Shown here one piece after another: positions 1-64,000 of a DNA stretch of 64,000 nt. How positions within the stretch are numbered: position 1 is the stretch's first letter; every line of letters begins with the position of its first letter. The position numbers and the translations under genes are program-made. Location: NCBI GenBank assembly GCA_003116975.1, contig BGKB01000113.1, positions 158,968 through 222,967 on the forward strand. Reading direction: 5' to 3'. The DNA comes from Aurantiochytrium sp. KH105 (taxonomy: Eukaryota; Sar; Bigyra; Thraustochytrida; Thraustochytriidae). The notes under the pieces are model-generated. The model did not search any database. It was not told where the DNA came from and worked only from the letters and a program-made list of their open reading frames with translations.

Positions 1-604
1 CACCATTGCCTTGCGCCACGAGTCCCTTGTACTCGGGCGCTGCGGGCAAGGTCGTTGGGCGCTCTCCGTGGAGGGTGATGGTGATGGAGCTGCTCAGACG
101 GCATGTCTCGGAGCCCATGACGAGCTTTCCCAAGACGAGAATGCCCCTCGCGCCGAGGCTGATGTCTTCGTCTGCGAAAATTAGTTCCGACGTCTCTGGC
201 ACCATGATGATTCCAAAGACATCTCCGGCCGTCAACGAGCATCCGCCCACAATCACGCGCGTATTTTCTGGCAAGACGATATCCTCGCCGTCGCCTGGCA
301 CGCTACCTGAGGTCCATGTTGCGCTGTCTTCCCACGCCGAAAGTCCTGCTTCATCGTGAGGGCAGGCGTCTTGCGCGTCCCAGTTATCCGGTGGAGAGTT
401 TGGTGTGTACCTGAGCGACACCACCTCGCTCGCCGCCGCCATCGACACCAGATCTGCGGTGTCAAAGCCAGAATCTGCCGGGTACTGCGGCGCGCCCGGT
501 GCGACGCTCGGCACGCATTGCGCGCTGGCCTCGTGGACCACCATGGCCGCCACAAGCAGCACGCCCAGCGCAGTCAGCCTCCTCCTCCTCATCATTATCG
601 TCAT
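1..604 (-). CDS. Secreted G8-domain protein, N-terminal part (runs off the left edge)
   Basis: Reading the minus strand from an ATG at 604-602 (other in-frame ATGs at 691, 595 and 592) gives an open frame to the window edge. It starts with Arg residues and a hydrophobic stretch (LTALGVLLVAAMVV) ending in ASAQC, a good signal peptide. About 60 residues later come paired Trp residues (SAWEDSATWTSGSVPGDGED), then VIVGG, a beta-rich run with LSLGARGILVLGKL-like spacing, and ITITLHGE. This order (W..W..G.VP..GD.V.IP..., L.I.G.L) matches the G8 domain of the PKHD1/TMEM2/CEMIP families, which is extracellular and beta-helical. The known relatives are cell-surface or secreted proteins. Function here is unknown because the rest of the gene lies outside the window. 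The ATG at 604 is chosen because it places the hydrophobic core near the N terminus. Confidence 0.7.
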   Translation of the reverse strand, partial: MTIMMRRRRLTALGVLLVAAMVVHEASAQCVPSVAPGAPQYPADSGFDTADLVSMAAASEVVSLRYTPNSPPDNWDAQDACPHDEAGLSAWEDSATWTSGSVPGDGEDIVLPENTRVIVGGCSLTAGDVFGIIMVPETSELIFADEDISLGARGILVLGKLVMGSETCRLSSSITITLHGERPTTLPAAPEYKGLVAQGNG

Positions 605-1040
605 CGTCGTCGTCGTCGTCGTTCTTTTATCGTCACCGATCAGGGTTTGCTTTGTCCAGCTGCCAGGCTCGGGTTGTTGCACGCTCAACATCCAATCTAG
701 GGCGCTGCGCCGAGATGGCCGACCAGCTGGTCGTCACGAAGGTGCTCTCGTCCTGCACTTGGCCGCGCTGCACTACTTTACTGTTAGTGGACACTAGCAT
801 TACTTGTAAAAGAGGGGAGCTGGCGGGTACAGCGGGTTTATAGCTGGGCCTGGCTCGCCATCGAGAGATGGCCCAGGCGGACAAGTCGCTCTTGCTAAAC
901 ATTGGCACATGCACCTCGGCGAGACAGTAGGTACGACGTAGAGATGCACCGCCTGCAGCTGCTGGCTGGCTGCTGGCCGAGAGACTACTACTGTAAATGC
1001 AACCAGCAAGCCATGTCTCCGGCACGCGCGCCCCAGATCC

Positions 1041-1089
1041 GGCCCGGCCCGGCCCGGCCCGACTCGGCTCCGCTCGGCTCCGCTCGGCG
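1041..1089. repeat. GGCCC and CTCGGCTCCG short tandem repeats
   Basis: Four GGCCC units are followed by two to three imperfect CTCGGCTCCG units, all in the divergent gap. Confidence 0.8.
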
Positions 1090-1356
1090 GTGATGGCGAC
1101 CAGGCTGCTGCGCATGGTCGCAAGTGACGCGAAGGTTGCTCGTGCGCGCGAGGACATAAAGGGTGTGCGCGAGGACACATTAGGGTGTGCGTGGGGACCC
1201 CCGCGCGAGGTTTGGACCCTCTCGTCTCCGGCCGGCAGTGTAGAGAAGCGCGATCTTGCGCGTCCAGAGCGAGCTTGGGCGCTCCGGTCCGCCCGCGCGA
1301 GGGCGTGGAGATGCAGATGCACGCCCGTGCAAACACGCATCGAGGAAGAGGGAAGT

Positions 1357-1430
1357 GACGGAGCGAGGAAGCGGGGAAGAGAGGAAGCGAGGACGCAAGG
1401 ACGCGAGGAAGCGAGGACGCGAGGAAGCAG
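1357..1430 (+). repeat. Purine-rich degenerate tandem repeat in a probable 5' leader
   Basis: GAGGAAGC and GAGGACGC blocks alternate and end five bases before the chosen ATG at 1435. Confidence 0.75.
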
Positions 1431-1434
1431 CGCC

Positions 1435-2712
1435 ATGGCTCACCGTGTGCGCAGGCTGGCGGACCAGCTGAAGCCGCAAGCGTGTATTGGCGAAATGGAG
1501 AACCGCCAGGTGGAAAATGAGACCAATGTGACCTACGTACGCAAGCCCATTAAGATCGTCTTTGAAGACAGGACAGCGGCCGACGAACGGTATGGAGGCA
1601 ACGGCGACGTCGCGATTCTCGAAGGCGAGCTCCTCGAGCCCCAGAATGTTGCGAGCAAGTCCGTCTTTATCTTTATGCATCCCAGTGGAATTCAAAACCT
1701 GCTGCCTATGCCTGTCGCCATGGCCCGTGCCGGTCTGCATGTTATCACCTGCTGCAGTCGGTACCCGAACAACGACTCCTGTCTTGTCATGGAAAAGGTC
1801 GCCATCGACCTCGGTGCTTGCGTGAAGCACGCAAAGGAAAAACTCGGGTACGCCAAGGTCGTTCTTTGTGGCTGGAGCGGGGGTGGATCGCTCTCCTCCT
1901 TTTATCAGGCGCAAGCGGAGCGCCCTACGATCCAGAAAACCCCCGCAGGCGACTCTGTCGATCTCACCGCGGCAAACCTGCCTCCTGCGGATGGGCTGTG
2001 CATTCTCGCTGCACATACGAGCAGGGCCAAAATCTTTACAGAATGGATTGATCCCTGCGTCCTTGACGAGAGCGACCCGTCCAAGCGCGATCGGGACCTC
2101 GACGTCTTTGACCCGGCCAATCCCAATCAGCCGCCCTACTCTCCCGAGTACATTGCGCGCTTCCGACAAGCGCAAATCGAGCGCAACCGCCGCATCACGC
2201 GCTGGGCCAAGCAGCAGCTCGCAAAACTCGACGAGACTACGTCCCAAGGGCCTACGGACTGGCGACGCGCTCGTCGGGACCACGCTTTTACAGTGCATTG
2301 CACACAGGCGGACCTTCGCCGTCTCGACACGACCATCGAGCCGAATGGGCGCGAAGCGACGCCGCTTGATACCCTTGCTGCCGAGAATCACTCGCCCGTT
2401 GGACTTGCGCGCTTCACTACATTGCGCAGCTGGCTTTCACAGTGGAGTTACGATGATTCCAAGGCAGACGGGCCTCTGAGTCTCACCACTGTCGAGTGCC
2501 CCGTTCTCGTCATGGCCAACGAGGCCGATCATCTTGTGCCTGGATCGCACCCCAAGGCCATGTACGATGCTGTTCGTCATAGCCGCAAGACTTTTCTTGA
2601 GATCGAGGGTGCCACGCATTACTATTTTGGACAAAAGCAACTCATGGCTTCAGCGATTCAACGCATCAAGACGTGGCTGCGCCAGCAGGATCTGCTCGAG
2701 TCTCAAGTTTAA
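1435..2712 (+). CDS. Alpha/beta-hydrolase fold protein
   Basis: This 425-aa protein has a recognisable catalytic triad. The nucleophile elbow is GWSGGG with Ser148. An HPSG segment near residues 82-85 sits where the oxyanion-hole loop is expected. The likely acid is Asp365 in MANEADHLVPG, and the likely base is His395 in EGATHYYFG. The region between Ser and Asp is a long charged helical insert, probably a lid. There is no signal peptide, so a cytosolic esterase, lipase or thioesterase is plausible; the substrate cannot be read from sequence. The frame is open upstream to 997, but that part translates repeat DNA. The ATG at 1435 has a purine-poor but strong GCGCCATGG context, and an alternative is the ATG at 1495. 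The gene converges on the WW-domain gene, with a 153-bp gap. Confidence 0.85.
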   Translation: MAHRVRRLADQLKPQACIGEMENRQVENETNVTYVRKPIKIVFEDRTAADERYGGNGDVAILEGELLEPQNVASKSVFIFMHPSGIQNLLPMPVAMARAGLHVITCCSRYPNNDSCLVMEKVAIDLGACVKHAKEKLGYAKVVLCGWSGGGSLSSFYQAQAERPTIQKTPAGDSVDLTAANLPPADGLCILAAHTSRAKIFTEWIDPCVLDESDPSKRDRDLDVFDPANPNQPPYSPEYIARFRQAQIERNRRITRWAKQQLAKLDETTSQGPTDWRRARRDHAFTVHCTQADLRRLDTTIEPNGREATPLDTLAAENHSPVGLARFTTLRSWLSQWSYDDSKADGPLSLTTVECPVLVMANEADHLVPGSHPKAMYDAVRHSRKTFLEIEGATHYYFGQKQLMASAIQRIKTWLRQQDLLESQV

Positions 2713-2865
2713 TTTTTCTCTCTATTTTATTGTCTTTCCAATTGTGAGAACGCAGCTTTACATCTGCTGTCTGCTTGCATACTCGATTAACGGCCGACAA
2801 GCATCAACAGAAAGAGGACTTTGAGCGACAGGGGGGGATTTCCAAAAATGAAATTTAATCTTTGT

Positions 2866-5800
2866 CTACCTCAGATAATTAGCCAGCAGCTTTCGCTTGT
2901 ACTTCCAGGCCTCCGCCTTGGACGCGCCAAGCTGCACGTGCAGAGCTCGGACCTCCTCTTGCAAGGCTTCCGTCTCCATGTTACGCATAAAATCGCCAAG
3001 TCGCGGCGCCCCTCGCGGTGCTGTGGTGGTCCGCTTGAGGCACGTCCACGCCTTGGACTTTAGCAGCAAGTTACGACGTTGTGCAAGAGCGTCGAGCCGC
3101 TGGATTGCCACGCCTGCGCCAAGACGCCAGTCATCGCTCGGCTGATCCATTTGTTGCGTTTTCGAAGCGCTTCGTCGCTCGCTTCTGCGATTCTCGGGCA
3201 CAAAGGCCGCCATAAGTGCACCATCAAATTCGCGTCCCAGCTTGTGCCACGCCACCTCGCGCTGCAAAAGGGCACGATGAAAGCTTCGGGGTTCAACCTT
3301 GCCATTCGTGTTCACCTCGAGACCGTCGCAAAGACGATCAATCTCCCCAAACATGCGCTGATGCTTGAGCCGTCGCCGCAGCTTGCGTCGCAGTTCACCC
3401 GGGTACAAAGGCTCTTTTTGGTAAAGTGCAGGCCGCACGGGGTCCACGCCGAGTCCCTGGGTCGCGCGGGTGCGCCACTTGCTAAATGCCAAGGCCATGG
3501 CTCGCGAGAGCACCTTGGCCCACACCAGCGCAATGCGTGCCCCCGCCGCAGTCTGGTCAATTGCCGCACCGTATACCTCTACTAGCTCGTTGGCCCGGTC
3601 TCGCTCCAAGACTCGCGTCCAAACCGCGAACGCGTGACCGAGAGCCACGAATCGCGACTTGGACCACACGCTGTTGAGTAACGCCACAGCGCCCCTGCGC
3701 CGTGTCTGTGCCGCCCATGCCTGGTGGATCGCATCAGCGTCAGCGAGAGCCTCTTCACTATGCTCGCGCTCGCGCTTTCGGCCCTCTTCCACTGCCTCTT
3801 GCAAAGAGGATTCGTGTGCAGACTTGAGCTGGGCCAACGCGTCAACATGGCTCTTGCTTTGGGCACGCAGTCGTGCCTGCAGCTGCTCCTCCAACATGCG
3901 TCCTTGATTGACAAACTTTTCACGCTGCGCCTCAAGGTTCGCGCGATAGTGTTCCTTTGCCGAACACAACGCCTGCGCCAGCTCCAGGGCCTGGGATCGT
4001 TTCACCGTCGCCATCTCATCGCTGTGTTTTTGCTTCAGCGCTGCCAAGGCCTGGTCTCTGTCAAGACGGAGCTCCAAGGCTTCCTGGCTCGCCTTGGCAC
4101 GACCCTGTTCGGCTTCGCGAAGCTGTCGCTGCAGTTCGTCGGCGTGCAACGAGAGAGTGGACACCTCTTCCTCGGACTCTACGAGTCGATCCTGTGCAGT
4201 CTTGAACCGCATCAATGCATCTTGTACGTGGTCGTCACCACCATGAGACGCGGGAGAGTGCTGCGCCTGAGCCTGTGCGCGCATGCGCGATAGCTCATTT
4301 TCGAGACGCTTACATCGCTGGGTCATCCGTGAGATTGTCACTTTGGCATCAAGGAGTTCACTCTTGGCATAGTCGAGCCCGAGACCGGGCTCTTCGCCCG
4401 TTCCCTTTGTCTCTCCATCCTCCTTTAGCCTCACGGCTGCTTGATCCGTATGGTCTTGGCTATTGCGTTGGTCTTGCAACACTTTTTGGAACTGCTGGCG
4501 CTGCGTGTGCAGCTCACGGGTCAGCGCCGCGCGCTCGATGCGCTCTCGTTCTAGCTGCTCTGTTAGATTTTCGCGAAGCTCGGCCAGCTCGTCCATTGCA
4601 TCGTCGCGCTCACGCTGCACTTGCTTGATGCGTGCTCGATAGCGCTCATTTTCTGCGAGCGCCATTGCCAACGCATCGCCATTACCGTCATCGTCTGAAT
4701 GGTACTCATCCTCATGCACCTCTGCGCGTTGACGTTGTCGCTGTCGCGGCTGTGGTCGTCCCCGGCTCGGGCGTCGCTGAGGTATTTCCGTTTGCATTTG
4801 CGTTTGCGTTTGCGTTTGCGTTTCTTCGTCTTCTGCCTCGTCTTCATTTTCTTCATGCGCATGACTCGTATCCTCCAAATGGTCGTCCTCTTCGGGGGGC
4901 GTGCACACTTCTTCAGCAGGAATGTTTTTCTCGCTCGATGTGACCACCCTCAGGACTACGGGTGGCGATGCCGGTTGCGCGACGGGGCCGGTCTCATCCT
5001 TTTTGACCAGACGAATACTTGGAAGAGCAGCCTTTGGAGTCCGAGATCCTTCGTGTCGCGGGGAGCCAAAGTGTGCTTCTGCGGCGCGCTTCATGTCAAG
5101 AGCGGTCTCCATCTCCTGCGCGCGCTTTGCGCGGAACTGCTGCGCCTGCAAGCTGCCGTACTCGGCAAGAGAGAGCGATCCTGGCGTCGGGCTCGTCGTT
5201 TCTACCATGGGTTCAAAGTGAAAGTGTCGCCCAGATTTACACGACTTGCACGATCCAGGTGTCTTGGGTCTATCCTGCGAAGTTGTCGTTGCTGCCGGTG
5301 ATTGCGTTGTCAAATCGCGCACCTTGATAGGAAGACCTCGCACGGCGCGCTCGAGAAAAAGAGCGTAGTCTTTGACCTTTATTTTGAGAGCGCGCGCGCG
5401 TTTATGACATGCCGCAAGTGTAGGAAGGGCCTCTTGGTCCGCATTGTTTAGGACTGCCTCTTCGTAGCGCTCCTTTGTCACGTCCTCGAGGACGAGGTGA
5501 TAGAGTGCTGTGAAGAGTTTGACGCGATCCTCGTCTGCTTCAAGCGTGATGCGGACCCACTCGCGGTTCATGCCACGCGAAAGTAAATGCCCAAGGGTTG
5601 TGGCTGCATCGCGGAATTTCCATGGCAGCTGCACAGCGACGGGCCGGACCCAGCAAGAGTGTCCAGACTCGCGGTGCAAAAAGTATGTGCGCCCATAGCT
5701 GTCTTTGGTCTCTGCCCATCCTGAGGGGAGCTGCGCTTCCCCTGGTACTCGTGAATGCGGCGATTGCGCCGCCATGGCGCGTTCGAATTGGCGTGACTTT

Positions 5801-5916
5801 TCCTGCTGATGGTCCAGCAGCCGCTCTCGCGTCGTCACTCCTGCCGTCGATCGCCGCGGACTCCTCAATCGCGTCATGGGTTTGGCGTTTTTGCCGCCCT
5901 CGGACGCCAGAGGCAT
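2866..5916 (-). CDS. WW-domain, long coiled-coil protein (cytoskeletal or centrosomal candidate)
   Basis: This 1016-aa protein has one WW domain at about residues 63-92 (Trp67, Tyr78-Phe79, second Trp89, Pro92). A helical region follows that resembles a PUB/UBA-like fold only loosely. Next is an acidic linker with a QT dipeptide run, then heptad-rich coiled coil from about residue 400 to 750. After the coiled coil come Trp-containing helical repeats (for example FAVWTRVLERDR and LAFSKWRTRA), reminiscent of SFI1/centrin-binding repeats. WW domains bind proline-rich ligands. The combination with a long coiled coil and Trp helices fits a centrosome, basal-body or cytoskeletal scaffold, which is an inference. 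The start at 5916 is the first in-frame ATG; the ATG at residue 49 would also retain the WW domain. Confidence 0.8.
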   Translation of the reverse strand: MPLASEGGKNAKPMTRLRSPRRSTAGVTTRERLLDHQQEKSRQFERAMAAQSPHSRVPGEAQLPSGWAETKDSYGRTYFLHRESGHSCWVRPVAVQLPWKFRDAATTLGHLLSRGMNREWVRITLEADEDRVKLFTALYHLVLEDVTKERYEEAVLNNADQEALPTLAACHKRARALKIKVKDYALFLERAVRGLPIKVRDLTTQSPAATTTSQDRPKTPGSCKSCKSGRHFHFEPMVETTSPTPGSLSLAEYGSLQAQQFRAKRAQEMETALDMKRAAEAHFGSPRHEGSRTPKAALPSIRLVKKDETGPVAQPASPPVVLRVVTSSEKNIPAEEVCTPPEEDDHLEDTSHAHEENEDEAEDEETQTQTQTQMQTEIPQRRPSRGRPQPRQRQRQRAEVHEDEYHSDDDGNGDALAMALAENERYRARIKQVQRERDDAMDELAELRENLTEQLERERIERAALTRELHTQRQQFQKVLQDQRNSQDHTDQAAVRLKEDGETKGTGEEPGLGLDYAKSELLDAKVTISRMTQRCKRLENELSRMRAQAQAQHSPASHGGDDHVQDALMRFKTAQDRLVESEEEVSTLSLHADELQRQLREAEQGRAKASQEALELRLDRDQALAALKQKHSDEMATVKRSQALELAQALCSAKEHYRANLEAQREKFVNQGRMLEEQLQARLRAQSKSHVDALAQLKSAHESSLQEAVEEGRKREREHSEEALADADAIHQAWAAQTRRRGAVALLNSVWSKSRFVALGHAFAVWTRVLERDRANELVEVYGAAIDQTAAGARIALVWAKVLSRAMALAFSKWRTRATQGLGVDPVRPALYQKEPLYPGELRRKLRRRLKHQRMFGEIDRLCDGLEVNTNGKVEPRSFHRALLQREVAWHKLGREFDGALMAAFVPENRRSERRSASKTQQMDQPSDDWRLGAGVAIQRLDALAQRRNLLLKSKAWTCLKRTTTAPRGAPRLGDFMRNMETEALQEEVRALHVQLGASKAEAWKYKRKLLANYLR
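4788..4825 (-). repeat. Coding hexamer repeat (Gln-Thr run)
   Basis: A TTTGCG hexamer is repeated about five times on the plus strand and encodes alternating Gln and Thr in the acidic linker of the WW/coiled-coil protein. Confidence 0.85.
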
Positions 5917-6083
5917 CGTCGTGAGCGCGTGCGCACGCGTGCAAGGCGTGCGTACTTGCGTATACTAAGCTCTTGCCCACGGGGCGACGTGCTCGGTTCG
6001 GTTCTACCTAGCTGACAGAAACGTGCGAGCAAAGGCGTGGTCGAGCGGAGGCAAGTCTTCCAGCGAAAGGCAGAGAGGCCACG

Positions 6084-6109
6084 CACCGCACCGCACCGCA
6101 CCGCACCGC
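6084..6109. repeat. CACCG pentanucleotide array
   Basis: About five tandem CACCG units are followed by an ACGC-rich tract. Confidence 0.85.
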
Positions 6110-7111
6110 GCCGCACGCGCACGCACGCGCACGCACAGGCGCGCGCTCTCCCCTCGCCGGCCAGCAGCCTGCTGCCGTTCTGCCTCTCCTCTGCGTGCGT
6201 GTCTATGCCTGCCTGCATGGACTCTTTCCTCCTGTGCGCCGCCGCGTCTCCCACGCGCAGGTAGCCGTTGAAGCAAAATGGGTTGCGCACTCCAAAATGG
6301 GTTGCGGCGCCGAGAATGGGGCGACCGCCCGCCCGCTCGCCGCTCGGCTTGGCTTGGCGCCGCGCGAGTCCCTCGGGCCGCGAGGGGCGCGGGGAAAGGA
6401 AAGGGAAGGCGACGGGGAGCCCGCTCTGGCGCGGCGCGCGCGAGCGATCGAGCGAGCTAGTGCAGGCGCGTGCGTGCGAGGGAGGAGCAAGCGCGCGCGG
6501 GGCCAGATCCGGAGGATCGGACGTGGCGAGGATGTGAATTCTCCTCGCCGGCGGCGGCTTTTGTGTAGGCGCAGCTTACTGGTATAGTGTAGTGTACTGC
6601 CATGGACAGCTATACTTACACGAGGGAGGACACGCACGAGGACAGACAAGGACAGCTTGCACTGCAAGAGGGCAAGAGAGGACGCGAGAAACGGAGAATC
6701 CCGAGCGCGAGGACGCCGAGGCAGCGCGAGAAAGGCACGCGAAGAGCTCGAAGACGGCTGCTGCACGGCGCCAAGGTTTTCTTTGATTGAATGGGGAGGA
6801 GAGGCAGCGCAGGGAGGAGAAGCGGCATTGGCTCGACCACGAGAGACCTCGGTGAGACCACGATCGATCTGCCTCTGTGAACTTGAAGATGTGCCAGGTG
6901 AATGAATGATGGGATGATCTTGACGAGGATGATCCTACCTAGGCCTAGATAATTAGTAAGGCGGGATGAGGAGAGAATGGATCCGCACAAACCTGGCCCA
7001 GCGAGAGGGAGACAAACCCGCTTCGACGCGAGGCTCGCGAGCGCGTACGAGGAGCAGGAGAGGGAGCGGGAGAAGGACTTGGCCGGCCGGCCGGGCGCGA
7101 GGGCAGAAGGG

Positions 7112-7152
7112 AGCAGGCAGGCAGGCAGGCAGGCAGGCAGACAGGCAGGCAG
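7112..7152. repeat. CAGG tetranucleotide array in the MCC beta leader
   Basis: About ten GCAG/CAGG units with one interruption (AGAC) end nine bases before the ATG at 7162. The same motif occurs upstream of the NUP160 gene. Confidence 0.9.
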
Positions 7153-7161
7153 CGCGGCGCG

Positions 7162-8892
7162 ATGGCGCTCATGGGCACGGCGAGGCGGGCGGGAGCTGCG
7201 ACGGCGCGCTGGGCCGCGCGCACGACCGCCCGGCGCGGGGCAGCCACGACGGCAGCGGGGCAGTGGGAGAAGGCGGGCATGGTCCTGGACGGCGACGTGC
7301 AGCCCGGGTCCGAGGGCTTCGCGGCCAACCGCAAGGCCATGCGCGGCGAGGTGGAAAAGCTGCGCGAACTGCTCAAGACCGCGCGAGAGGGCGGCGGACC
7401 CAAGGCGAGGAAAAAGCACATGGACAGAGGCAAGCTCCCCGTGCGGGAGCGTATCGACAAACTTGTGGACGCCGGGTCGCCCTTTCTCGAACTCTCCGCC
7501 CTCGCCGGACACGAGCTCTACGACGGAATCGACGTGCCCGCGGGAAGCATCGTGACGGGCATCGGCCAGGTGCGGGGCGTGCCCTGCATGATCGTCGCGA
7601 ACGACGCCACCGTCAAGGGCGGGACCTATTTTCCCATCACCGTGAAGAAGCACCTGCGCGCGCAAGAGATCGCCATGGAGAATAAGCTCCCGTGCATCTA
7701 CCTTGTCGACAGCGGCGGTGCCTATTTGCCCATGCAGAGCGAGGTCTTCCCGGACGCAGACCACTTTGGCCGCATCTTTTACAATCAAGCGCGCATGTCG
7801 TCCATGGGCATTCCGCAAATCGCCTCCGTCATGGGATCTTGCACGGCCGGCGGTGCTTACGTCCCCGCCATGTGCGATGAGAGCATTATTGTGCGTGGCA
7901 CGGGCACCATCTTTCTGGGCGGCCCGCCCCTTGTGCGCGCCGCCACAGGTGAGATCATTGACGCAGAGTCCCTTGGTGGCGCCGACTTGCACTCGCGTGA
8001 ATCTGGCGTCACGGACCATCTCGCGGAGAACGATCACCACGCGATTGAAATTGCCCGCGACATTGTCGGCAACCTGAATCTTGAGGGCCGCCTCTACAAG
8101 CCGGCTGTCGCCCCGGAAGAGCCTGCTTTCGACGTTAACGAGATGGACGGCATTTTGCCTGCGGACGCCCGCCAGAGCTTTGATATTCGCAAGGTTATCG
8201 CTCGCGTCGTTGATGGCTCGCGCTTTTCCGAGTTCAAGGCCAACTACGGCACCACCCTTGTCTGCGGCTTTGCCAAGATCCAGGGCCAGAATGTGGGCAT
8301 AATTGCCAACAACGGCATTCTCTTTTCCGAATCTGCTCTCAAGGGCGCGCACTTTATCGAACTCTGCTGCCAGCGCCGCACGCCCCTCATCTTTTTGCAA
8401 AACATTACTGGCTTCATGGTTGGCAGCAAGTACGAGGCTGAAGGCATTGCCAAGAACGGCGCCAAGCTCGTGACGGCGGTCTCCTGTGCTAACGTGCCCA
8501 AAATCACTTGCATCATCGGTAACTCCTACGGTGCCGGAAACTACGGCATGTGCGGCCGCGCCTACGGCCCGCGCATGGTCTTCATGTGGCCTAACGCAAA
8601 GATTGCCGTCATGGGTGGCGAGCAGGCAGGAACTGTTTTGGCTCAGGTGGCTCGTGACAACTACGAAAAGGCTGGAAAGGAGCTTGCTCCCGAGGAGGAA
8701 GCTCGCATCAAGGATCCCATCCTTCAGCAATTTGAGCGCGAGTCTCACTCCACGTACTCGTCTGCCCGTCTCTGGGACGACGGCGTCATCGAGCCTGCAC
8801 AGACCCGCAATGTCCTTTCGTATGCACTTCACGCTGTCACCGCGTACGAGGAACCTCAGGCGAACACCAAGTTTGGCGTTTTCCGAATGTGA
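7162..8892 (+). CDS. MCCC2: Methylcrotonoyl-CoA carboxylase beta subunit, mitochondrial
   Basis: This 576-aa carboxyltransferase subunit uses biotin carried by the alpha subunit to carboxylate 3-methylcrotonyl-CoA in leucine breakdown, in the mitochondrial matrix. The first ~35 residues are rich in Ala and Arg with no acidic residues, a typical mitochondrial transit peptide. The crotonase-like carboxyltransferase domain follows. Hallmark segments are the [11 protein letters not shown] motif, [63 protein letters not shown], and the C-terminal [15 protein letters not shown] and [16 protein letters not shown] with SGV, and the absence of a biotin-attachment domain, favour MCC beta over propionyl-CoA carboxylase beta. 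Length matches the family. The alpha subunit is not in this window. An 805-aa open frame lies antisense to this gene and is rejected below. Confidence 0.97.
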
Positions 8893-9410
8893 AGACCTTT
8901 TTTTCCACTCTTTGACACATTCGCAATGCTTTCGAAAGCAAGTAATTTTTTTTTTATTCATACGTGTGCATGTGCCATGTGCATTCGTGCAAAAAGACAA
9001 GTTGGGTAGACTTATGTTATACGAGTTTGGCAACCCAGGATCTGTCTATCTGCCTGTCCGTCGAGGATCATTGCCCGAGAAGTCGTAGCTTGAGGTCCGG
9101 CTACAGTGAAGAATTTCTTCAAATTTTCACTGCAAGGCAAACGAAGGAGCCCGACAATCAGTCAAGGTGAAAAGATGGTCTGTGTGATGACGGCTCTGAT
9201 TCTTTCATTTGATGCCCGGTTTTTTCCCTCCGGGAATGCAGACACTTTCTGGAAATGGAGGAATGAACCTTATTATTGTTTCCTGTCAAAAGTAAATTGC
9301 ATGTCAACAGCCTTCGTTCACCAAAAAAAGAAAGACTGACGTGTTGGCCGTCTACCAAAGGTTCCAGGACACAAGCGTGGTCAGAGACGCAGACAATGCG
9401 GTTAAGTGAC
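8893..9410. other. Convergent intergenic region
   Basis: This 518-bp stretch between two convergent genes has lower GC than the genes and T-rich runs near 8945. It probably holds both 3' UTRs. I see no gene. Confidence 0.6.
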
Positions 9411-12011
9411 CTACCGCGCTGGCGTTGAATGGTCACAGATAGAGCCAATTTGATAATTCCGGTGCGAAACGGCCGCGCCTGGTTTGTCACTGGCCATTGC
9501 CTGGATGGACCGCAGACGACGATCAATGTAGTCTTCAGGAAATCCTTGCTGCTTGGCACCCTTGATGATGCAGTTGCGGTACTGACGAGATGGCCGGAAC
9601 CGCTTGAAAGGATGCAAATTGTCCTCGCGAGCCGTCAGGGTAGTCACCTTGTAGGTGATGCAAGTCAGCACGCGACCGCTGTCGTCCCTGACATTGACTT
9701 TACGAACTTGAAGCGGACTGCCCTCTCCACTCGCCAGATTGTGCCTGTCGAGCATCTCGCGCTGCGCACGATCCACACGGTACACGACACCGCGGACCTC
9801 GCCGCGATCTGTGGGCACCAGGTCGGCCACACCACTTTTCCACTTTCGCTTCGAATAGTAGGTGTAGTCCATCACAAAGCCATCGAGCTTTGCCGTGCCG
9901 GCCTTGATCGCACTCGTGATTCCGCTGGCATACAAAACATCGAAGAGCATGTCGGGACCATAAGCAAAGTACAAAAAGTGCTCGTCATCATTCTGCAAGA
10001 CCTTGTCGCTCACGCCACCGCGAGCAAAGCGCAATGCCTTGGCCAAATCGCTCTCTGCATTCTCGAAAGAGGCGCCCTGAGGCTGTGCATGCGAACTTGA
10101 CCAAGACGAAGACGAAGATGAAGAGGATTTCTTGCTCGTGGTATCCGTTTGCGCAAATCGCATGGACATTTCGTACTCACGACGGTCCTTCTCGGAAAGC
10201 TCGGCTCCCTGGGCAGAGCCACGCAAATGATCGTGCGCAGCGCTTTCGTCTTCGGAGTCCTCTGAGTCCTCTTCCTGGTCCTGATCGTCCTCCTGGTCTT
10301 CGTCGACAGCGGCGTCTCCTTCATCGTCGGCGTCTGGGCCATCTTCTGCCTCTTCCTCATCTTCGTCAACATCAGCACTGGCTTCATCTTGGTCGCCCTC
10401 GTCTCCGCCTTCATCATCCTCACCTTCGCCCTCTTCCTCTTCGTCGGCGTCCATGGGCTCTTCATCCTCTTCGTCCTCCTCGCCTCGCTCGTCGCCCTCG
10501 ACCTCCTCCTCCTCCTCCTCCTCTTCATCATCCCCAACGGCGTCTTCGCCCTTTTCCTCGTCGCCGAACGAATGGTCCCCTCCCTCGGCGTGGTCATCAT
10601 CGGTGCCATCGCAAAAGGCTGCGGGGCGTCGGAATTCCCCGACAAGATGTTTGGCCAACGCCACAACGCCTTGCGCAACAGACTTTGAGTCGCCCACAAT
10701 ATCCTCTTCTGGTACAAGAATGGCCTTCTTGTCGCTGGACTTGGACTTTTTCACCTTTTTCCCAGGGGGTGGCAGAGGTTTGGCGACGCTCATCGTGTAC
10801 GAAAGGCTGATGCCAAGCTTGTTTTGCGCCCAGCTCATGGCCACGTCGTCGAGGTGCACCTTGCTGTGCTTGCTTGGCTTGCTCTGGGTCACGGCCGAGT
10901 ACGTTTTGGTGCTTCCCATTTTTTCAGCCATGCGTTGGGCCACCTGAGCTTGCTCTGCGAGCGCGCTTCCCTTGATGCATGTTGTGTTTAGTGGACGCGT
11001 CACCAGACCTGCGCAGCACTGCACCGCTACGAAAGCCTCGAGACCGCTTCCCTTGAGTGAGTCGACGTATTCCCGGACAGCCTTGGTTTCGAGCTGAGAA
11101 AAGCTGCCCCAGTCCTCGCGAAAGTCAACTCCCTTGCTCGACGAGTGCCGACGAATAGGTGCTCTGTTCTTCATGTAGTTCCTCGCGTCGTGTGACTTCG
11201 ACTTGGATGTGTATGTCATGCCGTCCGGATTGAGGACGGGAATGACGTGCAGCTTGAGCGAGTTCAACACACTCGTGACGTCCTCATTCAGACCGTACAG
11301 CAGCGTAAACCGGCTCACCAGGTACGAGAGGTACATGGGAACGCTCCATTCGGACCCGTGCTCGGACCCGAGGAGGACAACGTGTCTATCGCCCTTACCC
11401 AGCACATAGACATCGAGACTACGTTTTTCGTAGGTTTGGCCGATGGACTGCGTGCTAATAATGCCCACATCACGATACTTGTCGGCATACGATTGCAAGA
11501 AGGAACGCACTTCGCCTTCCTGCCTGAAACCCTTGAAAAAGTCCGCAAACCCCGTGCGCATCTCGGATTGCCGGGCTTGCTGTTCCGCGCGTAGTTCTGC
11601 GGCCGCGGACTCGTCGTCGTCGTCGCCACTGCTGCTGCCACGCCCCCCGCGCTCGTCGTCGTCATCCTCTTCCTCCTCTTCATCTTCGTCGTCTTCATCG
11701 ACGTTACCACCGCCCTCGTCGCTGTCCTCGTCGCCATTTTCGGCATCGTCATCGCCATCATCAAAGCCGCCAATGGCGCCACCGCTTGCGGACATGCCAA
11801 AGGAGCCGCCTTCATCGGCCATGACAAGATCGCCGTCCATGCCGGCATCGGAAAAGGTCACCGCCGCGAAGAGAAGCAAGGCCACAATGCCTACAAAGTA
11901 CAAGAGACGGGTCTTGCCTGCAGGCGTTGAGGTGTCAAAGTGCTTGCGGACCTTGACGGAGAAGAAGATGAGCACTTGCGTCTTGAAGCGCGAGAAGGCA
12001 TCGCCGGCCAT
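9411..12011 (-). CDS. Type II membrane protein fusing an M14 carboxypeptidase-like and a GGCT-like domain
   Basis: This 866-aa protein has a single TM helix at about residues 36-52, then a Gly/Asp/Glu-rich stalk (70-135). A zinc-carboxypeptidase (M14)-like domain spans about 165-470: LGSEHGSEW carries the zinc motif HxxE (His218, Glu221), followed by LNPDG and a DARNYMKNR segment. A very acidic linker with Ser runs follows, then a gamma-glutamylcyclotransferase-like domain at about 675-840 (LYFAYGPDML, GEVRGVVYRV, QYRNCIIKGAKQQG). By eye, the M14 third zinc ligand (expected in the IHSYSQ-like segment) reads VQCCAG, and the C-terminal catalytic Glu region reads LSYTMSV. In the GGCT part, YGSN reads YGPD and the position of the human catalytic Glu98 reads Asn758. 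Both domains may therefore be pseudoenzymes. The topology suggests the domains are lumenal or extracellular. Confidence 0.85.
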   Translation of the reverse strand: MAGDAFSRFKTQVLIFFSVKVRKHFDTSTPAGKTRLLYFVGIVALLLFAAVTFSDAGMDGDLVMADEGGSFGMSASGGAIGGFDDGDDDAENGDEDSDEGGGNVDEDDEDEEEEEDDDDERGGRGSSSGDDDDESAAAELRAEQQARQSEMRTGFADFFKGFRQEGEVRSFLQSYADKYRDVGIISTQSIGQTYEKRSLDVYVLGKGDRHVVLLGSEHGSEWSVPMYLSYLVSRFTLLYGLNEDVTSVLNSLKLHVIPVLNPDGMTYTSKSKSHDARNYMKNRAPIRRHSSSKGVDFREDWGSFSQLETKAVREYVDSLKGSGLEAFVAVQCCAGLVTRPLNTTCIKGSALAEQAQVAQRMAEKMGSTKTYSAVTQSKPSKHSKVHLDDVAMSWAQNKLGISLSYTMSVAKPLPPPGKKVKKSKSSDKKAILVPEEDIVGDSKSVAQGVVALAKHLVGEFRRPAAFCDGTDDDHAEGGDHSFGDEEKGEDAVGDDEEEEEEEEVEGDERGEEDEEDEEPMDADEEEEGEGEDDEGGDEGDQDEASADVDEDEEEAEDGPDADDEGDAAVDEDQEDDQDQEEDSEDSEDESAAHDHLRGSAQGAELSEKDRREYEMSMRFAQTDTTSKKSSSSSSSSWSSSHAQPQGASFENAESDLAKALRFARGGVSDKVLQNDDEHFLYFAYGPDMLFDVLYASGITSAIKAGTAKLDGFVMDYTYYSKRKWKSGVADLVPTDRGEVRGVVYRVDRAQREMLDRHNLASGEGSPLQVRKVNVRDDSGRVLTCITYKVTTLTAREDNLHPFKRFRPSRQYRNCIIKGAKQQGFPEDYIDRRLRSIQAMASDKPGAAVSHRNYQIGSICDHSTPAR

Positions 12012-12731
12012 TGTGTCTTTACCGACTGCCCTCGCTTTCCTACCCCTTTCCTTCCCCTATCCTGTCCTTTACGCAGGCGCAGAAGCAACAACAACAGCAG
12101 CAGCTGGTCGTGCTTGTCTGCACGGTTGCGCTCGACCTCCTCGCTCGTCCCGGTTGTTGCTTGCTCCGCAGGAGACGACCACGGACCCAGCTGGGCCTGG
12201 GTCTTGCACTGCAGCGAGCTCCGCGAAGTCGAGCAGGAGACTGCGGCGGCGCGTGCGCTGCCGAGCGCCCGCGCGACGCTCCGTCGGCGGCGCGCAGTGA
12301 GCGGCCTGCGATCGAGACCCGGCCGCGAGACTGGATTTGCCTGTCGAGCCTCCTCTCCTCACTCGATCGCCATCCCGACGCGGCTTCTTTCGCCTTTTCA
12401 ACTTGCGAGTCGACGCCGGTCGCACGGCGCACGGAGGAGGCGGTCGCGGAGGCCAGGCAGAGAGAGGCGCGCCGGGGACCCCCTCCCCGGGCGCACACCT
12501 AATTGAGGGTGTGTGCGGGGACACGCGGACCGAGAGCGCCGCGGCGCGGACTGGGACGGGACTGCGACGGGACGGGGCGCGGCACAGCGAGGGCGGCAAA
12601 GCCCGGTGCCTGCGCGTTTCCGCTCCCGCGCGGGAGGTTGCGGGAAGGAGGACGCGGCCTGAGGTGGTCGAGTGAGCAGCTTTCGTGGGTGGGTGAGCGC
12701 GGGCGTCGTTGCTGCGCGAGTGTGCGTTGCG
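12012..12731. other. Divergent intergenic region, M14/GGCT gene / MORN gene
   Basis: GC-rich, with a short CAG/ACA run near 12085-12103. Open frames on both strands lack conserved motifs. No gene is supported. Confidence 0.55.
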
Positions 12732-13433
12732 ATGCCCAAGAAAAGCGGCGTCAAGAGCGCCAAGAAGGCGGCCGAGACCAAGGTCAAGCGAGCTGGGCTC
12801 GTGGAGGGCAAGTTCGATGGTCCAGAGAATGACGACGGCATGCGGCACGGCCCGGGAAGGCTAGACTGGGCTGACGGGGCATGGTTCAAGGGTGAATTTG
12901 ACCACGGTATGCGCAAAGGCCCCGGGATTTACGTCACCGAGCGCGGCAAACACTCGTACGAAGGCGACTGGCGCGACTCCAAGAAACACGGTCGCGGAAC
13001 AGAGACGTGGGCCAATGGCGACAAGTACATTGGTGAGTTCCGTCACAACAAGTTTCACGGAAAGGGCGTCCTGGCGACCCGATCCACGCGCTATGACGGC
13101 GAATGGCGCGAGGGTCTCCGCCATGGGCGCGGTCGCATGGAGTGGCTTTCCTCGGGCGACGTCTACGAGGGCTATTGGGATGCTGGGCGCATGCACGGCC
13201 AAGGGACTTACACGAGTGCCAAGGATGGGGCCGTGTACATGGGCGAGTGGGCAAGGGGTTCGCGAAATGGCAAGGGGGCGCAGACACGCGCAAATGGTGA
13301 AAAGTATGATGGCGAATGGGTCGAGAACCGTCCTCATGGCGAAGGCATTGTTCGCTTTTCGAATGGTCGCTGGCGTCGCGCACGCTTTGAGCAAGGCGAG
13401 CGCAAGTGTTGGCTTGGCGACGAGCGCATCTAA
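12732..13433 (+). CDS. MORN-repeat protein
   Basis: This 233-aa protein begins with a Lys-rich tail (MPKKSGVKSAKK) and is then almost entirely MORN repeats of about 23 residues. Clear units include YEGDWRDSKKHGRGTETWAN, YIGEFRHNKFHGKG, YDGEWREGLRHGRGRMEW, YEGYWDAGRMHGQG, YMGEWARGSRNGKG and YDGEWVENRPHGEG, about eight in total. MORN proteins are rigid beta scaffolds at membranes, flagella or cytoskeletal junctions. No catalytic domain is attached. The open frame extends upstream to a GTG at 12672, but the ATG at 12732 is the first ATG and begins the basic tail. The size is similar to small MORN3-type proteins, though I cannot assign orthology. Confidence 0.9.
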   Translation: MPKKSGVKSAKKAAETKVKRAGLVEGKFDGPENDDGMRHGPGRLDWADGAWFKGEFDHGMRKGPGIYVTERGKHSYEGDWRDSKKHGRGTETWANGDKYIGEFRHNKFHGKGVLATRSTRYDGEWREGLRHGRGRMEWLSSGDVYEGYWDAGRMHGQGTYTSAKDGAVYMGEWARGSRNGKGAQTRANGEKYDGEWVENRPHGEGIVRFSNGRWRRARFEQGERKCWLGDERI

Positions 13434-13781
13434 GAAGTGAAATAGAATTTCCAAGTGTGCAGCCATGATTTGATTTTTGGTTTTGCTTTACGAAAGAATT
13501 TTGGTAGGTTCAAAAGGAGAAATGAAGAGTAGCTGAAAGAAAGGCTCAAATCGCAGCGTCGGAAGCTGTGTACATGCCTGGCCTGCTCCCTAGAGGTCCA
13601 CGTGAAAATTGAATGACGCCGTCGAGCCGATCTCTGTCTCGCTTGACTTTTCCTTCTCTTCTCCCCACCCTCCCCTTTTTTCCATGAGTCGATTCTTCGC
13701 TTGACTTTTCCCTCCTTCTCTCCTCTGAAGAAAATGGGTTTCTTTGACTCTTGACTTCTTGACACAACTTGTAACTTGCTT
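13434..13781. other. Convergent intergenic region
   Basis: This 348-bp gap is T- and C-rich on the plus strand. It probably contains the two 3' UTRs. I see no gene. Confidence 0.55.
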
Positions 13782-14822
13782 CTAATTGGAGAGATGATCC
13801 TCTTGGTGCTCAAGCTCGTGGTCTGTGCGGAGAAGACGCGCTGTAAGCGACTCGCCCTGACCCACTTGCAAACGTGGGGTTGCGAGAGCTGGTGCAAAAG
13901 AGTCGTGATTTGAGTCTTCCGCAAGAAAGCCACGGCGATCCAATGAAGCACCATCGCGCACAGGCGCTGTCCGGCGACGACGCTTAATGGTGACATAGAG
14001 CACGACGACTGAGGGAATGAGCTCAAAGATCGTGTACAGGAGCGCGTCAAAGGCATGCGTGCCCATTGATCTTGGATATCCGAGGTCAGAGGAAAACACC
14101 GTCAGTGCTGCCACGCAGTATGCGGCATGTAGAAAGAGCGTAGAGCTGCAGACCAGACATACGATGGTGACGCGTGCAATAATTTTCTTGCGCGTTGGAA
14201 AGAGGTGCGCGGTGGCCAATGCCTGCGAGCGAAGCTGGGCAAAGACGCAATAGCCATAGTACATCATCACCATGGATGAAATGATGTAAGCGCCACCCAG
14301 TAGGTAGTACATGTACCAGCGCAGCAAGCGGTAGTTTTTGAGCACCAGCGAAACGAAAGCAATGACGACAAAGATGGTGTACAGCAAAGCGTTTGCCGCG
14401 ACAAAGCCCGGTCGCAGCGAGGCGTACGAGATACCCCAGGTGGCGTAGTACAGCTGGGCCCAGAACATGGTCAAAAGTGAATACATGGTCATGAACAACA
14501 TGTCGGGCACGCCATGGATCATCGAGAGCGACCAGCATGTCAAGTGCTCACAGGTGTCGAGGCGCGTCAGGCCAAGGCCGAGTTCCACTGCAATGCTCAC
14601 GCTGCGAGCTACGAGCGCGGCGCTCAACAAGATGTGGAACCAGTCGCGCATTTTCCAGCCAGGGCTGGAACTTGGCAGATCAGGTTCGCGAGCGAGCTGC
14701 CTGCGGTTCCGCACGATCTCCACGACGCTCACCACGGAGGCGCACACGAAGCACGCCAGCACGCCGGCCAGCCACCCCTTGCCTTCTGGCGGCGCCAGCG
14801 AGACCATCATTGCCTGGTCCAT
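13782..14822 (-). CDS. Seven-TM THH1/TOM1/TOM3-family membrane protein
   Basis: This 346-aa protein has about seven hydrophobic helices between residues 17 and 280, a basic cytosolic stop (KRRRR), and a Ser/Asp-rich C-terminal tail. The spacing of the helices, the short loops and the last helix ending FELIPSVVVLYVTIKRR resemble the THH1/TOM1/TOM3 domain of plants and the related GPR137 group. Those proteins reside in vacuolar or lysosomal membranes, and GPR137 proteins are linked to Rag/mTORC1 signalling. A role at an endolysosomal membrane is inferred. No G-protein-coupling motif such as DRY is evident. The ATG at 14822 is followed by MVSLAPPEG and then TM1. Confidence 0.7.
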   Translation of the reverse strand: MDQAMMVSLAPPEGKGWLAGVLACFVCASVVSVVEIVRNRRQLAREPDLPSSSPGWKMRDWFHILLSAALVARSVSIAVELGLGLTRLDTCEHLTCWSLSMIHGVPDMLFMTMYSLLTMFWAQLYYATWGISYASLRPGFVAANALLYTIFVVIAFVSLVLKNYRLLRWYMYYLLGGAYIISSMVMMYYGYCVFAQLRSQALATAHLFPTRKKIIARVTIVCLVCSSTLFLHAAYCVAALTVFSSDLGYPRSMGTHAFDALLYTIFELIPSVVVLYVTIKRRRRTAPVRDGASLDRRGFLAEDSNHDSFAPALATPRLQVGQGESLTARLLRTDHELEHQEDHLSN

Positions 14823-14825
14823 CTG

Positions 14826-14858
14826 CCTGGCCTGGCCTGGCCTGGCCTGGCCTGGCCT
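14826..14858. repeat. CCTGG pentanucleotide array
   Basis: About six CCTGG units begin three bases upstream of the ATG (14822) of the THH1/TOM1-type gene and decay into CCCGG units to about 14877. Confidence 0.9.
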
Positions 14859-15163
14859 ACCCTGGCCCGGCCCGGCCTATTTGCACGCGTCCCGTCTCGT
14901 CTCGCGTCGCCACGTATTGCGTCGCGCCGCGCCGCGTCACGAGCCGCGGCTGCGGCGTCGACAATTCAATATCTCGCAGCTGAGCTCGGCGTTTGCGACG
15001 CGAGGAGGTCTCGCGCGGCGAGCGGCGCGGCACGGCGGCCCTGCGCCCGCTGCTCGGGTGGCGGCTCGAGCTCGCGCCTCGCTGCGGCTGGGCGGCCGTC
15101 TGCTCTGCTCTGCTCCGCTCTGCAGCTGCTCCTGCTCTGTTCTGTGCTCTTTCTGCTGCCACG

Positions 15164-15376
15164 ATGATCTTCACCTTGCTTGTCTCTTTGGCCTTTCTTT
15201 CTTTCTTGGTTGCTTTTCTCACTTTTACTTCTCGGCTTGTTGTGCGAGCGAGGGCTTCACTTTGGTTTAGGCGTTACGAGAAGAAGACACTGTGTGTGGC
15301 ACTGGTGGCACACAAGGAAAAGCTTTGTGGTGTGGTCAAGTGCTTGAGGCAGCTGCAGCTCGAGCTGGCTGTCTGA
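15164..15376 (+). CDS. Possible small single-TM protein (70 aa)
   Basis: An ATG at 15164 with a GCCACGATGA context opens a 70-codon frame. It has one strongly hydrophobic N-terminal helix followed by a basic, Leu-rich tail with four Cys residues. I do not recognise it. The nucleotide stretch is pyrimidine-rich, so the hydrophobic segment could be a by-product of TTC/CTT composition. The THH1/TOM1-type gene is divergent to its left. Confidence 0.2.
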   Translation: MIFTLLVSLAFLSFLVAFLTFTSRLVVRARASLWFRRYEKKTLCVALVAHKEKLCGVVKCLRQLQLELAV

Positions 15377-16150
15377 CAGTCGTCAAAACATCGTTTCGAA
15401 GTTTCGATGGACGATATGCCGGGTCTGCAGCTGCAAGCACGAGCTGCCATGGCTGGTGACCGACCACGAAGAGACGAGACATCTTCGTGGATGTGATTTC
15501 CATGGCTTTCTTTTGTTTTTTCCCCTCTCGTCGCTGCCCTTCTCCGAGTCATCGAAAAGTTCAAAGGTCGCCGTCGTCTTGCATTCGCCACATAACGCTG
15601 TTCACAGTCTATACCTGTCAGCGATTTATAAGCCTATAGCTAGCTAGTACCAGACAGAAGAGCACTTGTCTTATTTTGGTTGTTCCCGGAGCCATCACGT
15701 CTGGCTGGCTGTTCTATCGTCCCGGCCACGACGATTAGGCCTACATCAAGACGAAAAATGACAGGTCTGCGAACCCACCCAAAAGCCAAAAGCCAAAAGC
15801 CAAAGCTCGTGCAGACGCCGCTGTCAGCGGCCCCGCCGTTTTTCCCGCTCCTATTTCTCCCCGTCAGGGCAATCTCCTTCTTCTGTCCATCTTTGCATTA
15901 TTTGCCCTCTTATCTCCACTGCCACTTCTTCCCTTCAGTGTAGACACAGGGGACTACTTTTCGTCCATCACTGATGCTAACCGTCCAGCGTCCCGTCGTG
16001 AGAAGGCCACGCCAAACGCAGAGACAAAAGAGGGAAGTATGGTGCAGTGATGTGCTCCCCCCGTGATCCACTGAGATGCAAGATAGGCGCAGCAGCAACG
16101 ACCACGATTCAAATCAAATCGAAACTCGAGACAGATCAGATCACCCTCGA

Positions 16151-16256
16151 GCCGCCGCCGCCGCTGCCGCCGCCGCCGCCCGCGCCGCCGCTGCCGCCCG
16201 CGCCGCCCGCCCGCCCGCCCGCCCTCGCGCCCGCCCTCGCGCCGCCGCCGCCGCGT
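16151..16256. repeat. CCG/CGC-rich low-complexity tract
   Basis: CCGCCG and CCCGCC units over about 100 bp lie upstream of the CX9C/SIN3 locus. The tract makes spurious long Pro/Ala/Arg frames in several reading frames. Confidence 0.8.
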
Positions 16257-16450
16257 CCCGCGTCGTCCTGGTCGCCCGTGGGCCCGGCCGAGGCTCGGCT
16301 CCGATTGGGCAGCTTCGCCAGCGAGCGCCGCCAGCGTCGACGCCGGCGAGGAGAACGAGGAGAGCAGAGTAGCGCCAGCGAGCGGAGGAGCGCCAGGGCC
16401 GCGAGGCCGCGGAGAAGGTCGCATCACCAGGCACCACGACGGGGTCTAGC

Positions 16451-16723
16451 TTGCCCGGTTTCTTCCCGCGCGTCGACCGCGCGAAGACGTGCAAGGGCGT
16501 GGCGGAGAAGTTTTTCGCGTGCTTCGACGAACACGGGCAGCAAGCGCCCGGGTCGCGCGACCCGGACGCAGGGCTGGCCGTGTTCAAGTCGTGCGCCAGC
16601 GAGCTCGAGGCCTACCGCTCGTGCATGGTAAAGGCCGGTGCTGATAAGAACGTCAAGCTTACTCGCGCTCCCAAAGCCTATCTTGAACAGATCGAACAGC
16701 ACAAGCAACAGCAGCAGCAGTAA
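16451..16723 (+). CDS. Twin CX9C (CHCH) mitochondrial intermembrane-space protein, 5' end uncertain
   Basis: The frame contains TCKGVAEKFFACF and SCASELEAYRSCM, two helices each with Cys-X9-Cys, separated by a short loop. It ends in a Gln run encoded by CAG repeats. This is the CHCH hairpin of small intermembrane-space proteins imported by the Mia40 relay. I cannot assign it to a named member. The frame is open from 16373 but has no ATG before the second CX9C pair, so translation must begin at a near-cognate codon (the TTG at 16451 is one option) or at an upstream exon I could not identify. Its TAA (16721-16723) is followed by six bases and then the SIN3 ATG in the same reading frame. Confidence 0.7.
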   Translation: MPGFFPRVDRAKTCKGVAEKFFACFDEHGQQAPGSRDPDAGLAVFKSCASELEAYRSCMVKAGADKNVKLTRAPKAYLEQIEQHKQQQQQ

Positions 16724-16729
16724 GCTACC

Positions 16730-19700
16730 ATGAAGCGCTCCAGCGAAGGGATCGATTCCGCGGAGGAACAGAGCGCCAACAAACGCCCGGCGCTCGAACC
16801 AGGAACCCAACTCAATGTTTCGAGCGTCAAGCCGTCCGGAAAGGACGGCCCTGCTGACGCCTCTGCCCCATCGAGCACATCTGTGCCGACCTCGGCTGCT
16901 TCTGCCTCGGGCACAGCAAAACCATCCTTGCCTACCTCGTTCCAGTCCTCGACGTCGCTCGGTACCGCGTCCTTGCCGCCCTCGACGCTCGCGGCGGCAC
17001 CTGGCTCGACGTTGTCGGCAAAGTCAGATGCCTCCGGAGCTTCGGCTACGGCTGGCGCAGGCGCAAAGCTTGCGACCTCGAAATCGAAATCGGGGTCAGA
17101 CAGTGGCATGGGGCCACCGCGCGAGATCAGCTCTAGCTCAGCCATGAGCGTTCAGAGCAGTGTCGCTCGTGCGGGTGCCGCCAGCACGATATCCACAACG
17201 GCTTCGCAAGGGTCCGTGGCCAGCGGCCCTACGGCCACCGCGCCGTCCGCAGAAAGCGAGTCTACTAAGCCAAAGTCAAGTAGTGCTGCGAGTTCTATAG
17301 CTTCGTCGCAATCGGGAGCCAAGCCTGCCGATACTGCCGACAAGAAAAAGGGCGCTTCCTCGCCCATGCCCGCAGGCCTTCCTGCATCAGGAATGGCTGC
17401 GGGTGCAGGTGGTTCTGCTGCGGGGGGTGGAGCTGGGAAATCTGGACCTCTTGGCGGAGGTGCTGCCGGCCTGGGCTCCACCGAGACGACATCCGCAGGG
17501 GGCGCAAACGCCTCGGCCATGGGATCGGGATCCAAAGCCAATGCCGGCGAGGGCAAGCCCGGGGCGGGCGGCGGAGTTGGTGCCGTTGGGGCCGCCTCGG
17601 CCGCCGCCTTGTCTGCTCATACTGGTTCTGGCAACGCATCGGGACCCGCCAAGGCACGGTCGGCGCCGGGCGGCGCCTCTTCCGCGACGGGCTCATCCAA
17701 GGCATCCGCGCAGACAGGTGCCGGTGGGACGGGGACCTCACAAAAGCGCAAACAGTCCAAGACTGGCGACAACGTGAAGAAGGAGGGCGCAGGGAGCCGC
17801 GGTGGGGCCGGGGGTGGCAGCAGCAAGTCCAAGAACAATCAGTCCTCCGCAAGCCGTCTCGCCGGCACGCAGGGCATGCCAAATCTTTCTCCCGCGACTG
17901 CGGGCATGCCTGGCTTTGCTGGCAACCCGCTCAATGCAGGCGCTGGCGCCAAGCTCGGAGGTAAAGCTGGCACCGGTGGACTCGGGCCCAATGCTCCTTC
18001 TGGCATGCCCATGAAAATGCCAGGCCCCCTCTTTCCTGGTATGGGGGGCCAAGTTGGCGGCATGATGGGACCGGGCGCTCCCGGTGCAGGAGGCCCTGGC
18101 ATGGGAGGCGGCATGGCCCCATCTGCCGTCTCTGCAGGTCAGAAACAAATTGGCGTCCAAGACGCGCTCGCGTACCTGAACAAGGTCAAGCTTCAGTTTC
18201 AGGACAAGCCCGAGGTTTACAACCAGTTTCTGGAGATCATGAAGAACTTCAAGTCGCAGACCATCGATACCCCCGGCGTCATTCAGCATGTGTGCGAGCT
18301 CTTCAAGGGCCACGACAATCTCATTCTTGGGTTCAACACCTTTTTGCCCCCTGGCTTCAAGATTGAACTTGCCACTCGCGGCGGCGCTGGGGCCATGCCC
18401 GGAACGGTCATGCTTCCCGGAGGCCTGCAGCTCGGCGGTGCTGCCGCTGCGAGCGTTCCGGGTGCGCTCGGCGGTGCTGGTCCTGTCATACCGAATCCCA
18501 CCACCACCGCCGCTCGAGGCAAGGGCAATCGAGCGCAGCGTGGAGCCAGCGCAGGTGCAGGTTCCAGCGGTCGTGGAGGTGGCAGCAAGGCTGCCGGAGC
18601 GGCGGCAGGGCCTGCAGGCGGCGCCGCTGCCGCCGCTGCCGCTGCTGCTGCCCCTGCAGGTCGCAATGTAGTGGGTGGCATCGATATGGACGCCAAAGCA
18701 CATGGCGTGCCCATGGTTTTTGACGATAACGCGGGCAACGCCTCCGCGCAAGGTCAGCCCGTGGAGTTCGATCATGCCATCAACTACGTGACCAAAATCA
18801 AGAAGCGCTTTTCCGAAGAAACTGACACGTACAAGTCGTTCCTGGATATTCTGCACAGCTACCAGAACGAGCAGCGTTCCATCAATGAGGTGCTCGAGCA
18901 GGTGTCAAACCTCTTCAAGGACCATCCTGATCTTTTGAAGGAGTTCACCTACTTTTTGCCCGATGCCGTTCGCGAGTCGGCCAAGACCGAGCTGGCCCGT
19001 CGCGCAGCAAAGGCGCAAAAGGCCAGCCAGCGCGCCAAGGACAAGACGGCGGGTCGCCGCAAAGAGAAGAAGGGCCTGCCGCTCGGAGACAACGATCAAG
19101 AGGAAACCCGTATTCCTCAGCTCGAGCGCAACCTGCTCGGCCGCATCAAGGCCGCACTTGGAACGCGCGAGCTCTGGGGCGAGTTTCTCAAATGTCTCGA
19201 TCTTTTTGCACAAGAACTCATCTCTCGTGCCGAATTGCTTTCGTTGGTGAGCGACATTCTCGGCGAGCGCGCTGATCTTCTCGAAGAGTTCGACCGCCTT
19301 CTTGCCTCGCGCGGAGCCACCGACGACCCTGTGGAGAGCGCCTGGTTTTCCATGCCTCTTGCTGACATTGACTTTGACAACTGCCGCACCTGCACACCCT
19401 CGTACCGCGGCCTTCCGGCTGCATTTCCCAAGGCGCCGTGCTCGGAGCGCACGGCTCTTTGTCGCTCGGTGCTCAACGACACCTGGGTCAGCGTGCCATT
19501 CGGCTCGGAGGACGCTGGCTCCAAGGGTCACCGGCGCAGCCCGAACGAAGACGCGCTCTTTCGCACCGAAGACGACCGCTACGAGGTAGACCTTGTGATT
19601 GACTCCAACCTTGCCGCCATTCGCGCGCTGGAGCCTCTTGCGCAGGAGATCAAGAGCCTCGGCTTGCAGCATGGGGAAAGCTCCAAGTTCCGCTACCGCC

Positions 19701-21751
19701 TCGAGCGCCGATCTCTCTCCGTGATTCACCTGAAATCAATTGCGCGCATTTACGGAGACCACGGTACCGAGATCCTCGAGCTCCTCCGACGCAATCCTGC
19801 TGGGGCCATTCCCGTTATCCTGCGGCGGCTCAAGGAGAAACACGAAGAGTGGTGCTGTGATCGCCAGGAACTGAACAAGACGTGGAAGGAGCAAATGGAA
19901 CGCAACTATCTCAAGAGTCTCGACCACCGCAGCTTTTACTTTAAGCAGAGCGAGAAGCGCGCCCATACGCAAAAGGTGCTCCTTGGAGAGCTCCGCGATG
20001 CGCACAATGCCAAGGTCAAGCATGATCAACAACCGCCTGCCCAGCAGACGCCGGCCAACACCAAGGTTGGGATCTCTACGCCGCCGAAAACATCGACCCC
20101 GCCTCCAACTGGCACTGTCGAGCTCGACTTTCCAGACCCCATTGTGCACCAACACGCATGGGGAGTGATTTCGCTCAAGGCGGAACGCATGTGTGAAAAG
20201 CAGACGCTCCTCAAGATCGCAGCGTTTTACAATTACGTGTTCAACCCACTGTTTTTGTTGCCGCTCTCGTGGCTTCCTTCAGGCACACCGCTCGCCGAGA
20301 CTCTCAATGTCAACAAGTATTTGAGCGTGGCGCCGCGTCCGCGGCGTCGCGAGGATGCCCTTCCCGACGGCACCAAGGTTCAGACGCCTCTGGGAACAGG
20401 CACCATCACGGCATACGTTGTGGAGTCTGGCTTTTACACGGTTGCGCTCAGTTTTGGTGTCGGCCACATGCTTCCGGGCGATGTCTTTAAAGCGACGGAC
20501 GTTAATGATGAGGACGTCAAGACACCGCTTATGGCGAGCTTTTCCAAGCCCGTACGCATGGAAGACTCTGCAGCAGTCAAGTCCGCGAGCAATGAGGACT
20601 CGTCCACGCCCGCTTCGCTTGATGTCTTTAGCACCACGCAGGCTTATTGCTTTTTGCGCCTGTACCACATGCTTTACAGTCGTCTCTTGCGCATCAAGGA
20701 GCTCTGTGAAACACGCGAGACGACGCGTCGCGTTAGACTTTTGAAGAAGACCAACGCCGATAGCGATGGCGACGCCGCCATGTCCGACGATGACGCCAAG
20801 AAGAAGGATAGCGACGCCAAGGCCGAAGGCGCCGCGGGAGAACACGAGTACACGCAGTTTCTTTCGCTGGTGTACAGCCTCATGAACGGGACGCTTGATA
20901 CGCCCAAGTTTGAGGACGAGTGCCGCGTGCTTCTTGGACCGGAGGGCTTTGTGGTTTTCACCATTGAAAAGCTCGTGCTCGCGATTCAGAAGCAGCTCAC
21001 AACTCTCGTAAGCGACGAGCGGCCGCGCGAGGCCGCCGAGCTCTTTGCTTCTGTGGAGAAGCCCTTGGAGGCAGCCAAGGCCCACGCAGCACGTCATCCG
21101 GACCCGCCCGTCGAGGTGCGGTCCCTTGCCAAGGCGTACAGCTTTGTCACGAACGCGCTTGTCATTCCCGCCGATGGTCTCGCAATACGTGCGCGCCTCG
21201 AGCAGGGCGAGCTGGCGGACCCCAATAAACCTGTAGATGCTCCGCACGAGGGCCTTTTGCCCTTGCCCAAGAACACTCTTGTGGAGGTCCCTGTTCGTAA
21301 GCCGAGCCCGTGGTCCAAGCCGCCTCGCATGACGTTTTCGTTCGCTAGCCTGCCCGTTCAGGTGACGCCACCCGAGTCGGGTGCCGAGGTCGTTCCCGCT
21401 CCCGTCCCCGTCACGGTCGTGTACCCCTCGGCGGCTGCCGCAGAGACGGTGGATCGCGCCGCGCGCTTTGACGCCAAGGACATGACGGCCGCGTTCCGCT
21501 CCTATGTAGACGCCGATGACAAGGCGCTCACCTTCTCCTTGCCGCTTTACGTAGTGGCCAACTTTCCTGCGTCCAAGCCCCTCGTGTCAACGATTACTAA
21601 CTTTGCCAAGGAGCATCCGGATCAGGCCGCCTCTACCTCGATCACGGGTGAGACGTGGTTTGCTGACGTTCTGGCCAAGACGACCGCCGAGCTCGAGGCT
21701 GACAAGCAGGCTGCTGCTGATGGAGATGTGGAGATGAAGACGGACGCATAA
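16730..21751 (+). CDS. SIN3: SIN3 transcriptional corepressor scaffold
   Basis: This 1673-aa nuclear scaffold for histone deacetylase complexes has the full family architecture. An Ala/Ser/Gly-rich disordered N terminus (1-470) is followed by three paired amphipathic helix domains: PAH1 at about 472-545 (DALAYLNKVKLQFQDKPEVY), PAH2 at 677-747 (HAINYVTKIKKRFSEETDTY) and PAH3 at 796-859. The HDAC-interaction region at about 880-963 contains FDNCRTCTPSYRGLP and LNDTWVSVP. The conserved C-terminal region includes YCFLRLYHMLYSRLLRIKEL near residue 1305 and FLSLVYSLMNG near 1376. PAH domains bind repressor helices; the HID recruits RPD3-type deacetylases. The first domain segments match yeast and animal SIN3 in order and spacing. 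The start is an ATG with a CTACCATGA context, only six bases after the upstream stop. Confidence 0.97.
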   Translation: MKRSSEGIDSAEEQSANKRPALEPGTQLNVSSVKPSGKDGPADASAPSSTSVPTSAASASGTAKPSLPTSFQSSTSLGTASLPPSTLAAAPGSTLSAKSDASGASATAGAGAKLATSKSKSGSDSGMGPPREISSSSAMSVQSSVARAGAASTISTTASQGSVASGPTATAPSAESESTKPKSSSAASSIASSQSGAKPADTADKKKGASSPMPAGLPASGMAAGAGGSAAGGGAGKSGPLGGGAAGLGSTETTSAGGANASAMGSGSKANAGEGKPGAGGGVGAVGAASAAALSAHTGSGNASGPAKARSAPGGASSATGSSKASAQTGAGGTGTSQKRKQSKTGDNVKKEGAGSRGGAGGGSSKSKNNQSSASRLAGTQGMPNLSPATAGMPGFAGNPLNAGAGAKLGGKAGTGGLGPNAPSGMPMKMPGPLFPGMGGQVGGMMGPGAPGAGGPGMGGGMAPSAVSAGQKQIGVQDALAYLNKVKLQFQDKPEVYNQFLEIMKNFKSQTIDTPGVIQHVCELFKGHDNLILGFNTFLPPGFKIELATRGGAGAMPGTVMLPGGLQLGGAAAASVPGALGGAGPVIPNPTTTAARGKGNRAQRGASAGAGSSGRGGGSKAAGAAAGPAGGAAAAAAAAAAPAGRNVVGGIDMDAKAHGVPMVFDDNAGNASAQGQPVEFDHAINYVTKIKKRFSEETDTYKSFLDILHSYQNEQRSINEVLEQVSNLFKDHPDLLKEFTYFLPDAVRESAKTELARRAAKAQKASQRAKDKTAGRRKEKKGLPLGDNDQEETRIPQLERNLLGRIKAALGTRELWGEFLKCLDLFAQELISRAELLSLVSDILGERADLLEEFDRLLASRGATDDPVESAWFSMPLADIDFDNCRTCTPSYRGLPAAFPKAPCSERTALCRSVLNDTWVSVPFGSEDAGSKGHRRSPNEDALFRTEDDRYEVDLVIDSNLAAIRALEPLAQEIKSLGLQHGESSKFRYRLERRSLSVIHLKSIARIYGDHGTEILELLRRNPAGAIPVILRRLKEKHEEWCCDRQELNKTWKEQMERNYLKSLDHRSFYFKQSEKRAHTQKVLLGELRDAHNAKVKHDQQPPAQQTPANTKVGISTPPKTSTPPPTGTVELDFPDPIVHQHAWGVISLKAERMCEKQTLLKIAAFYNYVFNPLFLLPLSWLPSGTPLAETLNVNKYLSVAPRPRRREDALPDGTKVQTPLGTGTITAYVVESGFYTVALSFGVGHMLPGDVFKATDVNDEDVKTPLMASFSKPVRMEDSAAVKSASNEDSSTPASLDVFSTTQAYCFLRLYHMLYSRLLRIKELCETRETTRRVRLLKKTNADSDGDAAMSDDDAKKKDSDAKAEGAAGEHEYTQFLSLVYSLMNGTLDTPKFEDECRVLLGPEGFVVFTIEKLVLAIQKQLTTLVSDERPREAAELFASVEKPLEAAKAHAARHPDPPVEVRSLAKAYSFVTNALVIPADGLAIRARLEQGELADPNKPVDAPHEGLLPLPKNTLVEVPVRKPSPWSKPPRMTFSFASLPVQVTPPESGAEVVPAPVPVTVVYPSAAAAETVDRAARFDAKDMTAAFRSYVDADDKALTFSLPLYVVANFPASKPLVSTITNFAKEHPDQAASTSITGETWFADVLAKTTAELEADKQAAADGDVEMKTDA

Positions 21752-21835
21752 TTACTACAATTCATAAAGCAAAAGAGACAAGTTTTTGGAGCACCGCATA
21801 CTTGTGTCCAAGCCTTCCTGTTTAGCCCTGGCTAA

Positions 21836-21862
21836 ATTTCGTCCCGTTTTTCGGGACGAAAT
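21836..21862. repeat. Perfect 11-bp hairpin with T5 loop inside the transposon
   Basis: The left arm ATTTCGTCCCG and its exact reverse complement flank TTTTT. The same arm recurs elsewhere in both element copies. Confidence 0.9.
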
Positions 21863-22104
21863 CATCGGCGAAATAGTTTTGCCGAAACGGGGTGTAGTCT
21901 CGGCCCGAAAAACGGGACGAAATATCTAAAAATCAGAAAAGTCATTGAAAGAAATACCCCAGATCAAATTTAAATCTCGCGCGCTGGCATGCTTATTCCC
22001 ACGATACCCCTCCGTCGCCATGCAAGTTTTCGGGGAGATTCATCCGGTAGACATGATCAAGCATGATCTGCAAAGTGGGTACTTGTTGGCATTGTAGCGG
22101 GAGC

Positions 22105-22377
22105 CTAACCACCGCTCTTCGTTGATAGCTGCGACGGCTGCATAGCCTTACCTTGGCGTCGCGTTGCGACGCGCAACGACGAGATCACCCAGCAGACGTG
22201 CCGCAGCTGTTCTCGCATCATCCTTCTTCGCGCTGTGGTCGGCAGCGCAAGTTCGTCCACGCCATGACGCACGCCTTTGAGGATGGTGACGTGCGAGCGC
22301 CGCAGCAATAAATTCTCCGAGCGCAACGCAATTCTTAAATTTACTACACGAAACTCCAGTAAGAGGGTCTTAGTCAT
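22105..22377 (-). other. Conserved short ORF inside transposon copy 1
   Basis: A minus-strand frame running from an ATG at 22377 to a stop at 22105 (about 90 codons) is preserved in copy 2 (59236-59487, plus strand). The similarity includes LRHVCWV and QPSQLSTKSGG at the end. I recognise no domain. The preserved frame may be chance in a young element or a remnant of a protein-coding ancestor. Confidence 0.35.
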
Positions 22378-22877
22378 ATTAGCCTTAATTAATTTCGTCC
22401 CGTTTTTCGGGACGAGACCTATTCTGACCAAATAGACCACTTTATACTCGCAGCCGCCAAGTCAGTCTTTCATCTAAATCTCAATCAAAAACACTTTTCA
22501 GAATCTCAAACTTTAGTATAGTAATCTAGACATGGAAACCTAGCTTTGCGCTCAATTTCATAACACGCGGTGTAGATCTGATCATGCCCAGACGGATAAC
22601 GTGAGCAGAGATTTCGTCCCAATTTCGTCCCGTTTTATGTGGCTAGCCAGGGTTAGTTGATAAAAAAACAAAAACAAAAAAAACGGAGACCGGACCGTTG
22701 ATTCTGGGACCTGGGACTCTCTCCGAGTCTCGCCCGTTCGGTCATGGCGAAGCGAGCAACAAAGGGGCATTGCACGCGCGCGCGCACGAGGCGACGAGGC
22801 TGCGAGCAGTAGTGGGAGGGAAGGAGAGAAGGACACAGCATACGAACTGCTCGTACGTGCGCATTTCGGCACGATTC

Positions 22878-24948
22878 ATGTCGTCATGGGACACAGACGA
22901 GGTAAGCGCGTTCACTCAAAAGGCGAAGATGCAAGCAAACACATGTCTGACTCACGCCATCTTTGCCAACGAGACAGCTACGTAGCCGGCTCGACGAGGC
23001 TGCGTCCACGCGCGAGGTAGAAGGCATCGTCCTCAATGAAATCGTGCCACATGTTCTTCGCGAAAAGGCTCTACCGCGTGTTGCGGCGGCCGCTTTCGCG
23101 CGGGCAGTCGCACCAAATTCGCCACAAAATGATGATGGCGATGATGGCGCAGGGCCCGCTACAACTGCATGGAACGAGAATACGGACTTTGCCGAAGACG
23201 ATGAGTCTCCGATGGCTTGGACATATCGCTTTGCGTTCATACTTGACACATGGCGAGAGCGACACGAGATGCGAGCAGCTGCAGCGCTCTTGCTCATCGC
23301 CGAGCTTCCATGTTGTTTTCGCCAGTCTTTGCTCGAATATCGAGGTCTGCACTGCATTGACTTGGCCATGAAAAGAGCTAGCGGGTTTGCCTACCGTATC
23401 ACAATTGCAGCCGCTGCAAGGCAAGAGACACGTTTGCAGCTGACGCATGTTTTCGATCGCGAGCTGGACGCTGCACGCGCAAAGAGAATTGCCGCAGCGA
23501 GAGAAAAGCTTCACGGTGCGACTCGAGCCTACAAAGAGGTTCTGCTTGCTCAACTTGCTTTGGCGTCCCGCTTTGAGCCTTCGGCTTTTATTGATGGGGA
23601 CGGCGATATGGCACCGAGTCCCCGGGATTCTTCCACGGCGTCAGCAAGCCTTCGTGCAGAACAGCATCAAAGCAGTCATTCAGAAGATGAAAAGAGTATC
23701 AGCGATGACGACGACGATGATGTTGGTACGACGGGACAAGCCTCATCTCCAAGAAGGTCCATAAGCAAGGAGCCGAAGCTGTCTTCCGAGTCTGAGAAAC
23801 CCGATAGCAGCAGAGAGCAGACAACAAAGGAGCATAGTACCCAGAGCAGACCGAGCAGTGGAAGACTACCAGTGAAAGAAGATACTAGGGACGGCGGAAA
23901 GGATGTCGCCGAAGTGCAACACGCAATCGGGGACGCTGCTAAAGGACCCCATGATGATGATGATCAAAATTGCGATGATGATGATGATAACGACGACGAC
24001 GATGATGACGACACCTTTGGATCCTCGTCCAAGTCTCAGGGCGATAGCTTTCTGAGTGGGGTAGACGATGTGCCAAGCCCAGGCGTCGAGGCTGCAGATG
24101 CTACAGATGGCGCTGTCCAGAACCTGATCTCTTCTCCAAAGAAAACAAGACTAGGAGAATCTTTTATGCGGAAGCTGGGCACGGGGCTAGCGCGAGCCCG
24201 TCTAGCATTTTCACGTCCTCGATGGCCGTCAACACATCGCTCTCAAGAAGTCGCCGGTGACACAACAGAGGGCACTGGAGATGTTGCGAAGCTTGTTGAC
24301 GATATAAACTTGGGGGAAGATACGGTAAAAGAGGAAGTGGAAGACGCAGAGAAAGCTAATCAGCAAGAATCGATCGCAAGCCAAGACGCGAAGAAAGAAG
24401 AGGGCGACACGTACCTTGCGGAAGCGATGGAACAAAAAGCAAATAAGGGAGAGGTTGCCCAACGTTGCACCAAGCACATGGATGAAGACCACGTCGAATC
24501 TGCATCAAGTCGGGATGATGGTGTCGACAGTAAACAAGAATCAGACCCAAAACCAGGTGATGAGATAGCAGAAGTGCAAGAGACGACTGCTGAAGCGCAA
24601 GAGACGATAGGAGATGGGAAAGCTGAAGCGCAAGGGATGATTGGAGACGAAAAGAATGAGGTTGAAAAGAATGAGCCAAGAGTGGCCGAAAGGAGTGAGA
24701 TCGTTGAGACTCCGTCTCTTCGTGAAGACAGTATCTCCGAGAGTGAGAGCGACGACGACTCTTCCGAAGTTTCAAGCAAGGAGACGTTGGATGATGACGA
24801 GGTATCCTCGAGATCTTCGGCCAATGGGGGCGAACTCGACGAAGGCGAACATGAGGGTTCTTCAGGAGATGAAGACGATGACGATGACCAAAATGAAGAC
24901 CGTTCGCGCTCGATCGCAAAGGAAAAAAAGGAAAAAGAAGAAGCCTAA
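22878..24948 (+). CDS. Acidic, largely disordered protein with a short first exon
   Basis: The main frame has no ATG at its 5' end. The best model is exon 1 at 22878-22901 (MSSWDTDE), an intron at 22902-22977 starting GTAAGC and ending GACAG, and exon 2 at 22978-24948, both junctions in phase 0. The total is about 664 aa. Residues 1 to about 210 form a predicted helical domain rich in Ala, Arg and Leu (LRSRLDEAASTREVE, then ETRLQLTHVFDRELDAARAK). The rest is a low-complexity tail of Asp/Glu/Ser with Lys and degenerate EVQET/AEAQET repeats, ending in a Lys/Glu-rich tail. I do not recognise the family. The 3' end converges on the MAPR gene with only 69 bp between stop codons and contains an AATAAA at about 24993. 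Confidence 0.75.
22902..22977 (+). other. Predicted 76-bp spliceosomal intron
   Basis: The donor GAG|GTAAGC follows an 8-codon ATG-initiated exon, and the acceptor is GACAG|CTAC. Splicing joins two frames in phase 0 and explains why the long frame lacks an ATG. Confidence 0.75.
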
Positions 24949-25017
24949 ACGTCAAATGTGAAACATGAACCATAGCTTACCGTCTGTATTGGAATAAAAG
25001 AAGTTTGTTTCGAGTCA

Positions 25018-25818
25018 TTATTCGTCGACCTTTTCGACATTGGCACCCTCGTCGTCTTTAACAGCGTCATCGTCTTGAGCGGTCTCGTCGTCTTTAGCAG
25101 CGTCATCGTCTTTGGCAGCGTCATCGTCGTTGTCAACCTCTTCATCCTTTTTGGCGTCAACGTCTGGGGTATTTTCAGCATCAGACTCTTTCGGCGCCCC
25201 CGAATCGCTGAGCGTGCCTATAAGTGGGTACTTGAGGTAGTACTTGTCGATCCAGTCGTCGAGGATTTTGAGATCCTTTGGATCGAGACCGTCCAAGCTA
25301 GTGTTCGTGACATCTTCCGGCTTGAGGGACATGAGTGCGAGCGCGCGCTGAGCGTTGTGGCCTGCAAAAAGGTGGTACCCGCCCCCAGGTCCATAAAAGC
25401 TTTCTCCGCTCGAGACGTCAAAAACGAGTCCCCGAGCAGCGATGTAAATCGGGGCACCGGCCTCGCCAGTGGCGGTGGCGAGCTCCTCTGGCGAGATGAC
25501 GCGTTGCTCGATGACTTTGCCGAGCTTGACGAACTTTGCGCGAAAGTTCTCGAGCTCCTCTTCATCGACATCCTCCTTGTTCTTGCCGAACCATGCGCCG
25601 TACGTCTCTGTGAGATTTTCCTTGTCGAGGGCGTTGCTCACGTCGAAAATCTCGCCGCGCAGGCCAACGTAGGCGTGCGCTTTTTCGCCGCCTTCGCCGG
25701 TGAACCTTGCAAGCTGCGGAAGGCTCATGTCGCGGCGCCGACCCTTGGCCGGGTACCTGCCGCCGAGGTCCTCCTCGGCGGCCGCGCCGGCCTCACCTCC
25801 CGTCGAGGCGTTTCCCAT
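25018..25818 (-). CDS. Double MAPR (cytochrome b5-like heme/steroid-binding) protein, possibly N-myristoylated
   Basis: This 266-aa protein has a typical MAPR domain at about residues 107-203. ISPEELATATG is the start, VFDVSSGESFYGPGGGYHLFAG carries Tyr142 and Tyr148 (the heme-ligand region of PGRMC-type proteins), and DDWIDKYYLKYPLIGTL closes the fold. Residues 31-102 look like a second, divergent copy (SLPQLARFTGEGG, VGLRGEIFDVSNAL, FGKNKEDVDEEELENFRAKF) without the FYGPGGGY loop. Family members bind heme and support sterol or P450 metabolism. There is no TM helix. The N terminus MGNAST fits an N-myristoylation site, which could replace the usual membrane anchor. The C terminus is an acidic Asp/Ala/Lys repeat. 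Confidence 0.88.
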   Translation of the reverse strand: MGNASTGGEAGAAAEEDLGGRYPAKGRRRDMSLPQLARFTGEGGEKAHAYVGLRGEIFDVSNALDKENLTETYGAWFGKNKEDVDEEELENFRAKFVKLGKVIEQRVISPEELATATGEAGAPIYIAARGLVFDVSSGESFYGPGGGYHLFAGHNAQRALALMSLKPEDVTNTSLDGLDPKDLKILDDWIDKYYLKYPLIGTLSDSGAPKESDAENTPDVDAKKDEEVDNDDDAAKDDDAAKDDETAQDDDAVKDDEGANVEKVDE

Positions 25819-26982
25819 CCTGCCTGGTGCAGCGCCGCGGGCCTCGCGCGCGTCGGTCCGTCAATTGATTGCCTGCTCGATCGATCGTCCGATCGCCAGG
25901 TCGATGGCGAGTTGCAAGTTGTTTTCGTTGACGAGGCTCGGTTGATGCCTATTTTGCAAATGCAAATGCACAAATGCAAATGTCAATGCAAAAAAAAAGC
26001 AAATCTCAATGCCAATGCCAATGCTCATGCCAATGTGATGTGATGCAGATGTGATGCCCTGCGTTGCGATTCAAGCACAATGAGACCAATTCATCGTTGC
26101 ATGCATTGGTTGCTTGCGGTACTTGTGTTTTTATTTAACCTTTGCCTAAGCCTTGCCTAAACCTGTCTTGCCTAGACTTCCTTCACACATTGATCGTAGC
26201 CTCTACTCGATAGAAACCAGAGACGCGTCTCTTTTCCGGCCTCTCTTCCGCGTAAGTAGCCCCATCCTCTGCAAAGCTCTGGCCACGTCCTCCATTTGCG
26301 CCTCATTGATAGTGAATCCCTTGGGTGACGTACGTCAGCAACCCCTACCCACCTTACGTGCCGGCTGCTCGTACTTGTTCTACAGGCGGCGCGGCGAGGG
26401 CTCATAACCAGGCAATTAAGGCGGAGATGCCCGGGCGCCGCTGCAAGTGGGGAAGGGCAAGGGCGGAAAGCGCGGCGCGCAAGTGGAGCTTCAGCGCGCG
26501 CAAGTGGAGGTTGCGCGCGATAGCGCAGTGGGCGCGCGCAGCTGCAAGCAATCCAATCCGCGATCGAAACCGAGGCAGCAAACACGGACGCCCGCACGCA
26601 CGCACGCACGCAAGCTCGCCAGCTCCATCGCGCGCGCGCTCAGGTACGTCGGGGTCCCGAGGCCGCCGCCCGCGCCGCGCTCGTCGCGAGACGCGTTCGG
26701 CGCGGCGGGGCGGGGAAGGGGCGGGAGAAGGGATGACGGACGATCGATGGAGCAGGAGCACGGACGCCTGCGCAGTTCGCGGGTCACAGGACGCTCGCTG
26801 CGCGCGTGCGGCGGCGAGGAGGGGAGACGCGCACGGGGGGAGACGCGGGGATGACGGGCATGAAGACTGACGATGGCGAGGGTGCGTGCTTGCTGGCTTG
26901 CTTGGTTTCTTGTTGGCCTGCGGATGGTACATGGCGCGATGGTGGATGACACACAGATTGAACGAGGAGAGGACTGAGGAAG
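25819..26982. other. Divergent intergenic region, MAPR / SDHC
   Basis: No gene is supported. It contains an AATGCA/AATGCC-rich tract at about 25962-26050 and a GC-rich second half. Open frames on both strands near 26400-26900 lack motifs. Confidence 0.55.
25962..26050. repeat. Degenerate AATGCA / AATGCC hexamer tract
   Basis: CAAATG, AATGCA and AATGCC units recur over about 90 bp with an A9 run in the middle. Confidence 0.7.
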
Positions 26983-27471
26983 ATGCTCGCCCGCCAGACG
27001 CCCATGGTGCGCGGCCTCGCCGCCGCGTGCGCCGGCCGTAACACCCTCACGGCCGCCCGCAAGCCGCTCGCGACCCAGATGACGCACGTCACGGACCTCT
27101 CGACCTCGAGCAAGGACGAGCGCCCCGTGTCCCCGCACATTCTCATTTACGCGTGGCCCCTTGCCGCCATCTCTTCGGTCACGACGCGCGTCACGGGCGG
27201 TCTGCTCGCGGTCGGCGTCTACGGTATTGGTATTGGCTCCCTTCTGGGCGGTGACATGCCGGCCACCATGGCGAGCCTCGGCGCCTCGGGTCTCGGTCCG
27301 CTCGTCAAGCTCAGCGTCGCTTTCCCCCTCTCGTACCACTTTCTCGGCGCTACCCGCCACTTTTACTGGGAGAAGTTCCCCGAGGGCCTCAACGTTGACT
27401 CGCAGCGCATGTCCTCCATCGGCATCTTTGCTGGTTCTGGCCTGATCAGCTTCATCCTCATGTTCCTGTAG
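26983..27471 (+). CDS. SDHC: Succinate dehydrogenase cytochrome b subunit (SDHC), mitochondrial
   Basis: This 162-aa membrane anchor of respiratory complex II carries electrons toward ubiquinone and helps bind heme b in the inner mitochondrial membrane. The first ~35 residues are Arg/Ala-rich without acids (transit peptide). The conserved entry motif is RPVSPHILIY, followed by ISSVTTRVTG at the quinone-site helix. Three TM helices follow. The heme-ligand segment is SYHFLGATRHFYW, the HxxxGxRH family signature. Length fits mature SDHC plus presequence. The ATG at 26983 is the first in frame. Confidence 0.95.
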   Translation: MLARQTPMVRGLAAACAGRNTLTAARKPLATQMTHVTDLSTSSKDERPVSPHILIYAWPLAAISSVTTRVTGGLLAVGVYGIGIGSLLGGDMPATMASLGASGLGPLVKLSVAFPLSYHFLGATRHFYWEKFPEGLNVDSQRMSSIGIFAGSGLISFILMFL

Positions 27472-28239
27472 TCAGCGTTTTCTTTTTCCCCAAAAATTAC
27501 TTTGTGCAGAGGAAATTGAAAAAGAAGATGGATACAGAGAGCAAGAGAGCAGGCAGGTAGATCATTGCCGGACTCGAGTCGTCCAAGACGGGGATGTCTG
27601 CGTTTCCCAAGGTCGAATCGGCCCGGTTTAATAACTAACAAAGAAACAGATCTGGGTTCACGTCGCGTCATCCAAAAAGTATCAGACACAAAAGTAAGCT
27701 TGCTTTCACGGGCAAAGAGGGTCAAGGTCTTGGCCGCGCTCGCTTTCAATCTGGATTTGAAAGGCGGGCCTCAAGTTTATGGCCACGTTCGTTGCTTGTC
27801 CTTTTTTCTTTTTTCTTCATCTTTGGTAACTTCTGCTTGCTTGCTTGCTTTCAATCCGGATTTTTAAATTTTAATTAAAATACCATTGCTGCGCGGTACT
27901 TTGATTGAGCTTGTTATGGGAACCTTGGACCACATCCAATTGACGCTGGGGCGTACTGCAACTGGTCCGCGGCTCTGTGGAGATAAAATATCCGGCAAAG
28001 CTCACCCGATTCGACTTGCTTTCACACATGAAAATCTTCGGCTTTCGTAACGCGCGGGGTTGACGTAGACATAATGCTTACTCTGCAAACGGTTTGCGGG
28101 AAAGTGATGCGGTGCTTTCAACTTGCATGGGCCGACGTAATAATGGAAAAAATGTTTACATTCGAAGATGTGATTCGAAACTATCATAGTAAAAAGAAGT
28201 ACGAACCCATTTGCTATGACCAGTAGACCCGAGGCACGA
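27472..28239. other. Convergent intergenic region
   Basis: This 768-bp gap between SDHC and the PDI gene is lower in GC, with T-rich runs near 27805-27880. No gene is supported. Confidence 0.55.
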
Positions 28240-29637
28240 TCAATCTTCGGCAAGGAAGGCGTCGAGATCAAAGTCATCGTCATCATCGGCCACCTCTGGA
28301 GGCTGGCCCTCCTCGCCGTCCCAAGGCTCGACAGTCTGAATGCGCGGCCAGCCTCCATCAAAGAATTCTCCCAATGTTTTTGCCGATGCAGCAAACGCAG
28401 AGAGTGCGCCCCCCGTGAATCCAGAACCGCGCATGGGAAGAGCAAGCTCCTGTGCACCGTGGCGACGTAGAAGGAGCACCGCAGGAAAACCGAACTCAAG
28501 CGAATACGCCTCTTCCCACGCGGGCTGAGCGCCAGCCTCGACCCATGCAAAAGGCATGTGACGCGCCTTGCGTTGCGCGTCTTCGAGCTCGGCAATGAGC
28601 TCCTCGCGACCCTGCTTGCCCGAGTCAAGAATGTGCGGCAGGAATGCAATCACGCATTTGCTCTGCGCCCCGCACGTGTCCTCGAAGTCAGCTTGCGATA
28701 CCAGTTCCGGGATCTCCAGACTCACCTGGCCGCCGTGACGTTCAAAGGCCTCAAGACTCCACGCCACGATTGCCTCGGCGGACCGTTCCATTTGGTAGTC
28801 TTCTGCAGCGTCATCGTCCTTGTTCATGGCGCCCGGAGGAAAAAACTTGATGGTGGGAAAGCCCTGGATTCCGAAACGCTGCGCAAGGGCCTCGTTCGCG
28901 GTGGCGTCGACATTGGCAATCACAACGCCGCTGCCCGCAAGCTCTGAAGCGGCTTGCGCCCATTCTGGGTGCAGGCGCTGACAGTGCCCGCACCATGGTG
29001 CGGTAAAGCTCACCAAGAAGGCGTCGTCACTTTGTTGTACAGTTTCATCAAAGGTTTTGTCCGAGAGCTCCAGAACGCGGCCGTCAGCGCCAGGACGCGC
29101 GCCTTGGCCTTCTTTAGCCTTCTTTTGCCGTTTTTGTTGTGTACTGTCTGCGCGCGTAGATGAGGAAGAATGGCCCGACGACGACGACGACGAGGAGGAG
29201 GAGGAGGAGGTGGAGGACGGCACGCGTGCAAGGACAGCACGTCGGATCTCGTCGAGGACGGCAACAGCCGCGTCGCTCGCGTCAAGCTGGCCCTTGGCGC
29301 TCACCAAAGTCTTGGGTGGGTCCGTCTTGTCAATGCCGTAGAACCGGAGGCCAGCCTTGCCCGCGCCGCAGACGTGCTCGGTGCTCTGATCCACGACGCC
29401 CACCTGTACGCCAGTGCCGTGCAAATAATCTGCGAGCTCGGCGAGTTCGTCAGCACGGGTTGCCTGCGGCATGTTCTGGAAATCGACAACCCACGGTCCC
29501 TCTGCGAGTTTAACTTGCTCCTCAAAATTGCTGTCCTTGAGCCGGTGCACGCGCTGCGCGGCGATTTGCGCAGCGCCTTGTGCGACGGCCACTGCAACAG
29601 CGACGAGGAGCGCGGGGCCTGTCAGAGCGCGGGTCAT
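28240..29637 (-). CDS. PDIA6/P5-type protein disulfide isomerase
   Basis: This 465-aa ER oxidoreductase starts with a signal peptide (LLVAVAVAVAQGAAQIAAQ). An N-terminal thioredoxin-like domain (about 35-120) has WVVDFQN where the family has a CGHC site, so it appears redox-inactive. A Ser-rich linker follows. The central thioredoxin domain has APWCGHCQRLHPEW with the active CGHC at about residue 214 and cis-Pro segment FPTIKFF. The C-terminal b-type domain has CVIAFLPHILDSG, WVEAGAQPAWEEA and EPWDG, which are PDIA6-specific. The protein ends in an Asp-rich tail and FLAED, not KDEL. The long open frame begins upstream at a GTG (29814). The ATG at 29637 is chosen because it precedes the signal peptide. 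It is divergent from the ABC gene. Confidence 0.93.
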   Translation of the reverse strand: MTRALTGPALLVAVAVAVAQGAAQIAAQRVHRLKDSNFEEQVKLAEGPWVVDFQNMPQATRADELAELADYLHGTGVQVGVVDQSTEHVCGAGKAGLRFYGIDKTDPPKTLVSAKGQLDASDAAVAVLDEIRRAVLARVPSSTSSSSSSSSSSSGHSSSSTRADSTQQKRQKKAKEGQGARPGADGRVLELSDKTFDETVQQSDDAFLVSFTAPWCGHCQRLHPEWAQAASELAGSGVVIANVDATANEALAQRFGIQGFPTIKFFPPGAMNKDDDAAEDYQMERSAEAIVAWSLEAFERHGGQVSLEIPELVSQADFEDTCGAQSKCVIAFLPHILDSGKQGREELIAELEDAQRKARHMPFAWVEAGAQPAWEEAYSLEFGFPAVLLLRRHGAQELALPMRGSGFTGGALSAFAASAKTLGEFFDGGWPRIQTVEPWDGEEGQPPEVADDDDDFDLDAFLAED

Positions 29638-30050
29638 CGTCTTTGCAAATGTCCCCCAAGCACAAGCACCAGCACCAGCAGCTGCTGCAGCAGCAGCAGC
29701 CAGCCTTCTCTTCTCTCTCTCCCTGTGCTGCGGAATTTCGTTTCTGCAAGGCTTTGCCACCTGCAGCTGGCTGCAGCACAGGCAGCAAGCAAAGAAAGGC
29801 TTCTCTCCTTCCACGCTGGCGTTGAACTCGTCCGTCCCCGTTGGTTTGCATTTCTTTTCGCGACGTTAAAAAAAAAGAAAAGCGGTTTCGCAAAGTCGTT
29901 TGGATAACCGTACTCAACGGTACGCATACATGGGGTGACGGGTGTCGACGAGCACCGCGTCGTTGTGTGCCAGGGCAGGGCGATTGGTGCGAGGCGAGGC
30001 TGGCGCCGCAAGCAAAGAGCGAAACAGCGCGAGCGAGCGAGCGAGCAAAG
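29638..30050. other. Divergent intergenic region, PDIA6 / ABC gene
   Basis: This 413-bp gap contains short CAG/CTG runs near 29676-29700 and an A-rich run near 29868-29880. No gene is seen. Confidence 0.55.
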
Positions 30051-31841
30051 ATGCGTTCGCCGTGGACGCTGGCGCGACGGGGCGCGGCAAGCCGTGCAGC
30101 GACTGGAGGGTCGCCGGCAGCGACGGCGCTGGCGACATGGCTGCGCGAAGGCGCCGCAGAGATGCGCTCAGGGGCGCTGGTTGGGCGCATGAGTGCGGGT
30201 AAGACTCGCGCCCTGCGCGAGCTGCTGGACCAAGAAGCCCGGCAGCAGCAAGAGCAAGAGCAAGGACAGTCACCAGGGAAAGATGGAGGCGGCAGCAAGA
30301 TGGAGCTCGTCAGCTTTGAGACGACGCTAGACTTTGTGCGAAGTCATGGAACCGATTCTGTCGGTTTTGTGTGCGGCGGCATCAACTCTGCTCGCGCGCG
30401 GTCCCTCGTCGTGCGATTTGGGCTCATCAACGCATGGACGAAGCAGGTCGGTTCGCTCTCGAGCGGCGAGCTGCGCAAGCTCACGCTCGCTCGCGCCATG
30501 GCGAACGCCCCGGATCTGCTCCTTATTGATGGCGCCCACGATGGTCTCGATCCCAAGTCGCGCTTTCAACTGAGTGGTCTCCTGGCAGGTCTGGCGCGCG
30601 GTCTCCCGAAACTACTCGTGCAGCTCGGAGGTTCGGGTCATGCGGCTCCAAAGCTGCGCGCACGTCTTTTGCAGGTCTCCCATCGCGCCGAGGAGTTTGC
30701 CACGGAAATCGGTGACGTTTTTTCCCTTGCGGACCCAACAAGCCCGCTCGTGCGCAGCACTATCGACACCTCTCTGCCCCTAAGTTTTCGTAGCGCCGAA
30801 ATGGAAAAGGTGCTCGCGGACGCGCATGACACGCCCGCCGACGGTGCGTCCCGCCAGCGCACGTCTGGGCAAGCGGATCGCCTCGTCGCGAGGGCTCCCG
30901 AAGATGCGCCTGCGTGGTACGCATCGCGCGACGAGCCCATTGTAAACTTTGACGCAGCTACCGTGACCTTTGCCAAGCCACCGGGGCCAAACGATCGCGA
31001 ATCTCCCTCTGCCTCGCAAGAGCATGTGGGCGGCATTCGCGATTTGCGCCTGCGTATCGAGTCTGGCGAGTTCTGGGCCTTTGTCGGCAAGAACGGCGCC
31101 GGCAAGAGCTCGTTGGTCAAGCTCATGGCCTCGCCGCGCCTGCTCGACCAGGATTTGAGCCTATCCGAGGCTGCCTTGGGCGAAACCAAGACCGCCACGA
31201 AGTTCTCCTCCAACAACGAACGCGACCTCGTTGTGTTGGGTGAGCCTCGTGGATCCCCCTCGTCGCCTGATCGCATCTCAGAGGGTGTTGGCGTTGTCTC
31301 GATGGATGGTCACATGCGCACGTTGTTTTACGCGCAGCGCAATCCTGGCACGCTCGTGGCCGCCGACGTTATGCGGAGCGGGCTCTATGGGGCCGCATGT
31401 TCGGGTGGAGCAAGTCTTGCTGCACTGGAGACGTTTCTGGACGCGAAAAAGGAAAAGCAGCAAGCCACCCAGACCGATCTTGATGCATTGTGTGCGTTTG
31501 TTGGCTTTCCCACGGACAAGCTGCAGCAGCCATTCGAGACCCTAGGTCTCGGAGAACAGCGTCTGGTTCTTGTGGCGCGTGCACTCATTCACAAGCCCCG
31601 TCTGCTTGTCTTTGACGAAGCTAGCCAGGGTCTCGATGCGCCAACTCGCGAAGGTCTCAAAGCACTCCTTACTGAGGTGCACGACTTTGTCCCGCAAATC
31701 GCGATCATTGATATTACCCATCATAGCGACGAGATTCCCGACGGAGTCACGCACATGCTTCATCTCGAAGCTGGGCAAGCGCTGCACAATGGGCCTGTTG
31801 AGTCCAGTGAAGCGGTTCGTTCGTTCTTGCACGCCTTGTAA
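30051..31841 (+). CDS. Tandem ABC ATPase of the ModF/PhrA type, probably mitochondrial
   Basis: This 596-aa protein has two ABC ATPase domains and no TM helices. Domain 1 has a short Walker A GRMSAGKT (Lys51), signature LSSGE (136-140) and Walker B LLLIDGAHDGLD, in which the usual catalytic Glu after Asp is Gly. Domain 2 has a clean Walker A GKNGAGKSS, a weak signature LGLGEQ and Walker B LLVFDEASQGLD with Glu present. Bacterial ModF/PhrA proteins and yeast YDR061W share this tandem soluble layout. The first 35 residues are Arg/Ala-rich without acidic residues, a likely mitochondrial presequence. The substrate or partner is unknown. The frame is open upstream to about 29841, but the ATG at 30051 starts the presequence. 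Confidence 0.85.
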   Translation: MRSPWTLARRGAASRAATGGSPAATALATWLREGAAEMRSGALVGRMSAGKTRALRELLDQEARQQQEQEQGQSPGKDGGGSKMELVSFETTLDFVRSHGTDSVGFVCGGINSARARSLVVRFGLINAWTKQVGSLSSGELRKLTLARAMANAPDLLLIDGAHDGLDPKSRFQLSGLLAGLARGLPKLLVQLGGSGHAAPKLRARLLQVSHRAEEFATEIGDVFSLADPTSPLVRSTIDTSLPLSFRSAEMEKVLADAHDTPADGASRQRTSGQADRLVARAPEDAPAWYASRDEPIVNFDAATVTFAKPPGPNDRESPSASQEHVGGIRDLRLRIESGEFWAFVGKNGAGKSSLVKLMASPRLLDQDLSLSEAALGETKTATKFSSNNERDLVVLGEPRGSPSSPDRISEGVGVVSMDGHMRTLFYAQRNPGTLVAADVMRSGLYGAACSGGASLAALETFLDAKKEKQQATQTDLDALCAFVGFPTDKLQQPFETLGLGEQRLVLVARALIHKPRLLVFDEASQGLDAPTREGLKALLTEVHDFVPQIAIIDITHHSDEIPDGVTHMLHLEAGQALHNGPVESSEAVRSFLHAL

Positions 31842-31857
31842 AGCTTTTCAACATGTG

Positions 31858-31884
31858 TCTTCTTCTTCTTCTTCTTCTTCTTTC
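31858..31884. repeat. CTT trinucleotide run
   Basis: About eight TTC/CTT units lie just after the ABC gene stop. Confidence 0.85.
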
Positions 31885-32501
31885 TCTCTATTTTTCTTCT
31901 TTTGCTTGTGTTCTTGGGTTGAAAACGGAGTTGTCGTCGAAGCAAAGAACTATTATCTGTGCGCATCTATTTAGGTCTATCACCCAGGACATGGATGACC
32001 GGAATGACTCGATATTGGATGCGGTCAAGTTGCAAGCGCTCGTTTCCTTTGATACCTTTGGATCGAGATGCGCGCTATCAGGAGGATCGACAAGCTCTAT
32101 TAGTGCTCCAATTCTCAAAAACAGGATGAAAAGTTCGAAATTCTTTGTACAAGTTAAGGCTCTATGGTTGTATGCGTGAGGCACGGCCGAGGTTCCAGAA
32201 AAGTAGGATCACCACTCCTCAGTCTCTCGTTCACTCTTGTTTTGCTTTTTTTACTTTTCCAAAAGCCTGAGCACGGCACGCAAGGAAAGAGGAAACAAAC
32301 CCTCTCATGACCTCAAACCAAGGCTGCTCTTTTTCCTTTGTTAGGGCGACATGATCCGTCTGTCGTCTGTCCTTTGCACGAGCTATCGATGCCCTTCAGA
32401 GTTCAAATATGAAGTGAAGAAGGATGAAAATCCCTTTGTCGGAGGACTCGTCAATCTTGCGTGAAACAAAGACCCACCGCAAGGTCTTGCGGTCGCCCAC
32501 T

Positions 32502-32502
<1 letters not shown>

Positions 32503-32528
<26 letters not shown>
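32503..32528. repeat. CT dinucleotide run
   Basis: About 13 CT units in the 3' gap of the ATG14-like gene. Confidence 0.85.
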
Positions 32529-32532
<4 letters not shown>

Positions 32533-32623
32533 TATTCTTTGTTGAGAGATGCTTCTTTTGGCGTTCGCCACAATCAACAAAAGTCTTTTCTCACTCCTTC
32601 TTCTTTTCCAGCTTGATTCACAG

Positions 32624-34000
32624 TCAACCATTGAGCGCTCCTGAAGAAACCCAATGCTGAATGTCGTCGTTGTTGGAAGGTTTGGGAGGTTGCGGACGCT
32701 CAATGAGATCCCAGTTTTCTCCTGCTGCGGCGTCACCTGTCAAGGCGTCCGCTTCGGCGGCAGCAGCTGCGGCAGCGGTCGAAATGTCTTGGACTTCGTC
32801 CAACGACACAAAGTCAATCGAGCTTGATCCATCTTGGAAGAAGGCAGTAGAGGCGGCCATTCGCGCAGCCTGCACGCTTCCCTCTGCTGCGCGTACAAGA
32901 TGGCGTTCACGTGCGTTACGCGCGGCATGGGCGGAATCAGTGAGCGCCTCGTCGGCGAAATGTACAGGGCGACGGAGAGACTGACCGGCTTTGACGCGGC
33001 CCACGCGAGAGTCGGCTTGTAAGAGGCTCCGCCGCACAGGATTCCCCAGCGAAGGGGAGTGAAAGAGCTGCCAGAGGCTGTGAATAAAGCTCCATTCTTT
33101 GACCAGATCAGACGGAATGCCCTGGTAAAAGCACAATGTCTCGACGTTTCTGCGGAGCATACTCATTCCGGTTTCCAGGGCCAAGCCGGTCCCGGTGAGC
33201 ATGGTTTGCGGCTCGCCATCTCCCCATCGGCCGATGCTGGCCTTTGAGCCAAGGAACTCCATACGAAATGGCAGCGTCAGGGAAAGATAATTCGAAGCAA
33301 TGAGAAGGACGTGCACGACAATGGCGAGTGCGGCGGAGCGCGCATCCTCGTTCGTGGCCTTGAGTTGACGCATGTCTGAGGGCAGCGGCAGGTTGGCAAT
33401 GGTTTCGGAGCCCGGATGGCCGCTAGGGTCTAGAGGAAAGAACTCGAGAAGCTGCATGACAAGCTTTTTCCGTTCTTGCGCGACGCGTCCCTCGTAGTCC
33501 TCGAGCTGCATGCTCAGTCCGTGCAGGAGGGCGCCCGAGATGCCTTTGTCGCCGAGCATAACAGCATGGCGATGCGAGAGGGCCTGCTGGGCGACTGCGA
33601 GGCGCTGTCTACGCGCGTGCAAGTCCTGCTGGCGCTTACGTAGGGCGTCTCGCTCCTTGGCCAGTTTGGCGCGCGCCGTTGCGGCGTAGGTTCTGTAGGC
33701 TTCGAGGTTGCTTCGAAGCTCGCTGGCAAGTCGCTTCGTCGTGGCAGCGCGGGCCTGGGCCTCGAGCCTGCTGCCAGCGGCCGCCGCGGCGGCAGCGGCC
33801 TCGCGCCGGTGCTTGTCGAGCGCGCGCCGCTGCTCCGCGACGAGTTGCGCCACGCAGGACCCGCAACTCACGCCGCCCGCGCTCCTGCGCCGGCACACGC
33901 TGCACGTTGCGAGTCCCCGCGGCTCGCCGCGTGGCTCGCCGTGTGGCTCGCCGCGTGGCTCGCCGCGTGGCTCGCCGCGTGGCTCGCCGCGTGGCTCCAT
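32624..34000 (-). CDS. ATG14/UVRAG-family autophagy protein (PI3K complex subunit candidate)
   Basis: This 458-aa protein starts with a GEPR tetrapeptide repeat, then a CxxC-x9-CxxC zinc-like knuckle (Cys33, Cys36, Cys46, Cys49), a long coiled coil to about residue 190, and a C-terminal helical domain. A Cys knuckle followed by coiled coil is the N-terminal layout of ATG14/Barkor. The C-terminal segments NYLSLTLPFRMEF, TGMSMLRRNVETLCFYQG and LWQLFHSPSLGNP fit the ATG14/UVRAG/VPS38 family. Members bind Beclin and VPS34 and direct PI3P production to the ER or endosomes. Orthology to ATG14 rather than VPS38/UVRAG rests mainly on the Cys knuckle. The tail contains a poly-Ala run. Confidence 0.72.
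   Translation of the reverse strand: MEPRGEPRGEPRGEPRGEPHGEPRGEPRGLATCSVCRRRSAGGVSCGSCVAQLVAEQRRALDKHRREAAAAAAAAGSRLEAQARAATTKRLASELRSNLEAYRTYAATARAKLAKERDALRKRQQDLHARRQRLAVAQQALSHRHAVMLGDKGISGALLHGLSMQLEDYEGRVAQERKKLVMQLLEFFPLDPSGHPGSETIANLPLPSDMRQLKATNEDARSAALAIVVHVLLIASNYLSLTLPFRMEFLGSKASIGRWGDGEPQTMLTGTGLALETGMSMLRRNVETLCFYQGIPSDLVKEWSFIHSLWQLFHSPSLGNPVRRSLLQADSRVGRVKAGQSLRRPVHFADEALTDSAHAARNARERHLVRAAEGSVQAARMAASTAFFQDGSSSIDFVSLDEVQDISTAAAAAAAEADALTGDAAAGENWDLIERPQPPKPSNNDDIQHWVSSGALNG
33919..33997 (-). repeat. Coding 12-bp tandem repeat (Gly-Glu-Pro-Arg)
   Basis: About six and a half copies of a 12-bp unit (GGCTCGCCGCGT on plus) at the very start of the ATG14-like gene encode GEPR repeats. 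One unit reads GEPH. Confidence 0.9.
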
Positions 34001-34384
34001 GGCTCTTGCGCCACGTCAAGCCTCGCTGCCGCGCGCAGCGAGTCAGGTCTGCTTTGCCCCGTCGGCGGCCGCAGTCGCGACTTCGTTCGAACAAACACTC
34101 TCAACGAAAGAAGGGATCCTTTTTCCAAGCAGCAGCAGGGAGATTTCTCTCATCTTTTGAATCCGATCTGCCTTCCTCCGTGCTGCGCTTTTGGAGATGA
34201 AGCACGGGAACCTTTCTGGGGTGCTTGCCCGGACGCATCTGGCGGGCTGCGTTGACTGGCAGTGAGCACGACTCGCGCAAGATCACCTGGGTAGTAGTAG
34301 GCCTAGCCTACTACTTTCAGGGCAGGCAAGTTTGTAATCAGGGTCTGGTAATTTTTTTTTATAAATTTTGCATCATTTATTTTG
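34001..34384. other. Short gap between the two minus-strand genes STT3 and ATG14-like
   Basis: 384 bp, presumably the ATG14-like promoter and STT3 3' UTR. A TTTATT (AATAAA on minus) lies at about 34376-34381, directly after the STT3 stop. No gene is seen. Confidence 0.55.
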
Positions 34385-36871
34385 TTAGTTGTGACCGCGA
34401 CTCTGGCCGCGACGAGCCATCTCCTCGTGGTAGCGCTTCTGGTACTCTTCGTCCTCCTTGGATTTTTTCTTGGAATTAAAGTCCTCGAGCTGGGCAAAGT
34501 CACGACGTCCCTTGAGAAAGTCCTTAAACTTTGGCGGATAATCGCCCTTGCAAATGAAGTCGTTCGGAGGCGGGTCGCACTTTTTGTTGGCCAAATCAGC
34601 AGACCAAGCCTTGGACTCCTTGTCGATAGACTTGACCCTCCAGATGCGGACCTTGTTGTACTTGGAGTTGAAGACGTTTTCAAAGCGGTTCGGGTCGACC
34701 TCGACGCCCTGGCGCTGAAAGCCACTGTGCAGCTTGTAAATGAGCGAATTGGCCATCATCGTCGAGGGCGTTCCCTTGCGGTCCTTGTAGCCGAGCTGCG
34801 AACAGAGCGGATCGCCATTGCACACTTCGGAATAGACCGAGTTGGCAATGCGCGCAATGTGCGGCATCTTGGCCAAATCGTCGCCACCACCGCCCGTCCA
34901 GACGAGCACGTAGTCGGCAAGGTGGCGAATCATCTGGTGCGCCTTGTCCTCGGGTGACACCAGACACCGTCCGAGCGTGGCAATGTGCTCGTGGTTCCAG
35001 GTATTACCGTCAGCAATGGTGGTTCGATTGGCAATGCCAGCAATTTGGTAGCCATAGTCCCACCAGGCCATGACACGCGCATCAGCGGGCGTGTTGTCGC
35101 GAAGCCAAAAGTACGCCTCGCGGTAGTCGTCCACAAGTACCGTGCGGCCATCGCGCGTGCGGGCATTGTACATGATGCTAGGATTCGACATGGCTCGGGC
35201 CATGTGATGGCAATACTCGTAAAAGTCGTTCGCGCGCACGCCGAGGAAAAAGATCAAAAAGACGGCAGCGTACTTGCGGAAGTTACCATTCTTCGCATAA
35301 ACCCTTTTGCTCTCCGAGATGAGACGGTCGATGTCGGGGCCCAACACCGACGGCTCCTTGGATGCTGCGGCGGCGGCCTTCTTTTTCGAAGACTTGGCAC
35401 TGCTGGTGCTGCTCGCGTCGGCAGAGGCGTCGTCGGCAGAGGCTTCGTCCTTCTTCACCTTGCTGGCGAAGAACTGGTCGTAGCACCACTCAAAGATGGC
35501 CGCCACAGCAAAGCCACTGAGTGAAGAGCTGATGGGACCCAAAAGGATGATGAGACGCACCATCTTTGCCGAGAAAAAGTAGCCAACCGCGCCGTAGAGC
35601 GGAAGAAAAATGCGAGCATCAGAAAGTTTCCAAAACGAGAGGATGAAGCCAATTGGGGCGAGGTAACACGTGTAGTGCAGGTACTGGTAATAGGCATTGG
35701 CGCTGGCGGGCTGGTGCTCGGCCACAGAGTCGACGAGCGGGTTACCCGTGCGCGTGTGCGTGACAAAGAGGCCGCGCACCCGCGAACTGAGAGGGCCAAA
35801 GTATCCCGTGGGGTACAGCATGGCGCACACAATAGCAAAGCCAACTGCGGCCACAGAAAAGACCTTGATGCGAAGCTGAAAGAGCTGCTTGGGGTCGAGG
35901 TTCTGCTTTTTGCGAATGAGCTCGCAAATAAAGAGAAGTTGCATGATGCCCCAGACGCCAAAGGGGCCAAGCTGCTCCAAGGACTTGAGCGGCGTAAGGC
36001 CGACCACGGGAATCTGGATCGCACCGAGCGTGCCAATCGTGTAAAAGAGCGTGTAAGCCCAGTACAGACGCGTCGTGAAGCGGCCCAGGAACACGAGAAA
36101 GATGGCGTGGAGACCGACCATGTTGACCACAAAGACGTAGCCACCCCATGCGGCCACCATGTACACGTAGGCGAGACCCGAGAGAATACCAAAGGGCCAC
36201 GAATAATTGCTGCGCAGCGAGCGGCACCAAAAGAAAAAGGTCATGCTCATGGCCGTGACCGCGATGGACTCGTTGTCGTATCCGCCGCCGACCGAGCGCA
36301 TCGTGTGCGCCGGCACACAGGACATGATGAGCGTGGCAAAGGCGCCAGCGTTTCGGTTTCCAGTGGCCTCAGCAGTGAGCAGGCCCACAAAGAGCGAAGC
36401 GGACACGCCGAACCATGCCGGGACGTAGCAGCACACGTCGTTGAGCGACATGGGCATGCCAACGGCCTGGAGAGCGTCCCAAATAGCCACCGAGGTGAGC
36501 TGCATGCCAGGGTAAATGGTGGTGCCGACGGGCCGGCCAAGCGGGTACCAGCTCATGTGGTCGTACCAGCGAAAGAATGCGCGCACACCGTGTTCGTGCA
36601 GGTACTCGGTCGCACGGTAGTTGAACCAAGGATCAAATTCGTGGATCACGAGGCCGTACTCCTTGATGGCGTACAGCCGGATCGTGTACGCCACGTAGAT
36701 GGCGCACGCGAGCACTGCGATACGAATGGACCACCACACGAGGTTGTCATGATTGCCCTTGAGCTCATAGAGCTCCTCGGCCGTATCTTTGGCCGCTCCT
36801 GGTGCGGCTGCCGTCGCTGTAGACGTCGCCGCAGCCGGCTCTGCGGCCTTGCTGGTCTTCTTCTTGGCCAT
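34385..36871 (-). CDS. STT3: Oligosaccharyltransferase catalytic subunit STT3
   Basis: This 828-aa ER membrane enzyme transfers the lipid-linked oligosaccharide to Asn in N-X-S/T sites. A Lys/Ala-rich cytosolic N terminus precedes about 13 TM helices. The first external loop carries HEFDPWFNYRATEYL with the metal/substrate DxD-type Asp, and GGGYDNESIAVTA is the second acidic motif. SVAEHQP is the SVSE-type external loop 5 motif. The sequon-binding WWDYG motif lies near residue 601 (WWDYGYQIAG, followed by NRTTIADGNTWN). The lumenal C-terminal domain ends in a basic cytosolic-looking tail. Length and all motifs fit a eukaryotic STT3. The ATG at 36871 is chosen because the longer frame starts at a GTG (36895). 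Confidence 0.97.
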   Translation of the reverse strand: MAKKKTSKAAEPAAATSTATAAAPGAAKDTAEELYELKGNHDNLVWWSIRIAVLACAIYVAYTIRLYAIKEYGLVIHEFDPWFNYRATEYLHEHGVRAFFRWYDHMSWYPLGRPVGTTIYPGMQLTSVAIWDALQAVGMPMSLNDVCCYVPAWFGVSASLFVGLLTAEATGNRNAGAFATLIMSCVPAHTMRSVGGGYDNESIAVTAMSMTFFFWCRSLRSNYSWPFGILSGLAYVYMVAAWGGYVFVVNMVGLHAIFLVFLGRFTTRLYWAYTLFYTIGTLGAIQIPVVGLTPLKSLEQLGPFGVWGIMQLLFICELIRKKQNLDPKQLFQLRIKVFSVAAVGFAIVCAMLYPTGYFGPLSSRVRGLFVTHTRTGNPLVDSVAEHQPASANAYYQYLHYTCYLAPIGFILSFWKLSDARIFLPLYGAVGYFFSAKMVRLIILLGPISSSLSGFAVAAIFEWCYDQFFASKVKKDEASADDASADASSTSSAKSSKKKAAAAASKEPSVLGPDIDRLISESKRVYAKNGNFRKYAAVFLIFFLGVRANDFYEYCHHMARAMSNPSIMYNARTRDGRTVLVDDYREAYFWLRDNTPADARVMAWWDYGYQIAGIANRTTIADGNTWNHEHIATLGRCLVSPEDKAHQMIRHLADYVLVWTGGGGDDLAKMPHIARIANSVYSEVCNGDPLCSQLGYKDRKGTPSTMMANSLIYKLHSGFQRQGVEVDPNRFENVFNSKYNKVRIWRVKSIDKESKAWSADLANKKCDPPPNDFICKGDYPPKFKDFLKGRRDFAQLEDFNSKKKSKEDEEYQKRYHEEMARRGQSRGHN

Positions 36872-38251
36872 CGTGCCGACGCGTCGCCCGGGCACACGGG
36901 CAAGAGTCAGGGGAAAGAAAGATAGGGCAAGGGAAGGGAAGGATGGGAGAGGGGGGGGGGAATGAGGGCGAGGCGCGCTCGCAGCCGCGCGCCGTCAGGG
37001 TTCTGCTCCCTCCGCGGAGAGCGCTGGGCGTCTGCCCTTCCCTTGCCTCGCCTCGCTCCTTCCCTCGCTCCTTGCCAGTGCGCCAGCCTGGCCCGTATCT
37101 TTTAGCAATTACCAAAAACCTTTTTTTATTTGGAGCAACCGTCGCGAATTTTTCGTCCAGGATTGACTGTGAGCACGAGGTCTGTCACCAGCACCACCGC
37201 TAGGCTTAAGGGAATAGCATCGATCAGTGCTAGGCAAACTTGTTGTCGGCAGACAAAGCAGCTTGCGTCGATGCTTGGTCGCTTTCCATTGGCCACCGCG
37301 TTCACAGGCAGACTCGGACCCGGGGCCAAAGAAGCTATACCACCAGTTGCTCGATGACAGTGTATAGTAGAAAAACACAATGAGGCAAAATCGCCTCGCG
37401 ATGAGCGCGAGACACGGACTCCGCGGCCAGCGGCAGATGAGTGAGTGAAGCAGCGAGTGGGAGGGAGGGGAAAGCCTCGATGGCTTGGTCACAGGCAGGT
37501 GGGAGAGAAAACTTGATTGACAATAGCGGCCACTGAACGTTCAAGTCGGCCCGGCCAGCCGAGGTTGTAATGGTGGGGGAAAAAAGTCTTGGAACAGATG
37601 TTACGAGAGAGCCTTGCGCTGCAAGCGCGAAGATGTCCCTGCTCGATGCCAGATCGTGACAAGGCGAGGCACACGTGATTTGGAGAAGTGTCATCCTGAT
37701 GAAAAAGAGCAAAGAAAAAATAAAGCGCATCATCAAACTGTGTCCAGCAGGTTCGTATCGCACAGAGGAAAGAGAACCATGATCATAAATAAACGCCTGG
37801 CCCAACTTCGCCTACGATCAGCACACTCATCAGAAGTCATCTCCCTCTTCAACCATGGCAACTCGAGCTCGCAACCGCAACCGCAATCTTCAGCCAGCCA
37901 AGTGCGCACGCACGCACGCACGCACTCTCCCAAAGCAAGACCTTTTTTTGCCAAGCGCTCGTCCTTCTTCTTCTCTCGGCCAGTCGAAGCGTAAAAAGCG
38001 GTCTATTCCTGTCTGCCCCCCCTTCGGCAGGCGTGCGCGGTCGCGTCGCGCCGCCTCGCTTGGGCCCATTCGCGCCAGCTCGAGGCGTCCAACGACCACC
38101 CACCCACCGCGGCGAGCAAAGCGAAGCAAGGCGGGCGAGGCGACGCCAAGATAGCATCGCGGCGAGGCTGCCCGCCGCCGGCCAGGCCAGGCCCGCCCGC
38201 GCCGAGCTCCCGCGCCCCGTGCCGCCAGCGCGCGCGCCGCTGCGGGCACAG

Positions 38252-38283
<32 letters not shown>

Positions 38284-38618
38284 CTGGGAGGCCCAGCGAG
38301 CGAGGAGCGAAGGAGCGAAGGAGCGAGCCTGGGCGGTCGTTGCCAGCATCTGGCATCTCTCTCTCTCGTTATCTCGATAACGTCGCGCCGCCGAGGCCGA
38401 GGCCGCGCAGACGCGCGCGCGCGCGGAGGCGGAGGGGGAGAGCAGGTCGCGAGCTCGGTCGCGAAAGGACGCGGCGAACTTGGCGCGCGCGGAGGGGTTT
38501 TCTTGGCGAAGACTCGCCACGAGAAACGGCGACACCAAAGATAGAGTAAGGCGCAAGCGCGCCGGGTCGCTTGCTTGTGCTCTCGGGCCGTACGCGCCGC
38601 GCTAGCTCTCTCAAAACC
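36872..38618. other. Long divergent intergenic region, STT3 / NUP160
   Basis: This 1.75-kb gap is GC-rich toward NUP160 and contains a G9 run near 36950, an ACGC run near 37905-37925 and a CAGG array at 38251-38284. I find no supported gene; open frames in it are low-complexity and Arg-rich. Confidence 0.55.
38251..38284. repeat. CAGG tetranucleotide array
   Basis: About eight tandem GCAG/CAGG units upstream of the NUP160 gene, the same motif as at 7112-7152. Confidence 0.9.
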
Positions 38619-41600
38619 ATGCAACATCAACAGCAGGAGGAGCAGCAGCGAACCGAAGGGCAAAGGCTCGTAAACGAAGTCGAACACCCGCAAGAAGCTT
38701 TTGGATGCGAGCGCGAGATCCCGCTCGTGGACTTTGAGGATCCGCGGTGGAAATGGCGAACCCGCAAGTTGCTGCGAAGGTCCGAAGGCTGGCTCGGACG
38801 CGATGCCGACCATGTCAACGACGGCAATAAAGTGGCAGAAGAGGATGCGGAGAATGCTGACGATATGGATGAGCGTGACGCCCAGCGTCGCGGTTTGGCA
38901 CAAAGTGCTGTCGAACCTGCGGGAGCGGCGTTTGGTGCGCAAGACCTTGGCGGCGTGTTCCGCTTTGTCAAGGAAAACGAGTACGCGGACTCGGACAAGT
39001 CAGCGTGCAAACAGCGTCTCATTGTGTGGCGGGCGCTGACTCGGGCAAACGTGCTCGAGGTACTCGACATTTCCATGGATGGAGACCTGCAAGACTGCGC
39101 AGTCCGCTTTACACTCCCCCGCGGCAAGCAGCTTGCTGTCGATGGCCTTGCGTGGATGGAGAACAATGGCCATCTGGTTCTCTGCGTGTGTTTTACGGAC
39201 GGCGACGCCGCAACCTTGTTCTTTAGGAATCACCCCTTTACCGACGACGAATCGCGGAGGTGCTTTCCCGAGCGATCCTTTCTCTCTGACAAGGGAGAAG
39301 GCTCACTTGTTCGCGTTATGTGCCAAGACAAAATTCATTCCGTGGGCGCGTGCTGCTGGTTCACAGATGCGCATGCCACGATCCACCTCGCTACGGGTCC
39401 GGACCGCATTGATGCTGGAGGTCACGGCGTAGGCCATGACGGCGTGAACCACGAAGGCGCGGGGCACGAGGGCGCAGGTAATGGAGAGGCCAGCTCGGGC
39501 AGCTCAGGCCCGCCACCCATCACATGCACGGTCTTTCCCGACAATCTCTTTTCCTCTGGGCGAAGTGGGTCCGGTGGCGGGGCAGGCTCTGGCAGGGCGT
39601 CAGCGGACCACGCTGCCTTTCAGCTCACAGACACTTCGCTCACCCAGCGGCTGTGGACCGGCTTCTTGAAGCGGTCGACAGGAGGCGCCGACTCGAGTGG
39701 TTCTCGCGTCGAGGTGGTGCAGCTGCGCTCGCTGCGCCGACGACAAGGCGAAAACGATGAAACCTTTCTCTTTGCCATTTATTCGGATGGCAAGGCGCGC
39801 GTTTGGTCCGTGTCGAGGCGCGCCTGTCGCAGCGAGATTGACCTTCTTGCTGCCGCTGCCGCAACCAAGTCTGGCCTGGCAGACGCAGGCACAAATAAGT
39901 CAGCAACCTCGTCCGCCTCGGGATCAAGCGCGCGGGGTCATGTGGAGCAAGCCTGGATTGAAAGCTGGCTCGGCGGCGCCGAGGACACCTTTGGAACCAA
40001 ACGCAAGCTCGTACTTGCCGTGGCGCTGCGCATGTCTTCGGGCCGTCCTCTTCTCCTAGCGCTCGACGGCTGGCTCGCCATCAACAACATTAATCTGATG
40101 GATACGAACATTCGCCAGCTGCTGGGCGACTCTGAGGTCAAGCGTCTCCGTGGGTTTCGCATCGTGGACGTTTCGTTCGAGAGCGCTGGTCAGGCGCGTT
40201 CCGTTTGGTGGCGGCCTACGGGTGCGCAGAGCACAATGATGATGAGACATGCGCTGGCAGGCGTTGCGGCTTCGGCAGGCGAGGGAAATGCAGACCTGCA
40301 CAACATTTCCTTTGAAAGCGACCGCAAGGTGCTGCTGGAGGCGGACGCTGCCCAGTTCGAGGCCCAGCGCGATGCGTTTTCTGCGGAGGGACTCGTCAAG
40401 CAATGCTTGTCTCGTCTTGATTTGCCAGGCCGCTTTTCCACGACAGACTTGTGCGAAGGTTTGGCTTCCTTTTTTGGAACTAAGGCTATTCAAGGCTTGC
40501 ATGCCGAGCGTGGCAATGATGGACATCTGGCTCGTGATGCTGTCGTCGGTCTGGCGGAACGCATGCTCCGCGCGAGCTTGTTCCAGGACATGACTGTCTC
40601 ACAAGACGCCATTATTATGTGTGAGCGCCTCATTGACGACTGCGAGCACGCATGGCTTCGAGGGCATCGCCCGCTGTGTTTGAGCGCGTCGCAGACCGGA
40701 CGTGCCATCGTCGTGAGGCGCAGTGGTGCCTTTTCTTTTTGCGCTGCCGACTGGTCCGAGGTGGCTCTCTGCGGCGGCAAAGTTGATCAGGACGTGGCCG
40801 CGACGGCCAAGGCCGCCAACACGTTGCGTACTGTGCTGGCGCGTCTTGAAGGCCGCTTGGTGCGAGCCTGGGGTTCGAGTCTACTATTGGAAACTGTTAA
40901 CGAGCACCTTGACGAAATGGATACGGAGCTTTTGGCCGAAGCCATTGAGCCGCTCATGCAGCGGTGGCAGGACCCGGATACCTTTTATGGTCGTCTCGAA
41001 ACGGTCGTCGGCAAGCTTGTGCCGTCCCCGGCGACTGAAGCCTCCCGCGATGAGGACAATAATATGGACGAAAACGATGACAACGACGACAATGCAACAA
41101 TGATGATGGATGGCGTCTCTGAGCCTCGTGGTCGTGGCAAGTCGACCAAGTCCCGCAAGAGCATCGAGGCGGAAATGCGGTGTGCGGCGCTCAAGCAAGC
41201 TCTCTTTGCTCGTGGCAGAATTGTGCTTGGTGCTCTCGTCATTGGCCAGGGCGCAGCGCGCGGAGCCCTTGGCCTGGCGTCGCGCCAGGCTCTCTTTGGT
41301 CACATTGCCGCGCACTCGTTTGTACAGCGTGCTGCTGCAGCGTGCGGAGCGCTCTTGCTCGCGCAGCTGCTCGGTCGCGCCCGGCCGTGCCCAGAAACGC
41401 GGTCCATGGAATGGCTGCGACAGCACACCTTGAACATGCCTCGCACACAGGCCGCTGGCCCGGCCCGCGAGGGTGCCACATCTGTACTGGGTCTTTGGAT
41501 GGATCGTGCCTTGCGGAAACCTTTGCACGGAGCGGGCACGGATGCCTTGGTCGGTCACCTTTGCGACGTCAGAGGCGGCATGCTTCCCTTTGCCGACCGC

Positions 41601-43343
41601 GAGCAGCAGTACGAGGTGCTCGGCGTTCTGGCGCAGTATGTAAATGAGACGACCCAGCCTGATGATGTCGTCGCCAACGAACAGCAGGACCAGGCCCCTG
41701 ATGCGGCGTACAAGCGGTTCTATCCCGGTAACCTTGGCGATCAATGCCGGTACACGAGCTTGCTGCAGGCCAAGGCTCGGCTTTGGGCCGAAGTCAAAGC
41801 TGGGTCGGGAGCAGCGACATTTTCGCCGGCGTTGTTGGTAGATGCAGGTGCCTCGGGAAGTGCCTTGGAGCTCTTTCAGGCAGCAACCCCCGTCGCAGAT
41901 AAGGCGGCGCGACACGCGTACTACATTATGGTAATGAAACTCTTTGAGGACGCTCAGCAGCGGCGCGAAGCCATTGACTTTGCGATGCGAGCCATCAAAC
42001 TCGGCGCGGGTGCTTCTCGAAATCACGACGACGGCGTTCTCTGCGCGCGACTCTTTGCTCTCGCCATGGAACCCACGGTCCGCGACTACAAGGCGGCACT
42101 GAGTGCAGCGCGCTTGTACCCGCGCGCCTCGGATGAGGGTGGCGACAGCGCAATGGATCGCGACGAGGAATTTGAAGACGAAGGTGACAAGTACATTGGC
42201 CAGCTCGTATCGGCCATGGTGGAGCGTGGCGAGGTCCGCGAGCTGTGCGAGCTTCCCTTTCAGTGCTACAGCGAAAAGACCTGGAAGGATGTGGTCATGC
42301 GCACGCTTGAACGTAAAACCCAAGAGGATACGGCTTTGCCAAAGTACCGCGGGGACACGACCTCTTTTCACACGTTGTTTACGTTTTGTATTCACCACGC
42401 GCGTTATCACGAGGCGGCCATGTGCATGTATGACTTGGCACAGCGATTAAAAGCTAGCGTGCAGGCCAACTCGGGCGGGCAGTGGCACCTTCTTCAGGCG
42501 CAGAGCTTGCAAGACGCGCTTTCTTCGTGTTTGATGGCGCTGCGATTGATTCCGGACGGGAAGGCGACGCTGTTCATTCGGAGCCCCGACGCTGGCTGCG
42601 AAGCACTCGAGCTCGCAGAGGTCGAAGGGCAGTTTGCAGTCGCCGCAGGGGCAGTGCGATTGCTCACGGCGCGGCAAGATGGCATGGTTCGTCTCGACGC
42701 TGGATCTCTCGTTCCCGCTCTTTTGGACGCAGGCCTCGCTGATACGGCGACGGACCTCATTGTCCGCTTTAAAATGGATGCGACCCCGGTCTTTGAGTAT
42801 CTCTCGTTGCAGTGTCTGCGAGGCAGGCAGCCGTGGGCGGTTCTGCAGCGACAGCTCAAGGTCCTGGACAGCGCGCCTTTGAGTGTAGATGCGAGCAAGA
42901 ATGGAACTATGGTGAATACATACAAGTATCACTTGGTAGTGCTGGAGACTCTTTTGCGCGCCAAGCCCGATCTGGAGCTGCCGCAGTGGTTGCAGGCCTC
43001 GTTTCGCTGTTGGGGTAACTTTTCTCAAGATATGCAATCGCCTGACGAGCATGTTTTTGTGCGACCTGCTGGCTCAATGGCGGCGCGAGCACCAGCTGCT
43101 CAGCTGCGCGTTCTCATCACGTACGATCGTCTTGAGGAGGCGCTCGCACTCGCGGCGGATCTCGTCGAGGATGCCTCTTATGCTACAGAGATCGATTCAC
43201 CTTTGGTGCTTCCGATCAAAACGTTGGACATTTTGATCACGCGCGCCGAGAAACATTCAGATCTTCGCGCTGGCCTCGACAGACTCAAGAGGGCACTTTA
43301 CGAGTTGGCTTCCATGGATGCGCCGGCGCTGGGTCCATTTTAG
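38619..43343 (+). CDS. NUP160: NUP160/NUP120-type nuclear pore protein
   Basis: This 1574-aa protein is a Y-complex nuclear pore scaffold candidate. An N-terminal beta-propeller-like region (about 1-700) includes LDISMDGDLQDCAVRF, VWSVSRRACRSEIDLL and WLAINN-type blades with Gly/Ser/Asn loops. The C-terminal half is alpha-helical solenoid with recognisable segments: AYKRFYPGNLGDQCRYTSLL, REAIDFAMRAIKLG, FHTLFTFCIHHARYHEAAMC and NTYKYHLVVLETLLRAKPD. The EAA-x-CMYDLAQRL segment resembles the NUP160 helix pair in animal proteins. Mid-protein there is an acidic Asn/Asp stretch. The frame begins upstream at a TTG (38571); the first ATG is at 38619 (AAAACCATGC). It converges on the next gene with 165 bp between stops. 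Confidence 0.8.
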   Translation: MQHQQQEEQQRTEGQRLVNEVEHPQEAFGCEREIPLVDFEDPRWKWRTRKLLRRSEGWLGRDADHVNDGNKVAEEDAENADDMDERDAQRRGLAQSAVEPAGAAFGAQDLGGVFRFVKENEYADSDKSACKQRLIVWRALTRANVLEVLDISMDGDLQDCAVRFTLPRGKQLAVDGLAWMENNGHLVLCVCFTDGDAATLFFRNHPFTDDESRRCFPERSFLSDKGEGSLVRVMCQDKIHSVGACCWFTDAHATIHLATGPDRIDAGGHGVGHDGVNHEGAGHEGAGNGEASSGSSGPPPITCTVFPDNLFSSGRSGSGGGAGSGRASADHAAFQLTDTSLTQRLWTGFLKRSTGGADSSGSRVEVVQLRSLRRRQGENDETFLFAIYSDGKARVWSVSRRACRSEIDLLAAAAATKSGLADAGTNKSATSSASGSSARGHVEQAWIESWLGGAEDTFGTKRKLVLAVALRMSSGRPLLLALDGWLAINNINLMDTNIRQLLGDSEVKRLRGFRIVDVSFESAGQARSVWWRPTGAQSTMMMRHALAGVAASAGEGNADLHNISFESDRKVLLEADAAQFEAQRDAFSAEGLVKQCLSRLDLPGRFSTTDLCEGLASFFGTKAIQGLHAERGNDGHLARDAVVGLAERMLRASLFQDMTVSQDAIIMCERLIDDCEHAWLRGHRPLCLSASQTGRAIVVRRSGAFSFCAADWSEVALCGGKVDQDVAATAKAANTLRTVLARLEGRLVRAWGSSLLLETVNEHLDEMDTELLAEAIEPLMQRWQDPDTFYGRLETVVGKLVPSPATEASRDEDNNMDENDDNDDNATMMMDGVSEPRGRGKSTKSRKSIEAEMRCAALKQALFARGRIVLGALVIGQGAARGALGLASRQALFGHIAAHSFVQRAAAACGALLLAQLLGRARPCPETRSMEWLRQHTLNMPRTQAAGPAREGATSVLGLWMDRALRKPLHGAGTDALVGHLCDVRGGMLPFADREQQYEVLGVLAQYVNETTQPDDVVANEQQDQAPDAAYKRFYPGNLGDQCRYTSLLQAKARLWAEVKAGSGAATFSPALLVDAGASGSALELFQAATPVADKAARHAYYIMVMKLFEDAQQRREAIDFAMRAIKLGAGASRNHDDGVLCARLFALAMEPTVRDYKAALSAARLYPRASDEGGDSAMDRDEEFEDEGDKYIGQLVSAMVERGEVRELCELPFQCYSEKTWKDVVMRTLERKTQEDTALPKYRGDTTSFHTLFTFCIHHARYHEAAMCMYDLAQRLKASVQANSGGQWHLLQAQSLQDALSSCLMALRLIPDGKATLFIRSPDAGCEALELAEVEGQFAVAAGAVRLLTARQDGMVRLDAGSLVPALLDAGLADTATDLIVRFKMDATPVFEYLSLQCLRGRQPWAVLQRQLKVLDSAPLSVDASKNGTMVNTYKYHLVVLETLLRAKPDLELPQWLQASFRCWGNFSQDMQSPDEHVFVRPAGSMAARAPAAQLRVLITYDRLEEALALAADLVEDASYATEIDSPLVLPIKTLDILITRAEKHSDLRAGLDRLKRALYELASMDAPALGPF

Positions 43344-43508
43344 TCCTGATAGTTTTTTGTTTTTCTCTAGCAAGCGGGATGATGTACGATGCACAAACGC
43401 GGGGACAATGAGGTGGTGCTTGCGATGCAATGTGAGCAAACGAAAAATAAAACAACAATAGTTTTCAAAAAAATACCAGATTATCACATTGCATTGTTCG
43501 ATACAAGT

Positions 43509-46500
43509 TTACGGCGTAAGTTCAATAGCACCTTGATGAGGCTCTTGATTCGTATTCGGACTCTGCAGTGCCTTGAGCCTTTGCAAGAGATCCTCTTCTT
43601 GTACGCGACCCGCTTCAAGCGCCTGAGCAAGGTCCTCGAGAGATTGCACGCGATCGGCGCGCGCGGTACGAAGTGCATCGACACGCTCGCCAACTTGTAC
43701 GAGTGCTGGGCCGCGAAGATCGTGAAGACGCGTCAAAAGCTTGCGAAACTTGGCCTGCGAGATAAGATCGTCCTTTTCGAGCTGCTCCGTCTTGCGTACG
43801 AAGAGTTTGCTGATACGAGTAAAGGCGGCCTTTGTGAGGTCCTCGGAAAAGTCATATGCGCCGTCTTTTTTCAGTCGAATCTCACCCGTGGGTCGCAGCA
43901 CATTAGCGCCCTCGACTAGAACCGTGTGGGCTTCTTGGCAAAGTTTCGCAATGCGCAAGATGAGTTGCGTCGTATCGCACGAAAGGGAATGCTCGCGCAC
44001 GACTTCGGCGGCCTGCTTGACCGGGACTTTGGCCTTGACTTGAGGAAGTTCTTGAAAGTATTGTTTAAGGCTCTCGACTGCATCGAGACAAAGCGTGGTG
44101 ACTTGGCCGTAGGCCTTTTTGCGTGCTTCAAGCTCGCGAATCTCGATGAGTCGCTCGTCAAATAGTTTTAGGCGCTTGTCCTTGAGTCGCTGAATGTGCT
44201 CTGCAAGAACTGCTGACTCGTCGTTAAGGTTCGTCTCGAGCGTCCGGAGCTCTTGTGATACGCTGTGTCGCGCAGCCTTTTGCTGATGCATGCGGTCTCG
44301 GACGTCGCGAAGATCTTGGGCAATTTGCACCGTGTCTACATTCTCGCTGGCTGGGATACTTTCGAGAGCGCCTGAATCCACGACTCCCCAGCCCGGTGCG
44401 CCTCGAACGTAGCGAAAGTCATTTTCTGAGGCAAAGCGATGCTCGAAGCCAAAGTAAACTTGCGGCAAGGAGCCAAAGTCGTCAATTTCCATGGCCACGT
44501 GCTCGTCCAGACACGAAGGCGGAATACACATTTCCCGAAAGTGAATGTGCGAACAATGGTCGGTAACGGTTGCTGTCCAGGCGGCTGCCTGCTTTGGAGC
44601 GGGATGAAGAAGCGTGATTGTGTCTGCCGTAATCTCTCGGCGCGCTGCGTGCTGGGCAAACCGCACAAGAGCCTCTGCGGCATCTTCCCGCTGGTCCTTG
44701 TCCATGGCTGACCCAAGAGCAACAACAATCGCACCTGCGGCGCCTGCTGGAGCTTGCAAAAGGACTTCATCCAGAGCGGCGCCAACATTTGACGCATCTT
44801 GTGCAGTTACCAGATAGAACGGCGTTGACGATTCTGGACGACCATTTTCAGAAGGCATGAAGGACGGTGCAAAGGGCGCAAAGTACTCTTGTAAGGTCTT
44901 GGCACATGCGGGGTGGAGGTTTTTGTATGGTGGCGCTGCAACCCATGTGCATGTGTTTTGCATGAGAGACGCGAGAGCAGGGCGTGAGCTTAGCCAGAAG
45001 CGTACGGCAGCTCGTGTTTGTTCCGAGGTGCGCAAGGTGACGAGCTCCTCCCATGGGATCCATCCTCCGAGATGGAGTACGGGCGCTCCTGCAGGCAGCG
45101 CGGCGCCACATGCAAGGAGCGCGTCAGCTGCGCCAATTTCGCTCGAGGCGCCATTGATTGCTACGAGTTCCTGAAGCGAGGCATGACCATCGATGGGCGC
45201 AAGGAGCTCACAGCTCGCAAGATGATAGTTGCGACCAACAGCAACATCGATCCGAAAACGGAACCCAGGCACGAGTCCATGGCAGGTGATGACTTCGGGA
45301 CGATTGGCTTGCAATCGCGCAAGACGCGAGTCATAAACGTGACCATGTGCATAGTCATTGTCAAGACCCACGACGGTAATGGTTGCCACGCAGGGGCGGT
45401 CCATTTCAATGATGAGGTCAACTGAGGAGGGAGTGAGACGCGTGAGTGCGGGCCCAAAGGTCGGTGAAGGGAGCAGAGCTTGATGATGGTCCTCGTCGGT
45501 GCGAAAGTATGCGAGTGAGCTGAGACTTTGCGAAAGCGCGTCATTGGGAACATAGTCAAAGGCTTCTTTGAGAGATGTTGTCTCGAGCACCGGTTCGGCG
45601 GCAACTTGGGTCCAATCATAGTCACTCGCGAGAACAACCTGGGTTAGGGTAGCCGGCGGTTTCGATGGCGCCTCCTGCTGGACGCGCTGTGTGATTGTGC
45701 CCCATCCTGCCTCTGCGGGCTGGGCATTCGTGACGACAATATAAATGGGCCGGGATACGGGTTCGGCTTGTTGCCATTCGGCCAAAGCAAAGAGAAGCTC
45801 TTCATTGATTCGTCTTGCGTCACGATCGCCGTGCTCGCCGCGTCGACCGAGCAGAGGGGCATCGCAATCGATTACGAAGTAGAGTTTGGGAGAGCTCAGG
45901 CAAGGCTCTCTTGTCAATTCCCTGCGAAGTTCTGTCGAGAGAAGATGAGCTGGTCCTTTGGCTGGGCACGCAAGAATGACCATGCCTGACTGGTTCGCGA
46001 GCGGTACTTTACAAAAGACCTGATCTTGTTTGTACATGGCAATGATTTTGCCGCGAGGAAGGCTTAGTTTAAGACTTGCGTTGCTGTCGAGTGGCCTTGT
46101 TTTTACAAGAACATCACACATGCTGAGCGGGCGGAGCGTCTCGTGACCGAGGTCAGGCGAGACAGCACTGCTTGCACTGATGAGGACGCAAGATGGATTC
46201 CCTGGAGTGAACGAGGTTTGTCGACGATGCGCCGAGGCAGAATCGAGCGTGACGCACGCGCGTGCGCCGTGGGGAAGCAAATGCGCAGGCATGGGTATTG
46301 CGATGCAAGCGTTTGCATCTGTACGCAATTTGCGGGTGTATACGCAATTGGAGGAAGTCCTGGGCAGGTAGCCCACAAGATTTGGGAGCTCCGAGGCAAA
46401 GGGGAGGTCGAGCATACTGATCGACATGGTGAGGCGCGAGTTGGGACTCGAGGTCTTTGCAACGAGAGTGTGAGTGTTTCCGTCTCTAATTTCGACCCAG

Positions 46501-47333
46501 GGCCCCTGAAGAATCCATACGGGGTTGCTCCTCCTGCATTCTTCATCGTCCAAATCGTCATCTTCGTCCTCATTGTCGGCGTCTTGAACGTCTTGGTGCT
46601 GGTTTGTTGTTGTTGATGGCGATGGCGATGGTGGTATTGTAGATTTCGTTTCAATTGCAGTAAGGCGGGGGAGGTTGTCGATGCTTGTATTGAGATGAGC
46701 TGTAAGCCGTTCAAAGGTATAAACGCATTCCGGCAAGAGCAAGGGTTGCTGAAGTATGTGGCTGGACTGGATCCATTGAGCAAAATCGCTACGACTGAGC
46801 CGCGCGTAGCGCTGCTCGGGGCTGGAGGCACAAATCTTGGAAAAGAGGTCGTCGACCCAGCGCGCCACGTCACGTTCGCTGGCCTGAGGCACGAGGTCGC
46901 CGAGACGAGAAGCAGCGCGCGCCGCGATGGTGCAAAGCGCAAGAACCTGGTCCTCGACGAGTTCGCCATACTCGTGTTCGTCGAAAAGGTCAAAGATGAA
47001 GTAGAGTTTTTCTTGCGGCGAGCCCTTGCAAAGCATCGCGAGACCGCAGAGGGCTTCGAGAACAGAAACTTCAGCATCGTCGTCGTTGATCCCGTAGATG
47101 TCGTCATTGTCCGCAAAGGTGTCTGCCATTTGCTGCGCGATAGCGACGGGTACGAGCGGTGGTCGACCGGGCGCTCGTGCGAGGAGGGCGACAAAGTCGC
47201 GTTTGGGCATGTCGGAGAGTTCGACACATTGGAGACCTGGGTTGTACCAGGACTTGAACCTCTGGCGAAGGACTTGTACCTGGTCGAGCGGCCAGTGCGC
47301 CACCCACCTGAGCGCATCGAGGGCCGCGGCCAT
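43509..47333 (-). CDS. Large EF-hand-like / coiled-coil protein, family not recognised
   Basis: This 1274-aa protein begins with a recoverin/calcineurin-B-like helical region (about 10-210). The EF-hand-like segment YFIFDLFDEHEYGELVEDQV has a degenerate loop (no acid at position 12). An acidic linker with DEDDDLDDEE follows. The middle (260-960) is a beta-rich region, including VDLIIEMDRPCVATITVVGL, APVLHLGGWIPWEEL and LYFVIDCDAPLLG. This looks loosely like metallophosphatase-type (PhoD-like) folds, but no complete metal-binding set is visible. The last ~300 residues form coiled coil (for example LRDVRDRMHQQKAARHSV). EF-hand proteins fused to phosphatase-like domains are common in stramenopiles, so a pseudo-phosphatase is possible; this is inference. 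I do not assign a function. Confidence 0.75.
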   Translation of the reverse strand: MAAALDALRWVAHWPLDQVQVLRQRFKSWYNPGLQCVELSDMPKRDFVALLARAPGRPPLVPVAIAQQMADTFADNDDIYGINDDDAEVSVLEALCGLAMLCKGSPQEKLYFIFDLFDEHEYGELVEDQVLALCTIAARAASRLGDLVPQASERDVARWVDDLFSKICASSPEQRYARLSRSDFAQWIQSSHILQQPLLLPECVYTFERLTAHLNTSIDNLPRLTAIETKSTIPPSPSPSTTTNQHQDVQDADNEDEDDDLDDEECRRSNPVWILQGPWVEIRDGNTHTLVAKTSSPNSRLTMSISMLDLPFASELPNLVGYLPRTSSNCVYTRKLRTDANACIAIPMPAHLLPHGARACVTLDSASAHRRQTSFTPGNPSCVLISASSAVSPDLGHETLRPLSMCDVLVKTRPLDSNASLKLSLPRGKIIAMYKQDQVFCKVPLANQSGMVILACPAKGPAHLLSTELRRELTREPCLSSPKLYFVIDCDAPLLGRRGEHGDRDARRINEELLFALAEWQQAEPVSRPIYIVVTNAQPAEAGWGTITQRVQQEAPSKPPATLTQVVLASDYDWTQVAAEPVLETTSLKEAFDYVPNDALSQSLSSLAYFRTDEDHHQALLPSPTFGPALTRLTPSSVDLIIEMDRPCVATITVVGLDNDYAHGHVYDSRLARLQANRPEVITCHGLVPGFRFRIDVAVGRNYHLASCELLAPIDGHASLQELVAINGASSEIGAADALLACGAALPAGAPVLHLGGWIPWEELVTLRTSEQTRAAVRFWLSSRPALASLMQNTCTWVAAPPYKNLHPACAKTLQEYFAPFAPSFMPSENGRPESSTPFYLVTAQDASNVGAALDEVLLQAPAGAAGAIVVALGSAMDKDQREDAAEALVRFAQHAARREITADTITLLHPAPKQAAAWTATVTDHCSHIHFREMCIPPSCLDEHVAMEIDDFGSLPQVYFGFEHRFASENDFRYVRGAPGWGVVDSGALESIPASENVDTVQIAQDLRDVRDRMHQQKAARHSVSQELRTLETNLNDESAVLAEHIQRLKDKRLKLFDERLIEIRELEARKKAYGQVTTLCLDAVESLKQYFQELPQVKAKVPVKQAAEVVREHSLSCDTTQLILRIAKLCQEAHTVLVEGANVLRPTGEIRLKKDGAYDFSEDLTKAAFTRISKLFVRKTEQLEKDDLISQAKFRKLLTRLHDLRGPALVQVGERVDALRTARADRVQSLEDLAQALEAGRVQEEDLLQRLKALQSPNTNQEPHQGAIELTP

Positions 47334-48540
47334 CCTGCGTTAGGGGCCTTGCCTCTTGAGCAGGCACTTTGGGCTCCCTCCCTGCCAGCCAGAGTACCGT
47401 TGGCGGTGTGTGCCTCCTTCTTCACCTCGGGACTTATCAATGTTGGGTCCCTCCTCCCATACGACGAGGCCGCCTCTTTCTCTGATAAGTTCCGCACGAT
47501 CGACGTGGAGGCGCCTGGGCGCTGCCGCAGGGCGCGCTCGGTCATCCTGGTGCAGCTGTTGCTGTTGCTGTTGCTCTCGTCGCGGCGGCGACCATCCTGA
47601 GTCGCGTGTGACTGTGCAAGGCGGTGCAGCTTCTCACCTTGAATGATCGATTGACCATTGCATTTGTTGATTGATTGACTGTGACACATTTTTTTTATAG
47701 CCTAAACCTAAATTGTCATTTTCTATTGATTTTCACTGTCGTTGATTGACCTGCCCCGCCACGCTGGCTGCCAGCTCACACACTGTGTATAGGCTATGAT
47801 TTCATTTGGTTGCACGTGGTCGCTTGTTTGTGTGTCTCGCCTCCTGCTGTGCACAAGTCGAGGGAGGGGACTCGAGTCCCTCCCTCCCTCCCTCCGTCCC
47901 TCCCTCTCCGCTCGTCGTCGCTCGGTCCCGTGGATCCTCGCCGGCCGCGCCGCTCGATCGAGGCATCGCGCGCCCGCTCGCTGCCCCCTTCGAGGCCTCC
48001 CTCCCTCCCTCCTCTTTCTTTCCCTCCTCCCTCCCTCCCTCTCTCCCGCGAGCAGGCGGGCAGGCAGGCGGGCAGGCGGGCAGACGGGCGGGCTCCGGAG
48101 CGCAGGAAGCTCGGCTTCGTGGCGGCGCGTGCGGGCGGCGCGCGCAGCTGCAGCAGCGGCAGCGGGCAGGCGGGCGGGCAGGCGCAGCTGCAGTCGGCGA
48201 GGCGGCGCGGCGGGCAGCAGACCCGGCGCGAGGAGAGCAGAGGAAGGCAGAGCGGCCAGCGAGCGCGTGCGCGGGCGCGTGCGGCGTGGGGAAGCAGCTG
48301 GGGCAGGCGCCTTGTGCACGCGGAGCAGAGCAGAGCAGAGCAGAGCAGAGCAGAGCAGAGCAGAGCAGAGCAGAGCAGAGCAGAGCAGGTCCATTCCGGG
48401 CAAACGTGACGCGGCCGCGGGCGAGCACGCGAGCGCGAGCAGGCGCGCGCGAGCTGGCGGGAGAGCGGCGCGGGAGACGGTGGAGCGCGCGAGCGGGCGC
48501 GAGCGTCATTGGGCGAAGCGAAGCGGCAGCGGGCGGGACG
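47334..48540. other. Divergent intergenic region with dense short repeats
   Basis: No gene is supported. It contains CTCC-rich tracts at about 47880-47905 and 48000-48050, GCAGGCGG-type repeats at about 48050-48090 and 48160-48185, and a GCAGA array at 48324-48387. The open frame that reaches the WW gene from 47806 translates these repeats. Confidence 0.55.
48324..48387. repeat. GCAGA pentanucleotide array (about 13 copies)
   Basis: Perfect GCAGA/AGAGC units over 64 bp lie upstream of the WW-domain gene. The tract is a good candidate for length polymorphism. Confidence 0.95.
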
Positions 48541-50244
48541 ATGATTTCGACCGCCGACGGCACCGCCGGCGCCGCCGAGGACGCGGTGAACGCAGAGCCC
48601 GGCGTGGAGAAGGAGCACGGCAAGAGCAGCGGCGACAGGAAGAGCGCCGCGGAGTGGACCGAGGTGGTGCACCCCAAGTACAAGCGGCCGTTCTGGTACC
48701 ATCGGGCCTCACGAAAGTCAACGTGGACGCCGCCTCCCGGGGTGGACGGGCGCGTCGCGCTTCTCGCGAGCAGAGACGTGGGCGGCGAGGAGGAGGAGGG
48801 CGGCGAGGTGACGCCGACTAAGCCTGCCCTGGAGCATGCAGCGTCATGGAATGCAGGCTCGAGCGGGTCGTCGTCCGCTCGTCGATCCTTGTCGAGACGA
48901 GAAGGCAAGGATGGCTCGTCTCGGTCCGAATCCTCGTCCAAGTCATCGCGATCCTCGACCTCAGCGTCGAAGAGCAAAACCTCAAAATCCAAATCTTCTT
49001 CGAGGCGACCAAAGTCTATGCCTGCTGAAAATCTCCTATCGAGTAGCTCTCGCCATGCACAAAGGCCACACGATCCAGTGATTGACGACTATAAAGAATC
49101 CAAGGCTGGCACAGGTCTTCTTGTTGGACAGGACGGCAAAAGGAATGTCAAGGACCATGACGACGGCGACGACGTCGTCGACGATGGCGGCTGGGAGGAA
49201 CATTTCCATAAGCACTTTAATTTGCCGTACTGGTACAACCGGCGCGAACGACGGAGCACATGGACTCCCCCGGAAACTCAAAAGATTTTGCGAGGGCTAG
49301 CGCTCGAGGACGCGAGTGGCGCGGGCATGGGCACGGGCACGGGCACGGGCACTGGCACTGGCACGGGTGCGGTGAAGGAGGAAAAGGTCTCGAAACGAAC
49401 GCACTCGCGAAGCAAGCGGAGCGGGCCCGTGGTCGACACGTACGATGAAGACGAACACGGCGCGATAGTGAGCGCCAACGAAGCCGAGGAAGAAGGTGCC
49501 GAGGCCTCGATTCGCGTTGGCACAATCATTACAATTCGAGGCACGAGCGGACCGCTGACGCTACTGGAAGGAATGCACGGCCGGGTGGTTGGCTTTGTCT
49601 CGTGCCATGCATCTACAGGACCCTTTGTGTTGGAGGTTGCAGGGAAGCGGCTGGTTGCTTCGCAGCGCGTCTTGCGCGTGCAATCATCATCCACCGTCGG
49701 GCGTGCGACCAAGTCGGATGTTGCCCAAAAATCGGATGTTGCCACAGAAACGGACGACGCGAAGGCGTGGCATGCCTCGCTTCGTGCGCCAAACAACCCC
49801 TTTTCTGACGGAAGTTCGGAGCGGTCCGGAACCCCGCCCTTGCCGGCAGGGGTACCGCGAAAACCGCATCCTCTGGTGAGCGCTTTAGATCTCAAGGCGC
49901 AACTTCAGCAACGCGAGTTGAAGAAGGTGACATCTGAGGTGTCGGAAGCTGAGGTCGAGACCAAAATGCAGGCCCCGCCCAATGGGCAGGCTCCGCTCAA
50001 GTTCAACTCGGCTGATTTGCTCGCGGCCGTTCAGCTGAAAAAGACCTCGCTTCGCAAAACGGAGACCGCGCCGCTGCCGTCACCGGCCGCTGGAAAACCG
50101 AGTCTTTTGGAAGCGCTCAAGAACAATGTCATGTTTCGCTCGTCGCAGAGTCGCTTGGAAGAGAACCCGGCGAGCAATCGCGGTTCCAACGCTGATGACG
50201 ATGATAGCAGCGTCTTTTCAAACGTCGACAATCCTTTCGAGTGA
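48541..50244 (+). CDS. Two-WW-domain protein with WH2/thymosin-like motif (actin regulator candidate)
   Basis: This 567-aa protein has WW1 at residues 39-66 and WW2 at about 218-244; both end STWTPP. Between them is a Ser/Arg/Lys-rich disordered region. A GT dipeptide run (about residues 264-275) is encoded by GGCACG hexamers. A compact beta-rich segment at about 326-375 (VGTIITIRG, HGRVVGFVSC, LEVAGKRLVASQRVL) looks SH3-like. Near residues 490-510, ADLLAAVQLKKTSLRKTET combines WH2-type LL..I spacing with the LKKTET-like actin-binding motif of thymosin/WH2 peptides. The last lines, SLLEALKNNVMFRS, may be another helix. The combination suggests an actin-linked adaptor; this is inferred. The ATG at 48541 is the first in frame. 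Confidence 0.8.
   Translation: MISTADGTAGAAEDAVNAEPGVEKEHGKSSGDRKSAAEWTEVVHPKYKRPFWYHRASRKSTWTPPPGVDGRVALLASRDVGGEEEEGGEVTPTKPALEHAASWNAGSSGSSSARRSLSRREGKDGSSRSESSSKSSRSSTSASKSKTSKSKSSSRRPKSMPAENLLSSSSRHAQRPHDPVIDDYKESKAGTGLLVGQDGKRNVKDHDDGDDVVDDGGWEEHFHKHFNLPYWYNRRERRSTWTPPETQKILRGLALEDASGAGMGTGTGTGTGTGTGAVKEEKVSKRTHSRSKRSGPVVDTYDEDEHGAIVSANEAEEEGAEASIRVGTIITIRGTSGPLTLLEGMHGRVVGFVSCHASTGPFVLEVAGKRLVASQRVLRVQSSSTVGRATKSDVAQKSDVATETDDAKAWHASLRAPNNPFSDGSSERSGTPPLPAGVPRKPHPLVSALDLKAQLQQRELKKVTSEVSEAEVETKMQAPPNGQAPLKFNSADLLAAVQLKKTSLRKTETAPLPSPAAGKPSLLEALKNNVMFRSSQSRLEENPASNRGSNADDDDSSVFSNVDNPFE
49328..49370 (+). repeat. Coding GGCACG hexamer repeat (Gly-Thr run)
   Basis: About six to seven units of GGCACG/GGCACT inside the WW-domain gene encode alternating Gly and Thr. 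Confidence 0.9.
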
Positions 50245-50544
50245 AGATTAACGAGAATTCCGGGAGGTTTGGCCGAAACGTTCGTTGCCAGATGACGTAA
50301 CTTTTTCTTCAACGGAACATTTGTATTTCATTTTCTCATTATTATTGTCGAGAGTACATGAGGGCCGGAACAGCGTGTCATGGCCAAAGCTTCGATTCTG
50401 GGAAGCTCGTGTACCTGCTGGCCGCATCACTAACTGTGACAGGGTCGTAAAGAAAAAAAAAAAGTGAATGACAAGGTAGTCTACCATCCATTCTCCGTGT
50501 CGGCAAAGACTGCAACCCTTGAAAGCTTGATCTGGTCCCTTTTG
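50245..50544. other. Convergent intergenic region
   Basis: This 300-bp gap includes an A-rich run near 50452-50463. It probably holds two 3' UTRs; no gene is seen. Confidence 0.5.
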
Positions 50545-51225
50545 CTAGTCACTGTCGTCGTCACTGTCGTCACCGTCTGTTACGGGATCGTAGAGCTTCA
50601 TGTAAAGTGGATTGATCCGCATTTGACGCTCGAGGTTCATACGGTACGGCGTCGTGTCATTAGGCGCGTCTTCTGGGAGTTCTCGCCAGCGTTCATCCAA
50701 GACTTGAGGTCGTGAAGGACAAATATAGGGCATGCGCGGATCAGAAAATGTGCAGAGATGAGCCAACTTTCGAGAATACGAGACGCCCCGAAGAGGCAAG
50801 CCGAGAATCTTGCAGAATGAAAGTTTGTCTCGCCAAATGTTGCCCTCTGGAGTGGCGATCGTCTTGCGCACATATGTCCAGATTTCATGATCTGGATGGT
50901 TGATGAGAAGGCGCGTCGCGCGGTTCTTCTGTACCTCGTCGGTAAGTTCTTCCATGGAACTTGATCGTTTGATCTTGCGCGGGTCTGAGCCCCAGGAGCG
51001 GTACGTCCATCCGGGCTCGTGGTCCAAGAACGCCTCTAGGCCGAGATAGTTGGGGCCGTCTTGCGTTGCATGTTTTCCTCGCTTGGCGGGTCGGCCACCG
51101 CGTCTGTCGAGGCGCTGTCGCTTTTTGTTGTTGGTGCGTATGCGCGCATACTCCTTGTTGACCCACGCCCAGGCCTCCGGCTCGGCGTCAGCCGTGTCGT
51201 CTGGCTGCGCGGTCTCCCTCGGCAT
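50545..51225 (-). CDS. Unrecognised 226-aa protein with basic N-terminal part and acidic tail
   Basis: The frame runs from an ATG at 51225 (the longer frame starts at a GTG) to a stop at 50545. The N-terminal third is charged, with a basic stretch (TNNKKRQRLDRRGGRPAKRG) that could be a nuclear localisation signal. The middle has Trp/Tyr-rich segments (FLDHEPGWTYRSWGSDPRK, HEIWTYVRKT) and SFCKILGLPLRG, suggesting a folded domain. The C terminus ends in an Asp/Ser acidic tail. I recognise no family. The composition and third-position GC bias match neighbouring genes, and it converges on the WW-domain gene, so it is likely real. Confidence 0.7.
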   Translation of the reverse strand: MPRETAQPDDTADAEPEAWAWVNKEYARIRTNNKKRQRLDRRGGRPAKRGKHATQDGPNYLGLEAFLDHEPGWTYRSWGSDPRKIKRSSSMEELTDEVQKNRATRLLINHPDHEIWTYVRKTIATPEGNIWRDKLSFCKILGLPLRGVSYSRKLAHLCTFSDPRMPYICPSRPQVLDERWRELPEDAPNDTTPYRMNLERQMRINPLYMKLYDPVTDGDDSDDDSD

Positions 51226-51817
51226 CGCCTGCCTCGCGTCTCGTCCGGTCCGGCCCCGCCCGCTCTCCTCTCCTCCCGTCACGTCGCACGCGCCAGGTTT
51301 GTTTGTTCTTCCCTGCCTGGCTGGATGGCAATCGTCCTCGATTGAAGGTAACGTCCAAATCTGAAACCGCTGAAATTAGACGTTGCAATTATCAACGTTA
51401 CGTTCCAGCTTATTCGTCGATTGAGCAACGGACAACAGCAGCCAGCTGCAGCAGCAGCAGTCGCGGTCGGTCCCCCATGATGTTCGACGAACTTGTTGAG
51501 ATTGCCTTACAATCTGCAGCTGCTACTAGGTACTGCTGGTGACGATGTCGTTTGGCGACCACAAGACGAGCGGAACAGAGCAAAGTAAGGTTGGTCCTCA
51601 CGCATGCCACCCATCATCATTCAAAGACGCTCGCTGCCTGTCTCACGACGTGTTATAGTCAAGGCAGGAAGAAACAATGTTCTCGACTCGAAAACGCCAA
51701 TTGCTCTCACTCACCGGTATAGTCGACTGGACTCACTGTCCGAGTGACCGTTCCCGGCATTGACAGTGAAGCAAAGAGGACGTTCTGAGTCCCCGAGCAA
51801 ATCGAGTGCTCCCATTT

Positions 51818-51836
51818 CATTTCTCGGCATTTCTCG
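51818..51836. repeat. 19-bp motif shared with 62545-62563
   Basis: CATTTCTCGGCATTTCTCG is itself two copies of CATTTCTCG joined by G. The identical 19-mer recurs at 62545-62563 in the same orientation. Confidence 0.85.
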
Positions 51837-51843
51837 TTTCGTG

Positions 51844-51869
51844 CGATGCGATGCGATGCGATGCGATGC
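51844..51869. repeat. GATGC pentanucleotide array
   Basis: About five units of GATGC follow directly after the 19-bp shared motif. Confidence 0.9.
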
Positions 51870-52103
51870 CGTGCGCAGGCGCAGGCGATGGCATTGCGAT
51901 GCGCAGAACCACACAAACTAGGTCTCGTATGGCAGCAGCGCAGAGGCCGGCCGAGGGCGCCTCTTGTTCGAAACCGGAAGGAAGAAAGGCACGAAGGAAG
52001 AAGGGATGGAGGGAGGACAAGACGCCGCGGCCGCCTGTGATTGCCAGCGACCAGTGGTGTGCTGTATCGGCGAACGTTGAGCGAGATTCCGAAGCACTCC
52101 GAC

Positions 52104-52106
<3 letters not shown>

Positions 52107-52154
<48 letters not shown>
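52107..52154. repeat. CAG trinucleotide array (16 copies)
   Basis: Sixteen perfect CAG units lie outside any supported gene. Confidence 0.95.
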
Positions 52155-52155
<1 letters not shown>

Positions 52156-53766
52156 CTGCTGTTTTTTCGGCAGTACCGCGGGTGCGAACACTGCCGCTGA
52201 CGCTGCCGGCTATTCCTACTTGGTTCCGACACCGCGCATCCCGTCCATCTAGTGCTCGCTGTCGCGCCGCCATCCATCCTCATCATCCTCATGTTTCACC
52301 AAAGAACCCCAGAGAATGAAGTCATGACGTAGTATTTGCTGTATATTCTCACCGTCGACTGCTGCGCTTCCGCGCGTTGCATGCAATCCACTGGCATGCT
52401 GCTGCTTCTGCAGCTCAAACCTGTCGTCGCTCGTCACTACGTGCGCCAGCGGCAGCGGCAGGCAGCGGCGCGCGCACGCTGCAGTACGGCGAGGCAGGGC
52501 CCCACATTCCGCCGCGCACGTGCTCGGGGCCCAGAATCCTGACCAAGGCGGGACCGGCCAGGGGCCCTCTGTGGGGTCGCGCACGAGATTTTGCTTGGCC
52601 GGCACGCTTGCGGAAGCCAGCTGTGGGTCGTCATTTGCCGCCCCACACCTGCGCCGCCTCTGGTTCCGGCTGGCCGGTAGCACCACATGCTGTATGTAAT
52701 AACTCGATCGAAGCGCGAGAACGTCGTGGCCAGAGCGCTGACCGCCGATGCAGCGATCCCGGCGAGGAGAGTGTAAGAAGAAGAAGATGAAGTCGCAGTC
52801 GAAGAAGAAGAAGAAGGATTCGAAGAAGAACGCGGCAGCAAGGGGCGAGAGAGGGAGGGTGTCGCCACGCGGTGGCGGCGGCGGCGCGCCAGGAGGTGGG
52901 TGGCGCGGAGCAGCGACTGCGGTGCTTGACCACTCACTGGGACGGCGCGGGTGGCGGCGAGGCGCCTGCTCAGCGGCTGAGCAGCGGCCGCGAGAGACCG
53001 CGCGTCACTGGCGGCCCGCCGCGTCGTGCCGCAGCCGCATGTAAGTTAGTGAAGGGCGTCACGTCACATCGCGACAGCCGCCACTGCAGCTGCCGGATTG
53101 GGCGGTTCAGCGCGCCTGCGCGGCGCTCGTCAGCGTCTGGAATCTACGAAAACATGAAAACACGGGTGGATGGACGACGACGGGCGGCGGCAAGGGCGTC
53201 GACCCTGGAGACCGGGCCGGCGAGGCCGAGATTGACCGCAGCGACGCGTTGGCCAGCCTAGCCAGGTCCCAACCGCGTTGGGTCGGAGCTGCGCGGGCAG
53301 CAGCATTTCGGAGGGCGAAGGCCTCGGCGTGCGCGCGCCAGCGACCTCCGGCCGAGCAGTGACCGATCGCGACCGCCTGCGAGCAACCGCGCGAGAGGGC
53401 GCTTCCTCGCACGTCTCTCCCCTTCGCTTTGCCAGAGCCACAGCCACTGGCGGCAGCCTGCCTGCAGTAGGCTGCTTCCTAAGTCCGGCAGCCGACACCA
53501 TTGCTCCACCACCGCCCAACAGGTGGCAAGCACAAGTTCTCGCGCGTGCAGCCTCTGCAGCTTCCGGGAGGGCCGAGAAAGCGGGGGAAGGGGGGGGGGG
53601 GCGTCAGCAACAGCGCAACTGGTTGCGGCAGTGGCGGACGTCAACCGCAGAACATCTCCGTGAAGCTAGCTACTTCCCATCTACCTCGCGAGTCGAGGCA
53701 AACCCTGAATCGATCGAGCCTCGCTCGAACCAAGCGTCAAGGAAGGCATCAACCCAGCTCAACGCC

Positions 53767-55431
53767 ATGAAGAGGAATAGCGCCGACCCCGTGTTTGCGG
53801 ACCGCGCGGGCAGCGAGATCGCCGGGAACCCCGCGGCCGTTGCCGATGAGGTCAAGGACACCCCAGAACTAGAGGGCGGCGCCCTGCGGCCGGGCGGCAA
53901 CCCGAGCCTCTTTAGCAAGAACAACATTGGCCTCTTGGCCCAGTACGCTGCCATCGGTGTCGTGTACGCGAGTCTCTTCGCAGTGATCTACCCCGCCTTT
54001 ACCGTCTACCTGCACATGGAGGGCGTACAGACGACCTCGATCTCAATTCTCATTACGCTTCCGTACACGCTCAAGTGCTTCATCGGCATAATCACGGATT
54101 GCTACCCGATCTTTGGCTACCGCCGTCGCCCATACATGGTAATTGGCTGGAGCGTGTGCTTTGCATGCTGTTTGGCCATGGCCTGCATGGATATTGGCGA
54201 CCCGTACTACCCGGACCCGTCCTGGGCTAATCTGGCGACTTTGACGCCAGAGCAGGAGGCTCAACTCAACACGAACGCCCCCAACGCCGGTACGGCCTAC
54301 GTGTTGCTCATGATTCTCGCAAATCTGGGCTCCGTGCTCGCCTTTACTGCCTCTGACGGCATCCTCGTGGAGCTGAGTCAGCGCGAGACGCTCGATGTCC
54401 GCGGCTCCACGCAGACCATGGCCCTTGTGGTGCAGTACGCCTTTCAGATTATTGCCTATGCTGTGACAGGCTTTGGCTTGAACAGCGCCGACTATGGTGG
54501 CACATTTGAGGGCTCGATTGGTCTGCAGGGCGTGATGGCCATCAACGCTGGCTTTTCCTTGATCGCCATCCCTGCGTCGTGGTTCCTCATCACGGAGGAG
54601 AAGAGCGTGGCACAGAATATCAAGGAGTACTGGAGCAGGTTCTTTGAGCTCATTACGCATCGCGCCGTGTACCAGCTCATCATGTTCCGCTTCTTCCACA
54701 ACATGTTCTCGTGGATCACCGTCACGGCCATGTACATTGTGCAGAGCTCTTGGGCCGGTGTGGAGCCCATGACGCAGTCCGTGATGACCATTCTCGGACT
54801 CATCGTTTCGTCGTCATCGCTCTACATTATGAAGCGCGTGGGCCTCAACTGGAACTGGCACTGGGTTCTCATTGTGTGCCAGGTCAGCGCTGTCATCATC
54901 GACTGCTTCCCGACCTTTTTCACCATCTGGGACGTCTTTCGCAACCAATGGTTCTGGCTTGGTGTTCCGCTCATTTCCAACTTCCCTGACGCCATTGGAT
55001 ACATTGTCACCACGTATGCCCTGCTGGAGGTCATCGAGGAAGGCAGCGAGGCCGCAACGTACGGCATGGTTACCGCCGTGTCGACCCTGGCGTCGCCTTT
55101 CGCTACCGTCATTACCAAGAACATTGACGCCAACTTTGACCTGAGCTACGCAACCATTCAGTCTGATACGACGTTTGCGCGTGAGCAGGTCACGTATGCG
55201 TACATTATCATGTACTGCATGCAGATCTTCAGTCTAGTGTTTCTCTTTTTGCTGCCGAAGCAGAAGGCGCAGATGCAGGAGCTCTTGGCGCGCGGTGGCA
55301 AGAGCCGGCGTGTGGGCATTGCGATCCTTCTGGTGGCCCTTTTTCTGTTCATCTGGAGTGTCATGACGAACCTGATGAGTATCTTTTCCGCGACGTCTTG
55401 TCTCAAGATTGCTGGCGGCACCGGTTGCTAA
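53767..55431 (+). CDS. Folate/biopterin-type (BT1/FBT family) MFS transporter, paralog A
   Basis: This 554-aa membrane protein has about 12 TM helices. The cytosolic loop after TM2-3, TDCYPIFGYRRRPYMVIGW, is diagnostic of the folate-biopterin transporter (BT1) family common in stramenopiles, trypanosomatids and plants. GLLAQYAAIGVVYA marks TM1. Lumenal or external ~30-residue loops carry DIGDPYYPDPSWANLATLTP. The C terminus ends in GGTGC. Family members carry folates, pterins or S-adenosylmethionine; the substrate here is not known. The ATG at 53767 (AACGCCATGA) is the first in frame. Paralog B, of identical length, lies 1.7 kb downstream on the same strand. Confidence 0.92.
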   Translation: MKRNSADPVFADRAGSEIAGNPAAVADEVKDTPELEGGALRPGGNPSLFSKNNIGLLAQYAAIGVVYASLFAVIYPAFTVYLHMEGVQTTSISILITLPYTLKCFIGIITDCYPIFGYRRRPYMVIGWSVCFACCLAMACMDIGDPYYPDPSWANLATLTPEQEAQLNTNAPNAGTAYVLLMILANLGSVLAFTASDGILVELSQRETLDVRGSTQTMALVVQYAFQIIAYAVTGFGLNSADYGGTFEGSIGLQGVMAINAGFSLIAIPASWFLITEEKSVAQNIKEYWSRFFELITHRAVYQLIMFRFFHNMFSWITVTAMYIVQSSWAGVEPMTQSVMTILGLIVSSSSLYIMKRVGLNWNWHWVLIVCQVSAVIIDCFPTFFTIWDVFRNQWFWLGVPLISNFPDAIGYIVTTYALLEVIEEGSEAATYGMVTAVSTLASPFATVITKNIDANFDLSYATIQSDTTFAREQVTYAYIIMYCMQIFSLVFLFLLPKQKAQMQELLARGGKSRRVGIAILLVALFLFIWSVMTNLMSIFSATSCLKIAGGTGC

Positions 55432-57161
55432 AGAAACTTGTGATAAGGCCTAACTAGCAGAAAAAGCCATTCCATTTTACGTGTTTTTTTCACCACTACT
55501 GATCCGCGAGATAGGCATCTCACTCTTGCGTTCTCTTTGTTTGGTTGATTGGTTGCAGTTGCAAAACATGGAGATATGAGTTCTTTGTAAATCAACAAGG
55601 CGAACGGACCTATTGCAGACACGCAAACTGTTTGTTATTGTGTCTCGCCCGCGTCTTGATCTGCTGCTGAGCTCAATGGCGATCCCACTCTCGACCCATT
55701 CCTGTAACAAAGGCAACACGATCCGTCCAAGATCAGCTATCGAGATGCTGCAGCTGCAGCCTACACTACTTGACTCGCTATCGGCAGCGCGGGAGCGCGG
55801 GAGCGCTCAGCCGCCGCAGCCGCGTGCGCGCGAGACGAGCTCCTCGTCGCGTCGACAGTGCTGAGACGAACTCCGCGTCGCGTCGACAGCGCTGCGCTTG
55901 CGCAGCAGCAGGCTCAGGTGGTGTGCGAGCGCCTTGATCCCGCTGCGGGACGAGCACGTGCGCTGTGGCTGAGGCTCCTGCAGCGGGGGCAACGATCGTG
56001 CACTGTGGGCCGCGCCCAGCTTGTGTCGCGCGTGCACTGTGGCATTCCGCCTGGGCAGGCAATCGGCCGGGTGGGAAGGGGCCGCTGCGCCTGGCTCCGG
56101 CGGCGTACGCATTGTCGACCCGCGTGCATGCGCATGCGTACGGACGACCTTGATCTGCGCGAGCCGTGGTGACGCGGCCGCGGCGGCGTGTCGTGGCGGC
56201 CCCTGGGATCCGCAGCCGCCGCACGATTGGGTGGTTTTCGCAGTGCGGCTGCGGCTTTCGGAAGTTCGGCGAGAACGCGCGTTTCAGGACCTGACTGGCC
56301 ATGGCTGCAGCTGATTGAGACTTCCCGGTCTACGGGTAGCCCTGGCTGTGGCTGAGGATGAGACGACAGGATTGGGATTCGCCAGGATGAGTGAGGACAA
56401 TGTTGCGGAGCCAATGCTCGCCGACATCGATGGCAGTGGAGGGTGACAGTCTTTTTTCCTTCTTGTCGGCCGCTGCCGCTCTCGCTACCGCTGTCGACAC
56501 GGAGCGGGTGGCAGGTAGGCTCGCGTATGCTCAGGCCTTGGCTTTGCGCAAGGACGTGGCGCGCTTCAAGTGTGCTCGAGACGTCGCTTTTGGTCGCCCA
56601 GACGCGAGATCTGGAAGACGACGGCGGGGTGGGTGCTTTGTCAACGTACTTGGAGGTCTTTCCGTTTGCTCACGACTGAATGCACGAGTCAGAGCCAAGA
56701 GTTCTTAACAGGTGTGGCCGCCTACATCTGCTGCAGCTGCTGCAGTTGAGATCAATTATTATCATGCGAATAGATCTCGACCAAGGCAAAGTTTCAGCCA
56801 AGCTAGTGCCAACGACAGAGATTCTCGTTGCTGTTCACGAAGTTTTCAGATTATCATCTTCACCGTTCAGCCGAGTCCGTCACAGGTGGGTGTACGAGCG
56901 ATCGAGTGGTCGCAGTCGGCCACGGCAGTGAATGGTTTTGAAAAGCAAGAGAGGTAGATGATTGTACCAGTGGCATAGATGGCTCCGACCAAGAGCTTTG
57001 CACGCACGCCTTGTCTCGCTGAATGGTTTTTCTGAATATTTTTGCTTGCGGGAGTATTCTGAAAATGTGACGCAGCATGCGGCAAAGCTAGAAACAGCGA
57101 CGTCGGAGAAGCAAAACCGCAATCCAACCTGGAGAGCGCGAGAGAAAGCTGCCTCGTAAGC
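55432..57161. other. Region between the two transporter paralogs
   Basis: 1.7 kb. A 92-codon frame from an ATG at 56430 (MAVEGDSLFSFLSAAAALAT) to 56708 shows Ala-rich helices but no recognisable family, so it is not called. No other gene is supported. Confidence 0.5.
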
Positions 57162-58826
57162 ATGTCGTCGACTCAACACGACCAGACATACGCGGAGCGG
57201 CTCGGAAGCGAAGTTGCAGCAAACCCAGCTGCAGTTGATGATGTGTCGAAATTGAGCATGAACGTCGAGGAAGGCGCACTCCGGCCAGGAGGAACCCCAA
57301 GCATTTTTAGCAAGAACAATGTCGGTCTCCTCGTGCAGTATGCGGCCATTGGCGTGGTGTACGCAAGCCTCTACGCCGTGGTCTATCCGGCCTTTACCGT
57401 GTACCTGCGCATGGAGGGCGTGGAGACGAGCTCCATTTATATTTTGATTGTGCTGCCGTACACGCTCAAATGCTTTATTGGAATCATCACGGATTGCTAC
57501 CCGATCTTTGGCTACCGTCGGCGGCCCTACATGGTTATGGGCTGGACCCTGTGCTTTGTGTGCTGCCTTGCCATGGCGTGCATGAATATTGGTGACCCGT
57601 ACTACCCAGACCCGACATGGGCAGACCTGACGTCTCTCACGGCCGAACAGGAAGCTCAGCTCAACACTGATGCGCCTAATTCCGGAACCACATACGTGCT
57701 GCTCATGATCCTTGCGAATCTAGGGTCAGTTCTTGCCTTTACCGCATCGGATGGCATTCTCGTGGAGCTGAGTCAGCGCGAGGCCCTGGAAGTTCGCGGT
57801 ACCACGCAGACAATGGTGTACGTCGTGCAGGACCTTTTTAAGATTGTTGGTACGGCTGCCGTGGGCTTTGGTCTGAACAGCGCCGACTATGGTGGAAGCT
57901 TTGCCAATACGATTGGACTCCAGGGCGTAATGGCCATCAATGCCTGTTTTTCCTTTATTGCCATTCCAGCATCCTGGTTTCTCATTTCGGAAAAGAAGAG
58001 CGAGGCCCAGAACATTGGCGAATACTGGAACAAATTCTTTGATCTCATTACGCATCGCGCCGTGTACCAGCTCATCATCTTCCGCTTCTTCCACAATATG
58101 TTTGCCTGGATTTCAGTCACGGCGTCCTCGCCTGTGCAGAGTGTTTGGGCGGAGGTGGAGCCCATGACAAGTTCGGTTGCTTCGATTTTGGGCAATTTCG
58201 TCGCCGCATCAGCTCTTTATATTATGAAGCGCTGGGGTCTTGGCTGGAATTGGCACTGGGTGATTATCGTTTGCCAAGTTGGCGCCATCATCATTGACTG
58301 TTTTCCCACCTTTTTCACCATTTGGGATGTCTTTCGCAACCAGTGGTTCTGGCTCGGTGTGCCGCTCATTTCGGACTTTCCCGACGCCATTGGATATATC
58401 GTCACCACGTACGCTCTGCTCGAGGTCATTGAAGAAGGCAATGAAGCCGCGACATATGGCATGGTCACGGCCGTGTCGACTCTGGCATCGCCTTTTGCGA
58501 CCGTCATTACCAAAAATATTGACGCCAACTTTGACCTCTCGTACGCGACCATTCAGACCGACTCCACCTTTGCGCGCCAGCAGGTTACGTACGCCTATGT
58601 GATCATGTATTGCATGCAAATCTTTAGCCTGGTCTTCCTTTTCCTCCTGCCCAAGCAGAAGGCTCAAATGCAGGAACTCTTGGCGCGTGGTGGCAAGAGC
58701 CGTCGCGTAGGAATCGTCATCCTCTGCATCGCGCTCTTTCTCTTCATCTGGAGTGTCATGACGAATCTCATGAGCATCTTTCCAGCCACCTCATGCCTCA
58801 GCATTGCTGGTGGCACTGGCTGTTGA
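57162..58826 (+). CDS. Folate/biopterin-type (BT1/FBT family) MFS transporter, paralog B
   Basis: This 554-aa protein is the tandem paralog of the gene at 53767, with the same length, TM pattern, TDCYPIFGYRRRPYMVMGW loop and GGTGC end. The first ~45 residues differ strongly. The C-terminal ~200 residues are nearly identical in protein, while the DNA differs at many synonymous sites, so the duplication is not recent and purifying selection is strong. Differences concentrate in the helix with VVQDLFKIVGTAAVGFG (versus VVQYAFQIIAYAVTGFG in A) and in the helices around SSPVQSVWAEVEPM, which may tune substrate choice. The ATG at 57162 follows CGTAAGC. Confidence 0.92.
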   Translation: MSSTQHDQTYAERLGSEVAANPAAVDDVSKLSMNVEEGALRPGGTPSIFSKNNVGLLVQYAAIGVVYASLYAVVYPAFTVYLRMEGVETSSIYILIVLPYTLKCFIGIITDCYPIFGYRRRPYMVMGWTLCFVCCLAMACMNIGDPYYPDPTWADLTSLTAEQEAQLNTDAPNSGTTYVLLMILANLGSVLAFTASDGILVELSQREALEVRGTTQTMVYVVQDLFKIVGTAAVGFGLNSADYGGSFANTIGLQGVMAINACFSFIAIPASWFLISEKKSEAQNIGEYWNKFFDLITHRAVYQLIIFRFFHNMFAWISVTASSPVQSVWAEVEPMTSSVASILGNFVAASALYIMKRWGLGWNWHWVIIVCQVGAIIIDCFPTFFTIWDVFRNQWFWLGVPLISDFPDAIGYIVTTYALLEVIEEGNEAATYGMVTAVSTLASPFATVITKNIDANFDLSYATIQTDSTFARQQVTYAYVIMYCMQIFSLVFLFLLPKQKAQMQELLARGGKSRRVGIVILCIALFLFIWSVMTNLMSIFPATSCLSIAGGTGC

Positions 58827-58943
58827 TTACAGATGTCCCACCAACGAAGAGCCTCTCAGAATCATTTTCTCATACTGTGCGAGCTTCGATGAATTTGTTC
58901 TTGATCTTGAAAATCATACTTTTCTTTGACAAATGCAAAGTAT

Positions 58944-59722
58944 CCCTGGCTCGCCACATAAAACGGGACGAAATTGGGACGAAATCTCTGCTTACGTTAT
59001 CCGTCTGGGCATGGTCAGATCTACACCGTGTGTTATGAAACTGAGCTCAGTTCTAGGTTTCCATATCTAGATTACTATACCAAAGTTTTAGATTCCAAAA
59101 AGTGTTTTTGATTGAGATTTAGATGAAAGACTGATTTGGCGGCTGCGAGTATAAAGTGGTCTATTTGATCAGAATAGGTCTCGTCCCGAAAAACGGGACG
59201 AATTATAAAAAAAAATAATAAAGACTAAGACCTTCTTGGAGTTTCGTGTAGTACATTCAAAAATTGCGTTGCGCTCGGATAAACTATTGTTGCGGTGCTC
59301 GCACGTCACCATCCTCAAAGGCATGCGTCATGGTGTGGACGAAGTTGCGCTCCCAACCACAGCGCGAAAAAGGATGGCGCGAGAGCAGCTGCGGCACGTC
59401 TGCTGGGTGGTCTCGTTGCGCGACGCAATGCGAGGCCAAGGTGAGACTGTGCAGCCGTCGCAGCTATCAACGAAGAGCGGTGGTTAGGCTCCCGCTAGAA
59501 CGTCAACAAGTACCCACTCTGCAGATCAAGCTTAATCATGTCTACTGAGTGAATCTCCCCGAGAACCTGCATGGAGACGGAGGAATCACCATGTCAACGC
59601 GCGAGATGAAAAGTTGATCTGGGGTATTTCTTTCAATGACTTTTCTGATTCGTCCGGTCCTGCACCCTGTTTCGGCAAAACTATTTCGCCGACAATTTCG
59701 TCGGGACGAAATTTAGCCAAGG
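58944..59722. mobile_element. Non-autonomous DNA transposon, copy 2 (about 779 bp, inverted relative to copy 1)
   Basis: The ends are CCCTGGCT (58944) and the complement of CCTTGGCTA (59714-59722), close to copy 1's 9-bp terminal repeat. The internal sequence runs in reverse order relative to 21826-22652 with extensive similarity, including the TTTCGTCCCG repeats and the short ORF. Flanks GTAT (58940-58943) and CCAT (59723-59726) do not form a clean duplication, so the copy is older or altered. It lies 117 bp after the paralog B stop codon. Confidence 0.88.
59236..59487 (+). other. Conserved short ORF inside transposon copy 2
   Basis: An 83-codon frame matches the minus-strand ORF in copy 1 (22105-22377), with RHGVDE, LRHVCWV and QPSQLSTKSGG in common. 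No domain is recognised. Confidence 0.35.
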
Positions 59723-59827
59723 CCATAATTCAAACGCAAGGTATCCTAAGCCGTGAGTCAAATACAAGGCATCATAATCCATGATTCAAATGCAAGGTAC
59801 CATAAGTTGTGAGTCAAATGCAAGGCT
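59723..59827. repeat. About 28-bp tandem repeat array interrupted by the transposon
   Basis: Units begin TCAAATGCAAGG and end near GTGAG or CATGAT, with about three and a half copies after the element. The sequence CAAATGCAAAGTA immediately left of the element (about 58930-58942) looks like the start of another unit, so the element seems to have landed inside this array. Confidence 0.75.
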
Positions 59828-60187
59828 TTTGGTCCAGAGACTTGCTATCAGCACGCAAAGATTGCTAGGAATGGCCAGAAACGGTGCTGTTTATTTGGCT
59901 GCCGCATGGAGGAAAAGACCATTGTCGATTTGGATCGCCTTGTGCGATTCGCTTACAAGGAAAAAAGCCAAGGAAGTGAAAACGAAATACCTCGATCGCA
60001 AATGTCTCGGTACGTCACAAGATCGTTCGAAGCTCTGATCATCTTGAAAGCATTCTTTTAATGAAAAGCCTTATAAGTTACAGCTCCTACATTGCGTGTC
60101 TACCCTCGGTGCGCCAATACGATCCCGATGCCGTTTCTAGGCGAATTGGAAAGTGTAAAAGCCGTGCGAGATATCGCTTGCAAGAGT
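59828..60187. other. Gap between the repeat array and the Lys-rich gene
   Basis: 360 bp with no supported gene; an 85-codon frame near 59781-60038 overlaps the repeat array and is not called. Confidence 0.5.
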
Positions 60188-60865
60188 CTAAGTTGTTTTG
60201 GTGCCCGTTTCCCTGAGCCTTTTATTGAGCTCTGATGCGGGCTCAGCTTCATATGTTTTGACGGGCCTGATCACCCGACCTGTCCCTGTCACGCGGGTCG
60301 TTTGGGCACGCTTTTCAGGATCAACGGACTGTCGTCTGTTCGTCTTGTGCTGAGGTGTCGCTCGATTGGCGTGAGAGGCACTTCGTTGGATTGGGGGGCG
60401 CGCAGGTGATGCAGCAGCAGCAGCAGCAGCAGCAGCAGATTTCTTTTCGACGGCGGCTTCAGCGCGTGCCTTTTTCTTTGCGACATGAGGAGTCTCTGTC
60501 TTGAGACGCGCATCTGTAGTGTTTGCACTACCTTTGGAGGCGCGAAGATTAACAATGAGGTCCGTAACGGTGTCGTCGGTGAGATACCCCTTTGTTGCCA
60601 TAAATTTGGCAAGCTTGATGAATTTCTTTTGCATCTTTTCTTTCTTTTTCTCCTTTTTCCGCTTCTTGGCCTCCTCGGCACTCAGACCACCGAGTGCTTC
60701 GCTCAGCTTTCTCTTCTGGCTCTTTGCCTGCTTTTCCGTCTTGCCGTGGGCTTTGCTCTTGGTCTCGAGACTTGCAGATGTGTCTCTTCTTTCCCCATTA
60801 CGTTGCACATCAATATCGCCGACTTTGACATTGCTATCGAGATCGTGCTTGCGGGATTGAGCCAT
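60188..60865 (-). CDS. Lys/Ala-rich basic protein, probably nuclear or nucleolar
   Basis: This 225-aa protein has a charged N terminus, a basic core (EEAKKRKKEKKKEKMQKKF) and a short helical segment (FIKLAKFMATKGYLTDDTVTDL). An Ala run follows, encoded by a GCA/CAG array on the plus strand (60413-60441), and then a basic, Ser/Thr/Arg-rich C-terminal tail. No enzyme domain is visible. The composition suggests a nuclear or nucleolar protein; the family is unknown. TTTATAAA lies only a few bases upstream of the chosen ATG (60865). If that is a real TATA box, the true start could be an internal Met (for example before QKKF or ATKGY). Confidence 0.65.
   Translation of the reverse strand: MAQSRKHDLDSNVKVGDIDVQRNGERRDTSASLETKSKAHGKTEKQAKSQKRKLSEALGGLSAEEAKKRKKEKKKEKMQKKFIKLAKFMATKGYLTDDTVTDLIVNLRASKGSANTTDARLKTETPHVAKKKARAEAAVEKKSAAAAAAAAASPARPPIQRSASHANRATPQHKTNRRQSVDPEKRAQTTRVTGTGRVIRPVKTYEAEPASELNKRLRETGTKTT
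60413..60441 (-). repeat. Coding CAG array (poly-Ala run)
   Basis: About nine CAG units on the plus strand encode an Ala run in the Lys-rich gene. Confidence 0.9.
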
Positions 60866-62544
60866 CTTTATAAACGCGTAGAAGATGTAAAGCTTTACAA
60901 CAAGTCAAATCTGTATGCACTTGAAGGAGCTGTTTCGCACCTTCTCTGCCGCCGACACGCGAGAACTTTGAGGCGTGTCTCGTACAGAAAACAGAAGCAG
61001 CCGTTGTGCCCGTTCGTCGGGGCGCTTTATCCACCCCGCTCGTCGGTAGCAAAGCGCAAGGCTCTCGAGCGAAGAAACCCTGACGACGGCTCTTGCAACG
61101 CTCGTGCGCGCAGTCTTTTTCGCCCCGGGCCGTGGCGTAGCTGACTAGTTGAATTGAGCTCACCCTTCGAGACGCACGCGGCGTTGCAGCCTGTTCCCTA
61201 CCTTGCCTTCCCTTGCCTCCCCTCCCTGGCAAGGACGCGCAGCGGCGCGAGAAGCGGCACGCACGCGCGCGCACACGCGTGATGCGAGAGCAGTCGAGCG
61301 GCCGAGCGAGCACGCACCGTACGCACAATCAGCGCAAAGGCCGTTTGCTTGCTGCAGCTGGCTCACTTGCTTGAATAATTGACAGCTCATGGGAAAAAAA
61401 ATTGAAATGTAAACAGTAATAAGCTAAAACAAGCCTGCTTGATGGTCTGTGCGTCGGAAGAAGCAATATGCCAACATTAAAGCTGACAAGCTTGCTTGCC
61501 TGTAGTACATCATAAGAATCCGTCCGCTGAGGGGGGAACAAGCCGATGGATGCAAAGGCCATGAACATGACAACAGCCAGGTTGCTTGCTTGCTCATCCA
61601 AAGACTCCCTCCGTCCAAAACAGAAGAAAACGCTTCTTCATCAGCAAAAAAAAATTGCAAAAAAAAAAAAAAAAAAACATTCAACACCGGGACTTCGCGT
61701 GCAGTCCCCTATCACACTACTAACCCGGCCCTACGTGACTTTTCTGCTCAGTGCGAATGAGATGAGGAGTTGCCCACGTGGTATGATCGAATGTATAGCA
61801 ACAAGAAAGATGCGCATTTATAAAGACAATACGCGTTTCTCGAGAAGAGGTGACGCAGAGAAGACAGGGCTTTTTGTTGGCATCGCACCGAGGAAAGCGT
61901 CGTATTGAGAAATGCCCGAGGTATTGCATTCGTTTTAGATATTGCGCCGCTTCAGCGACGAGCTCATGCCCATCTTCTAGAGGCCCACGTCCTGCAGCAT
62001 TTGACAGGCCCTCTTTGTGGAAGGCCCTCTTCGTACGAAGCTCAACAGCTAAAGTAGCCCGCCTAAAAGGACCCTCGCCACCTCTTCAGGAACGCGGTGG
62101 CGGCGTCATGACCTTTATTATCTTTCGAATCCAGATCCGCTGCGCATGAGACCCGCTGCGGTGTGATGCGATGCCAAATGATGGCTGACACGCCAGCATC
62201 AGCGAGCGGTCCATCCCTTGTTGATCTGCAGGCCGAGCCTGGCGCCGCGCTCGACAGGCCACTGCGCGATGGGCTGTGAAGAACCCACATAAACGGCGTA
62301 GATTTCAAAGTTGCCACCGTCGCGTTGAGCAGGACGAGGTCGAACTGCGCGGCGCGCAGCACGCCGCTGCCAAAAGTTTGCCATCATTGATGACGACTTG
62401 TATGTAGTACACGCTCGCCATCCTGGCCTCGTTTGGTACGCGTCACGAGGGCGTGCAGGGAAGAGAAGGCCGGAGAAGAGCCCCCGGCACGCGCGATGCA
62501 GAGTGATGTGAGGGTGGCTTCCCTGGAAGCCTCTTGAATACGTA

Positions 62545-62563
62545 CATTTCTCGGCATTTCTCG
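62545..62563. repeat. 19-bp motif shared with 51818-51836
   Basis: Identical CATTTCTCGGCATTTCTCG to the site at 51818, in the same orientation. Confidence 0.85.
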
Positions 62564-63892
62564 CACTCGACGACGATCTTGACAAACAGAGAGATTATCA
62601 TCGTCTTGCGGAGACGCCGCCGCGCAGGCGGGCAGGCAGCCCTGATGCGCGTGCTTGGCGGACGCTGTCGCAAGCCTCGCAGTGCCCATACGCGCGCAGG
62701 GGGCGCGCTCACCACAGTTCTCGGCGCAGAGTCTCGCCGCTGGGAGCAACATGGAGATCGAGAGTGCGGGTGCTTGTGGCGCGAGCAACGAGCGCGGGGA
62801 GGCCAAGACGTGGCTGTATCGATGGAGACGCGCATTCCGGGAAGACTGCCTCGCGCTGCCCGACGACGTGAGCATTAGAATAAAAAACAGCAAGCAAGAA
62901 AGAAAGACCACCGCAGCGCCCAGGATGCTGTGAGCGCTTACGGTGCGTCGCGTCAAGTGCAGTCATGCTGTCTGCAAGTTTATACTTTGTGAAAGTCGAT
63001 GTTGAAGCCGATGCTGGCGACCAAGCAGGGTTCAGGTCAATGAGTCGATGCGGGCACGACCGCTCGCTTTGCAATCATGGTGTCAAACGCACAGCGAGTG
63101 AAAGGCCTATGCACAATATTCCAGATCAGCGAGAAAACATTGCAAGGAGGACCGCCGTCATGCGTTGCGTCATGCATACTGTGCCCTCTTAGGCGTCAAG
63201 CCTGTTGTCGCCTGCGGTGTTGCTCTGCTTCTTACTTGGACAAAACAGCAGCGCGAGGGCGAAGTAGCTTCTTCCAATAGGTATGCGTCACACGAGCGCC
63301 GGCCTCACTGTCGACTTCGAGATACTGTTCAGGCCTATGCCAGTGTGTCATTGATCCATATCACGCTTACGGATATGATCAGCCAGGTACACTTTTTGTA
63401 GCAGTCGACGCGATGAAATGAGAGACAGAGCCGCGGCAAAGACGGAGATCGAGGCTGGCCGTGGCTAGATGGGTCAAGTTCAAACGAGAATTCGAGGCGC
63501 TCAGAGCAAGTCGGTCCCAATTAGCCTCCGCGCGTCGTGTTGCCATGTCCATGATTATGTTTTGAGTCATGATGCCGCGGAATTTCTTGCGCGCCTCTTT
63601 CATGCCAGCAAAATGTTCTTCGCGCCCCCATCCTTGAAGAAGTGAACGCACTCTTGAAAATGACAATCGACAAGTTCGGCAGTTGGAGTATTTTAATAAT
63701 TAAGTTGCTACTGTTGTGATGGCTAGGTAAGTAAGTGTCGGCAGTCTCTCTAAAAACTTTCTCAGGACAGCACCGATTGGAAGAGTTTCTCATCAGCAAA
63801 AGAGTGCTTGAGGTGCGCTCTCCTCGCAACTGCAGTCATGCCCTCGGAGATTTGTGACGCCGCCGCCGCATCTCCCGTCGTCTGTCTATCTT

Positions 63893-63945
63893 GGTTGCTT
63901 GGCTGGCGGGCTTGCTGGCTTGCGGGCTGGCGGGCTTGCGGGCTA
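63893..63945. repeat. GGCGGGCTTGC-type tandem repeat
   Basis: Degenerate 12-14 bp units of GCTGGCGGGCTTGC and GCTTGCGGGCTGGC are repeated three to four times near the right edge. Confidence 0.75.
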
Positions 63946-64000
63946 GCCATCCCTCTGTCCACGAAGCTCGCCATTGGCGACTCGGATGAAGATACCCTGC

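Follow-up and report, generated by a model that had tools for sequence, protein, structure and literature searches.

What protein is made by a gene that joins a carboxypeptidase-like (M14) domain and a gamma-glutamylcyclotransferase-like (GGCT) domain behind a single transmembrane (TM) helix, and is that protein still an enzyme? This question was raised by a 64,000-nucleotide stretch of the Aurantiochytrium sp. KH105 genome (contig BGKB01000113.1, positions 158,968 to 222,967), hereafter called the window. A sequence-only reading of the window had described one continuous 866-codon frame at 9411-12011 without naming its strand, and had proposed that both halves are pseudoenzymes with a binding or sensor role. 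According to the ORF listing and its translation, these limits are exact and the minus strand is the coding one, the frame running from the ATG at 12011 down to 9411 (9411..12011, stop included) and encoding 866 aa. The neighboring ORFs in the window, judged by eye, resemble a carboxylase beta-subunit (7162-8892, plus strand, 576 aa) and a MORN-repeat protein (12672-13433, plus strand), neither with an evident link to the fusion gene. The genome also contains PUFA-synthase-like genes, in one frame of which the PfaA profile scored 930 bits, below its 1010-bit cut-off; this fits a thraustochytrid but is no proof of one.

Searches of the host assembly (76 Mb, 367 contigs) returned matches mostly in near-identical pairs, as expected for two haplotypes, and the second haplotype copy (L002, contig C104) carries the same fusion frame with 862 aa and 99% identity. 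Between the two coding sequences (CDS) we counted 43 synonymous and 11 nonsynonymous differences (dS 0.075, dN 0.0055), while about 42 of the 54 differences would be expected to be nonsynonymous under neutrality (P 4e-19). Amino-acid changes were deficient in every segment, namely the M14 domain (16 synonymous, 2 nonsynonymous; 2/18), the GGCT domain (8 and 1; 1/9) and linker 2 (13 and 7; 7/20, P 1e-5), which indicates that the fusion gene is not decaying. The only haplotype indels within the CDS are of 9 and 3 nt, both in frame and both in linker 2, and those in its flanks are of 1, 2, 3, 4, 5 and 10 nt. An artefact or a dying gene, caused by a lost stop that merged two genes, by misassembly or by an unrecognized intron in an acidic linker, would have in its favor that low-complexity acidic linkers are easily misread, but the frame shared by two haplotype contigs, the coding-type substitutions throughout and the CDS indels in multiples of three argue against a pseudogene, an intron or two merged genes. 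Misassembly, a stop-loss artefact and a linker intron were rejected on these grounds, leaving this explanation very improbable, and the fusion most likely exists as a gene product. A search against NCBIfam gave no match.

The predicted single-pass TM helix (residues 36-54; 11850..11906, minus strand, as are all features below), noticed before from the letters alone, begins at the Kyte-Doolittle peak at residue 36 (best 19-residue mean 2.46) and is the sole hydrophobic stretch of TM strength in the protein. The net charge is +4 in the 25 residues preceding it and -5 in the 25 residues following it. Given the basic N-terminal tail, the one TM helix and the acidic stretch behind it, the positive-inside rule suggests that the helix is a signal anchor and that the protein has type II orientation, its ectodomain facing the lumen of the secretory pathway or the cell exterior. 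Behind the helix, acidic linker 1 (residues 56-150, 11562..11846, net charge -35), the M14 domain (residues 151-470, 10602..11561, net charge +13), acidic linker 2 (residues 471-655, 10047..10601, net charge -77) and the GGCT-fold domain (residues 656-866, 9414..10046, net charge +11) follow one another. The linkers are acidic, as had been claimed, with 42% Asp/Glu in residues 61-150 and 46% in residues 471-655. As domains and stalks are oppositely charged, one may speculate on an electrostatic latch, in which basic domains and acidic stalks would attract each other and might switch the protein between a compact and an extended state.

For the M14 half, Pfam placed Peptidase_M14 at residues 170-411 (E 2.4e-24, 86.9 bits against a gathering score of 21.6), and carboxypeptidases A2 and B were the closest solved sequences in a PDB sequence search. 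The best-ranked fold matches listed for the predicted structure were also carboxypeptidases, in a model of low confidence (pLDDT 54). The fold thus remains recognizable, as had been supposed, and the residues singled out in the sequence-only reading (His218, Glu221, VQCCAG and LSYTMSV here; YGPD and Asn758 in the GGCT half) all read as given. Its catalytic decay, however, goes further than had been listed. At eight active-site positions of carboxypeptidase A (CPA), five intact paralogs encoded elsewhere in this genome keep 8/8, whereas the fusion protein keeps only three (H69, E72 and R127) and is identical in both haplotypes at 8/8. In the paralog alignment, the zinc ligands H69 and E72 are retained in HGSE (residues 218-221, 11349..11360), where Ser stands for R71, and CPA R127 is retained as Arg283 (11163..11165). 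CPA N144-R145 are replaced by Arg298-Glu299 (11115..11120), and the third zinc ligand H196 by Gln331 (11019..11021), so that QCC is read where paralogs A-D have HCC. The catalytic E270 is replaced by Ser408 (10788..10790; paralog alignment and profile). In addition, 22-29 residues beside the active site are missing at the Gly302/Ser303 junction (11103..11108), a loop that is present in all 13 other aligned rows and absent from the query and its second haplotype. The paralog alignment used 15 of the 25 matches, with L030-L039 left out.

A different assignment, Met407 at CPA Glu270, came from a phage-based M14 alignment in which the phage sequences have one residue fewer around this site, and was rejected in favor of Ser408; neither residue is Glu. 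The rows of that alignment had been picked by the register of catalytic residues, from 582 sets after 231 smaller sets. Since the score used Met407, one residue off Ser408, as the Glu270 column, the M14 model is not independent evidence for the register. Viral contigs scanned with A5, A6 and A7 yielded 4 phage M14s, 95 GGCTs (80 kept) and 11 phage M14s, respectively, and scans of viral contigs with A1, L057, L016, A4 and the query GGCT domain found no relative.

Three residues of an active M14 metallocarboxypeptidase, the zinc ligand H196, Arg145 for the substrate carboxylate and the general base Glu270, are thus replaced by Gln331, Glu299 and Ser408, and these replacements make it very probable that the M14 half is a pseudopeptidase. 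Such proteins have been described from animals and fungi in the consulted parts of PMC11266112 and PMC7706225. Table 2 of PMC11266112 gives H69, E72, Q196, R127, N145 and Y270 for CPXM2, and H69, E72, N196, L127, E145 and Y270 for AEBP1. Like the query, both have the M14 fold with H69 and E72 kept and the third ligand, R145 and E270 lost; the query shares Q196 with CPXM2 and E145 with AEBP1. Because these proteins have decayed likewise, the M14 half is an already known kind of pseudopeptidase. For CPXM2 and for AEBP1 in its ACLP form, both secreted proteins, enzyme activity was not detected, and in CPXM1 the sole loss is R145 (PMC11266112). The query differs from CPXM2, CPXM1 and AEBP1, as far as that source describes them, by its TM anchor, its GGCT-fold partner, and its loop deletion, and it has Ser at position 270 where CPXM2 and AEBP1 have Tyr. 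No discoidin domain was found in it by Pfam at E up to 10, a limit at which HMMER's filters already discard most matches weaker than about 0.1. Ecm14, a fungal M14 pseudopeptidase that is secreted and conserved within a lineage (PMC7706225), has H145 and K270 (table in PMC11266112; PMC7706225) but, unlike the query, keeps three zinc ligands and has a cleavable prodomain, with no GGCT domain mentioned in the sections covered. Carboxypeptidase D resembles the query as a membrane-anchored M14 protein with an inactive domain, which stands beside two active ones (PMC11266112, in part), whereas the query has a single decayed domain only. With two zinc ligands kept, metal binding and in principle other chemistry would be possible for the M14 half.

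In the M14 tree rooted on C86/C46, the query sits on a long branch (2.5) among HCC-type genes in a placement that the tree does not settle; support for its join with M14C is 46/26, with long branches. The genome's second M14 pseudoenzyme, L013:4535-6892 (plus strand; C16, with an identical M14 domain in C41), reads K, C, E, R, E, T, K and D at CPA positions 69, 71, 72, 127, 144, 145, 196 and 270. It has a TM-like segment, a PAN_1 match below the cut-off and an acidic linker, and is arranged head to head with an intact M14 gene of the HCC type (L013:1297-3870, minus strand). A single shared loss in the two pseudo-M14 genes was considered and rejected, as the tree does not join them. A further HCC-type M14 gene is partial (L040, C249:53842), its frame opening at X-RNFG with the start cut off.

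The GGCT half belongs to the GGCT/AIG2 family by profile match and fold. Pfam detected AIG2_2 at residues 738-831 (E 4.6e-12) and the GGACT profile at E 2.1e-4 (22.3 bits, slightly below the 22.8 cut-off), human GGCT was the top PDB sequence match (E 2.8e-13), and the best-ranked fold matches listed were GGCT, YkqA, ChaC and GGACT kin. Human GGCT (C7orf24; 3cry, 2pn7, 2rbh, 2i5t), the closest solved relative by sequence and fold, has YGSN and Glu98; the query has YGPD and either Asn758 or Glu763, behind a TM segment. Remote similarity, in fold only, was seen to Paulinella crTPpart2 (9i09), whose N-terminal import signal is unlike the query and whose description, in the parts covered, does not mention cyclotransferases.

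In GGCT enzymes YGSN lines the gamma-glutamyl site. YGPD (residues 684-687, 9951..9962) replaces this motif in the query, and the Ser and Asn of YGSN are present in 55/55 relatives of a 56-row alignment whose rows were partly picked by that motif. This alignment comprises 54 of the 65 distinct viral ORFs together with the window and L057, the one relative found in a scan of genome contigs; 11 ORFs were left out, seven of them longer than 200 aa. As the viral search patterns contained EG and FAYGS, counts of those residues are biased upward. P686, D687, S696 and V769 of the query replace residues conserved in 53-55 of the 55 relatives, and the Tyr following the catalytic Glu is lost, while Tyr684, Gly685 and the conserved GGCT tyrosines Tyr787 (9651..9653) and Tyr811 (9579..9581) are kept. 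A loss of key residues in both halves, as had been claimed, therefore stands for the M14 site and for YGSN and other positions of the GGCT half; for the catalytic Glu it depends on the alignment. The earlier equation of Asn758 (9738..9740) with human Glu98 is reproduced when the C72 paralog is aligned without gaps and in 3/4 human GGCT phmmer alignments, but not in the 56-row alignment, where Glu763 (9723..9725) takes the position if a five-residue insertion is allowed. Depending on the alignment, the catalytic Glu would be either lost (Asn758) or displaced (Glu763), and the GGCT half is altered but perhaps not dead.

Given this ambiguity, the fusion might be only half dead, with the M14 binding module bringing substrate to a GGCT half that is still an active gamma-glutamyl cyclotransferase via the displaced Glu763, a reading that we regard as possible but doubtful. 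Glu763-Gly764 falls in the conserved EG columns both with MAFFT on the 56 rows and with a 69-relative profile, although the profile has a low posterior at the insertion, and the four retained residues Tyr684, Gly685, Tyr787 and Tyr811 would suit an active site that has nevertheless lost the YGSN Ser and Asn and the Tyr after the Glu. In the C72 paralog the residue at the corresponding +5 position is likewise acidic (Asp), but when the query and C72 are aligned without gaps, Asn and Lys, respectively, occupy the place of the Glu. In the predicted structure the helix ends at 760, beyond Asn758, and Glu763 is left in a loop (block mean pLDDT 67) even though the input alignment favored Glu763. A precedent for such a displaced residue is ChaC2, for which two alternative catalytic Glu were proposed, one of them in a flexible loop (PMC7022552, in part).

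The same ChaC2 paper also supports a sensor, in that the E74Q/E83Q double mutant binds glutathione with a KD of 2.7 uM (PMC7022552, in part), which suggests that loss of the acidic residues can turn a GGCT fold into a binder. A dead GGCT pocket might accordingly hold glutathione or gamma-glutamyl peptides in the lumen, and the M14 half and TM helix might relay the redox or nutrient state. The retained Tyr787 and Tyr811 would fit such a pocket, but its YGSN lining has changed to YGPD and no domain that could serve as a cytosolic effector was seen by sequence and Pfam on the short 35-residue N-terminal tail, and we consider this version unlikely.

The C72/C149 paralog (L003:1222-2040, plus strand; L004) has a single GGCT-like domain behind a predicted TM segment, with Lys at the catalytic Glu position and YASD for YGSN; its frame contains no M14 domain and no acidic linkers. 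It shares GVADLV, PSxQYRxCI and GSxCD with the query GGCT domain at 31% identity. The GGCT tree, which included 27 of the 65 distinct viral ORFs, joined the query to C72 with a support of 86/95 that is not conclusive; if it is right, a TM-anchored GGCT-like protein may predate the joining to the M14 part, or the reverse. Among other proteins with related domains, L045/L046 (C35:467422, C9:335798) carry a GGACT-like domain (VFVYGTLK, LDRIEG) in frame with a domain that by eye is SAM-methyltransferase-like (VLEVGCG). On a plasmid of Rhizobium sp. C104 (L059:523-2037, plus strand), a GGCT domain ends a 505-aa protein whose N-terminal 330 residues are without a Pfam match at E 0.01.

Taken together, we favor, at a probability of roughly 0.55, a lumenal or surface binding protein in which two former enzyme folds are carried on polyacidic stalks. 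Such a type II single-pass protein would expose its ectodomain to the secretory lumen or the cell exterior, and would probably bind something instead of cutting it. Its M14 fold, having by its residues lost peptide hydrolysis, would now be a binding module, and the GGCT fold may be a second one. With Arg283 and two of the three zinc ligands kept, it is plausible that the old substrate groove of the M14 module holds peptide or protein C-termini, which would be its most likely ligands. It is reasonable to infer a binding or sensor role by analogy, as precedents have been published in each family. A more elaborate form, rather improbable in our view, would be a charge-latched double pseudoenzyme receptor whose M14 groove grips peptide C-termini and whose GGCT pocket grips gamma-glutamyl groups, so that the two types of end on glutamate-rich or gamma-glutamylated secretory-lumen ligands, possibly including its own Glu-rich stalks, would be read.

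The domain combination itself is well supported and was found nowhere described: searches of the openly licensed literature in one library listed no publication on a TM-M14-GGCT fusion, which is consistent with the earlier statement that no protein with this pairing was known. Changes similar to those of animal pseudopeptidases (Q196 as in CPXM2, E145 as in AEBP1) have arisen again in a protist whose genome retains intact paralogs, and they resemble recurrent steps on the way to a binding function. The pairing of the M14 fold with a TM-anchored GGCT fold prompts the question of whether a GGCT fold could work as a reader of gamma-glutamyl groups, an idea to which the ChaC2 double mutant points.
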